Shown: in pieces, positions 1 to 33,965 of the stretch
Position numbering within the stretch: position 1 is the stretch's first letter
Layout: each line of letters starts with the position of its first letter
Source of the DNA: Desulfobacterales bacterium
GTDB taxonomy: Bacteria; Desulfobacterota; Desulfobacteria; Desulfobacterales; C00003060
Assembly (NCBI GenBank): GCA_013375375.1
Contig: JABXJX010000012.1
Span: 1-33,965 of the forward strand
DNA length: 33,965 bases
Reading direction: 5' to 3'
The notes under the pieces: model-generated
The model's database searches: none
Seen by the model: the letters and a program-made list of their open reading frames with translations, nothing else
Told to the model about the DNA's origin: nothing
Position numbers and translations under genes: made by a program

Positions 1-524
1 TCTGGGTCTGCCTTAAACTTTTTGGCATTTACCTGAAAGTGGTCTCCCTGGACAAAAAGCGGACCTTCATATCCCTCTTTGATGGCCGCTGCCGTTACCA
101 CGCTAAGGTATTCAGCAGGTCGCTGGTCCGTGTATCCGATCTCAGAGCGAGCGATCTCAAAGATCAGCGCACCCACCCTGCGGGGAAGGGCGGCCCTAAA
201 GACGGCCCGAGCACTATCATAGGCTATTGCGCGCAGATTGATAGCAGGCACCGTAAAATTAACAGGCACTTCCCCTCGGCCACGGGCGGTATAGAGTTCA
301 TGAATGGATGCCGGATAAATCCCCAGCACCTGTCCCAACTCCCACAGGAGCCACCTCGCACAAGCCTGCTGGTCGTGGTCTCCAAAGACTGCGTTTTTGG
401 CCAGTGTGTCTACTGGTGTGCCGCGCAGTTTCTTGTCATCCGTAACCGACACCTTCCCATCATCTGCCATGGTTACCGAACCTCCAAGTTGCGCCAGCAA
501 GGCTTCCAATGCTTTTGAGCTCAT
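1..524 (-). CDS. Class II aldolase-like protein, N-terminal part (cut by window edge)
   Basis: The reading frame starts at an ATG at 524, preceded by a very strong ribosome site (AAGGAGGGG, 3 bases before ATG), and runs off the left edge after about 174 residues, so the C-terminal half is missing. Residues near 90-110 (VPAINLRAIAYDSARAVFRA), then FEIARSEIGYTDQRP and GPLFVQGDHFQ near the end, resemble the TIM-barrel aldolases related to class II fructose- or tagatose-bisphosphate aldolase; the GDH segment would correspond to a metal-ligand strand. The family is recalled from sequence style rather than from a search, so the substrate is unknown. The gene lies downstream of the helicase on the same strand, separated by about 110 bp of repeats. 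Confidence 0.72.
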   Translation of the reverse strand, partial: MSSKALEALLAQLGGSVTMADDGKVSVTDDKKLRGTPVDTLAKNAVFGDHDQQACARWLLWELGQVLGIYPASIHELYTARGRGEVPVNFTVPAINLRAIAYDSARAVFRAALPRRVGALIFEIARSEIGYTDQRPAEYLSVVTAAAIKEGYEGPLFVQGDHFQVNAKKFKADP

Positions 525-534
525 TTGCCCCTCC

Positions 535-574
535 TTGACGATTGATGATTGACGATTGAAAATAAGATTCAATC
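535..574. repeat. Short direct repeat plus hairpin downstream of uvrD-like gene
   Basis: TTGACGATTGA occurs twice with a 14-base period (535-545 and 549-559). A perfect 7-bp inverted repeat, GATTGAA/TTCAATC (554-560 and 568-574), follows with a 7-base loop. It lies between the helicase stop and the aldolase-like start. There is no T-run after the stem on the transcribed strand, so a terminator role is not supported. Confidence 0.5.
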
Positions 575-637
575 TTCAATTTCCGTTCCGATTCTAAATA
601 TCAGCTTCCGGGCAAAGAGGCAAGCCTTTCAGGGGCT

Positions 638-2623
638 TTATTGGCCATCTACCAAGGACCAGCGTTCAAGTGTTTCTTCGGGAATACCTTCAATAAATCT
701 GGAAGGCCTGGAAAAGACCATCCCCATGCCTCGCTCGTATGTGTTGATAGGGTAGGTGCAGTAAAAATTTTCCTTTGCCCGCGTAGCCGCCACATACATA
801 AGTCGAAGCTCTTCTTCCATTTCTTCATCACTGCGTGCGGCATAGGTTACAGGGAAGCGTCCCTCCAGGACCCATATGATAAATACTGTATGCCATTCAA
901 GCCCTTTGGCCGAATGAATGGTGGAAAGAACCAGTTGTTCATCCTCATAGTCAGTAGCCAGGATATCGTTTACACTGGCATTAGGGGGCTCAAGGGCCAT
1001 ATCAGAAAGGAAGTTTTCAAGATTCTGGTAGCGCTCCATAATCGTCAAGAGATGCTCCAGGTCTTTGGCACGCTTAGGATAGTCGTCATATTTTTTTTCC
1101 AAGATCGGCTCATAATAACGCATGAGACTGGCCCCAATCTCGACCAAGGGGAGATTGTTCCCATCAAGGCTTTCCAGTTTTTTTCTCAGTTTTTCAAAAG
1201 CCCCGGCATAACCGGGCTTTGTTTTTACGGCGGCCAGGCCTTTGATACCTATGCCGGACCTCGCGACGGCTTGAAATATCTCTTCTGTTGTCTTGGGACC
1301 GATTCTTTCTACCATGAGGAGAACGCGATGCCAGCTAACAACATCCAGGGGGTTTGCAAGTATTTTCAAGTGCGCAATAAGATCTTTGATATGGGCGGTT
1401 TCCATGAACTTGAATCCGCCCACCTTTACAAACGGAATGTTTCTCTGATTGAGCTCGATCTCCAGGTCAAAAGAGTGATAGCTGGCACGAAACAGGACCG
1501 CGATCTCATTGAGAGGGATTCCTTCCTCCCGGAGTTCAAGGATCCTTTGGCTCACGAATTGCGATTGCATCCGTTCATCTTCAGCGGCCACTAATGCCGG
1601 CACCGTATTGGATTGCTTTCGCGTGAAAAGGACCTTGGTGTACTTTTCTCGTGCACGTTCTATAATTACATTGGCAACATTCAGTATGGACTGGGTGCTC
1701 CGGTAGTTTTCTTCCAGCTTAATGATCTTTGTGCCCGGAAACATTGCGGGAAAGTCCATTATGTTGCGGAAGTTGGCTCCGCGAAAGGCATAGATGCTTT
1801 GAGAGTCGTCTCCCACCACCATGACGTTATTGTGGCCGGCGGCAAGGAGCCTGATAATATCAGCCTGAATCTTGTTCGTGTCCTGGTATTCGTCAACCAT
1901 TATGTAACGATAGGCTTGAGAAAGAGTTTCTTGCACATCCGGGTTCTTTTCGAGCAAGTCTCTCATGTGGATCAGGAGATCATCGTAATCCATCAGGAGA
2001 TTGTTCTGCTTATACGCCTGGTAAGCCTCATAGAGGCGGAGGAGATCCATAGTCTCTTTGGAGAAATGCGGATAGTCTTCAATGATGACTTCCTCGATGG
2101 GAACCGCCTTGTTTACAGCCTTGCTATATATGGTAGCGATGGTCTTCTTGCGGGGAAATCGGTGCTCTTTGCGGTTCAGCCCCATCCTGGTGCGCAGAAG
2201 ATTGATCGCGTCCTCTGCATCGGCCCGGTCCAGGATATTAAACCCTGAGTGAAAGCCTAACTTTTCCGCATATTTTCGCAGGGTCAAGTTGGCAAAGGAG
2301 TGGAACGTTCCGCCGGCGACTTTTTCGCAGCGATGGTCCAGGAGAGTTGCGGCCCTTCGGAGCATCTCCTGGGCTGCCTTGCGCGTAAAGGTCAGGAGCA
2401 GAATGGATGACGGAGGTATTCCTTCTTCAACCAGTCTGGCAACCCGGTATGTAAGGGTTCGGGTTTTGCCGCTTCCGGCCCCTGCAATCACAAGCAGGGG
2501 CCCCTGCAAAGTGGTCACGGCCTCATATTGGGCAGGATTCAGGGCTTCCCTATAAGGGATGGAGAAGGCCTTCTCTTCGGATCGGGGTTCGCCTGAGGCG
2601 GACTTGATGATGTAGCGTCTCAT
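638..2623 (-). CDS. UvrD/PcrA/Rep-family superfamily 1 DNA helicase
   Basis: A 661-residue ATP-dependent 3'-5' DNA helicase acting in repair or replication restart. Visible motifs in order: Walker A GAGSGKT (residues 48-54), the DEYQDTN Walker B box, GDDSQSIYAFRGA, ENYRSTQ, the STIHSAKGLEW motif and LMYVAATRAKENF near the C-terminus. The N-terminal LNPAQYEAV is the usual Q-motif region. Length is close to Rep and shorter than PcrA/UvrD (about 720-740), and the usual C-terminal extension is missing. The start has no clear ribosome site. The N-terminal leader before LNPAQ contains a palindromic 15-mer also found in the MITE-like element at 8881. Rep versus PcrA assignment is open. Confidence 0.95.
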   Translation of the reverse strand: MRRYIIKSASGEPRSEEKAFSIPYREALNPAQYEAVTTLQGPLLVIAGAGSGKTRTLTYRVARLVEEGIPPSSILLLTFTRKAAQEMLRRAATLLDHRCEKVAGGTFHSFANLTLRKYAEKLGFHSGFNILDRADAEDAINLLRTRMGLNRKEHRFPRKKTIATIYSKAVNKAVPIEEVIIEDYPHFSKETMDLLRLYEAYQAYKQNNLLMDYDDLLIHMRDLLEKNPDVQETLSQAYRYIMVDEYQDTNKIQADIIRLLAAGHNNVMVVGDDSQSIYAFRGANFRNIMDFPAMFPGTKIIKLEENYRSTQSILNVANVIIERAREKYTKVLFTRKQSNTVPALVAAEDERMQSQFVSQRILELREEGIPLNEIAVLFRASYHSFDLEIELNQRNIPFVKVGGFKFMETAHIKDLIAHLKILANPLDVVSWHRVLLMVERIGPKTTEEIFQAVARSGIGIKGLAAVKTKPGYAGAFEKLRKKLESLDGNNLPLVEIGASLMRYYEPILEKKYDDYPKRAKDLEHLLTIMERYQNLENFLSDMALEPPNASVNDILATDYEDEQLVLSTIHSAKGLEWHTVFIIWVLEGRFPVTYAARSDEEMEEELRLMYVAATRAKENFYCTYPINTYERGMGMVFSRPSRFIEGIPEETLERWSLVDGQ

Positions 2624-2656
2624 TAGATTTGCAAGGGGGAGTATGGGCTGTTGTTG

Positions 2657-2989
2657 TCAGCTGTTGGGAAGCGGTACAGTACTTTTGAAAACATGAAAAC
2701 AATATTCTAAGGACATTTGATCCCGAGGCGACAGATCTATGAATTCGACACCGATACCTTCCTTGATCACACGCGCAACCCGGGCCTTTACCTGAATAGC
2801 GTTCTTTTCGTGAGGAAGCTTTATGACAAGATCGACTTCATCTCCGATCTTGAACGGGGAAGTATCTTCGATCTGTATAAGTAGCCCGCCCATGCTAAGG
2901 TCGATCACTTTATTTAATCCTTGATGCCCCTTTATCGTCACAGGCAGGTAAAAATCTATTCTCGGATTTTTCCTTTCGGCTTTACCCAT
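2657..2989 (-). CDS. PilZ-domain protein (c-di-GMP binding)
   Basis: A 110-residue single-domain PilZ protein. The c-di-GMP binding signature is present: RKNPR (an RxxxR box) near the N-terminus and DLSMGG (D/NxSxxG) about 25 residues later. Such proteins transmit cyclic-di-GMP levels to motility, secretion or kinase partners. The ATG at 2989 is preferred because GAGG lies 9 bases upstream; a GTG at 3004 would add five residues. The gene is divergent from the hybrid kinase at 3250, so the two may respond to related signals, but this is inference. Confidence 0.88.
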   Translation of the reverse strand: MGKAERKNPRIDFYLPVTIKGHQGLNKVIDLSMGGLLIQIEDTSPFKIGDEVDLVIKLPHEKNAIQVKARVARVIKEGIGVEFIDLSPRDQMSLEYCFHVFKSTVPLPNS

Positions 2990-3187
2990 ATTCACATTCC
3001 TCACTACAATCAGCGTCTGTGGAACATCCCTTTGGCTCCAACCTCATGGAATTGTACTACCCAAGGCCATTTTATCTATCAAAAGTTATACTAATCTTGT
3101 CGAGATGTCAACATGCCCTGATAAAAACTCGTCTGCTATCAACGCAGCAAGCCGGAGGGAGGAGTCTGTTATCGGCACGTGAAGCTG

Positions 3188-3216
3188 TTGACCGATACAA
3201 TTATGTGTGGTATTAT
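3188..3216 (+). promoter_or_regulatory. Sigma-70-type promoter of hybrid kinase
   Basis: TTGACC (3188-3193), a 17-base spacer, then TATTAT (3211-3216). The predicted transcript start near 3223 lies just before the GGAG ribosome site (3237-3240) and ATG at 3250. This also argues against any upstream start codon in the same frame. Confidence 0.65.
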
Positions 3217-3249
3217 TATATCTTATCTCCCTTTTTGGAGAAACATAAA

Positions 3250-4992
3250 ATGAAAGATGAAGACAAGACGAAAAAACAGCTTATTGACGAACTGTTGAAA
3301 GCCAGACGGCAATTAAAGGAATATTCCGAGATGCTTGCCATGGTACCTGATATTGTTTACAGGATAGACGCTGATGGGCATTTTCTCTATATAAATAGCA
3401 CTGTTAGAGATTTAGGCTATTCCCCTGAGGAATTGACAGGGAAACATTTTAGCCAAATTATACATCCTGCTGATGTCGCATGTGTGAGCCGTGCCGCTGT
3501 TTTGCAGAGATATAAGGAAGAGATAACCGGAGATAAAAACGCACCGAAACTTTTTGATGAAAGAAGAACCGGAAGAAGGGTAACAAAAAGTCTTCTTGTT
3601 CGGTTAATACAAAAGGACTGGAGAAAAGATGAAGATTCACAGAGCATTAAAGATTCAAAAACAATGTATGGAGAAGTGGTGGCAAGCGGACAATACGATG
3701 CAGCGCCAAGTCGAAAGGATAAAACTTTTCTTGGGACTGTGGGAACTATCCGAGACACCGAAGGGCGGAAGCACGTTGAGGGACACCGGGCAACAGTGGG
3801 AATCATAAGGAACATCACGGAACGAAAACTATTTGAACAACAGAAAGAACAATTTCAAGAACAATTGCAGCAATCACGTAAAATGGAAGCTGTCGGAGAA
3901 CTTGCAGCCGGGATTGCCCATGGCTTTAACAACCTACTCATGGCGATTCAGGGAAATGTCTCTTTGATTCTTTTAGACATTGATTCCACGCACCCTATTT
4001 ATGAAAGGCTAAAGAAAGTTGAAAGACATGTTCAAAGCGCATCGAAACTGACCGGACAGCTTCTTGGATATGCCAGGAAGGGTAGATATGAGGTCAAACC
4101 AATTGACCTGAACCAAGTAGTGGAAGAGAGTTCTGAAGCCTTTGGAAGTGCCAGAAAGGAAATTACGATTCACCAAGAGCTTGCCGGGGACTTATTTGCA
4201 ATAGAGGCAGACCAGGGGCAGGTTGAGCAGGTCCTGTTGAATCTGTGTCTCAATGCCGCAGATGCCATGCCTGGTGGCGGGAACCTTATCTTGAAAACCA
4301 TGAATACGACACACAAGGATATGAGAGGCAAGCGATATGATCCAAATCCGGGCAATTACGTCCTGTTAACAGTCACCGACACGGGTATGGGTATGGATAA
4401 AGAAATCATAGAGCGTATTTTTGATCCGTTTTTTACGACCAAGGAGATGGGCCAGGGCACCGGCCTTGGTCTGGCTTCTGCTTATGGTATCATCAAGAGC
4501 CATGGCGGGTATATTGATGTCGATTCCAAGAAAGGGGAAGGGACCACTTTCAGTATTTATCTCCCTGCATCAGAGAGAAAGGGCCTAAAGGCTGTCAAAA
4601 CTGTTGAGCGACTTGTTCAGGGAACCGGAACTGTTCTCCTGGTAGACGATGAAGATGTGATCCTGGAAATAGGCCGCGAGTTGTTGGAGGCGTTGGGATA
4701 CAGGGTACTGTTAGCTGAGGACGGAAAAGAAGCGGTCGAAGTTTATAGGAAAGATCAGGATGGTATAGACATCATTATTCTGGACATGGTGATGCCGGAT
4801 ATGGGTGGTGGTGAGGCCTATGACCGGATGAAGGAGATCAACCCGGATGTAAAGGTCTTGCTTTCAAGCGGGTACAGCATTGATGGTGAAGCCACTGAGA
4901 TATTGGAACGAGGCTGTGATGGTTTTATTCAGAAACCGTTTAATATAAAGGAGCTGTCCGGGAAAATCAGGGAGATTCTGGGAAAGGAATAG
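3250..4992 (+). CDS. Hybrid sensor histidine kinase (PAS-HisKA-HATPase-REC)
   Basis: A 580-residue cytoplasmic hybrid kinase. The start is ATG 3250, with GGAG 9 bases upstream and a good promoter at 3188; the frame stays open upstream to 3019, but that part precedes the promoter. Domains: PAS from about residue 28 ([16 protein letters not shown]) with a low-complexity charged insert, ending in [10 protein letters not shown]; the HisKA box [10 protein letters not shown] with the phospho-accepting His; the N box [27 protein letters not shown] of the ATPase; and a C-terminal receiver with LVDDED, phospho-Asp in [10 protein letters not shown] and the final QKPF lysine. The H box has HGFNN instead of the usual HDFNN. 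There is no transmembrane segment or DNA-binding output, so the partner is unknown. Confidence 0.93.
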
Positions 4993-5114
4993 ACTTTTCT
5001 TCCAGATTGTGAATGCGCTATCCCAAAAGGCGACCTTTGTGAACCGCAAAAGCGAGCGTATTCCCCGCAACTCGTGGCAGGGGTCTTCAATGGTGAACTT
5101 GCTAAGGAGAGCCG

Positions 5115-6353
5115 TTAGAATAGAATAACCTTCACAGGGGCCCCCTTGTCCAAACCTTCTGAGTTTGTGTCGATCCTAACGAGCCCGTCCGCTTTCACCA
5201 TGGTGTGGATCAGGCCGGATTTGCCCAGAATCGGTTCGGCATAGACCTGGTTTTGTTGATGTACAAGCTTCACGCGCACATAATCCTCTCGGCCCTGGAC
5301 CGATGCCAGGTTCCGGCTCAACACAGCGGAGACCTCGTGTGTTGTGCCTATCCGGTTTTTGGAAAGTCCGTTTATCGCCTCAAGCATTGGGCGAACCATT
5401 ACATGGAAAACGACCATGGCCGATGCGACCTGTCCGGGAAGACCCCAGATTGCCTTTTGCTTGCTACGGGCCAAGATGGTGGGCTTTCCCGGACTGATTG
5501 AAACACCATGAACCAAGATTTCGGCATCGGTGAAACCTTGAATCACGTCTATGGTGAAATCACGGGAGCCCACCGAACTGCCGCCTGAAATCAAGACCAT
5601 ATCGGCCTCGACAAGGGCTTTTTTACAGAGGCCATGCAACTCATCAAGGTCGTCCCCTGCAATTCCAAGATAGAGAGGAACCCCGCCTGAGAGCCTGACA
5701 AGGCCTGTGAGAGTATGGGCATTGACGTCACGCAGTTGGGAAAGCCCCGGGGTTTGTTCAATAGGTACAATTTCATCGCCGGACGAGATGATGGCTACAA
5801 CGGGCTGCTTGTAGACCTGGACGCGGGTCTCACCAAGGGCCGCCAAGACCCCCATTTCCTGAGGGCGTATGCGGTTGCCCTTTGATAGGATCTTCTTCCC
5901 CTTTTGAAAGTCTTCACCGATCTCTGTGACATGCTGTAACGGAGCGGCGCTCTTAAATATTTCAAGGGTGTGCTCATCAAGGGTCTGGGCATGTTCCACC
6001 ATAACCACGCTATCTGCCCCCTCGGGGAGCATACCGCCCGTGGTGATTCGAACCACTTCCCCGGCATTCACCGAAACCGTGGGCACCTTCCCCATTTCAA
6101 TGGTCCCGATGATTGTAAGAAGAGCCGGCATGTTCTCTGAAGCGCCGAATGTCGATCGAGCTTGGACTGCGTAGCCGTCCATGGTCGAACGGTTGAATTC
6201 CGGAAGATCGATTTTGGAGATAACATCCCGGGATAGAATGCGGCCGTCAGACTGATTTAATGGCAGGATCTCTTCATTGACGCATGGAAAGGTGTGAATC
6301 AATTCGAGTACTGTTTCCAAGGAGGTCACTTTAAAAAACTCCCTGTCGGTCAT
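5115..6353 (-). CDS. moeA: Molybdopterin molybdenumtransferase MoeA
   Basis: A 412-residue MoeA/Glp-family protein that inserts molybdate (or tungstate) into adenylated molybdopterin. Recognisable segments: LPEFNRSTMDGYAV, VRITTGGMLPEGADSVVM, the RPQEMGVLAALG strand, ISSGDEIVP, SGGSSVGSRDF (the MoCF-biosynthesis fold substrate loop) and GVSISPGKPT, then a C-terminal beta-barrel (domain IV) to the end. Length matches the family. Its ATG overlaps the fdhD stop as ATGA, indicating translational coupling in moaC-fdhD-moeA. Confidence 0.96.
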   Translation of the reverse strand: MTDREFFKVTSLETVLELIHTFPCVNEEILPLNQSDGRILSRDVISKIDLPEFNRSTMDGYAVQARSTFGASENMPALLTIIGTIEMGKVPTVSVNAGEVVRITTGGMLPEGADSVVMVEHAQTLDEHTLEIFKSAAPLQHVTEIGEDFQKGKKILSKGNRIRPQEMGVLAALGETRVQVYKQPVVAIISSGDEIVPIEQTPGLSQLRDVNAHTLTGLVRLSGGVPLYLGIAGDDLDELHGLCKKALVEADMVLISGGSSVGSRDFTIDVIQGFTDAEILVHGVSISPGKPTILARSKQKAIWGLPGQVASAMVVFHVMVRPMLEAINGLSKNRIGTTHEVSAVLSRNLASVQGREDYVRVKLVHQQNQVYAEPILGKSGLIHTMVKADGLVRIDTNSEGLDKGAPVKVILF

Positions 6354-7135
6354 AAGCCTGCTATTCTTCCTCCGTGGTTGTAGACGACCATACTTCCTTG
6401 TCGTACCCGACCGATGAGTGTCATGTTGGTTCTTCGGGCAAGGTCAATGGAGAATCTCGTTGCAGCAGAGTTGGATACAAGGATGGATACGCCTAACCGT
6501 ATGGCCTTCAAGAGAATCTCCGAGGCGACACGTCCGGTAGAGACGATGAGTTTGTCTTCGGTAGGGATATTATCCAAGAAGCATTGGCCGCAAATCATGT
6601 CAATGGCATTGTGCCTCCCTATGTCTTCTCGAAAGATAAGGATCTTTTCCGGGGTGGCGAGCAATGCGTTATGGCATCCCCCGGTAGCCATGTAAAGGGT
6701 TGAGCGTTCGTGTAGCTCGGCCACCAGCGCCAGGATCTGCTCCGGTGTCACTGTAAGCCTTGTTGTAATAGTTGTGGAAGAGATGGTTTCTACATTGCGC
6801 CCGAAATTTGTCCCCTTTCCGCATCCGGATGTAATTGAGCGCTGTAAGGGCTGGAGCTTGAATGGATCGTGAGAAGTCTCAACGTGCACCATAAGCCTTT
6901 CGGGTTCTTCTTCAACGCGTATATCCTTTAATTGTTTACGATCCGTAATGAGCCCGTCGGATTTTAAGAATCCCACGGCTAAAAATTTGGGGTGCTTTCC
7001 TGTACACAGCAGGGTGACAACCTCATGACCGTTAAGCCGGATGGTTAATGGAACCTCCTGAATGGCCGTTACCCGGCCCTGACGGAAATTGCCTTCCGAA
7101 AATTCGGCCACATCATAGGTAAGAGCATCCTTCAT
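6350..7135 (-). CDS. fdhD: Formate dehydrogenase accessory sulfurtransferase FdhD
   Basis: A 261-residue FdhD, which passes sulfur from a cysteine desulfurase to the molybdenum cofactor before its insertion into formate dehydrogenase. The start is ATG 7135, overlapping the moaC stop as ATGA; an upstream in-frame ATG lies inside moaC and is not preferred. Seen: GFLKSDGLI, the catalytic region TSGCGKGTNF with Cys105, and the conserved FREDIGRHNAID segment, then STGRVASEIL. The classical second cysteine of CxxC is Gly108 here, leaving one cysteine in the loop. The context predicts a formate dehydrogenase elsewhere in the genome. Confidence 0.95.
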   Translation of the reverse strand: MKDALTYDVAEFSEGNFRQGRVTAIQEVPLTIRLNGHEVVTLLCTGKHPKFLAVGFLKSDGLITDRKQLKDIRVEEEPERLMVHVETSHDPFKLQPLQRSITSGCGKGTNFGRNVETISSTTITTRLTVTPEQILALVAELHERSTLYMATGGCHNALLATPEKILIFREDIGRHNAIDMICGQCFLDNIPTEDKLIVSTGRVASEILLKAIRLGVSILVSNSAATRFSIDLARRTNMTLIGRVRQGSMVVYNHGGRIAGL

Positions 7136-7614
7136 GATGATTCCCTTACAAAGGTGCCGCTCTTTCCCCCTGATTTTTTGAGGAGGCAAACATCAGAGAT
7201 GGACATGGCGCGATCATATGACTTGCACATATCGTAGATAGTCAAGGCGGCGACGGATACCGCTGTGAGGGCTTCCATCTCCACCCCTGTCTGCCCGACC
7301 ACACGCACGACCGATTCTATCCGGATACTGTGATTGTTCTCATCGGGCGTGAAGTCGACCTGCACGTGGGTTATCAAGAGGGGGTGACACATTGGAATGA
7401 GTTCCGCGGTCCTTTTTGCGGCCATAATCCCTGCGATGCGCGCGGTCTTCAGGACATTCCCCTTTTTTACCTTTTGTTCTTTGATCAGATCAAATGTCTC
7501 GGGCTGCATGGTAATAACACCATGGGCCGTTGCCTCCCGGACCGTTGCAGCCTTTTCGGATACATCGACCATGCGAACCCTTCCTTCCTCGTCAAGATGT
7601 GTGAATGTCGGCAT
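7132..7614 (-). CDS. moaC: Cyclic pyranopterin monophosphate synthase MoaC
   Basis: A 160-residue MoaC, which converts the MoaA product (3',8-cyclo-GTP) to cyclic pyranopterin monophosphate. Family features: MVDVSEKAATVREATAHG near the N-terminus, KKGNVLKTARIAGIMAAKRTAELIPMCHPL in the middle, GVEMEALTAVSVAALTIYDMCK with the catalytic Lys/Asp region, and the C-terminal GGKSGTF. Length is as expected. It is the first gene of the ATGA-coupled moaC-fdhD-moeA run. No moaA or moaD is in the window. Confidence 0.97.
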   Translation of the reverse strand: MPTFTHLDEEGRVRMVDVSEKAATVREATAHGVITMQPETFDLIKEQKVKKGNVLKTARIAGIMAAKRTAELIPMCHPLLITHVQVDFTPDENNHSIRIESVVRVVGQTGVEMEALTAVSVAALTIYDMCKSYDRAMSISDVCLLKKSGGKSGTFVRESS

Positions 7615-7633
7615 AAGCTTCCTTTCGAGTTAA

Positions 7634-7687
7634 CGTTTACGGTCTATCGGTTACGCTGCTCGTTACGTTTAACGGCTATCGGTTGCG
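7634..7687. repeat. Two imperfect 22-bp direct repeats between moaC and moaE-like
   Basis: A 22-base unit (7634-7655) recurs almost unchanged at 7666-7687; both have a CGTTTA start, a CTATCGGTT core and a CG end. Further down (about 7739-7785) are partial reverse copies (CGTAAACCG, CACGCAACCG). This 200-bp gap contains no convincing gene and looks like a degenerate intergenic repeat patch. Confidence 0.5.
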
Positions 7688-7832
7688 TCATTTTTCAAAA
7701 TCTTGGCCCAGACCGGGTTTTTCTCTGCGGGCCATTTGACGTAAACCGAGCACCGACACGAGCCACGCAACCGCAACCCTTTGACGAATACTTGCAAGGC
7801 AGCAAATCGAGTTGCAGAATCGCCGCGCAATT

Positions 7833-8189
7833 TTATATAAAGTGTTCTGTCTTACTGGTGACCTGTTTTTTAATGGCATTCAAGGTGTCCTCCAGAACCG
7901 GAATGACACGGTCTCGAAAGTTACCGGCCACCACTATAAACATGACGTCATCACCGACCTTAAGCGATCCTTCCTGAATCTCCACCAGTATCTCTACGAT
8001 GCCAGGCCTCTCTCTTTGTTCAGCAAGGATGTTGTCCAGGGCCTTGCGATCAACCGTAAGGGTCAGACCTGAAACGCGCTGTCCGTCCCGGGAAGTCCCC
8101 CGCACCACCCCGTTATGACACAGGATCATTCCAACTTTGGCATAGTCAGTGTGGGATTTGATCTTGTCGATTAAGGCGCTAAGTTCCAT
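7833..8189 (-). CDS. MoaE-like molybdopterin synthase large subunit, short form
   Basis: A 118-residue protein starting at ATG 8189 (GGAG 8 bases upstream). The fold-type match is to MoaE: VGMILCHNGVVRGTSRDGQRVSGLTLTV resembles the MoaE N-terminal segment, and LKVGDDVMFIVVAGNFRDRVIPVLEDTLNAIKK corresponds to the VGD...HR...YLK region. Canonical MoaE is about 150 residues and ends with a WKKE/WKRE segment carrying a catalytic lysine; here the protein stops after SKTEHFI, so that part is missing. It may be a working divergent MoaE or a paralogue with another role. It is divergent from mobB and probably co-directed with moaC. Confidence 0.75.
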   Translation of the reverse strand: MELSALIDKIKSHTDYAKVGMILCHNGVVRGTSRDGQRVSGLTLTVDRKALDNILAEQRERPGIVEILVEIQEGSLKVGDDVMFIVVAGNFRDRVIPVLEDTLNAIKKQVTSKTEHFI

Positions 8190-8225
8190 ATTGCTTTCTC
8201 CATTTTGCGACATTCTAACAAGTTG

Positions 8226-8252
8226 AATATATGTAAATAGTTGAAAAGTCAA
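8226..8252 (-). promoter_or_regulatory. Possible promoter of moaE-like/moaC run
   Basis: On the minus strand TTGACT (8247-8252) is followed, after a short 15-base spacer, by TATATT (8226-8231). The expected transcript start near 8219 leaves a 30-base leader to ATG 8189. The spacing is below optimum, so this is tentative. Confidence 0.35.
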
Positions 8253-8367
8253 TATCCTTCCCGCCATTGGAACAATTAAGCTTTATTTGGCATATTTCCC
8301 CTTGACAAGGCGAAAGAATATCAATAGCGTTATTTTTCTTTAATTCTTTAATAACCTGAAGTCAAAA

Positions 8368-8880
8368 ATGAATATATCATCACCTCCGATTGTGTCGATT
8401 GTAGGAAAATCAGAAGCTGGGAAAACAACCCTTGTAGAAAGGCTCGTCTCTGAACTGAGAGTGAGAGGGTATTGCATTGGCACGATCAAGCATAATGTGC
8501 ATGGTTTTGATATTGACCATGAAGGCAAGGACAGCTGGCGTCACAAACAGGCAGGCGCCCATACAGTGGCTGTCTCATCGTCCAAGAAGGTGGCTGTTGT
8601 CAAGGATGTTGAGACTGAAGAGACCCTTGACGGTCTCGCCTCAAAATACTTCCAGGACGTGGACATCATCTTGACCGAGGGATACAAGAAAAAACAGAGG
8701 CCTAAGATAGAGGTTTTTCGGGGCCAGGTACATGAGACGCCCCTCTGTAAAGGGGACAAGCACCTGATGGTCTTTGTCTCTGATATTGACCTTGATATGG
8801 GTGTGCCTCGTTTTGAGCTGAACGATATAAAAGGCTTGGGCGACTTTGTGGAAAAAAGGTTTTTGATGAAGTCATTCTAA
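8368..8880 (+). CDS. mobB: Molybdopterin-guanine dinucleotide biosynthesis adapter MobB
   Basis: A 170-residue P-loop GTPase that assists MobA in making the guanine-dinucleotide form of the cofactor. Walker A is GKSEAGKTTL (residues about 13-22). The family signature IKHNVHGFDIDHEGKDSWRHKQAGA follows, then ILTEGYKK and the C-terminal FVSDIDL. The stop codon TAA directly abuts the left end of a MITE-like element. It is transcribed towards mobA. A TTGACA lies at 8302-8307 but no good -10 follows at normal spacing. Confidence 0.96.
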   Translation: MNISSPPIVSIVGKSEAGKTTLVERLVSELRVRGYCIGTIKHNVHGFDIDHEGKDSWRHKQAGAHTVAVSSSKKVAVVKDVETEETLDGLASKYFQDVDIILTEGYKKKQRPKIEVFRGQVHETPLCKGDKHLMVFVSDIDLDMGVPRFELNDIKGLGDFVEKRFLMKSF

Positions 8881-9075
8881 CAGGCTGTTGAAAAACTCTT
8901 TTTTTCGCTCCGATTGCCCATTTTTGATCCGCCTGAGGCGGACTAAGTTCGCTCCGCTAAAATTGCAAAACTCGGCATACGCCTCAAACAGTTGCAATTT
9001 TTGACGCTTCGCTTCACTAAGAAACTTTCGCAAAAACGGTCAAAGTCGCTCATTCAAGAATTTTTCAACAGCTTG
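8881..9075. mobile_element. MITE-like element between mobB and mobA (195 bp)
   Basis: The element has 18-bp terminal inverted repeats (8881-8898 and 9058-9075) identical at 16 of 18 positions, starting CAGGCTGTTGAAAAA, flanked by a direct duplication CTAA (8877-8880 and 9076-9079). It holds an internal 10-bp hairpin (AAAATTGCAA 8959-8968 / TTGCAATTTT 8992-9001) and a palindrome CCGCCTGAGGCGG. No ORF inside. Removing it with one CTAA copy restores overlapping convergent stops for mobB and mobA. Non-autonomous miniature transposon is the simplest reading. Its hairpin plus T-rich tail may also terminate both genes. Confidence 0.72.
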
Positions 9076-9679
9076 CTAAGCCATCCCGTAACATCTTTTC
9101 AGAGGCGTAGAGGTCTTCCGGCGTGTTAATATTGAAAAAGGAAGCAAGGCCTGGGTCTACTTTTCTGAGCTGTGCTTCCGGGATTTCTTTGACCTTGACC
9201 TTTGGGAAGAACTTTAGGATCTTGGGATCTTGGTTTTTGAGCTGGTGCTCAATCGGTTTGATGCAGCGCTTTGAATAAATGGTGCACAAGGGCTGATTAC
9301 CCTTTTCTGTGACAGGCATGATTACATCCCACTTTGGCTCAAGCTCTTCCAAAAGAGCCATGATCAATTCTTTTTTCAAGAACGGCGTGTCGCAGGCCGT
9401 GATGAAAGCATGGGGCGCTGAGGCGTGAACCAGGCCCGCATGGATGCCGGTTAAGGAGCTGCGTATTGAAAAAAGATCTGTTACTATCGTCAAGTCTTGT
9501 GAGAGATATTGAAGAGGGTCATTCGTGACCAGCAAGACTTCATCAAAAAGTCCCTGAAAGGTGTTATAAAGCCGGTTTAGGATCGTGTGGCCACCTACGG
9601 AAAGCAAGGCCTTGTTCTTGCCTTCCATCCGTTTGTTCAACCCGCCCGACAGGATGATTCCCGAACAAGAATATTTCAC
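9065..9679 (-). CDS. mobA: Molybdenum cofactor guanylyltransferase MobA
   Basis: A 204-residue nucleotidyltransferase that adds GMP to molybdopterin. Seen: LSGGLNKRMEGKNKALL (the GTP-binding LxGGxxxRM...K loop), TDLFSIRSSLTGIHAGL, and ITACDTPFL with the metal-binding Asp, followed by FFNINTPEDL near the C-terminus. The last two residues (Ser-Cys) and the TGA stop are encoded inside the terminal repeat of the neighbouring MITE-like element; before insertion the protein would have ended DGLE. Convergent with mobB, whose product is its partner. Confidence 0.94.
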   Translation of the reverse strand: MKYSCSGIILSGGLNKRMEGKNKALLSVGGHTILNRLYNTFQGLFDEVLLVTNDPLQYLSQDLTIVTDLFSIRSSLTGIHAGLVHASAPHAFITACDTPFLKKELIMALLEELEPKWDVIMPVTEKGNQPLCTIYSKRCIKPIEHQLKNQDPKILKFFPKVKVKEIPEAQLRKVDPGLASFFNINTPEDLYASEKMLRDGLASC

Positions 9680-9790
9680 GGCATTAAAAAGACTCCTGAT
9701 TTATTATATATCTCACAGTTTCTACAATATATTAAAAGTATAGTACTTTGTTTTGTAGATTGCAAATGCAAGTTTGCAGTGGAATTGTCC

Positions 9791-9819
9791 TTGACAATGT
9801 ATGCAAATGGTCGTACTCA
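9791..9819 (+). promoter_or_regulatory. Possible promoter of 2-oxoacid oxidoreductase operon
   Basis: TTGACA (9791-9796), 17 bases, then TACTCA (9814-9819), 3 of 6 at -10. Just upstream an inverted repeat GCAAA-N6-TTTGC (about 9765-9780) could be an operator. The first gene starts 35 bases downstream of the -10. Confidence 0.35.
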
Positions 9820-9853
9820 CTCATTTTTGAAGTATTAATCAGGAGATCGGCTT

Positions 9854-10084
9854 TTGAAGAATAAGGGGTTTATTAGGATCAACGAAGAATTGTGCAAGGG
9901 GTGCGCGCTGTGTATTGAGGTGTGCCCAAAGGGGTCGATCAGGATAAGCAAGAAGCTCAATATCAAGGGGTACCACCCGGCCGAATACACTGAAAAAGAA
10001 AAGAGCAAGAACCGCAAATGTACAGGGTGTTCCCTATGTGCAATAATTTGCCCCGACATCGCCATTGAGGTGTTCCATGGATAG
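9854..10084 (+). CDS. 2-oxoacid:ferredoxin oxidoreductase delta subunit (2x[4Fe-4S] ferredoxin)
   Basis: A 76-residue ferredoxin-type subunit starting at TTG 9854, with AGGAG 8 bases upstream. Two CxxCxxCxxxCP clusters are visible: CKGCALCIEVCPKGS and CTGCSLCAIICPDIA. It would carry electrons from the thiamine-diphosphate catalytic subunits to external ferredoxin. It overlaps the alpha subunit by 8 bases. The order delta-alpha-beta-gamma is typical of KorDABC/VorDBAC-type enzymes in anaerobes. Confidence 0.92.
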   Translation: MKNKGFIRINEELCKGCALCIEVCPKGSIRISKKLNIKGYHPAEYTEKEKSKNRKCTGCSLCAIICPDIAIEVFHG

Positions 10085-11150
10085 GCGGTTGATGTGTGGG
10101 AGTCACGTGATAGGAGAAGCGGCAACTCGAGCCGGTTGCCGCTTCTATGCGGGCTACCCCATCACACCGCAAAACGAGCTCCCCGAATATATGTCCAAAC
10201 GGTTTGCCAAGATGGACGATGCTATCTTCATTCAGGCCGAAAGTGAACTGGCCGCCATCAATATGGTCATGGGGGCGAGCATGGCCGGTGTGCGGGCCAT
10301 GACATCGTCTTCGAGCCCGGGGATCAGTCTAAAGCAGGAAGGGATTTCTTACATCGCCGGCATGGAACTCCCTGCCGTGATAGTTAACATTATGCGTGGA
10401 GGCCCAGGTCTGGGGAATATTGCACCCAGCCAGCAGGACTATTTTCAAGCCACAAGAGGTGGAGGGCATGGGGGCTATCGGACCATCGTGCTTGCACCTT
10501 GCTCGGGCCAGGAAATGGTTACCCTCACCATGAAGGCATTTGATTTGGCTGATGCCTATCGTACCCCTGTTCTTGTGCTGGGCGACGGCCTGATGGGCCA
10601 AATGATGGAGCCTGTGACCTTCCCGGATCCGATAGATCCTGCTGCCACACTACCACAAAAGGACTGGGTACTCGACGGTGCAGGGGGGCGAGACAGCCGC
10701 CTAATTGCTTCCTTGATTTTAGACCCGATCGACATGGAGCAACACAACTGGAAGCTTGCCGGAAAGTATAAAGCCATATGCGAGAGCGAGACCCGGCACG
10801 AATCATATCTTCTTGATGATGCCGTACTTGCTGTGGTTGCCTTTGGCACAGCAGCCCGCATTGCCAAGGGGGCTGTGAATCGCGTGAGGAAAGCTGGTTT
10901 GAAGGTAGGCCTCTTTCGGCCTATAAGCTTGTGGCCGTTTCCTGAAAAAGAACTTAAGGCGTTGTCCAGCACTATCAAGCACCTTCTTGTATTTGAGATG
11001 AACCTTGGCCAGATGGTCGAAGATGTGAAGATCAGCGTGGGCGAGCAAGCTACGGTAGACTTTCACGGCAGGCCCGGAGGGATCATCTCCACACCGCATG
11101 AGATTGCAGGCGAGATCACGAAGCTGATTTACAGATATGATACAGGATGA
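10077..11150 (+). CDS. vorB: 2-oxoacid:ferredoxin oxidoreductase alpha subunit (VorB/KorA-like)
   Basis: A 357-residue alpha subunit holding the pyrimidine-binding and transketolase-C-like domains. Typical stretches: GNxA-type start region (MCGSHVIGEAATRAG), GYPITPQNELPEYM, IQAESELAAINMVMGASMAGVRAMTSSSSPGISLKQEG, and MRGGPGLGNIAPSQQDY, all characteristic of the 2-oxoacid dehydrogenases of the Vor/Kor group. The start at ATG 10077 gives an 8-base overlap with the ferredoxin subunit; in-frame upstream ATG 10065 would lie further into it. Substrate (branched-chain 2-oxoacid, 2-oxoglutarate or another) cannot be decided from sequence; VorB is the most usual name for this form. Confidence 0.92.
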   Translation: MDRRLMCGSHVIGEAATRAGCRFYAGYPITPQNELPEYMSKRFAKMDDAIFIQAESELAAINMVMGASMAGVRAMTSSSSPGISLKQEGISYIAGMELPAVIVNIMRGGPGLGNIAPSQQDYFQATRGGGHGGYRTIVLAPCSGQEMVTLTMKAFDLADAYRTPVLVLGDGLMGQMMEPVTFPDPIDPAATLPQKDWVLDGAGGRDSRLIASLILDPIDMEQHNWKLAGKYKAICESETRHESYLLDDAVLAVVAFGTAARIAKGAVNRVRKAGLKVGLFRPISLWPFPEKELKALSSTIKHLLVFEMNLGQMVEDVKISVGEQATVDFHGRPGGIISTPHEIAGEITKLIYRYDTG

Positions 11151-11166
11151 TTGACCAAGGAACCCA

Positions 11167-11919
11167 ATGGCAAAACAGGTATTCAAAAGGCCCGAAGCCC
11201 TAAAAGAAAACACCACTCATTATTGTCCCGGATGCGGTCACGGCATCATCCACCGCCTGATAGCCGAGGTGATTGACGAACTCGGGATTCGTGATAAGAC
11301 CGTGGGGGTGCCGCCTGCCGGGTGCGCTGTACTGGCGTATAATTACATTGATGTGGACATGGGAGAGGCTCCGCATGGGCGAGCCATTGCAGTTGCCACT
11401 GGGATAAAGCGAACCCGCCCCGACCTGGTCGTCTTTACCTATCAGGGCGACGGAGACATTGCCGCCATCGGCACCGCCGAGGCCATTCATGCGGCCAGCC
11501 GGGGAGAACGCTTGAGCGTTATCTTTGTGAACAATGGTGTGTACGGAATGACAGGGGGCCAGATGGCACCCACCACCCTTCTGGGGCAGACCACAACCAC
11601 CACGCCCGGAGGGCGGTTACCTCTCAGGGATGGATTTCCCCTTGATCTGAGCCAAATGTTGGCCGTGGCAGGCGGGAGTGTTTACATTGAGAGGACGACC
11701 GTCACGTCACCTAAAAATATCATCAGGACCAAAAAGGCCATAAAGAAAGCTTTTCAAGTGCAAATGGACGGTCTCGGGTTTGCCCTGGTTGAGATATTGT
11801 CTCAATGCCCCATAAACTGGAAGCTATCGCCGGTAGCGGCATGCAGGTGGGTCGAAGAAGAAGTCGTAAAGAGTTACCCACTCGGGGTCATCAAGGATGC
11901 GAGGGAAAAGAGTAACTGA
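11167..11919 (+). CDS. 2-oxoacid:ferredoxin oxidoreductase beta subunit (ThDP-binding)
   Basis: A 250-residue subunit that binds thiamine diphosphate and an iron-sulfur cluster. Seen: HYCPGCGHG (CxxC) and PPAGCAVL for cluster ligands, YQGDGDIAAIG with NNGVYGMTGGQ forming the ThDP/Mg motif (GDG...NN), and a late cysteine in SQCPINW. It catalyses oxidative decarboxylation of a 2-oxoacid with CoA to an acyl-CoA. It sits 16 bases after the alpha gene and 12 bases before gamma, so a single operon. Confidence 0.94.
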   Translation: MAKQVFKRPEALKENTTHYCPGCGHGIIHRLIAEVIDELGIRDKTVGVPPAGCAVLAYNYIDVDMGEAPHGRAIAVATGIKRTRPDLVVFTYQGDGDIAAIGTAEAIHAASRGERLSVIFVNNGVYGMTGGQMAPTTLLGQTTTTTPGGRLPLRDGFPLDLSQMLAVAGGSVYIERTTVTSPKNIIRTKKAIKKAFQVQMDGLGFALVEILSQCPINWKLSPVAACRWVEEEVVKSYPLGVIKDAREKSN

Positions 11920-11931
11920 GTTTATTTACTA

Positions 11932-12471
11932 ATGACAATAACCAAGACTATATTTTCCGGCTTTGGAGGACAGGGTGTCCTGGTAATGGGGTATGTGCTG
12001 GCGACTTCGGGCATGCATGATGACAAGCATGTTACCTTCCTTCCCTCCTACGGGGCCGAGGTGCGCGGCGGAACCGCCAATTGCACCGTTACTGTAAGCG
12101 ATGAGCCGATCGCCTCTCCGGTCGCATCATTCCCGGACTTTGCCGTGTTGATGAATACCCCATCTCTCGTGAAGTTTGAAGAAGGGATCAAGGCAGGAGG
12201 CATTGTTTTTCTAAATAGTGACCTGGTAGAATTGAAACCCAAGCGCCGCGATATACAGGTGGTCTCCATACCGATAAACAGCATTGCCGAGAGAGTCGGC
12301 AATGTCAGGAGCGCAAATATGGTTATGATCGGTGCCTTTATCCAAAAAACCGGCTTGGTTTCCTTGAAATCTGTTATCAGGAGTGTAAAGAGTATCTTTG
12401 AGACAAAGGGCTCAAAGGTTCACAAGATGAATACCCTGGCCATCGAGCAAGGGTCGGCATTTGTAAAGTAA
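11932..12471 (+). CDS. 2-oxoacid:ferredoxin oxidoreductase gamma subunit
   Basis: A 179-residue gamma subunit (POR_N-type catalytic gamma domain). The N-terminal SGFGGQGVLVMGYVLA glycine-rich loop and FLPSYGAEVRGGTANCTVTVSDEPIASP are hallmark segments, the latter contributing to the CoA/substrate site. Length matches. It completes the four-subunit set with the three upstream genes and is followed after about 40 bases by an Mth938-domain gene. Confidence 0.93.
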   Translation: MTITKTIFSGFGGQGVLVMGYVLATSGMHDDKHVTFLPSYGAEVRGGTANCTVTVSDEPIASPVASFPDFAVLMNTPSLVKFEEGIKAGGIVFLNSDLVELKPKRRDIQVVSIPINSIAERVGNVRSANMVMIGAFIQKTGLVSLKSVIRSVKSIFETKGSKVHKMNTLAIEQGSAFVK

Positions 12472-12511
12472 TTTTGAGCATGATTTGGGAATAGCTTATC
12501 AGCATCCGACT

Positions 12512-12853
12512 ATGAAAATTCAGTCATACCGCTTTGGCCACATTGAAATCGATGGGAAGGTCTACCGGAGCGACGTCAAGCTTATCGGCGAAAAAGTGGT
12601 GCCGGACTGGTGGCGGGGCACAGGCCATCTTGTGGAACTAGGGGATGTGCAGGATCTTTTAAATGCGGGCCCTGAGATTTGTATATTCGGGACCGGGTAT
12701 GGCGCTATGCGGGTATCAGAGGCGGTAAAATCTGAGTTCCAAAACCGGGGTATCAAGGTCCTGATCGAAAAAACCGAGTCAGCGTGCAATACGTACAACC
12801 GATTCTTACAAGACGGCAAAAAGATCGTCGCCGGCTTCCATCTTACCTGCTGA
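12512..12853 (+). CDS. Mth938-like domain protein (AAMDC/DUF498 family)
   Basis: A 113-residue protein with an Mth938-like fold. YRFGHIEIDGKVYRSDVKL, WWRGTGHLVELGDVQDLL and the CIFGTGYGAMRVSEAVK segment fit this family; NDUFAF3 and AAMDC are the eukaryotic relatives, and the biochemical role in bacteria is unclear. The ATG at 12512 matches where the family usually begins but lacks a ribosome site; TTG 12485 would add nine residues. Co-transcription with the oxidoreductase subunits suggests an accessory role, which is inference. Its TGA at 12851-12853 abuts the stop of the convergent hydrolase. Confidence 0.82.
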   Translation: MKIQSYRFGHIEIDGKVYRSDVKLIGEKVVPDWWRGTGHLVELGDVQDLLNAGPEICIFGTGYGAMRVSEAVKSEFQNRGIKVLIEKTESACNTYNRFLQDGKKIVAGFHLTC

Positions 12854-13567
12854 TTATGGGATGGTTTTCATCTTCCCGATTGAAAGGTCGTGAAGTGGGA
12901 TCAGGATGTCAGCCATCTCCTTGATCTTTTGCATACTATCGTAGGCCTCCATGACATTGATGTGTACCCCGGGAGCAATAGCCGGCCCCGTAGCCGGAAA
13001 GTTCTTGTCGTTACAGCAAAGACCGGTGATAATAGCTTTTCCTTTTGATGTATTGATGGCCACGGACTGGCCGCCAACCGTGTGCCCCGGAGTAAAGATC
13101 ACGTCAATTCCGTCAAGGATGTTCGCATCCCCTTCCACCTCAACCACATCAACCCCGTCCAGCACATCAGGGTAATACCTGTGGTCGATCGGGTGTGGGT
13201 CCCTGAAAAAGTTCATCTCCGCCTTTTGAACATACACCTTGGCACGAGGACACTTGTAGTCGTTTTCGCAATGATCATTGTGAAGATGTGTATGAATGAT
13301 CACATCTATGTCTTCAGGCCCGAGTTTCACTGTAGCAAGGGCCTCCTCGAATTCAAGGATATCAAAACCGTAGGCCTTCCCCACCTCATCGGGCACCACA
13401 AACTGTTCGAGCCCCGTGTCCACAAGGATATTCTTGTCTCCGCCTTTTACATAAAAGACATAGATAGGGATCCAGATCCTTTCTCCATAATCCCGAAGAT
13501 AGGTCATGATCCCCTGGTCTGTTTCGTTGGCTCCCACCACTAATGGATGAATAGTGTATTCCTGCAT
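12854..13567 (-). CDS. Metallo-beta-lactamase-fold hydrolase (N-acyl homoserine lactonase-like)
   Basis: A 237-residue MBL-fold enzyme with a clear AGGAGG site 6 bases before ATG 13567. Metal ligands: HTHLHNDH (His94, His96, Asp98, His99), GHTVGGQS (His162) and LHDLSIG (His226). The position where the family usually has a bridging Asp reads TGLCCNDKNF, with Cys184/Cys185 and Asp187, so the metal site may be unusual. Overall arrangement resembles AiiA/AttM-type lactonases, but many members of this subgroup have no proven substrate. Convergent with the Mth938-domain gene, with no gap between stops. Confidence 0.85.
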   Translation of the reverse strand: MQEYTIHPLVVGANETDQGIMTYLRDYGERIWIPIYVFYVKGGDKNILVDTGLEQFVVPDEVGKAYGFDILEFEEALATVKLGPEDIDVIIHTHLHNDHCENDYKCPRAKVYVQKAEMNFFRDPHPIDHRYYPDVLDGVDVVEVEGDANILDGIDVIFTPGHTVGGQSVAINTSKGKAIITGLCCNDKNFPATGPAIAPGVHINVMEAYDSMQKIKEMADILIPLHDLSIGKMKTIP

Positions 13568-13686
13568 AGCAGACCTCCTACTTCACAAGTTCGGTTTTTG
13601 GCGTGGCTTTTAGGGTGCCCTAATACACCATAAAAAGGATGTCAAGCCAAAGAGGTGAGGTGAAGATTGAGGCCCCGGTTTTTCGC

Positions 13687-13715
13687 TTGACAAAGGCCAA
13701 GGCTCTACCTATACA
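13687..13715 (+). promoter_or_regulatory. Sigma-70-type promoter of KAS III-like gene
   Basis: TTGACA (13687-13692), a 17-base spacer and TATACA (13710-13715). The transcript start near 13722 leaves a leader of about 47 bases to ATG 13769, which has AAGGA about 6 bases upstream. Confidence 0.6.
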
Positions 13716-13768
13716 TTGTACGCTTATTTTTCGACATATACGTAAAGGGGATTTAGAAAGGAAACTTC

Positions 13769-14812
13769 ATGAAGTTCTGCGCCATCGAATATTCTCTCCC
13801 AAGCAAAAAGGTAACGAATGCCGACATAATTGACCAGATTATATCCAAGAGTAAAGTTCATTTGTTACCCAAGAGTTTAAAGAAGCTTCAGAATATGATG
13901 GAGGGAATGTTCAAAAAATCCATAACATCGGTACGTTATCATAGGGCTGATAATGAGCGTTCCATTCAGTTTGGCATAGAAGCCGGGAAAAAGGCCCTCA
14001 AGGCGGCCCACATGTCTCCCAAGGATATCGATCTGCTCATCTATGTCGGTGTTGGCAGGGGATTTCTGGAACCGGCCACAGCCAATGTGTTTCAAAATGG
14101 GCTAAAGCTGAAAAATGCAACCTGTTTTGATATTCTGGATGCCTGTGCCAGCTGGATGAGGGCAATTCACGTGGCCCGCGCATTTATTTCGACCGGGACT
14201 TACAAAAACATTATGATATTGAACTGTGAGTTCAATTTTCGGGAGTTCTCGAATTTTGAATTCAGGTCGCTTGAGGAGCTTGAATACAACTTTCCCACAT
14301 TTACCATTGGCGAGGCGGCCACTGCGGTTATTTTAACCGGATCGAAGCGCGATGATGAATATTACGCAACTTTCAAGACGTGGGGGGATCAGCACAAGCT
14401 ATGTAAGATACCCTTACCCCATTTGCGAGAATATACGGACGGGGAGCTAAGGGATAAGATCGAACCCCTTCAGTTTTTTTCATACGGTGAGAAGATCTTT
14501 AGGTTTACATTCATGCATCTGTGCAAACATTACCGGGGAGACTCGGTATTAGCCAACTTCAATCACGAGATCATTTTTAGCCACTCGGCAAGTGATGCGA
14601 TGAGCGAACGGGTGATCAAGGCATGCGACCTTGGTATAGACAAGGGATACAACATCCACAAGCGTTTTGGTAACACGGTGTCCGCATCGGTGCCACTCGG
14701 CATGTCAAACGCAAAAGAAGAGGGAAAGTTACAGGATGGGACAAATGTCTTGATAGGTTTCGGATCCGCAGGAGTATCGACTGCGTGGTGTAAATTTAAA
14801 TTCTTGGCTTGA
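13769..14812 (+). CDS. 3-oxoacyl-ACP synthase III-like enzyme (thiolase fold), copy 1
   Basis: A 347-residue KAS III-type condensing enzyme. The Cys-His-Asn triad is visible: Cys126 in DILDACASWM, His272 in FSHSASDAM, Asn302 in RFGNTVSAS. The middle and C-terminal halves follow the FabH pattern (LLIYVGVGRG, IGEAATAVIL, LIGFGSAGVS). It has an N-terminal basic insert (residues 25-55) not found in housekeeping FabH and is longer than it (about 320). This suggests a secondary-metabolite or special-lipid condensing enzyme rather than the fatty-acid initiator. It faces the UbiB-like gene tail-to-tail. Confidence 0.88.
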   Translation: MKFCAIEYSLPSKKVTNADIIDQIISKSKVHLLPKSLKKLQNMMEGMFKKSITSVRYHRADNERSIQFGIEAGKKALKAAHMSPKDIDLLIYVGVGRGFLEPATANVFQNGLKLKNATCFDILDACASWMRAIHVARAFISTGTYKNIMILNCEFNFREFSNFEFRSLEELEYNFPTFTIGEAATAVILTGSKRDDEYYATFKTWGDQHKLCKIPLPHLREYTDGELRDKIEPLQFFSYGEKIFRFTFMHLCKHYRGDSVLANFNHEIIFSHSASDAMSERVIKACDLGIDKGYNIHKRFGNTVSASVPLGMSNAKEEGKLQDGTNVLIGFGSAGVSTAWCKFKFLA

Positions 14813-14844
14813 AGACCCAAAAAAGACTATAAGCTGTTTCAAGA

Positions 14845-16518
14845 CTAAATATTTCTCTTCAGAATCACATTAATAATGAGCCAGAGGCCGATAAAGGCTG
14901 AAAAGATGTAACCGGCAATACCAAGGACAGGGTAACCAAACAGGAAAGGACCTACCTTAGAAGTGATTACCATGGAAGAGCCTATAACTAATGCGGCGAT
15001 GATGATAGCTGTAGCGATGCGATTTCCTGCAAGCTTGATGCTCCAATGCACTGACTCAATCCCTTTATGATGAATATCGAGAGAGATCTTCCCCCCCTCC
15101 ACCATGTTAAGAAATCGTTGCATTCTTACAGGGAAATTCATGGTAACCTTCAACGTCTCCAACAGCTTGCCCAGCAGCACCTTATCCGAGACGAGGGGGC
15201 TGTATTTTTTAAGAAGAAGCTTGGTAGTCAACGGCCTTAACTCGGAAATCACGTCAAAGTCTTTGCAAAGTTCTTTTCCCGTGCCCTCTATGGCCACAAG
15301 TGCCTTTACCATATATACGTAATTTGCTCGAAGCTCTATTCTGTATTCCCTGAACAGACCGATCAAGTCCATCAGGCATTTGCCCACGTCAACAGTTTTT
15401 AAAATAGTAGAGTGAACCTTCTCAAGGATGAAAATGATTTCGGCCTCCAGACCTGTTTCGTCAATGAGCGGGGATACGTTGACCGCCATAGGAATAGTAG
15501 CTTTTAATAATTTATTGCTGTCTTTCTTTATTACCGCACCGAGAAAATCCAGCAAGGTGGCTTTCATCTCCGCTGTCAATCTTCCAACCATACCCCAATC
15601 AAGAAAACAGATGACATCTCCTTCCAGGATTCTTATGTTCCCCGAATGCGGATCTGCGTGGAAGAAACCATCTATCAATATCTGTTTTTGAACAATCTCC
15701 AGCCCTCTCCGGGCGATCTTTTCCTTCCTGCCGTTAGTTTCAACCAAGTCGCTTATTCTTTCACCCTCGATAAATTCCATGGTGAGAACCATGTCATTGG
15801 AATAATCCACATAGACTTCAGGGGCATGTACGTCGTCTTCGCCCAAAAAATTTTGCTTGAATATCTGTATGTTATTTGCCTCGATAGTGAAATCAAGCTC
15901 CTTTACAATATGTTTTTTGATTTCATCTACTATCCCGGGAATATTATATAGCCGGAGCGTTTCAACCTTTTCGTGTGCCATTCCGGCAATCGACCGCAAG
16001 ATTTCCAGGTCGGACTTAATAACCATCCGAATACCAGGTCTTTGGACCTTGACAGCTACTGTCTCCCCGGTCTCTTTTAAAACGGCCTTATGTACCTGTG
16101 CAAGAGAACCTGCGGCTATTGGGACCCTTTCGATACTTGCGAATACATCTTCCAGCTTTTTGTTGAACGACTTTTCTATCACTTCCCTGATCAAGTCAAA
16201 ATCTTCATGATAGACGTCTTCTCTTAATTCTTTAAGCTCGACAAGCAACCCCTTAGGGATCAAATCCGGTCTCATACTCAGTATCTGTCCAAACTTAATA
16301 TAGGTAGGCCCCAATTCCTCGATTGCCTGGCGTATCCGCTCCCAGATGGTCATGCCTTCTTTTATCTTGGTAAATCTTTTTACTATATAGCTCCCGGGTA
16401 AACCGAGGTTTTCGACAAGACCATCAAAACCGTATTTCAACAGGATGGTAACAATGTCCTTAAAACGGACAACGCCCCTGAGTGGTCTGATTTTTAGTAA
16501 ATTGCTTTTAGCTTTCAT
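14845..16518 (-). CDS. ABC1/UbiB (ADCK) family atypical kinase
   Basis: A 557-residue UbiB-family protein kinase-like ATPase. Seen: the KxGQ-type region YIKFGQILSMRPDLIPKGLL, the alanine-rich loop AAGSLAQVHKA, the lysine strand VAVKVQRPG, the catalytic loop FFHADPHSGNI and DWGMVGR in place of DFG. Two hydrophobic helices end the protein, the usual membrane anchor of UbiB. UbiB proteins assist ubiquinone and other isoprenoid-lipid synthesis. ATG 16518 is preferred, giving a 22-base gap after the phasin-like gene, though no ribosome site is obvious; upstream ATG 16599 would overlap that gene. It lies at the end of a KAS III-phasin-UbiB operon. Confidence 0.9.
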   Translation of the reverse strand: MKAKSNLLKIRPLRGVVRFKDIVTILLKYGFDGLVENLGLPGSYIVKRFTKIKEGMTIWERIRQAIEELGPTYIKFGQILSMRPDLIPKGLLVELKELREDVYHEDFDLIREVIEKSFNKKLEDVFASIERVPIAAGSLAQVHKAVLKETGETVAVKVQRPGIRMVIKSDLEILRSIAGMAHEKVETLRLYNIPGIVDEIKKHIVKELDFTIEANNIQIFKQNFLGEDDVHAPEVYVDYSNDMVLTMEFIEGERISDLVETNGRKEKIARRGLEIVQKQILIDGFFHADPHSGNIRILEGDVICFLDWGMVGRLTAEMKATLLDFLGAVIKKDSNKLLKATIPMAVNVSPLIDETGLEAEIIFILEKVHSTILKTVDVGKCLMDLIGLFREYRIELRANYVYMVKALVAIEGTGKELCKDFDVISELRPLTTKLLLKKYSPLVSDKVLLGKLLETLKVTMNFPVRMQRFLNMVEGGKISLDIHHKGIESVHWSIKLAGNRIATAIIIAALVIGSSMVITSKVGPFLFGYPVLGIAGYIFSAFIGLWLIINVILKRNI

Positions 16519-16540
16519 AATAAGGAGAAGTAGTCTAAAC

Positions 16541-16843
16541 TTATGTAATATCCTTGCGTGCCTTTTCCAGGTCTCGCACTCTTTTTTCCAGGTCTTCATA
16601 TTCTTTTTTTGTAGTTATGTGCAAACCGGCAAAGACTTTTTCCGCCTCCTCAATTCCTTTCTGGTGAATCGATTCAATATCTTTCTTGGCCTCATTCACC
16701 AGATCAGCGGCCAGCTTCTTTGCCTCTTCTGTTGTCAATTTACCCTTCTTTACCAGGTCGTCGGCGATTTTTTCCACAGTCTCCTCTATCAATATTGTGG
16801 TCCCCAGTCCTAAGAGGAAAACCTTCTTAAATAAGTCTAACAC
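16541..16843 (-). CDS. Phasin-like coiled-coil protein
   Basis: A 100-residue protein with a hydrophobic N-terminus (FKKVFLLGLGTTILIEET) followed by heptad-rich charged helices and a C-terminal stretch EKRVRDLEKARK. This resembles phasin/PhaF-type granule-associated proteins, which coat polyhydroxyalkanoate or lipid bodies; similar small proteins often sit directly upstream of ubiB-like genes (accessory factors of the UbiJ/UbiK kind are a comparison, not a match). Functional assignment is tentative. It is flanked by KAS III (upstream) and UbiB-like (downstream). Confidence 0.72.
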   Translation of the reverse strand: MLDLFKKVFLLGLGTTILIEETVEKIADDLVKKGKLTTEEAKKLAADLVNEAKKDIESIHQKGIEEAEKVFAGLHITTKKEYEDLEKRVRDLEKARKDIT

Positions 16844-16877
16844 AGTGGACCTCCATTTGATTAATTAGATTTTTTGG

Positions 16878-17891
16878 TTAATAGAGCAAGCAAGATCCCC
16901 ATGAGAGTCCGACCCCAAACCCGGAAAGGATTATCTTTTTCCCGGGACCTTCCTCCTCGAGTATGGTTTGTAAAACCCCCGGGATAGACGAAGAAACCGT
17001 ATTTCCCGAATGCAGCATACGGCACAGGACTTTAGATTCTTCCAGGTTTAACTCTTTTCTTAGACTATCGATAAGATACTTGCTCGCTTGATGGAAGATA
17101 AAATAATCGACTTCCTCAATATCGATTTTATTCTTGGTCAAACATTTTTTGACATCATCCGGTATTGTTTTTTTGACAAATTTGCAGATTTTTTTGCCGT
17201 TCATCCTTAAAAAAGGGTCTTCTAATTTGCCCTGTAAGCTGCATAAGGGGAACCCTTTCCCCAAAAAAGGGAATTTAATTCCTCCTCCTTTGATCATGAG
17301 GCTTTCGGCCTCAGAGCCGTCAGTGCCAAACGAAAACAAACCGATAGAATTTTCCGCTTCATTGCTTAACCATGTAGCCGTTGCAGCATCACTAAATAAG
17401 AGGGCGGTTGAAGAGTCGTCGGGGTCTAATACTTTTGAATAGGGATCAGCCGTAAACAGAAGCACGTTCTTAAAGCCGAGGGATTCAATCAAAGATTTGC
17501 ATACGGCTAAGGAATATAGATAACCTGAGCATCCCAAATTAATATCAAAGGCCGCCAGGGAATTAGCCAAATTCAGCCGATTTTGTAAAATGGCAGAGGT
17601 GTGAGGGATTCTATAATCAGGGTTTTGTGTGCAAACGATTAACAGGTCTACTTGGGATGGATCTAACTCGGGGTTTTTTTCAAATAATAATCGCGCTGCG
17701 GAACAGCACATATCAGACGTTGTCTCTTCCGCATCAGCAATTGCACGAGTGGCAACCCCTACTTTTTCCAGTAGGAATGTAATCGTAAAGCCGAATTTCT
17801 TGGCCAGCTCCTCATTATTCATCCTGTTTTTGGGATAGTAGGTAGCTATTGATTTTATACCAGGCATAGTACTTCTCAGAGGCTCAGACAT
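16878..17891 (-). CDS. 3-oxoacyl-ACP synthase III-like enzyme (FabH fold), copy 2
   Basis: A 337-residue KAS III enzyme with the triad Cys121 (NLGCSGYLY), His267 (FIFHQAS) and Asn297 (HSGNTVSSS). GFGVGLSWGSCLLY at the end is the usual FabH C-terminus. It condenses an acyl-CoA with a malonyl-type unit in FabH; the substrate here is unknown. Start ATG 17891 has AAGG immediately before it; internal ATG 17867 (GAGAAG upstream, MPGIKSI) is a realistic alternative. It heads a probable three-gene operon with the phasin-like and UbiB-like genes, driven by the promoter at 18013. Confidence 0.93.
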   Translation of the reverse strand: MSEPLRSTMPGIKSIATYYPKNRMNNEELAKKFGFTITFLLEKVGVATRAIADAEETTSDMCCSAARLLFEKNPELDPSQVDLLIVCTQNPDYRIPHTSAILQNRLNLANSLAAFDINLGCSGYLYSLAVCKSLIESLGFKNVLLFTADPYSKVLDPDDSSTALLFSDAATATWLSNEAENSIGLFSFGTDGSEAESLMIKGGGIKFPFLGKGFPLCSLQGKLEDPFLRMNGKKICKFVKKTIPDDVKKCLTKNKIDIEEVDYFIFHQASKYLIDSLRKELNLEESKVLCRMLHSGNTVSSSIPGVLQTILEEEGPGKKIILSGFGVGLSWGSCLLY

Positions 17892-18012
17892 CCTTGTCGA
17901 AATTTTTGGAGAAACTATACTAACAATGGTGGGCAGTTCCCACGGAGCACGACTAAAATCTGTATTCTAACCGGCAGATCAAGCAATCGTTACCCCCGTT
18001 AAAAAGAGGCTA

Positions 18013-18041
18013 TATATAGTCAAATAAACAGAGATAGTCAA
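18013..18041 (-). promoter_or_regulatory. Sigma-70-type promoter of KAS III-phasin-UbiB operon
   Basis: On the minus strand TTGACT (18036-18041), 17 bases, then TATATA (18013-18018). The leader to ATG 17891 is about 115 bases. It lies in the gap between the hydrolase stop and the operon. Confidence 0.55.
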
Positions 18042-18064
18042 CAGAAAGATCTTAGAGCCGCTCC

Positions 18065-18907
18065 TTATTTTTCCTGTGAATCCTCTATGATTCCGGCATG
18101 TTGGAGAAATGCCTGTACATCCCACCAGAATATATCCCAGCTTGGAGGGCAATCATTGTGTCGACAGTCGTACGTAAGCATTTCGCTGCGTTGTGTTATG
18201 CGGTGAAGAGCGACTCCATGCTTATACGGAATCAGGCTGTCATTCCTTCCATGGATTATAAGAACCGGACCGGAGTACGAACCGGCAATCGCAAGATTAT
18301 CAAACGGATCCCTTACAAGAAAACCGGGAACAAGGAACTTCGATGCGAGTGACCGGACGCTGGTAAATGTCGACATAAGAATGAGCGCTGCCGAGGGGCG
18401 CTTTGCAGCGAGTGCGCATACGGCGGCACCGCCAAGTGAACGTCCGAACAGAACGATTCGGGAGGGATCGACGTCCTTCCGTGAAACGAGAGCGTCATAA
18501 GCTGCAAGGAGCGCTTCAATAATGCTTTTTTGGGACGGAGTCCCCTCCGAACGTCCATAACCAGGATACTCGACGAGCAACAGTCCCATTCCGAGGAGTG
18601 CGAAATTTCCAAGTTCTTCAGGCCAGAAGTCAATCAACTCTGCGTTGCCATGGGCAAAGATGACCGCCGGCGCAGGACCCGTACCACGGTTTTGGGCAGG
18701 GGGGATAAACCACGCCTCGATCTTCCCGTAACTTGTGGGTAACCAAATCTTCTCCATGCCCGGAATATTTTCTGCCACCCCCGAAGTCCCAGGGATATAA
18801 CTACGGGGGAACAGGATCTGCCGTTGAAACAGGAAGAGGAAGAAACAATAAGCGAGATATAAAATTAGGACTCCTAAAACGATTTGAACCAACATATGTG
18901 CTCTCAT
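18065..18907 (-). CDS. Membrane-anchored alpha/beta hydrolase
   Basis: A 280-residue alpha/beta hydrolase resembling the BEM46/ABHD13 group. One N-terminal membrane helix (LVQIVLGVLILYLAYCFFL) is followed by IWLPTSYGKIEAWF. The catalytic triad is visible: nucleophile Ser in GRSLGG, Asp in HGRNDSLIP and His in DCRHNDCPP; HGNAE supplies the oxyanion region. Start M1 (18907) or M5 (ATG 18895, GAGAG upstream) is undecided. It is probably an esterase or peptidase facing the periplasm; the substrate is unknown. Confidence 0.87.
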   Translation of the reverse strand: MRAHMLVQIVLGVLILYLAYCFFLFLFQRQILFPRSYIPGTSGVAENIPGMEKIWLPTSYGKIEAWFIPPAQNRGTGPAPAVIFAHGNAELIDFWPEELGNFALLGMGLLLVEYPGYGRSEGTPSQKSIIEALLAAYDALVSRKDVDPSRIVLFGRSLGGAAVCALAAKRPSAALILMSTFTSVRSLASKFLVPGFLVRDPFDNLAIAGSYSGPVLIIHGRNDSLIPYKHGVALHRITQRSEMLTYDCRHNDCPPSWDIFWWDVQAFLQHAGIIEDSQEK

Positions 18908-19005
18908 GCCTCGCTTGTTTGCATGGCCTGAACGAATATCAAAGGAATTTGTGCCCTTCAGTATGATTTTTACTCACCTGCTCGGCAAGGAAAATCTCCG
19001 AACTA

Positions 19006-19281
19006 CTATCCAAACTTATAGTGCTTTTTTACACCGTTTCGTATTTTCCAGGTACATGACATGCCCGCAGGAAACGTCACAAGATCTCCCTTGCCCATTT
19101 CTATTGGCTTCCCGCCATCGGGAGTCACTACTACATCTCCTTCTAAGAAATAGCAGGTCTCCTGATCATCATAAGTCCAGGGGAACTCTGATTCCTCTTT
19201 GGTCCAAATCGGCCAATCTGATACGCCTAATTTTTTCAGACGCTCCTCATCTGGATTTTGTTCCATTTTGATTTGACTCAT
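19006..19281 (-). CDS. Small cupin-domain protein (DUF861-like)
   Basis: A 91-residue single cupin similar to the DUF861/EutQ-like group: SDWPIWTKEESEFPWTYDD, then CYFLEGDVVVTPDGGKPIEMGKGDLVTFPAGMSCTWKI. Only some of the metal-ligand positions of classical cupins are present (Glu in FLEGD, few histidines), so metal binding is uncertain. ATG 19281 has GGAG 5 bases upstream, which settles the start. Preceded by a good promoter about 130 bases away. Confidence 0.85.
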   Translation of the reverse strand: MSQIKMEQNPDEERLKKLGVSDWPIWTKEESEFPWTYDDQETCYFLEGDVVVTPDGGKPIEMGKGDLVTFPAGMSCTWKIRNGVKKHYKFG

Positions 19282-19390
19282 TTTTTCTCCATTAACAATC
19301 AAATGGCAATGTGGAATTTTAACGATATCGAGATCAGTTGCAAAAATTCCCGCCGACTTCATCGACAATTTTGTAGAATAGCACCCGAGA

Positions 19391-19412
19391 TGTGTATTCA
19401 GTGTATTCAGTA
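19391..19412 (-). repeat. Tandem 9-bp repeat at cupin transcription start
   Basis: On the minus strand ACTGAATAC occurs twice in tandem directly after the -10 box, covering the expected transcript start. It has the form of a regulator site (two direct half-sites) but no regulator is known. Confidence 0.4.
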
Positions 19413-19415
19413 CGC

Positions 19416-19443
19416 ATTATATGCCTGGTGTTTCCTCCGTCAA
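19416..19443 (-). promoter_or_regulatory. Sigma-70-type promoter of cupin gene
   Basis: On the minus strand TTGACG (19438-19443), 16 bases, then a consensus TATAAT (19416-19421). Confidence 0.6.
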
Positions 19444-19655
19444 GGGGAAAAGAACCTTTTGTAAAAGAATATTCCTGACCTACAATCAGGGTATGGGGGA
19501 GACGCATACCTTGGCTCTGAAGAGGCCTATTTTCCTTGGAGGGGTATATCCTTTAAAGAAGGCTATACTAATATGTAGATAGCAGGCGCTGGGAACTTAT
19601 GGGATATGGAAATAGTTGGGGAAATAAGTTTTTTCATGCATAATGCTACATAGAG

Positions 19656-19700
19656 CTTCAATTAAGCTTTCAAACCTTTTAGGTGGAAGTGGGGCCTTGA
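19656..19700 (-). pseudogene. Fragment of a uroporphyrinogen-III synthase (hemD-like) gene
   Basis: These 45 bases match 25722-25766 of the intact cobA/hemD gene at 39 of 45 positions, in the same orientation. In the hemD frame they read IKAPLPPKRFESLIE against FKVLLPPERFESLIE. A weaker trace (TCTACT...GAAT resembling the SSTVRN codons) extends to about 19730. Most changes are at or compatible with codon third positions, so it looks like a decayed copy or paralogue remnant rather than chance. Confidence 0.65.
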
Positions 19701-19901
19701 TTCAGGATTCCCATAGTAGATTTTTTGGGGGCTACACACCCTCCAGCCCATTAAATGCAACTTTCTATTTGCTTCGCGCAGGTTCATGTAAGGAGTGACT
19801 GACACGATATGGGTCAAGCTCCTGACAAATCCAGGGATGTTGCCTGGAGCTACCCCTTTTCTTTCTAATCGCTGTGTTAAAATTTCTGTAAGCTGGTTCA
19901 A
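19662..19901 (-). CDS. Chimeric small hypothetical ORF (79 residues)
   Basis: TTG start at 19901 with no clear ribosome site; no in-frame ATG upstream before a stop. Residues 1-52 (…NIPGFVRSLTHIVSV…MNLREANRKLHLMGW) resemble a small conserved Desulfobacterota protein that, from memory, normally continues with an acidic DFELDYHTLQ-type segment. Here, after GW, the frame reads through unrelated bases and then out of frame into the hemD-like fragment, which also supplies its stop. It is therefore likely a truncated gene fused to debris. Whether it is expressed is unknown. Confidence 0.45.
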   Translation of the reverse strand: MNQLTEILTQRLERKGVAPGNIPGFVRSLTHIVSVTPYMNLREANRKLHLMGWRVCSPQKIYYGNPESRPHFHLKGLKA

Positions 19902-19993
19902 CCTATCGCCTGTTCTTTCCTCTGAGATATTTCAATCGAATATCTCTTGTCGTTAAGCATGGCTTCTCACGCGTTGTTATAGCACAACAAGGC

Positions 19994-20440
19994 TCAGAAG
20001 AAATTGTTCTGTTCCGGTGCTATCTTGACGGCATTCTCGCCTGTGAATACAAGACGAATCGGCAGGCCCTTAAGGAGGTAGAGTCTATTTTGAAACGTAT
20101 CTTGACCAAAAGGATAAATGTTCTTCAGGCTGGTGGTATTGATGAAAACCCTTACAGCCGCATTACAATTCTCTCTTAGGAGATTGAGGAGCTCGCATGC
20201 CGAGGTGCCGTCGAAATCGCCTATTAGCTTTAGGTGCAGGCTGTCGCTGTTTCGGTGAACGGAGATTCTAAAATTCGATGCCATGACGATACCGCCTTTC
20301 TTCCCTATGGTTAAAGCCTCAATAGTAGCCTTGCCGCTTGATGCCGTTGTGAGTTGGTACACCTCCTCCTTAAAAGCAGAGGCAATCACTATAAGGATGT
20401 TGGGGTTGTCATCCGCAACCAATTTTTTGTACTTCGTCAT
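19994..20440 (-). CDS. Truncated receiver fused to a STAS-like domain protein
   Basis: 148 residues from ATG 20440 (AAGG upstream). Residues 1-45 are the first half of a receiver domain (KKLVADDNPNILIVIASAF...TTASSGKATIEAL) with the acidic pair Asp10-Asp11, but the phospho-Asp strand and everything after it are absent. From Met53 (ATG 20284, GGCGG upstream) the protein looks complete on its own: SLHLKLIGDFDGTSACELLNLL, VFINTTSLKNIYPFG, LVFTGENAVKIAPE, a short STAS/anti-sigma-antagonist-like fold. A separate 96-residue start at 20284 is therefore a serious alternative. It follows two receiver genes and overlaps the nearest by 32 bases. Confidence 0.65.
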   Translation of the reverse strand: MTKYKKLVADDNPNILIVIASAFKEEVYQLTTASSGKATIEALTIGKKGGIVMASNFRISVHRNSDSLHLKLIGDFDGTSACELLNLLRENCNAAVRVFINTTSLKNIYPFGQDTFQNRLYLLKGLPIRLVFTGENAVKIAPEQNNFF

Positions 20441-20843
20441 TGCCTTGCCTTCCGATTTTCTTCATACGCTTCTCTTTCAGCAATGACACGTTGCTCTCCA
20501 ATGCCATATTAATCTTTATCTTTAACTCGGTTAAATCCGCACTCTTGACTACGTAATGATCGGCAGCAATGGACCTCAGATCGGATTTAAAAGAAGAATA
20601 CGCCGTGCACAAGACGACCGGTTTGTTATAATAAGTGTTTCGGATATCCTGCAGGATGTCGAGCCCGTCGTATTCGCCCATTCTAATGTCTAATACGATG
20701 AGATCCGGCCTGTGTTGTCCAATCAACTCCATAAGCCCTGCAGCATCGCATGTGGTGATGACCTCATATCCTTCGCTGCTGAGCTCTGCAGAATAGAGCT
20801 CGCAGAGAACATCTTCATCGTCGACAATCAGGATTTTTTCCAT
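20409..20843 (-). CDS. Stand-alone response regulator receiver protein (1)
   Basis: A 144-residue single receiver domain, start ATG 20843 with AGG 8 bases upstream. Asp8-Asp9 acidic pocket, phospho-Asp52 in IVLDIRM, Thr in LCTAYSS and Lys in YVVKSADL are all present, so phosphorylation is plausible. A basic C-terminal tail (KEKRMKKIGRQG) replaces an output domain. Likely acts by protein contacts in a phosphorelay. Same subfamily as the receiver at 20877, sharing the VVKSADL-type end. Confidence 0.88.
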   Translation of the reverse strand: MEKILIVDDEDVLCELYSAELSSEGYEVITTCDAAGLMELIGQHRPDLIVLDIRMGEYDGLDILQDIRNTYYNKPVVLCTAYSSFKSDLRSIAADHYVVKSADLTELKIKINMALESNVSLLKEKRMKKIGRQGNDEVQKIGCG

Positions 20844-20876
20844 GGTCTTACCTGCATGAGATCTTGCCAAGTATGG

Positions 20877-21299
20877 TCAAAACGCATGAGCCGCACGACG
20901 TCCCGGATAAGGTGTCCATGCTTCCATTGGCGCTTCAAGGGCCTTTTGCTGCCCAAGGACATGGGCTATTTCCTGTTTGAGTGGGTCAAGATCACTACTT
21001 TTGATGACATAGCCGTCTGCGTGAGACAGGCGGGGATCATTCATGAAGCTGTCATAAGCGGTCACGATAATGACGGGCAGATGGGGATATTGCTTCTTGA
21101 TATCTCCTAAGATCCCGAATCCCTCAGGGCCCTCCAGATAGAGATCCAAAAGAACCAGGTCCGGTCGGGAAAATAGAAGGTGTTCCCTGACCGATTCGGC
21201 ATTACCGACACTGTGGACCTGGTACCCCTCTATGGCCAGTTCTTCGGAAAGGAGTTCCCGAATGCATGGCTGGTCATCTACAACTAAAATGTTCGGCAT
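20877..21299 (-). CDS. Stand-alone response regulator receiver protein (2)
   Basis: A 140-residue receiver with start ATG 21299 and a strong AGGAGG 8 bases upstream. Asp8-Asp9, phospho-Asp52 (VLLDLYLEGPEG), Thr in IVTAYDS and Lys in YVIKSSDL are intact. The C-terminus is a short linker with no output domain. It heads a three-gene receiver run with 20409 and 19994. Confidence 0.9.
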   Translation of the reverse strand: MPNILVVDDQPCIRELLSEELAIEGYQVHSVGNAESVREHLLFSRPDLVLLDLYLEGPEGFGILGDIKKQYPHLPVIIVTAYDSFMNDPRLSHADGYVIKSSDLDPLKQEIAHVLGQQKALEAPMEAWTPYPGRRAAHAF

Positions 21300-21335
21300 G
21301 GTGCGTTCCTCCTGTGTATCTTTGCTCAAGACCAG

Positions 21336-21365
21336 ATTTTAAATGTACCAAACTCTTCTTTACAA
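21336..21365 (-). promoter_or_regulatory. Possible promoter of receiver gene cluster
   Basis: On the minus strand TTGTAA (21360-21365), 18 bases, then TAAAAT (21336-21341); leader of about 30 bases to the ribosome site of the gene at 21299. Confidence 0.35.
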
Positions 21366-21416
21366 CATTTCCGATTTCTATGCTGGGCTGTCAGGCATAA
21401 TTTGCCCTTTGCCCGC

Positions 21417-21447
21417 GTGTAAGCCCCTTTAGAGCAGGGGCTTACAC
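21417..21447. repeat. Perfect 12-bp hairpin
   Basis: GTGTAAGCCCCT (21417-21428) pairs exactly with AGGGGCTTACAC (21436-21447) around a 7-base loop. No T-run follows on either strand, so an intrinsic terminator is not clear. It lies between the receiver cluster and the small cysteine-rich gene. Confidence 0.6.
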
Positions 21448-21584
21448 ACATCCACTTGTGCCGTCCAGACTGCAGGCAATTGCTTAAGGGGCCCTTTTGG
21501 GTCGAGAAACTTGCCAAGTTACAGCCTTTTAACGAACACAGCAGAAAAAGGACTTGTGCTGGTTTTTACTCATCTTCATGAGCC

Positions 21585-21749
21585 TCACTCCAATTCATAA
21601 GGAGGGTCATTTGGCTTTTCCAGGCAGTACGCACGCCAGGCACAACCCATCTGGTCACAATGGTCCTCCCTGCGAAAACAGTCAATGTTACCTTCAGCTC
21701 GCTGAATGCTTCTGATAAGCTCCGTCACATCCAAGAAATTCTTTTTCAA
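21585..21749 (-). CDS. Small cysteine-rich conserved protein (54 residues)
   Basis: TTG start at 21749 with GAAGG 9 bases upstream; GTG 21728 is an alternative. The sequence has DVTELIRSIQRAEGNIDCF, then HCDQMGCAWRAYCLEKP. Four cysteines (24, 31, 36, 42) could bind a metal or form disulfides. The RAEGNxDCF...CDQ..C.WR.YCL pattern recalls short conserved proteins common in Desulfobacterota, of unknown function. Its placement beside receiver genes is suggestive only. Confidence 0.6.
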   Translation of the reverse strand: MKKNFLDVTELIRSIQRAEGNIDCFRREDHCDQMGCAWRAYCLEKPNDPPYELE

Positions 21750-22070
21750 ACCGTTATGCCTTCAGTTCATCCTTTGCCGTGTTTTTGGTTGCCGTATGTT
21801 TCGCGCAGGGGTCCGAAGCCTGCGCCGCCTTATTTGGTTGACACGTACCGAGAAGGTTTTTTAAACCATAATGGAATGAGAGTTTCTTCTTTGTTGTTTT
21901 AGTGAAGGATTGTCTTCTTAGACGTTGGTATTTTCCCAATTATCTACATTTTATCGGTTTGTCCATAGAGGGAGGGATTCATTTTGATGAGGGGAATTCC
22001 TAATAGGTGGGAATTTATCCCGGGACTATGTGGGGGAAATGACCAACCAAGCGAGTTGTTGTTGTGGGGC
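21750..22070. other. Non-coding gap of about 320 bp
   Basis: No convincing gene, hairpin or promoter was seen. A 61-codon minus-strand frame (21754-21939) has a TTG start and no ribosome site. The region lies downstream of the NarL-like regulator and may hold its 3' end and leader of the small gene. Confidence 0.4.
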
Positions 22071-22748
22071 TTAATCCTTCCAGAGGTCCACGTCGATCAG
22101 GCCGAGTCTTGCGGCATAACGAACCAATTCAATGGTACTGTGAAGGCCGAGCTTTTTCATAATGTTGGCACGGTGGTTCTCAACGGTTTTGGGGCTGATG
22201 AAAAGCTTTTCAGCGGTCTCTTTGGTAGAAAGCCCTTCGGCCAGCAGGCGCAGGACCTCTTGCTCTCGGGGGGTCAGGGACCCGTACTCAGTATCCGTGA
22301 TCTTTACCTCTTTTTCTGGGAATTTCATAAGCTTTTCCACCACCTTATGGGAGATGGAGCTGTCCAGGAAATACTCGCCTTTTGATACGGTCTCCAGTCC
22401 ATGCACAAGCCTGTCAGCGGCCGATTCCTTAACCACATACCCCGTGGCCCCCGCCTGAAATGCCTCTGTGATATAATTAATTTTGGAGTGCATGCTGACA
22501 ACCATGACACGTGTATCCGACAAGCAGTCACGTATTTGGCGGGTCAGTTGAATGCCGCTTTGATCCGGCAAGGATATGTCCACCACTACCAGATCGGGCT
22601 TGAGTTTCCTGGCCACCTGGAGTCCTGCGCGCCCGGTTCCTGCCTCCCCGACTACCTCAAATCTTGCGTTGCGTTCTATAATAGCCTTGAGACCTTCCCT
22701 GAAAAGGGGGTGGTCGTCAACAATCAATATGGTTTTCTTATTTGCCAT
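22071..22748 (-). CDS. NarL/LuxR-family response regulator
   Basis: 225 residues: receiver domain (Asp11-Asp12, phospho-Asp57 in VVVDISLPD, Lys in YVVKESA) and a C-terminal LuxR helix-turn-helix (LTPREQEVLRLLAEGLSTKETAEKLFISPKTVENHRANIMKKL). Activated by phosphorylation to bind DNA as a dimer. It overlaps the 3' end of the kinase gene at 22738 by 11 bases, so this pair is one translationally coupled unit. Target genes are not visible. Confidence 0.96.
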   Translation of the reverse strand: MANKKTILIVDDHPLFREGLKAIIERNARFEVVGEAGTGRAGLQVARKLKPDLVVVDISLPDQSGIQLTRQIRDCLSDTRVMVVSMHSKINYITEAFQAGATGYVVKESAADRLVHGLETVSKGEYFLDSSISHKVVEKLMKFPEKEVKITDTEYGSLTPREQEVLRLLAEGLSTKETAEKLFISPKTVENHRANIMKKLGLHSTIELVRYAARLGLIDVDLWKD

Positions 22749-25356
22749 TATCTTTTCCCTTACAAGGAACCTCTATGAAAATTTTCGTACCACCCTTTGG
22801 ATGGGATTCGAGTCTCATTTTCCCTTGGAGCAGAGCGACCCTCTCCTCCATTGTCCGAAGTCCCATACGTCTTTCATTAGCTGCTGAGACCAGCCGGTTT
22901 TCCACGTCAAAACCCTTCCCATTATCTTCGATGCGAAGAATAATGTTCGGAAAAGAGGCGACTAACCGGATAGTCACCTGGTCGGTATCAGCATGTTTCT
23001 TGACGTTGTTGAGGCCTTCTTGAATCAGGCGATACAAGGTGATCTTGGTATCAAAACCGACTTTTGAGTCATCTATGCCGCCGGCAAAGAAGTCGACCTT
23101 CACTCCACTCTTGGCGGAGAACTCTTCGCAATGCTGTTGGACAGTCCGGGCCAGTCCCAGCTGATTCAGACCGGCGGGACGTAAGTCATAGGCCAGATCC
23201 CGGACAGCCATGATGGTCCCCTGAATCATTTTGGATAGTTCGGGAACCCTTAGCCTTGTCTCAGGAGGTGCTTCTGAGTGATTGTCAAAAAGGGTATCAA
23301 GGCCGATTTTCAGGGTGGAAAGGTCTTGCGCTACATAGTCATGCAGGTCACGAGAAAGCCGTTGCCTCTCGCTTTCTTGCGTCTTTATAAGTTGTTGGCT
23401 GAGGCTACGAATGTGTTCCTCGGCCCGCTTACGCTCGGTGATGTCTCGAACAGTAGATAACACGGTGGGCTGTCCGTTGAAATTGAACAAATGAGAACTA
23501 ATCTCAACGGGAATCCTTCTGCCCTCTTTGGATACTTGCACTTTTTCGAAGATAACATGTTTTTCGGCAAACAACTTCTTCTGTCGCGCGGGAATATTGG
23601 GCACATCTTCCGGGGCGCTGATGTCTAAAGGTGATAACTTCAACAATTCTTCTCTTGTGTAGCCATATTTTTGACACGCAACATTATTTACTTCGATGAA
23701 TTTGCCAGGCATACCCTCTGGTGTGGGGTGATAAACGAACATAGCGTCGCTGCTACTGTTAAACAACATGCGATATTTTTCTTCGCTTTCCTGCAGTGCC
23801 TCTTCCGCTTGTTTGCGTTTGGTGATGTCAATGGACACTCCCAAGGCTGTGGTCATATTGCCTTCGGCATCGAAGATGGGGTACGTGGTGAAAAGGGCCG
23901 GAAATCGCTCACCGGACTTTCGAACCAGAGTCGATTCCCCGGTGAACCCTGCTTTTCTTTGGCGCATTGCCTCAATAACCTCGGGAAACCTGGCCACATC
24001 TTCCGGCAGATGGAGCATGGCGACTGGTTTACCGATGACCTCCTCACGATCATAGCCAAACATACGCTCTGCGCCTGGGCTGAACTCCAGTATATGGGCC
24101 TCTTTACCGGCGAGATCCGTCATGATGAAGGAGACATTATCCGCTGCCTCAAAGATCGTCCGGAGACGCACTTCGCTCTCCCGAAGCGCCTCCTCCGAAC
24201 TCTTACGTTCATTCTCCAGTTCTATGCTGTGCAGGGCGAAGGCAATATCCCCGGCAACCTCCTCGAACAAAGCCAGCTCTGCCTTGTCTGCAACGAGATT
24301 TCTGGGGATGGAGACACTCAACAGGCCTTGGGCCTTTCCGCCGTATTCCAACCGCATGGTCATCGCCCCTCTGCCAGAGTACTTCTTGGCTAAAGGACAG
24401 TCAGTGCATGTGGAAAATGGGTCACCAGTTACAACAACCTCTGTTTTTCGAAGTGCCTTCTGTGCGCAATCGGTCAACTCACCACGCTTAAGCCGCTCGA
24501 GCATTGGCAGGAAATCCTTGCCCAAACCGGCTTCAGCGGCTGTCACAAGCCCCCCGGACTCATCTATGAGAGAGATCCAGGCGTTATAATAACCGCGAGT
24601 CTCAATGAGGCTGTCGCAGACGCCTTTAAGCAGTCTGTTGCGATCCTTTTCTTTGCTAATGAGTTGGTTGACCTTGCGGATAGCCCGAAGCACTGCGTTC
24701 AGGTGTTTGATCTGCGTGTCTGCCTGCCTTTTCTTGGTAATATCGCGGAATACAAGCACGACACCGGTAATTTCACCCTGGGCATTTCGAATGGGAGCGC
24801 CGCTATCGTCAATAGAGCACTCTTTACCCTCCTTTGAGATCAAGAGCGTATGGTTGGCAAGACCGACAATAATTCCTTCGCGCAGAACTTTCTCGACCGG
24901 GCTTTCCACCGCCTCGCGGGTATGCTCATTAACGATATGAAATACCTCATCGAGCGGATGTCCTTTTGCCTCCCAGAGCTTCCAGCCGGTCAGCTTTTCC
25001 GCCACAGGATTCATGCGGAGGACCCGGCCTTCGGTGTCGGTTGCTATGACCGCATCGCCGATGGAGTTGAGTGTTGTGGTAAGGTTTTCTTCGCTTTCCC
25101 TGAGCGCCTTCTCGGCCCGCTTGCGAGAAATGAATTGAGCATACACTCCAAAGATAATAATGATAAGGCACGCGCCTAATGAACGCATCCAGATTTCATG
25201 CAGACCTGGGGTGAACATTTGCGTGATAAGACCACCCTGATGGAATATGAAAGCATGTATCGCAGATTCAAGAATCCAAAAGAGCGCCCCGAGCCCAATT
25301 CCGATCCATACTAATTTATTGGTTATCCTTGTAGGATTTGTACTTTTGCCCTTCAT
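22738..25356 (-). CDS. NarX-like sensor histidine kinase with PAS and GAF domains
   Basis: 872 residues with a very strong GGAGGAGG site. Two N-terminal membrane helices (about 15-35 and 58-78) flank a short external loop. Then PAS (about 88-205), GAF (about 235-385) with cysteines in STCTDCPLAKKY, two further PAS domains (about 400-520 and 530-650, each ending in an ITKRKQAEE/ITERKRAEE linker), and a HisKA_3 box with the phospho-His in SRDLHDYVAQDLSTLKIGL. A HATPase (EGLNNVKKHA, EDNGKGFD, MGLRTMEERV) ends the protein. The CxxC-containing GAF may sense redox or a metal, by inference. Cognate regulator is the overlapping NarL-like gene. Confidence 0.95.
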   Translation of the reverse strand: MKGKSTNPTRITNKLVWIGIGLGALFWILESAIHAFIFHQGGLITQMFTPGLHEIWMRSLGACLIIIIFGVYAQFISRKRAEKALRESEENLTTTLNSIGDAVIATDTEGRVLRMNPVAEKLTGWKLWEAKGHPLDEVFHIVNEHTREAVESPVEKVLREGIIVGLANHTLLISKEGKECSIDDSGAPIRNAQGEITGVVLVFRDITKKRQADTQIKHLNAVLRAIRKVNQLISKEKDRNRLLKGVCDSLIETRGYYNAWISLIDESGGLVTAAEAGLGKDFLPMLERLKRGELTDCAQKALRKTEVVVTGDPFSTCTDCPLAKKYSGRGAMTMRLEYGGKAQGLLSVSIPRNLVADKAELALFEEVAGDIAFALHSIELENERKSSEEALRESEVRLRTIFEAADNVSFIMTDLAGKEAHILEFSPGAERMFGYDREEVIGKPVAMLHLPEDVARFPEVIEAMRQRKAGFTGESTLVRKSGERFPALFTTYPIFDAEGNMTTALGVSIDITKRKQAEEALQESEEKYRMLFNSSSDAMFVYHPTPEGMPGKFIEVNNVACQKYGYTREELLKLSPLDISAPEDVPNIPARQKKLFAEKHVIFEKVQVSKEGRRIPVEISSHLFNFNGQPTVLSTVRDITERKRAEEHIRSLSQQLIKTQESERQRLSRDLHDYVAQDLSTLKIGLDTLFDNHSEAPPETRLRVPELSKMIQGTIMAVRDLAYDLRPAGLNQLGLARTVQQHCEEFSAKSGVKVDFFAGGIDDSKVGFDTKITLYRLIQEGLNNVKKHADTDQVTIRLVASFPNIILRIEDNGKGFDVENRLVSAANERRMGLRTMEERVALLQGKMRLESHPKGGTKIFIEVPCKGKDNGK

Positions 25357-25466
25357 TTTGCACCTCCTCCGTAGGAGAACGCATGCTCCTGGAGAATACT
25401 AACGATCACTATTAGTTCCTTAGTTCTAAGATTCGTGTTTTTTCTGGCAGAAAATTTTAAAAGATA

Positions 25467-25549
25467 ATCACGAAAGCACGAAAGATTGAAAGCACGAAAT
25501 AAAAAAACATTCAGTTTTTCGTGTTTTCGTACTTTCGTGTTTTCGTGAT
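25467..25549. repeat. CACGAAA-type inverted repeat, locus A
   Basis: Left arm 25467-25484 (ATCACGAAAGCACGAAAG) pairs with right arm 25532-25549 (reverse ATCACGAAAACACGAAAG), 17 of 18 identical, with further CACGAAA units between. The same two arm types recur at 29286-29487. No ORF lies inside. Confidence 0.7.
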
Positions 25550-25587
25550 AGTTTTTGTTTTTTTGTTCCGGTTTATCCGGGTTAGGA

Positions 25588-27123
25588 TTATAGACCATAA
25601 TGTTGCAGGATGGCTTCGCACAACCCGTCGATGGTGTAGTCTTTGGCTGTGATATCGACCTTGAACCCCAATTCTCTTGCAGTGTCGGCCGTGATCGGGC
25701 CGATGCTTGCGACAGTAACCCCTTCAATTAGGCTTTCAAACCTTTCAGGCGGAAGAAGGACCTTGAAATTTCTAACTGTGGATGAGCTGGTAAAGGTCAG
25801 GAGGTCAATGGAGCCTTCTTCCAGGCGTTTGATCAGCGCGTCAACATTTTCGAGTGCCTGTTCGGTCTCATAAGCTGCGATTTCATCAACAACAGCACCC
25901 ATTTTCCGGAGTTCTTCGGGCAAGATGGGCCGAGCCTCTTTGGCGCGAGGCAGCAGCACTTTTTTATTCTTCATGGGTTCTTTTGTAAAGGCCTCCACGA
26001 TCGACTCCGCTTGATAGGTCTCAGGGATAATATCGCTCTTGAAGCCGAAATCGCGCAATCGTTTTGCTGTTGCCGGCCCGATGGCCGCAGTACGTATATC
26101 CTTGAGCGCGCGGACATCCTTGTCTTTTTTATAGAGACGCTCAAAGAAAAAAGAAACCCCGTTTACACTTGTGAAAACAAGCCAGTCGTATGTGCCAAGG
26201 TTATCTATGGCCGAATCAAGGGGGCTCCAGTCTTTTGGAGGAACAACCTTTATTGTGGGACATTCCAGACACTCGGCTCCCAGGCCTGCAAGCCGGTCTA
26301 CTAGTTCGCTTGCCTGTGCCCGTGCCCTGGTGACTACCACGGTTTTTCCCAAGAGAGGCATCTTTTCAAACCAGTTGAGTCTTTCCCGGAGTTTGACTAC
26401 TTTACCCACGACGATGATGGCAGGGGGTTTCAGGCCGGCTGCTTGCACATCTTCCACGATGGTGTCAAGGGTTCCCACCACTGTTTTTTGTTGAGGTGTT
26501 GTGCCCCAGCGCACCAGGGCCACCGGGGTTTTCGGGTCGCGGCCGGCTGCTATCAAGTTTTCCGTGATGCCGGGCAGGTTCTTGACCCCCATCAAAAAGA
26601 CCAGGGTGCCCACGCCGGTAGCAAGCTTTGACCAGTCAATCGATGAATCCTCTTTTGTCGGATCTTCATGGCCTGTTACAAACGCCACACTGCTGGTGTA
26701 TTTACGATGGGTAAGGGGTATGCCGGCATATGCCGGTGCAGCCACAGGCGATGTTACACCAGGGACAATCTCAAAGGGGATTCCCTCTGCAGCGAGCACT
26801 TCAGCTTCTTCACCGCCCCTGCCGAAAATAAATGGATCCCCCCCTTTAAGGCGCGCAACAGCGTGGCCTTCTTTGGCCTTTGCCGCGATCAGTTCGTTGA
26901 TCTTTTTTTGAGGAAGGGTGTGATCCCCTCCCTTCTTGCCGACATAAATGATTTCAGCGCCTTCTCGTACATATTGCAGGAGTTTGGGGACTGCCAGGAA
27001 ATCATAGATCACCACGTCCGCCTGTTTCAAACACTCGACGGCTCTTACGGTTATGAGATCCGGGTCGCCCGGCCCGGCACCAATTAGATATACTTTTCCT
27101 TTATTCACTTTGATGGCCGCCAT
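25588..27123 (-). CDS. cobA: Fused uroporphyrinogen-III C-methyltransferase / uroporphyrinogen-III synthase (CobA-HemD)
   Basis: 511 residues. The N-terminal half is the SAM-dependent methyltransferase making precorrin-2: VYLIGAGPGDPDLIT (residues 11-25), RLKGGDPFIFGRGGEEAE, VPGVTSPVAAPAYAGIPLTHR and VALVRWGTTPQQ. The C-terminal half (from about 255) is HemD, cyclising hydroxymethylbilane to uroporphyrinogen III (VFTSVNGVSFFFERL, SIGPITADTARELG). The ATG follows the hemC stop directly (TAAATG). This fusion next to hemC is common in Desulfobacterota. A hemD-like fragment lies at 19656. Confidence 0.96.
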   Translation of the reverse strand: MAAIKVNKGKVYLIGAGPGDPDLITVRAVECLKQADVVIYDFLAVPKLLQYVREGAEIIYVGKKGGDHTLPQKKINELIAAKAKEGHAVARLKGGDPFIFGRGGEEAEVLAAEGIPFEIVPGVTSPVAAPAYAGIPLTHRKYTSSVAFVTGHEDPTKEDSSIDWSKLATGVGTLVFLMGVKNLPGITENLIAAGRDPKTPVALVRWGTTPQQKTVVGTLDTIVEDVQAAGLKPPAIIVVGKVVKLRERLNWFEKMPLLGKTVVVTRARAQASELVDRLAGLGAECLECPTIKVVPPKDWSPLDSAIDNLGTYDWLVFTSVNGVSFFFERLYKKDKDVRALKDIRTAAIGPATAKRLRDFGFKSDIIPETYQAESIVEAFTKEPMKNKKVLLPRAKEARPILPEELRKMGAVVDEIAAYETEQALENVDALIKRLEEGSIDLLTFTSSSTVRNFKVLLPPERFESLIEGVTVASIGPITADTARELGFKVDITAKDYTIDGLCEAILQHYGL

Positions 27124-28065
27124 TTAGTCCAAATCCCGCAAAGCCCTGCCCAGTATATTCTCCAGGATCTCCCTTCCGCCTTTTTCAAGGAGGCGATTGG
27201 CCAGTTCCACTCCAAGATCTTTGTGTTGTTCTACAGGGCCTGTGATCGCCTCGCGGATAAGAACAGAGCCGTCCACCTCGGCTACAAGCCCGGTCAGTTC
27301 CAGCCGGTCTTCAATCACTTTTGCTCGGGCCGCGATGGGTACCTGACACCCGCCCTCAAGCCGGCTCAGAAAGGCCCGTTCGCTTTCCACGGCCAGGCGC
27401 GTCTCCCTGTGATCAAGAGGTTCGATAAGACGCCGTGTCGAGTCATCACCCTGTCTCATTTCGATCGACAATGCTCCCTGCCCGATGGCGGGGAGCATAG
27501 TTTCTTCTGAAAGATATTCTGTGATGTGGGCTTGCAATCCAAGTCTTGTGACACCGGCTGCTGCCACGATGATGGCATCGAGGCCCTCTGTTTGAAGTTT
27601 TCGTATACGGGTGTCGAGATTTCCTCTCAACGGACGTATTGTGACATCCGGCCTTAGATGCTTGACCTGTGCTCCGCGTCTGAGGCTGCTGCTTCCGAGG
27701 CCGGCGCCCTTTGGCAGGTCTTCAAACGAGTGTCCGTTCCTTGAAATCAGAACGTCCAGGGGATTTTCCCGTTCGGGCACAGCGCCGATACAAAGGCCCG
27801 GCGGTATCTCAGCCGGCATATCCTTCATGCTGTGGACGGCAAGGTCAATCCTGCCATCCAGTAGGGCTGTTTCAATCTCTTTTACAAAGAGTCCCTTCCC
27901 TCCGACTCGCGCAAGGGGGACATCCGTAATCTTGTCCCCCTTGGTCTTGATCTTTACCAGTTCGGCTTTGTATTGTGGATGTAGGGCAAGTAGTCGGGAG
28001 CGGACCCACTCTGCCTGCCATACGGCAAGGGGGCTTCCTCGTGTGCCGATTTTAATAACATTCAT
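27124..28065 (-). CDS. hemC: Hydroxymethylbilane synthase (porphobilinogen deaminase)
   Basis: 313 residues from ATG 28065; a TTG at 28071 overlapping the upstream stop as TTGA is an alternative start. HemC polymerises four porphobilinogens. Seen: IGTRGSPLAVWQAEWV at the N-terminus, VHSMKDMPAE, GSSSLRRGAQ, LRGNLDTRIRKL, and the dipyrromethane-cofactor cysteine in LEGGCQVPIAA. Length matches the family. Product goes to CobA-HemD, encoded immediately downstream. Confidence 0.97.
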   Translation of the reverse strand: MNVIKIGTRGSPLAVWQAEWVRSRLLALHPQYKAELVKIKTKGDKITDVPLARVGGKGLFVKEIETALLDGRIDLAVHSMKDMPAEIPPGLCIGAVPERENPLDVLISRNGHSFEDLPKGAGLGSSSLRRGAQVKHLRPDVTIRPLRGNLDTRIRKLQTEGLDAIIVAAAGVTRLGLQAHITEYLSEETMLPAIGQGALSIEMRQGDDSTRRLIEPLDHRETRLAVESERAFLSRLEGGCQVPIAARAKVIEDRLELTGLVAEVDGSVLIREAITGPVEQHKDLGVELANRLLEKGGREILENILGRALRDLD

Positions 28066-28067
28066 TG

Positions 28068-28283
28068 TCAATGGCTACAGGTGCTGCAGCTGGTGGCGCT
28101 ACAGGAGGTGCAGGCAGACCCCTTTGAACTTGAGAACCCACTATCGCCCTTGTGGCTGAAAGAAGAGAGAAGCTTTTTGACCTTCTTGCCGTTGCAGGAA
28201 GGGCAGATGATTTTTTGCTTTCCAAAGACAAGGATCTCGAAATCCTTGTCGCACTTCATACAATGATATTCGAAGATAGGCAT
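28068..28283 (-). CDS. FmdB-family zinc-ribbon protein
   Basis: 71 residues with AGGAG 9 bases before ATG 28283. The N-terminal MPIFEYHCMKCDKDFE and CPSCNGKKVKKL give two CxxC knuckles of an FmdB-type zinc ribbon. The tail is Ser/Cys-rich (ACTSCSATSCSTCSH), with further cysteine pairs, as often seen in this family. FmdB-type proteins are called putative regulators, without a proven function. The stop overlaps the possible TTG start of hemC. Confidence 0.9.
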   Translation of the reverse strand: MPIFEYHCMKCDKDFEILVFGKQKIICPSCNGKKVKKLLSSFSHKGDSGFSSSKGSACTSCSATSCSTCSH

Positions 28284-28303
28284 ATAAATAATCTCCTAAA
28301 AAA

Positions 28304-29248
28304 TTAGATTCTTTCAATCACGGCTGCTGCAAGGAGAGGTAACATAATCTCATGGTGGCCCGTGATGGTATAACCTGCGCCTCCCAAGCTGGTCGGGCGC
28401 TCGACTACGTTCGTCGTGGGGCGGTAGTGCCTGATAAAATCCATATTCACGGCCGTAAATCGTTTTACTTTGTGTCCCATATTCCGAACTGCGGTCAGTG
28501 CCTTCAAGAAGACCTCCGGCAAGATTACCGCAGAGCCGACATTCATATAGACACCATCCTCTAAGGCAGCCACTACAGAGGCAAAGAGCCTGAAATCGAG
28601 ATGGCTTGCATTCCCCGCAGCCCCGGGATCGAATCCTGGATGTATGTGAATGATGTCGGTTCCGATCGCTATATGGACGGTTGCAGGGATGTCAAGCCGT
28701 GCCGCGGTTGCAAAAAGGCTCTCTTTGGCAAAAGGGAGATCCTCTTTGATAATCGCCTGTCCTACGGCCCGGCCGAGTCCCAAAGCATCCTTGCCGGCTT
28801 TTGAGATAACACGATTCAAGAAATCCGCGGTCTCCATTGCCATGCCGAATGCTCCATGTTCTAAGCCCTCGAGAACGTCTTCAGACGTCCTGCCGATCAT
28901 GGCGACTTCAAGGTCGTGTATGATGCCGGCACCGTTCACGGCAACGGCTGTAATGATGCCGCGCTCCATCAGGTCAACTACAACAGGATTAAGCCCTACC
29001 TTAATGACATGGGCTCCCATGGCGAGCACTACATTCTTGCCGTCCTTATGGGCCTTTGCAATAGCTGAAACGATTGCCTTAAAATCTTTGGCCGCAAGAA
29101 TATCCGGGAGCCGGTCTAAGAAATCTTCCAGAGTCCCTTTTGGTTTCCATGGGTGAGCAAAATTTGCCCTGTCCACCTTGCTTTTCCGGGACGCCAGCGG
29201 ATAAGTTTTTAGGGACGACAGGTCTGTTGGTTTAAACCGTTTATCCAT
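28304..29248 (-). CDS. Deoxyhypusine-synthase-like protein of unknown function
   Basis: 314 residues. Recognisable segments are VVLAMGAHVIKVGLNPVVVDLMERG, AVAVNGAGIIHDLEVAMIG, a helix rich in GLEHGAFGMAMETADFLN, and HIAIGTDIIHIHPGFDPGAAG. These recall the NAD-binding Rossmann-type deoxyhypusine/homospermidine synthase family (the TTAGGVEEDL style strand), but the match is weak and the substrate is unknown. The C-terminus is GHHEIMLPLLAAAVIERI. The gene is 20 bases upstream of the FmdB-like gene and in the tetrapyrrole block. The start ATG 29248 has no good ribosome site. Confidence 0.75.
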   Translation of the reverse strand: MDKRFKPTDLSSLKTYPLASRKSKVDRANFAHPWKPKGTLEDFLDRLPDILAAKDFKAIVSAIAKAHKDGKNVVLAMGAHVIKVGLNPVVVDLMERGIITAVAVNGAGIIHDLEVAMIGRTSEDVLEGLEHGAFGMAMETADFLNRVISKAGKDALGLGRAVGQAIIKEDLPFAKESLFATAARLDIPATVHIAIGTDIIHIHPGFDPGAAGNASHLDFRLFASVVAALEDGVYMNVGSAVILPEVFLKALTAVRNMGHKVKRFTAVNMDFIRHYRPTTNVVERPTSLGGAGYTITGHHEIMLPLLAAAVIERI

Positions 29249-29285
29249 TTTTGGCTATAATGTTTTTACTGAAAAGATAAAAATA

Positions 29286-29487
29286 ATCACGAAAACACGA
29301 AACGACGAAAACACGAAAAAGGTAATCCTTGAATGAAAAAAATAACCCCCTAGGCGGATCAAAAGCCAAATTATACAAAGTACCAAAGTTGACAATTTTA
29401 TCAAAGTTCAAGGGAAATAACTCTTGCCCTATAGAAACTTATTTAATTTCGTGTTTTTGTACTTTCGTGCTTTCGTGCTTTCGTGAT
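29286..29487. repeat. CACGAAA-type inverted repeat, locus B
   Basis: Left arm at 29286 (ATCACGAAAACACGAAAC) and right arm at 29470-29487 (reverse ATCACGAAAGCACGAAAG). The right arm equals the locus A left arm at 18 of 18 bases, and the left arm equals the reverse of the locus A right arm at 17 of 18. About 170 bp of A/T-rich sequence lies between. Only a weak ORF (29329-29526) exists inside, with no ribosome site. Confidence 0.7.
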
Positions 29488-29529
29488 TGGTCTCTTACCC
29501 GTTTCCTCTCGGTTTGTCCAGCTTAGGAT

Positions 29530-30117
29530 TTAGGCTTTCTCAAAGGCTTCAGGGAAAAGTATTCGATCCACCAGTTCGCACAGAATATGTCCTGCCGTGA
29601 TATGGGCTTCCTGGATACGTGGGGTTTCCCGCGAATCTACAATCAGGGCGAGGTCGCAACAACGGGCCATCTCGCCGCCACCGCATCCTGTCAGGCCCAT
29701 AGTGTAAAGTCCCATGTCTCTGGCTGTTTCCAGGGCGACAATCACGTTCTTGGAGTTTCCGCTCGTGCTTATCCCCAGGGCAATGTCGTCTTTTCTGCCA
29801 AGGGCCTTGACCTGCTTGGAAAAGACCTCATCAAAAGAATAATCATTGGCAATGCTGGTCAATATGGATGTGTCGGTGCTCAGGGCCAGTGCCGGCAGAG
29901 GTTTGCGCTCCACGGTAAAACGGTTTACAAATTCTGCTGCAATGTGCTGGGCATCAGCAGCACTCCCCCCATTGCCGAATATGAAAAGCTTGTGATCAGC
30001 GGCAAAGCATGTGGCCATGCGCTGGGCTGCCGTCAGGAGGCCGTCCGTGTTCTCATTGACAAAGCGCTCCTTGACGCGAATACTTTCTTTAAGAGTTTTT
30101 ATAACGATATTTTTCAT
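29530..30117 (-). CDS. gmhA: Sedoheptulose-7-phosphate isomerase (SIS domain)
   Basis: 195 residues from ATG 30117 (GGGAA upstream; TTG 30129 would add four). GmhA converts sedoheptulose 7-phosphate to glycero-manno-heptose 7-phosphate, the first step to ADP-heptose for lipopolysaccharide. Seen: FGNGGSAADAQHIAAEFVNRF with the catalytic Glu, STDTSILTSIANDYSFDEVF, LGISTSGNSKNV and the C-terminal EAHITAGHILCELVD histidine region. No other heptose gene is in the window. Confidence 0.95.
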   Translation of the reverse strand: MKNIVIKTLKESIRVKERFVNENTDGLLTAAQRMATCFAADHKLFIFGNGGSAADAQHIAAEFVNRFTVERKPLPALALSTDTSILTSIANDYSFDEVFSKQVKALGRKDDIALGISTSGNSKNVIVALETARDMGLYTMGLTGCGGGEMARCCDLALIVDSRETPRIQEAHITAGHILCELVDRILFPEAFEKA

Positions 30118-30134
30118 GAGAGTTCCCAAGCTCG

Positions 30135-31382
30135 TTATTTGTTGACCGATTCACGATTTTCGATTTCTCGCATGAGATCAATACAATCCTCTCCAAGCTC
30201 TGCTGCGATTTTGAGGTGCTTTAAGGCATCTTCATAATCCTTGGTTTGTAGGTAGAGCTTGCCCAATCGGTATTGATAGAAACCGTTGTCCGGATCTATT
30301 TTGGTGCTCTCTCGAGACAGGACAATGGCAATTTCGAGATTTTCATTCAAGGTTCCGTAAATATGACTGAGGTCGCTTAGGCTTTTTGCATTGGTCGGGT
30401 GCTCTCTAATTGCTTTTTCATAGGCCTTTGCAGCCTCCTGAAATATCTCTTTTTCCAGGTAACACTCTCCTAAAGCTTGGAATATGTGTGCCCCTTTGCG
30501 TGTGTTCCGGGCGGCTTCTTTGAGATACTCAAGGGCGGTATCGATTTGATCCTTCTCTCGATAGCACTCGGCTATCTGGTAAGCCACTTCCGGGTTATCT
30601 CCGTTAAGGTCGTGGGCCTCAAGGAACAGGGCAAGTGCTTTTTCACGATCGCCGTGCTTAAGGTAGGCCAGCCCCAGGTTGAAAGTCGCCATCATATCTT
30701 CCGGATTAAAACCGATAGCTGTTTCAAAGGCATCAATAGCCAGGTCAAACTTGCCCTGAACACCATAGCAGACCCCAAGGCTGTTATGGATATTCACATT
30801 TTGAGGATCTATGGCCAGGGCCCTTTTGAACTCTTCTACGGCCCCATCGATGTCTCCGTATTGATAGAGCTTGTCGGCACTGATGTTCAGACTGACCGCA
30901 TCAAATGGTGTAACGGCGTTTGACCCAAAAAAGGCGGCATGATCCAGGGCCTTTTGGGCGTTGTCCAGGATACTCATTTTTTCAAAGGGCCAGAAAGGAG
31001 AAACAGCCACTCCAATGGACACGGTTTCTTCTCCTGTAAGGGCGAGGCGTCGCTGGATTTCTTGGGCTAATTGAACTGCGGCATCTTCGTCCATATCCGG
31101 GCAGAAACATGCAAATCGTTCCCGGTCGAGTCGCCCCCACTTCATCGTGCGGGTCTTGCTCAGGCCCTCTATGATTCGTGCCAGCCTAACAATCACTGCC
31201 GATGTTATAGTTTCTCCAAGGTGTTTTAGTGTCTTGTCAAAATTATCAATGCGGATAACAAGCACGGCAAATCGGTCAGTCTCTCCTGCGGATGTCTCAA
31301 ACAAGTTCTGGAAGTCATCACCAACCGGCATTTGTGGAAAGGCCTCTTTCAGGGCGTTTGCTCCGATCAAAGTTTGTTCCAC
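30135..31382 (-). CDS. Degenerate GGDEF-domain and TPR-repeat protein
   Basis: 415 residues with a GTG start at 31382; AGGAGG lies 5 bases upstream and the selA stop abuts it. The N-terminal domain (about 35-165) has the GGDEF fold style (VLVIRIDNFDKTLKHLG, ISIGVAVSP-like VSIGVAVSPF), but the signature reads LDRERF where GGDEF should be, so it is not expected to make c-di-GMP. From about residue 170 come six or seven TPR units (ADKLYQYGDIDGAVEEFKRALAIDP, ...) that form a protein-binding scaffold. The partner is unknown. Together with selA and gmhA it forms a close operon. Confidence 0.88.
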   Translation of the reverse strand: MEQTLIGANALKEAFPQMPVGDDFQNLFETSAGETDRFAVLVIRIDNFDKTLKHLGETITSAVIVRLARIIEGLSKTRTMKWGRLDRERFACFCPDMDEDAAVQLAQEIQRRLALTGEETVSIGVAVSPFWPFEKMSILDNAQKALDHAAFFGSNAVTPFDAVSLNISADKLYQYGDIDGAVEEFKRALAIDPQNVNIHNSLGVCYGVQGKFDLAIDAFETAIGFNPEDMMATFNLGLAYLKHGDREKALALFLEAHDLNGDNPEVAYQIAECYREKDQIDTALEYLKEAARNTRKGAHIFQALGECYLEKEIFQEAAKAYEKAIREHPTNAKSLSDLSHIYGTLNENLEIAIVLSRESTKIDPDNGFYQYRLGKLYLQTKDYEDALKHLKIAAELGEDCIDLMREIENRESVNK

Positions 31383-32789
31383 TTAAACCTCCTTTTTAAA
31401 TATTGAGGCAATCACGGCGATTTCATCATCCTGCACGGTGCGCATATCCATCACAAACAGATCATTTTCAATGCGTCCTATAATGGGAGGGTCTGCCTCA
31501 CGCACGATACGTTCAATTCGACTTGCCGAAAGCCCTTTTACCCTGACGCCTACGCACTTGGTAGGGAGTTCTTGCAGGGGAAGGGCGCCGCCACCAACAC
31601 GGGATGAGGCATTTATAACGACGGCTTCGAGCAGGTCGTTTCCTAATTTCCTCAATCGGCTTCGGAGCCGGTTTGCCCTGTTGGAGATAACCTTGAGAGG
31701 GAGGGTGAGCATGCGCAGTGTTGGGATGGCTGAAACTGCTTTGGACTCATCCCGGTACAGGTGCAGCGTGGCTTCCAGCGCGGCCAGGGTCATCTTATCG
31801 ATCCTGAGGGCCCGGTTAATAGGGTTTTTCTTGATGCGCTCGAGCGCATCTTTTCGACCCACAATGATTCCCGCCTGTGGTCCTCCCAGCATCTTGTCAC
31901 CGCTGAAGGTGACCACATCGGCGCCCGTTGCCACTGTCTCCTGAACAGTAGGTTCTTTCATGAGGCCGTATTTTGAAAAATCGACAAAGTTGCCGCTGCC
32001 CAGGTCTTTCATGACAGGAAGATGATACTTGGCACCCAGGGTCACCAGATCGTTCAGGGGAACTTCAGCCGTAAATCCCACCATGCTGTAATTGCTGGTG
32101 TGGACCTTGAGCAACAACGCCGTCTCATCACGGATTGCCCCTTCATAATCTGACAGATGGGTCCGGTTGGTTGTGCCGACCTCCACCAGCTTGGCGCCGC
32201 TACTGGCCATAACGTCCGGTATACGGAATGACCCTCCGATTTCGACCAACTCACCCCTTGAGACGATTACCTCTTTTGCTTTTGCCAGTGTTTCCAGAGA
32301 CAAAAAGACCGCTCCGGCATTGTTATTTACTACCATGGCCGCTTCAACGCCGCTTATCTCGCACAAGATCTCTTCCACGCAGCTATATCTTGACCCGCGC
32401 TCCCCCTTTTCAAGATCGAACTCGAGGTTCGAATATCGGCACAAAATTTCTGCCACATGCCTTGCCACGCCTTCCGATAACAAGGAACGGCCCAGGTTGG
32501 TGTGAACGACAACGCCAGTTGCATTGATGACGTGCCTCAGTTTGAATTCCAAGCTCTTGTTCACTGACTGTACGGCAAGACGCAGGAGTCGATTCTCTGC
32601 GAACATGGTCTCATCCAGGAGTTCATTGTCGGCGAGGACCTTTATTCGAAGCCGGTCGAGGGTAGTCCGGATTGACCGTACCAATACGGTTCTTGGTACA
32701 TCTTTTACCGGCTGTGCCCTGTCCCACAACTCAAGGACACGGTCAACACCCGGAAGCTTGCGTAACAGGCTCTGTTGTTTTGAGTCCAC
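31383..32789 (-). CDS. selA: L-seryl-tRNA(Sec) selenium transferase SelA
   Basis: 468 residues from GTG 32789, which has GGGGGA about 6 bases upstream and matches the usual SelA start (DSKQQSLLRKLPGVDRVLE); ATG 32891 would add 34 residues without a ribosome site. SelA is a PLP enzyme that turns seryl-tRNA(Sec) into selenocysteinyl-tRNA(Sec). Seen: VINATGVVVHTNLGRS, and the Schiff-base lysine in FSGDKMLGGPQAG (residue about 299). Its presence implies selB, selC and selD elsewhere and fits with formate dehydrogenase maturation genes in this window. Confidence 0.96.
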   Translation of the reverse strand: MDSKQQSLLRKLPGVDRVLELWDRAQPVKDVPRTVLVRSIRTTLDRLRIKVLADNELLDETMFAENRLLRLAVQSVNKSLEFKLRHVINATGVVVHTNLGRSLLSEGVARHVAEILCRYSNLEFDLEKGERGSRYSCVEEILCEISGVEAAMVVNNNAGAVFLSLETLAKAKEVIVSRGELVEIGGSFRIPDVMASSGAKLVEVGTTNRTHLSDYEGAIRDETALLLKVHTSNYSMVGFTAEVPLNDLVTLGAKYHLPVMKDLGSGNFVDFSKYGLMKEPTVQETVATGADVVTFSGDKMLGGPQAGIIVGRKDALERIKKNPINRALRIDKMTLAALEATLHLYRDESKAVSAIPTLRMLTLPLKVISNRANRLRSRLRKLGNDLLEAVVINASSRVGGGALPLQELPTKCVGVRVKGLSASRIERIVREADPPIIGRIENDLFVMDMRTVQDDEIAVIASIFKKEV

Positions 32790-32980
32790 GTCTTTCCCCC
32801 AAGGCAGGCTATTCTCTATGTTTCTGTTTTCTTTGGCTTCATAGCACGTTTCGGCCAAACTTGCCATGGCAAAAAACAGAAAGTTGTCCATAGCTGATTT
32901 TTCGTGACAGCTCAGATCCCTTACCTACCCTAAATCCTCCCCCTTTAGCCCCATATGGCGTGGACTTATTGCCTTTTATC

Positions 32981-33007
32981 TTGCAATTGAGTACGAGCCA
33001 TTATAGT
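32981..33007 (+). promoter_or_regulatory. Possible promoter of symporter gene
   Basis: TTGCAA (32981-32986), only 15 bases, then TATAGT (33002-33007). The spacing is short, so confidence is low. The AGGGGG ribosome site follows about 23 bases later. Confidence 0.28.
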
Positions 33008-33047
33008 CCGTAGGCCTATGGTTTTGGTCCAGGGGGTACTTTCCTAA

Positions 33048-33965
33048 ATGATTGATCTGATTGTCATTGCGGGATATTTTTCCGTCATGCTCTTTGTGGG
33101 CTGGCGCAGCCGGCGTCAATCCGCGGAATCTTACTGGGTGGCGGAACGCAGATATCATACAAGCCGGGTGACCGCCTCCCTGGTCGCCACCATCTTTGGA
33201 GCATCCTCCACAATGGGCATCATCGGGTTAGGCTATTCCCGCGGGTTGACCGGTGCCTGGTGGTCATTGATCGGAGGGATTGCCCTGATCCCCTTTGGTA
33301 TGTTTTTGGCCTCGCGGGTTCGCGCCCTCAATGTCTACACCCTGCCTGACATCCTGAAAAACGCTTATGGCCGGAGGGTTGCCCTCCCTGCCGGACTCAT
33401 GATCGCCCTGGCCTGGTGTGGGGTCATAGCCGCTCAGTTGATCGCCGGGGCACGACTCCTGTGTGGTCTTGTCGTGCTCGATTTCCAGTTTGCGCTTGGA
33501 ATCGTGGCGATTGTATTCATCGTGTATACCTACTGGGGCGGGCAGCTTTCAGTCATCAGGACCGACTTTTGGCAGCTTATTCTTTTTATAGTAGGGCTTT
33601 TTGTTTCATTGGCCTTCCTGATTTCATCCCAGGGCTCGCTGGATGCCGTGTGGAGGCATGTTCCGCCGGAGCACCTGCGCTTTCCGGTCTCAAGCGCATT
33701 CGGCTGGTATGAAGTCCTGGTCTTTTATCCTCTGATTGTGGGGCTTCCGTATTTGGTTGGCCCTGATATCTATTCACGGGTCATGTGCGCCGGAAACGAT
33801 CGAATGGCCCGCAGGTCCGCCTTGTTCGCTGCCGCAGCGGTCATTCCCCTTTCTTTTTTACTCGCCTTTTTTGGGTTGTCGGCACGTGCCCAATTTCCCG
33901 GGATCCCAGCTGAGACCGCGTTGCCGGAGACCCTTAGCGTTCTTATACCGGCCGGCCTCAGGGGT
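33048..33965 (+). CDS. Sodium:solute symporter (SSS family), N-terminal part
   Basis: The frame starts at ATG 33048 (AGGGGG 11 bases upstream) and stays open to the right edge, giving 306 residues with no stop. It shows many hydrophobic helices (for example LIVIAGYFSVMLFVGWRSRR, VASLVATIFGAS-type, FIVYTYWGGQLSVIRTDFWQLILFIVG). SSS-family features are RRQSAESYWVAERRY, GASSTMGIIGLGYSRGLTGAWWSL and TYWGGQLSVIRTDFWQ. The transported solute is not predictable. It is divergent from selA. Confidence 0.9.
   Translation, partial: MIDLIVIAGYFSVMLFVGWRSRRQSAESYWVAERRYHTSRVTASLVATIFGASSTMGIIGLGYSRGLTGAWWSLIGGIALIPFGMFLASRVRALNVYTLPDILKNAYGRRVALPAGLMIALAWCGVIAAQLIAGARLLCGLVVLDFQFALGIVAIVFIVYTYWGGQLSVIRTDFWQLILFIVGLFVSLAFLISSQGSLDAVWRHVPPEHLRFPVSSAFGWYEVLVFYPLIVGLPYLVGPDIYSRVMCAGNDRMARRSALFAAAAVIPLSFLLAFFGLSARAQFPGIPAETALPETLSVLIPAGLRG

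Follow-up and report, generated by a model that had tools for sequence, protein, structure and literature searches.

The closest described relatives of the element analysed here are the MITEs derived from IS5 insertion sequences, for which the available text of PMC10359306 gives YTAR as the conserved duplication motif. The element, which occupies 195 bp of a 33,965-nt stretch of DNA from a Desulfobacterales bacterium (the window), resembles them in being non-coding and multi-copy, in its 4-base YTAR duplication and in its 18-base end, which equals one end of two IS5_4-type elements (L128 and L195), a likeness judged at the termini. It differs from them in its interior, a conserved hairpin common to elements with other types of ends. 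The IS1182 elements are also close: the ends of a sister type (AGACTGTCGAAAAA, type B) equal those of L228 and L229, two IS1182 elements from the same genus, the first of which is flanked on both sides by CAACG. However, the ends of the window element (type A) read CTGTT instead of CTGTC and have a YTAR flank, and L130, an IS1182 element that shares the type A ends, has TTGA flanks. The TIMEs, Tn3-derived miniature elements, are likewise non-autonomous, with mosaic forms and a conserved core that folds as a hairpin, although in the portion of PMC4133298 available they have Tn3-type ends of 38 bp and duplications of 5–6 bp, as opposed to the IS5/IS1182-type ends found here. ERIC, RUP, BOX and other intergenic hairpin repeats are also dispersed, intergenic and nested in one another, as described in the accessible part of PMC10969869; the likeness is one of description, and the window element had no Rfam match (positions 8300–9700, gathering thresholds). 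A search of the literature outside subscription papers found no report of the hairpin family to which the element belongs, and none with its end, its core or their complements given as letters. The insertion is one more case of a known kind, and the family is the less ordinary part.

The insertion between mobB and mobA

The window contains mobB (8368–8880, forward strand, 170 aa; an ORF matching Pfam PF03205, E 1.1e-45) and, convergent to it, mobA (9065–9679, reverse strand, 204 aa; PF12804, E 2.4e-33). We scanned the window for 18-base inverted ends agreeing in at least 16 positions, 60–400 bp apart and with identical 4-base flanks, and obtained a single pair, at 8881–9075; the same rule gave no pairs in any of 20 first-order-Markov randomised windows. 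The left terminal inverted repeat, CAGGCTGTTGAAAAACTC (8881–8898, forward strand), and the right one, CAAGCTGTTGAAAAATTC in reverse complement (9058–9075, reverse strand, from the end scan), match at 16 of 18 positions, and the 23-base arms are 87% identical. The flank scan placed the CTAA duplications, of the same YTAR type as in other copies, at 8877–8880 and 9076–9079, and the ORF list contained no frame of 80 aa or longer inside the 195 bp. The termini, the duplications and the non-coding unit put forward in the original prediction were therefore all recovered at these positions.

The whole element (8881–9075; repeat, copy and fold analyses) folds into one long imperfect hairpin, with a folding energy z of −2.9 against shuffles for the window copy and of −6.4 for a second copy from the same genome (C96). 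At its apex (8959–9001), an inverted repeat also found in the fold is formed by the arms AAAATTGCAA (8959–8968) and TTGCAATTTT (8992–9001), and family alignments locate here the conserved core AACTCGGCATACGCCTCAAACAGTT (8970–8994, forward strand), whose family form is AACTCGGGCTAACGCCCTCAAACAGTT. An alignment of the type A copies showed that the palindrome TCCGCCTGAGGCGGA (8928–8942) is particular to the window copy within this type; the other three read AAGTTT at this position and are 10 bases shorter. A distant blastn search with the element against plasmid and phage collections gave no match.

When the flanks were joined in silico with one CTAA, mobB was unchanged at 170 aa and mobA became a gene of 202 aa ending in MLRDGLE, the two genes overlapping by 9 nt, just as had been predicted. 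MobA probably ended in DGLE before the insertion, to judge from these joined letters. The present protein has 204 aa and ends in MLRDGLASC, so that the final Glu is replaced by Ala-Ser-Cys; the last three codons and the stop fall within the element in part or in full, the TGA stop codon being supplied by its end and the Ala codon straddling the duplication and the element. The prediction had attributed to the terminus a Ser-Cys and a stop, which is correct, but had missed that the Ala is also new. Both genes remain unbroken, as it also held, and the stop codon of mobB (TAA, 8878–8880) lies inside the left duplication. Because the element landed where two convergent genes overlap, mobB kept its stop and mobA exchanged only its last residue for three. 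The tails of MobA differ in relatives (MLADDLG in G017, MLTDDAG in G007, MLTDAFL in G001 and MLAEDLR in G021), indicating that this tail is free to vary, and its change in the window was probably harmless. Taken singly, the insertion is ordinary: a MITE landed, probably without harm, where two convergent genes meet.

We found a mobB match in 47 of 60 genomes (own included), and examined 29 mobB loci from relatives. A convergent mobB/mobA pair occurred in six of these loci, and the window element was at none of the six junctions. The aligned ends of the two genes were 10 nt apart in both G007 and G001, 51 in G012, 160 in G021, 292 in G017 and 567 in G003. In G007 and G001 the junction is empty, with overlapping gene ends, and the inserts in G017 (ca. 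290 nt), G003 (ca. 570 nt) and G021 (ca. 160 nt) are unlike the window element. These distances and inserts indicate that close relatives lack any insert at this junction and that other relatives have acquired different ones. By eye, the insert of G017 (locus L060) looks like a long hairpin, and that of G021 (L069) resembles a repeat starting GGGGTCAAGGGGAGCTAT that is also the left arm of L249–L251 in G007; the junction of G003 is locus L068.

The position of the element raises the question of whether it persists because it terminates transcription, or blocks antisense transcription, between convergent overlapping genes. A long hairpin between convergent stops would suit such a role, as would the presence of other, unlike inserts at the same junction in three relatives. 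Nevertheless, a scan of 8700–9250 gave no intrinsic-terminator-like site (a GC stem followed by a T run) and no promoter-like site, G007 and G001 manage without any insert, and copies elsewhere do not have this context, judging from ORF positions. Neutral tolerance explains the position, and we consider a retained terminator or barrier very improbable.

Copies in the host genome and the enzyme that moved them

The host genome (2.18 Mb in 197 contigs, 87% complete) gave 42 matches in a DNA search with the element. Eight were near full length, including the window's own; the remainder comprised six matches of 51–95 bp, 24 that covered only a 24-base stretch of another repeat, and four short single-end matches. 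Four of the eight are of type A (C32, which is the window copy, C96, C42 and C38), with 88–91% identity to the window copy, and four of type B (C178, C194, C34 and C15), with 81%. The type A copies are flanked by CTAA/CTAA (window), CTAG/CTAG (C96), TTAGG/TTAGG (C38) and, unequally, TTAA/ATAG (C42). Those of type B start with AGACTGTCGAAAAACTC and sit at CAACG or similar sequences, with equal 5-base flanks in two of the four. The 195-bp unit between mobB and mobA is thus a MITE and a real insertion. The original prediction had named it so and had proposed a search for further copies and for empty junctions; besides its ends, duplications and lack of coding capacity, the element has dispersed copies, near full length as well as partial, and its site is empty in relatives. 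The prediction had overlooked the hairpin fold, the additional palindrome of this copy, the sister types, the connection to IS5-type transposases and the conserved core.

Two solitary type A ends, each just behind a gene and lacking a partner, were seen on contig C189 (L022 near 450–475 and L023 near 390–420) and are probable relics. The 24 matches to a 24-base stretch correspond to a multi-copy repeat starting GAGACCTTTGCATAACCCC, located at contig ends (e.g., L024–L028), and this repeat probably represents an insertion sequence at which the assembly broke.

We then considered the exact end CAGGCTGTTGAAAAACTC in GTDB contigs, where it occurs in at least 119 stretches, with at least 124 exact ends; the figures that follow are from the matches listed. 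Its hosts, by their titles, belong to many bacterial phyla, with one archaeon among them. YTAR precedes 79 of the 124 ends, and an inverted partner (up to 4 mismatches, within 4 kb) was found for 61, 37 of these pairs having identical 4-base flanks. Among the matches listed, 58 of the 61 pairs span less than 300 bp and contain no transposase, and the other three (1352, 1359 and 1595 bp) contain one. The two shorter of these, L128 (1352 bp, from a Deltaproteobacteria MAG, flanks TTAA/CTAA) and L195 (1359 bp, from an Ignavibacteria MAG, flanks CTAG/CTAG), code for transposases that match NCBIfam IS5_4 above cut-off and are 57% identical to each other; one end of each is identical to CAGGCTGTTGAAAAACTC (18/18) and the other carries 2 and 4 mismatches, respectively. 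A 1323-bp pair, L151, was rejected as an insertion sequence, its long ORF reading by eye like a host enoyl-reductase, and it counts among the short pairs when the nearest partner is taken.

Two insertion sequences of 1.35 kb, each with an IS5-type transposase and YTAR flanks, are thus bounded by the exact 18-base terminus, and on these grounds mobilisation in trans by an IS5-type enzyme is the mechanism that best accounts for the insertion. An IS5-type insertion sequence would supply the transposase in trans, and the enzyme would bind both 18-base ends, cut the element out of its donor site and join it, with a 4-base stagger, at the CTAA that closes mobB, generating the CTAA duplications. We hold it to be very probable that the insertion arose in this way, as a MITE trans-mobilised by an IS5-type transposase with a 4-base stagger at CTAA. 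The single hairpin formed by the element could also bring to mind a site like the attC of integrons, or a REP/RAYT-like sequence that a Y1 transposase moves as a single strand, and some flanks (C38, C178) are by eye like the motif GTTRRRY. However, duplicated 4-base flanks, IS-type 18-base ends and the existence of elements with the same ends and a DDE transposase are all features of DDE cut-and-paste, which makes either of these origins highly improbable.

The IS5-type mechanism has points against it as well. One of the four type A copies (C42) has unequal flanks, and the assignment to an enzyme family is uncertain because the third transposase-bearing pair, L130 (1595 bp, from a Nitrospirae MAG), which has TTGA on both sides and an NCBIfam IS1182 transposase, carries the same ends as the window element. 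A search of the host genome, in its 197 contigs and at 87% completeness, for the domains DDE_Tnp_1 (PF01609) and DUF772 (PF05598) found no transposase, and a close relative of the L128 transposase (E ≤ 1e-60) was present in one of 194 genomes of the order, as a partial match near a contig end; a transposase of this family would be expected in the host, although a MITE does not require one there. The mobilising enzyme was nonetheless probably of the IS5 type, and its parent insertion sequence may have been lost or may be missing from the fragmented assembly.

A hairpin family with different ends

A DNA match to the element was found in 20 of the 60 genomes (own included). We took 80 family matches with their flanks and read them oriented on the core; those listed share a middle, AACTCGGGCTAACGCCCTCAAACAGTT, with pairing arms outside the core. 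Classes of ends, A to E, were defined after reading the sequences, and 53 of 95 loci could be classed (4 in A, 6 in B, of which two are IS1182 elements, 30 in C, 11 in D and 2 in E), while 42 fell in no class, a number of them truncated at contig ends. Of 30 type C elements (GAAGCTGTTTCAAAACCC), 24 are flanked by TA on either side, with no 3-base match at that offset, and among 15 type D elements (ATGRTTTCGTAAAAAGTC) 7 have 8-base flanks with at least 7 of 8 positions in agreement, the best-flank pairing being picked where a choice existed. Types A, B and C can be aligned end to end. In an alignment of 47 elements, restricted to those of up to 215 bp without a weak core score (and so without the type A copy C96, which was included in the separate A/B/C alignment) and with seven of the 47 extracted by hand, the consensus sequences of classes A–D were 62–82% identical among themselves, and those of E and G were 46–68% identical to the others. 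The apex was nearly invariant in A–E. In type E, GGCC/GGCC takes the place of the GGGC/GCCC of the other types, a paired change visible in the letters themselves, and in every class the folding energies were lower than those of shuffled sequences (30 shuffles each, median z −2.7 to −5.5).

Of 395 genomes from the phylum, seven contained the core pattern with up to 2 mismatches; six of these, the host's included, belong to this order, and reversed-pattern controls gave none. Type D ends were abundant in the order, where 51 of 60 genomes had them (703 sites in G040, none in controls), and are therefore not limited to core-bearing elements. With these 703 sites, G040 has a very heavy MITE load. 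In G018, two type D elements of ca. 128 bp that lack the core (L266, L267) are nested in an arm of type C elements.

What the family shows are homologous non-coding hairpins from a single genus and order whose end types differ in target-site signature: YTAR for A, CAACG for B, TA for C and 8 bases for D. One scaffold under at least four such types suggests that the ends, and hence the enzyme, may change while the core stays. Extending rather than contradicting trans-mobilisation by an IS5-type enzyme, a lineage of ca. 185-bp hairpins would have kept its core and arms while mutation or recombination re-tailored the terminal 15–20 bases to an IS5-type YTAR enzyme, an IS1182-type CAACG enzyme, a TA-target enzyme and an 8-bp-target enzyme, the core being retained for the element (e.g., as an RNA or protein-binding hairpin) or for the host. 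This is a possibility to be taken seriously, although we would lean against it. The end-to-end alignment of A, B and C, the shared apex, the differing flanks and one hybrid element speak for it. On the other hand, the classes were drawn up with the sequences already in view and left 42 of 95 loci unplaced; the TA may be a constant component of the type C end itself; and among all sequences gathered no autonomous carrier of type C, D or E ends larger than 600 bp, and no transposase for these ends, was found. Moreover, the ends of A, B and C can also be aligned with one another, so gradual drift with a single broad-range transposase is possible.

The hybrid was seen once. Among the matches listed in the 60 genomes, the exact string TCCGCCTGAGGCGGACTAAG occurs only in the window and in element L244 of G015 (contig C106). 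The left arm of L244 is closer to a type C copy (43/49 identities, vs. 32/51 to the window) and its right arm to the window (45/60, vs. 36/60 to the same C copy); this comparison of arms is all that the hybrid claim draws on, the left side of L244 being too short in the A/B/C alignment. Additionally, a 24-base stretch around the palindrome TCCGCCTGAGGCGGA is found in a third repeat, with ends GAGACCTTTGCATAACC. The shared palindrome, the hybrid and the third repeat raise the reading of exchangeable modules, which a lone hybrid, taken from a draft assembly, supports only thinly. We put forward only tentatively, and with doubt, a lineage of mobile hairpins whose functional apical core, AACTCGGSCTAACGSCCTCAAACAGTT, is retained while recombination and mutation exchange the ends recognised by transposases. 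The window element would be one state of this lineage, whose single non-coding scaffold would have been moved successively by transposases of IS5 type, of IS1182 type and of at least two further kinds that differ in their target-site rules. If this were true, non-coding parasites would not be tied to one parent insertion sequence. The family makes it testable whether a MITE stays the fixed remnant of a single insertion sequence or is able to change its mobilising enzyme, a matter usually only assumed, and its invariant, partly unpaired apex asks for an RNA or protein partner. In several elements of G007, G015 and G001 (L256, L258–L261, L244 and L313), a second, larger loop (GTAGCACGGAGTGCCTCTGTCCAAGGCGTCAGCCGCAACCCATGCGCTA or similar) is inserted at one point of the core.

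Follow-up and report, generated by a model that had tools for sequence, protein, structure and literature searches.

A likely hemD recombination scar joined to a truncated small ORF in a Desulfobacterales genome

Results

A displaced piece of hemD lies downstream of a signalling gene cluster

In the window, a stretch of 33,965 nucleotides of a Desulfobacterales bacterium (contig JABXJX010000012.1) analysed here at its full length, we identified a short duplicate from the 3′ end of hemD in the haem/cobalamin gene cobA/hemD, displaced downstream of a histidine kinase and response-regulator cluster and joined to a broken small open reading frame (ORF). Displaced hemD tails lie at the matching place in two genomes and have decayed differently in each, and the small ORF of the window is truncated at GW. 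The segment is likely a non-functional recombination scar, in which an old hemD tail was pushed downstream of the cluster and then decayed. As to the route, the chances are about even that the cluster and a hemD tail were inserted with hemD as anchor, displacing the resident tail. The feature reflects ordinary genome decay and is no new type of element, and a literature search returned nothing specific. Coordinates of the features are given in Table 1.

Table 1 Features of the displaced hemD tail and its surroundings in the window
Feature	Position	Strand	Remarks
Block collinear with the sequence behind the displaced hemD tail of G007	19440-19650	-	alignment score 49; control maximum 38
Putative integrase N-terminus remnant (relative of the EEAYLSW stretch of G007)	19517-19539	+	antisense to hemD; 20/23 to the G007 remnant
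Second remnant of the displaced hemD copy (last codons and stop)	19634-19650	-	15/17 to the displaced tail of G007
Displaced piece of the hemD 3′ end	19656-19700	-	about codons 453-467 of the 511-codon cobA/hemD
Junction filler between small ORF and hemD fragment	19701-19742	-	42 bp; similarity to relatives stops at 19741-19742
Conserved part of the small ORF (53 codons), truncated small-protein family member	19743-19901	-	68% identity to the G016 and G005 copies (E = 4e-22 and 1.5e-20)
STAS-like ORF upstream of the small ORF	19994-20284	-	label from sequence pattern; start probably MASNF at 20284
Histidine kinase and response-regulator cluster between intact hemD and displaced tail	20409-25356	-	Pfam matches; same order in G007
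Intact cobA/hemD, source type of the fragment	25588-27123	-	TP_methylase 2e-57; HEM4 4e-73

Positions 19656-19700 and 25722-25766, the latter within cobA/hemD, are identical at 39 of 45 positions, ungapped and in the same orientation, over a distance of 6,022 bp; the match described in an earlier note on this DNA (39 of 45, same orientation, 6 kb away) is therefore exact. It received E = 1e-9 in a blastn search of the whole window, the runner-up among the self-matches of 19001-20500 having E = 0.5, and when 19370-20000 was searched against its own genome, the hemD match (E = 2.9e-8) was the sole one apart from the query itself. Read on the minus strand, hemD gives KVLLPPERFESLIE and the fragment gives KAPLPPKRFESLIE. 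The fragment agrees with the hemD of relatives to a similar degree (40/45 in G005, 39/45 in both G017 and G007), 45 bp being too short to discriminate among hemD lineages. A HemD-like match in G010 (C259) was rejected as a fragment of the same hemD, as it is a distant, different sequence with 42% identity at a contig edge.

Local alignment yielded no ungapped extension of the 45-base match, but hemD 3′ sequence is picked up again at 19650-19634, beyond an internal deletion of about 96 bp that separates the two remnants and lies between two GAAG repeats; a repeat of these 4 bp can account for the deletion. The fragment has the make-up of a hemD pseudogene, that is, a significant DNA match in hemD reading order followed by the tail remnant, and it holds no open hemD domain, since its 45 bp are followed by the deletion and a frame change. 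An assembly artefact that joined unrelated pieces could be imagined, given that the assembly is fragmented into 197 contigs, of which the window is one, but the two copies are just 87% identical, too different for confusion, and the arrangement is repeated in an independent genome, which makes an artefact hardly credible.

Truncation and accidental ending of the small ORF

In the small ORF (19662-19901, minus strand, 79 aa, TTG start), the fragment DNA is read as PHFHLKGLKA*, one frame over from hemD, with the TAA inside the fragment, so that the ORF does cross the fragment in another frame and take its stop from it, as had been claimed. Relatives of its first 53 residues were found in 11 of the 60 genomes searched, its own genome counted, the nearest ones belonging to the same genus (68% identity), and follow the pattern LTEIL..RLE.KG..IPGF....N..LH.LGW.DFELDDHTLQL. 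The window copy retains the conserved N-terminal part up to GW (53 residues). After GW, the full copies examined continue into an acidic block, which reads DFELDDHTLQL in several and varies in others; in an alignment of eight sequences, this block is kept in all seven relatives and missing in the window copy only. The question raised in the earlier note, whether homologues continue differently after GW, can thus be answered in the affirmative. At the DNA level, similarity of the small ORF to three relatives ends at 19741-19742. A genus-wide search for the source of the filler at 19701-19742 gave short chance-level matches only, and a candidate resemblance to the sequence behind the STAS-like gene of G020 was discarded, as it scored the same as unrelated segments.

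Because the relatives continue past GW and the window copy breaks exactly there, the small ORF is read, from sequence comparison, as a truncated relic with an accidental tail rather than a full family member, and its fusion to the hemD fragment is a by-product of deletion and decay, not a functional fusion. A functional chimeric protein, its tail co-opted from hemD sequence read in another frame, would fit the open frame of the 79-residue ORF and the dN/dS of 0.17-0.33 that its conserved part shows against relatives. However, this constraint signal is common to the intact copies and is no demonstration of selection after truncation, all full-length relatives aligned conserve the block that the window copy lacks after GW, and the window C-terminus occurs in no other genome examined; a functional chimera is accordingly very improbable. 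A tiny duplicated gene fragment, though real, can produce a false small ORF in annotation.

The small-ORF family is uncharacterised, and a search with Pfam and NCBIfam models matched no family to the window ORF. Members are present in multiple copies in some genomes; they include L002, L003, L004, L005 and L006, each matching at 1501-1659. At least the window, G005 (C23) and G019 (C278) have a copy immediately behind a STAS-like gene.

The STAS-like ORF itself has homologues in many relatives, often with the small ORF or its remnant behind it. Neither the window ORF nor a relative had a Pfam match, the STAS model included, and the label denotes resemblance only. In G014, G005 (C99), G020 (C357) and G017 (C80), just 25-37 bp of the small ORF are left, joined directly to the end of the STAS-like gene, and the stretch behind this gene is, as far as these sequences indicate, deletion-prone in several relatives. 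On the other side of the STAS-like ORF, at 20302-20440, the N-terminal part of a 148-aa ORF resembles a decayed response-regulator start, fused in frame to the STAS-like ORF.

G007 has a displaced hemD tail in the corresponding position

The gene order of G007, which belongs to the same genus, is that of the window: hemC, cobA/hemD, histidine kinase, response regulators and STAS-like gene. A second hemD tail, comprising the last 25 codons and the stop, is located 3.7 kb downstream of intact hemD, where it is fused to a decayed STAS-like gene and followed by an antisense N-terminal piece of an integrase (Phage_int_SAM_4, 3e-7). The window remnant at 19634-19650 aligns with this displaced tail (TGTAGCATTATGCATGA / TGCAGCATTATGCTTGA), the identical positions including the stop, whereas its own intact hemD matches less well.

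Beyond the tail, the flanks of the two genomes could be aligned over about 210 bp. This alignment was compared with 1,546 control segments under three scoring schemes and stood out in all three, although under very lenient gap costs an unrelated window stretch scored nearly as high, and under one stricter scheme in an earlier alignment 3 of 5,046 controls were at or above its score. Regions downstream of intact hemD genes did not score above control. The putative integrase remnant of the window is identified from its DNA match to G007, as the piece is too short for a family match and a translated search gave nothing above background. The genus contains scattered N-terminal pieces of integron-integrase-like recombinases, of which several are visibly broken (L087-L093; G000, C189, 25233-25310).

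Taken together, one displaced hemD tail was probably inherited by the window genome and G007, with different parts lost in each; the two remnants cover mostly different hemD parts, and their common origin rests on the 17-bp tail and about 200 bp of weakly conserved flank. The earlier note had proposed a past duplication or recombination in the region. This proposal is supported, in that the match did not turn out to be an inextensible stretch of an unrelated conserved protein and no homologue examined shared the C-terminus of the 79-residue ORF. To it should be added that the copy is probably older than the window genome: as a hemD tail and a truncated integrase follow the matching cluster in G007, the duplication probably predates the split of the two. 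The scar thereby probably places a hemD recombination earlier than the divergence of two uncultured Desulfobacterales species. The closest named relatives in the public collection are uncultured Desulfobacterales and Deltaproteobacteria from metagenomes.

cobA/hemD is mosaic across the genus

Among the genomes with a readable flank downstream of hemD, the kinase cluster is found behind hemD only in G000, G007 and G010, and the hemD-kinase junction is present in G010 too. The cobA/hemD gene is mosaic across the genus (hemC-cobA/hemD in L044, L046, L047 and L079). The identity between G005 and G010, for example, is 94% over the cobA part but 76-79% over the middle; the hemD 3′ end of G005 is 91% identical to that of G017, and these two genomes have the same genes downstream of hemD. 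Here, it appears that the hemD 3′ end was exchanged jointly with the genes downstream of it. To the left of the scar, the cupin gene has matches in 11 of 22 genomes. The pre-insertion state, an intact hemD directly before the integrase remnant and the left flank of the window, was found in no genome.

At 25412-25590, a dispersed repeat rich in CACGAAA units starts at the hemD stop codon. It has 64 matches at E ≤ 0.001 in its own genome, and matches were present in eight of the nine genomes searched.

Discussion

Recombination anchored in hemD is favoured because cobA/hemD is mosaic and because, in one case, 3′ ends and downstream genes were apparently exchanged together. Under this explanation, the ancestor of the window genome and G007 would have gained a second partial hemD 3′ end, oriented like the first, behind a cluster of kinase, response-regulator, STAS-like and small-ORF genes. 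Incoming DNA with a hemD tail and the signalling cluster would have recombined with the resident hemD, which would have kept the intact incoming 3′ end, while the old tail, followed by the truncated integrase, would have ended up beyond the cluster. Small deletions, in part at short repeats, would later have erased most of this tail and joined the remnant to the broken small ORF.

Two other origins of the copy explain less than an insertion anchored in hemD. A local tandem duplication, in which the segment running from hemD tail to cluster was doubled in place and the second copy decayed down to the hemD tail, would agree with the same orientation, the spacing of about 6 kb and the occurrence in two genomes; remnants of kinase or regulator genes would be expected beyond the tail, but 19006-19633 contains none and has the integrase trace and the cupin gene instead, and such a duplication is therefore unlikely. 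Site-specific integration, by which a tyrosine recombinase would have placed the cluster and a replacement 3′ end at an attachment site within the 3′ end of hemD, with the displaced end as the second site, is rather improbable. The succession of intact hemD, cargo and displaced hemD 3′ end in the same orientation fits it, as does the integrase N-terminus remnant adjoining the displaced tail of G007 and, probably, that of the window. Against it, this remnant, of a type dispersed through the genus, is already truncated and does not lie within the segment bounded by the repeats; no recombinase was found among the ORFs and families examined between intact hemD and the displaced tail; the cargo consists of ordinary signalling genes; and the mosaicism of cobA/hemD points to general homologous exchange. 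For a comparison of attachment cores, displaced hemD tails are available in only two genomes and cover mostly different hemD parts.

Beyond the favoured insertion at this locus, we raise only tentatively that cobA/hemD might be a recurrent crossover anchor in the genus, at which downstream clusters, in this case two-component signalling genes, are swapped or added between species and of which displaced tails are the footprints. If hemD were such a general exchange anchor, scars of this kind would let flank swaps be traced; otherwise, the case is one of routine genome decay.

Comparison with known systems

The intact gene at 25588-27123 is a cobA/hemD fusion (uroporphyrinogen-III methyltransferase/synthase) and contains both domains, unlike the displaced copy, whose 45 bp and few last codons cannot encode a domain. 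Some integrative elements target the 3′ end of a gene, which their insertion restores. The locus resembles them in that intact and displaced hemD ends flank the cargo and an integrase trace adjoins the displaced end, but it differs in having no intact recombinase, in an integrase trace that lies beyond the segment, and in offering no attachment core that could be defined from the two displaced tails. In bacteria, partial gene duplications in the form of pseudogenised gene tails are left by homologous or Campbell-type recombination. Although the present scar is old, is reduced to two short pieces, is apparently common to two species of the genus and could be traced to neither a donor nor an empty site, its arrangement is that of such tails: an intact gene, an inserted segment and then a truncated, decaying copy of the gene end in the same orientation.
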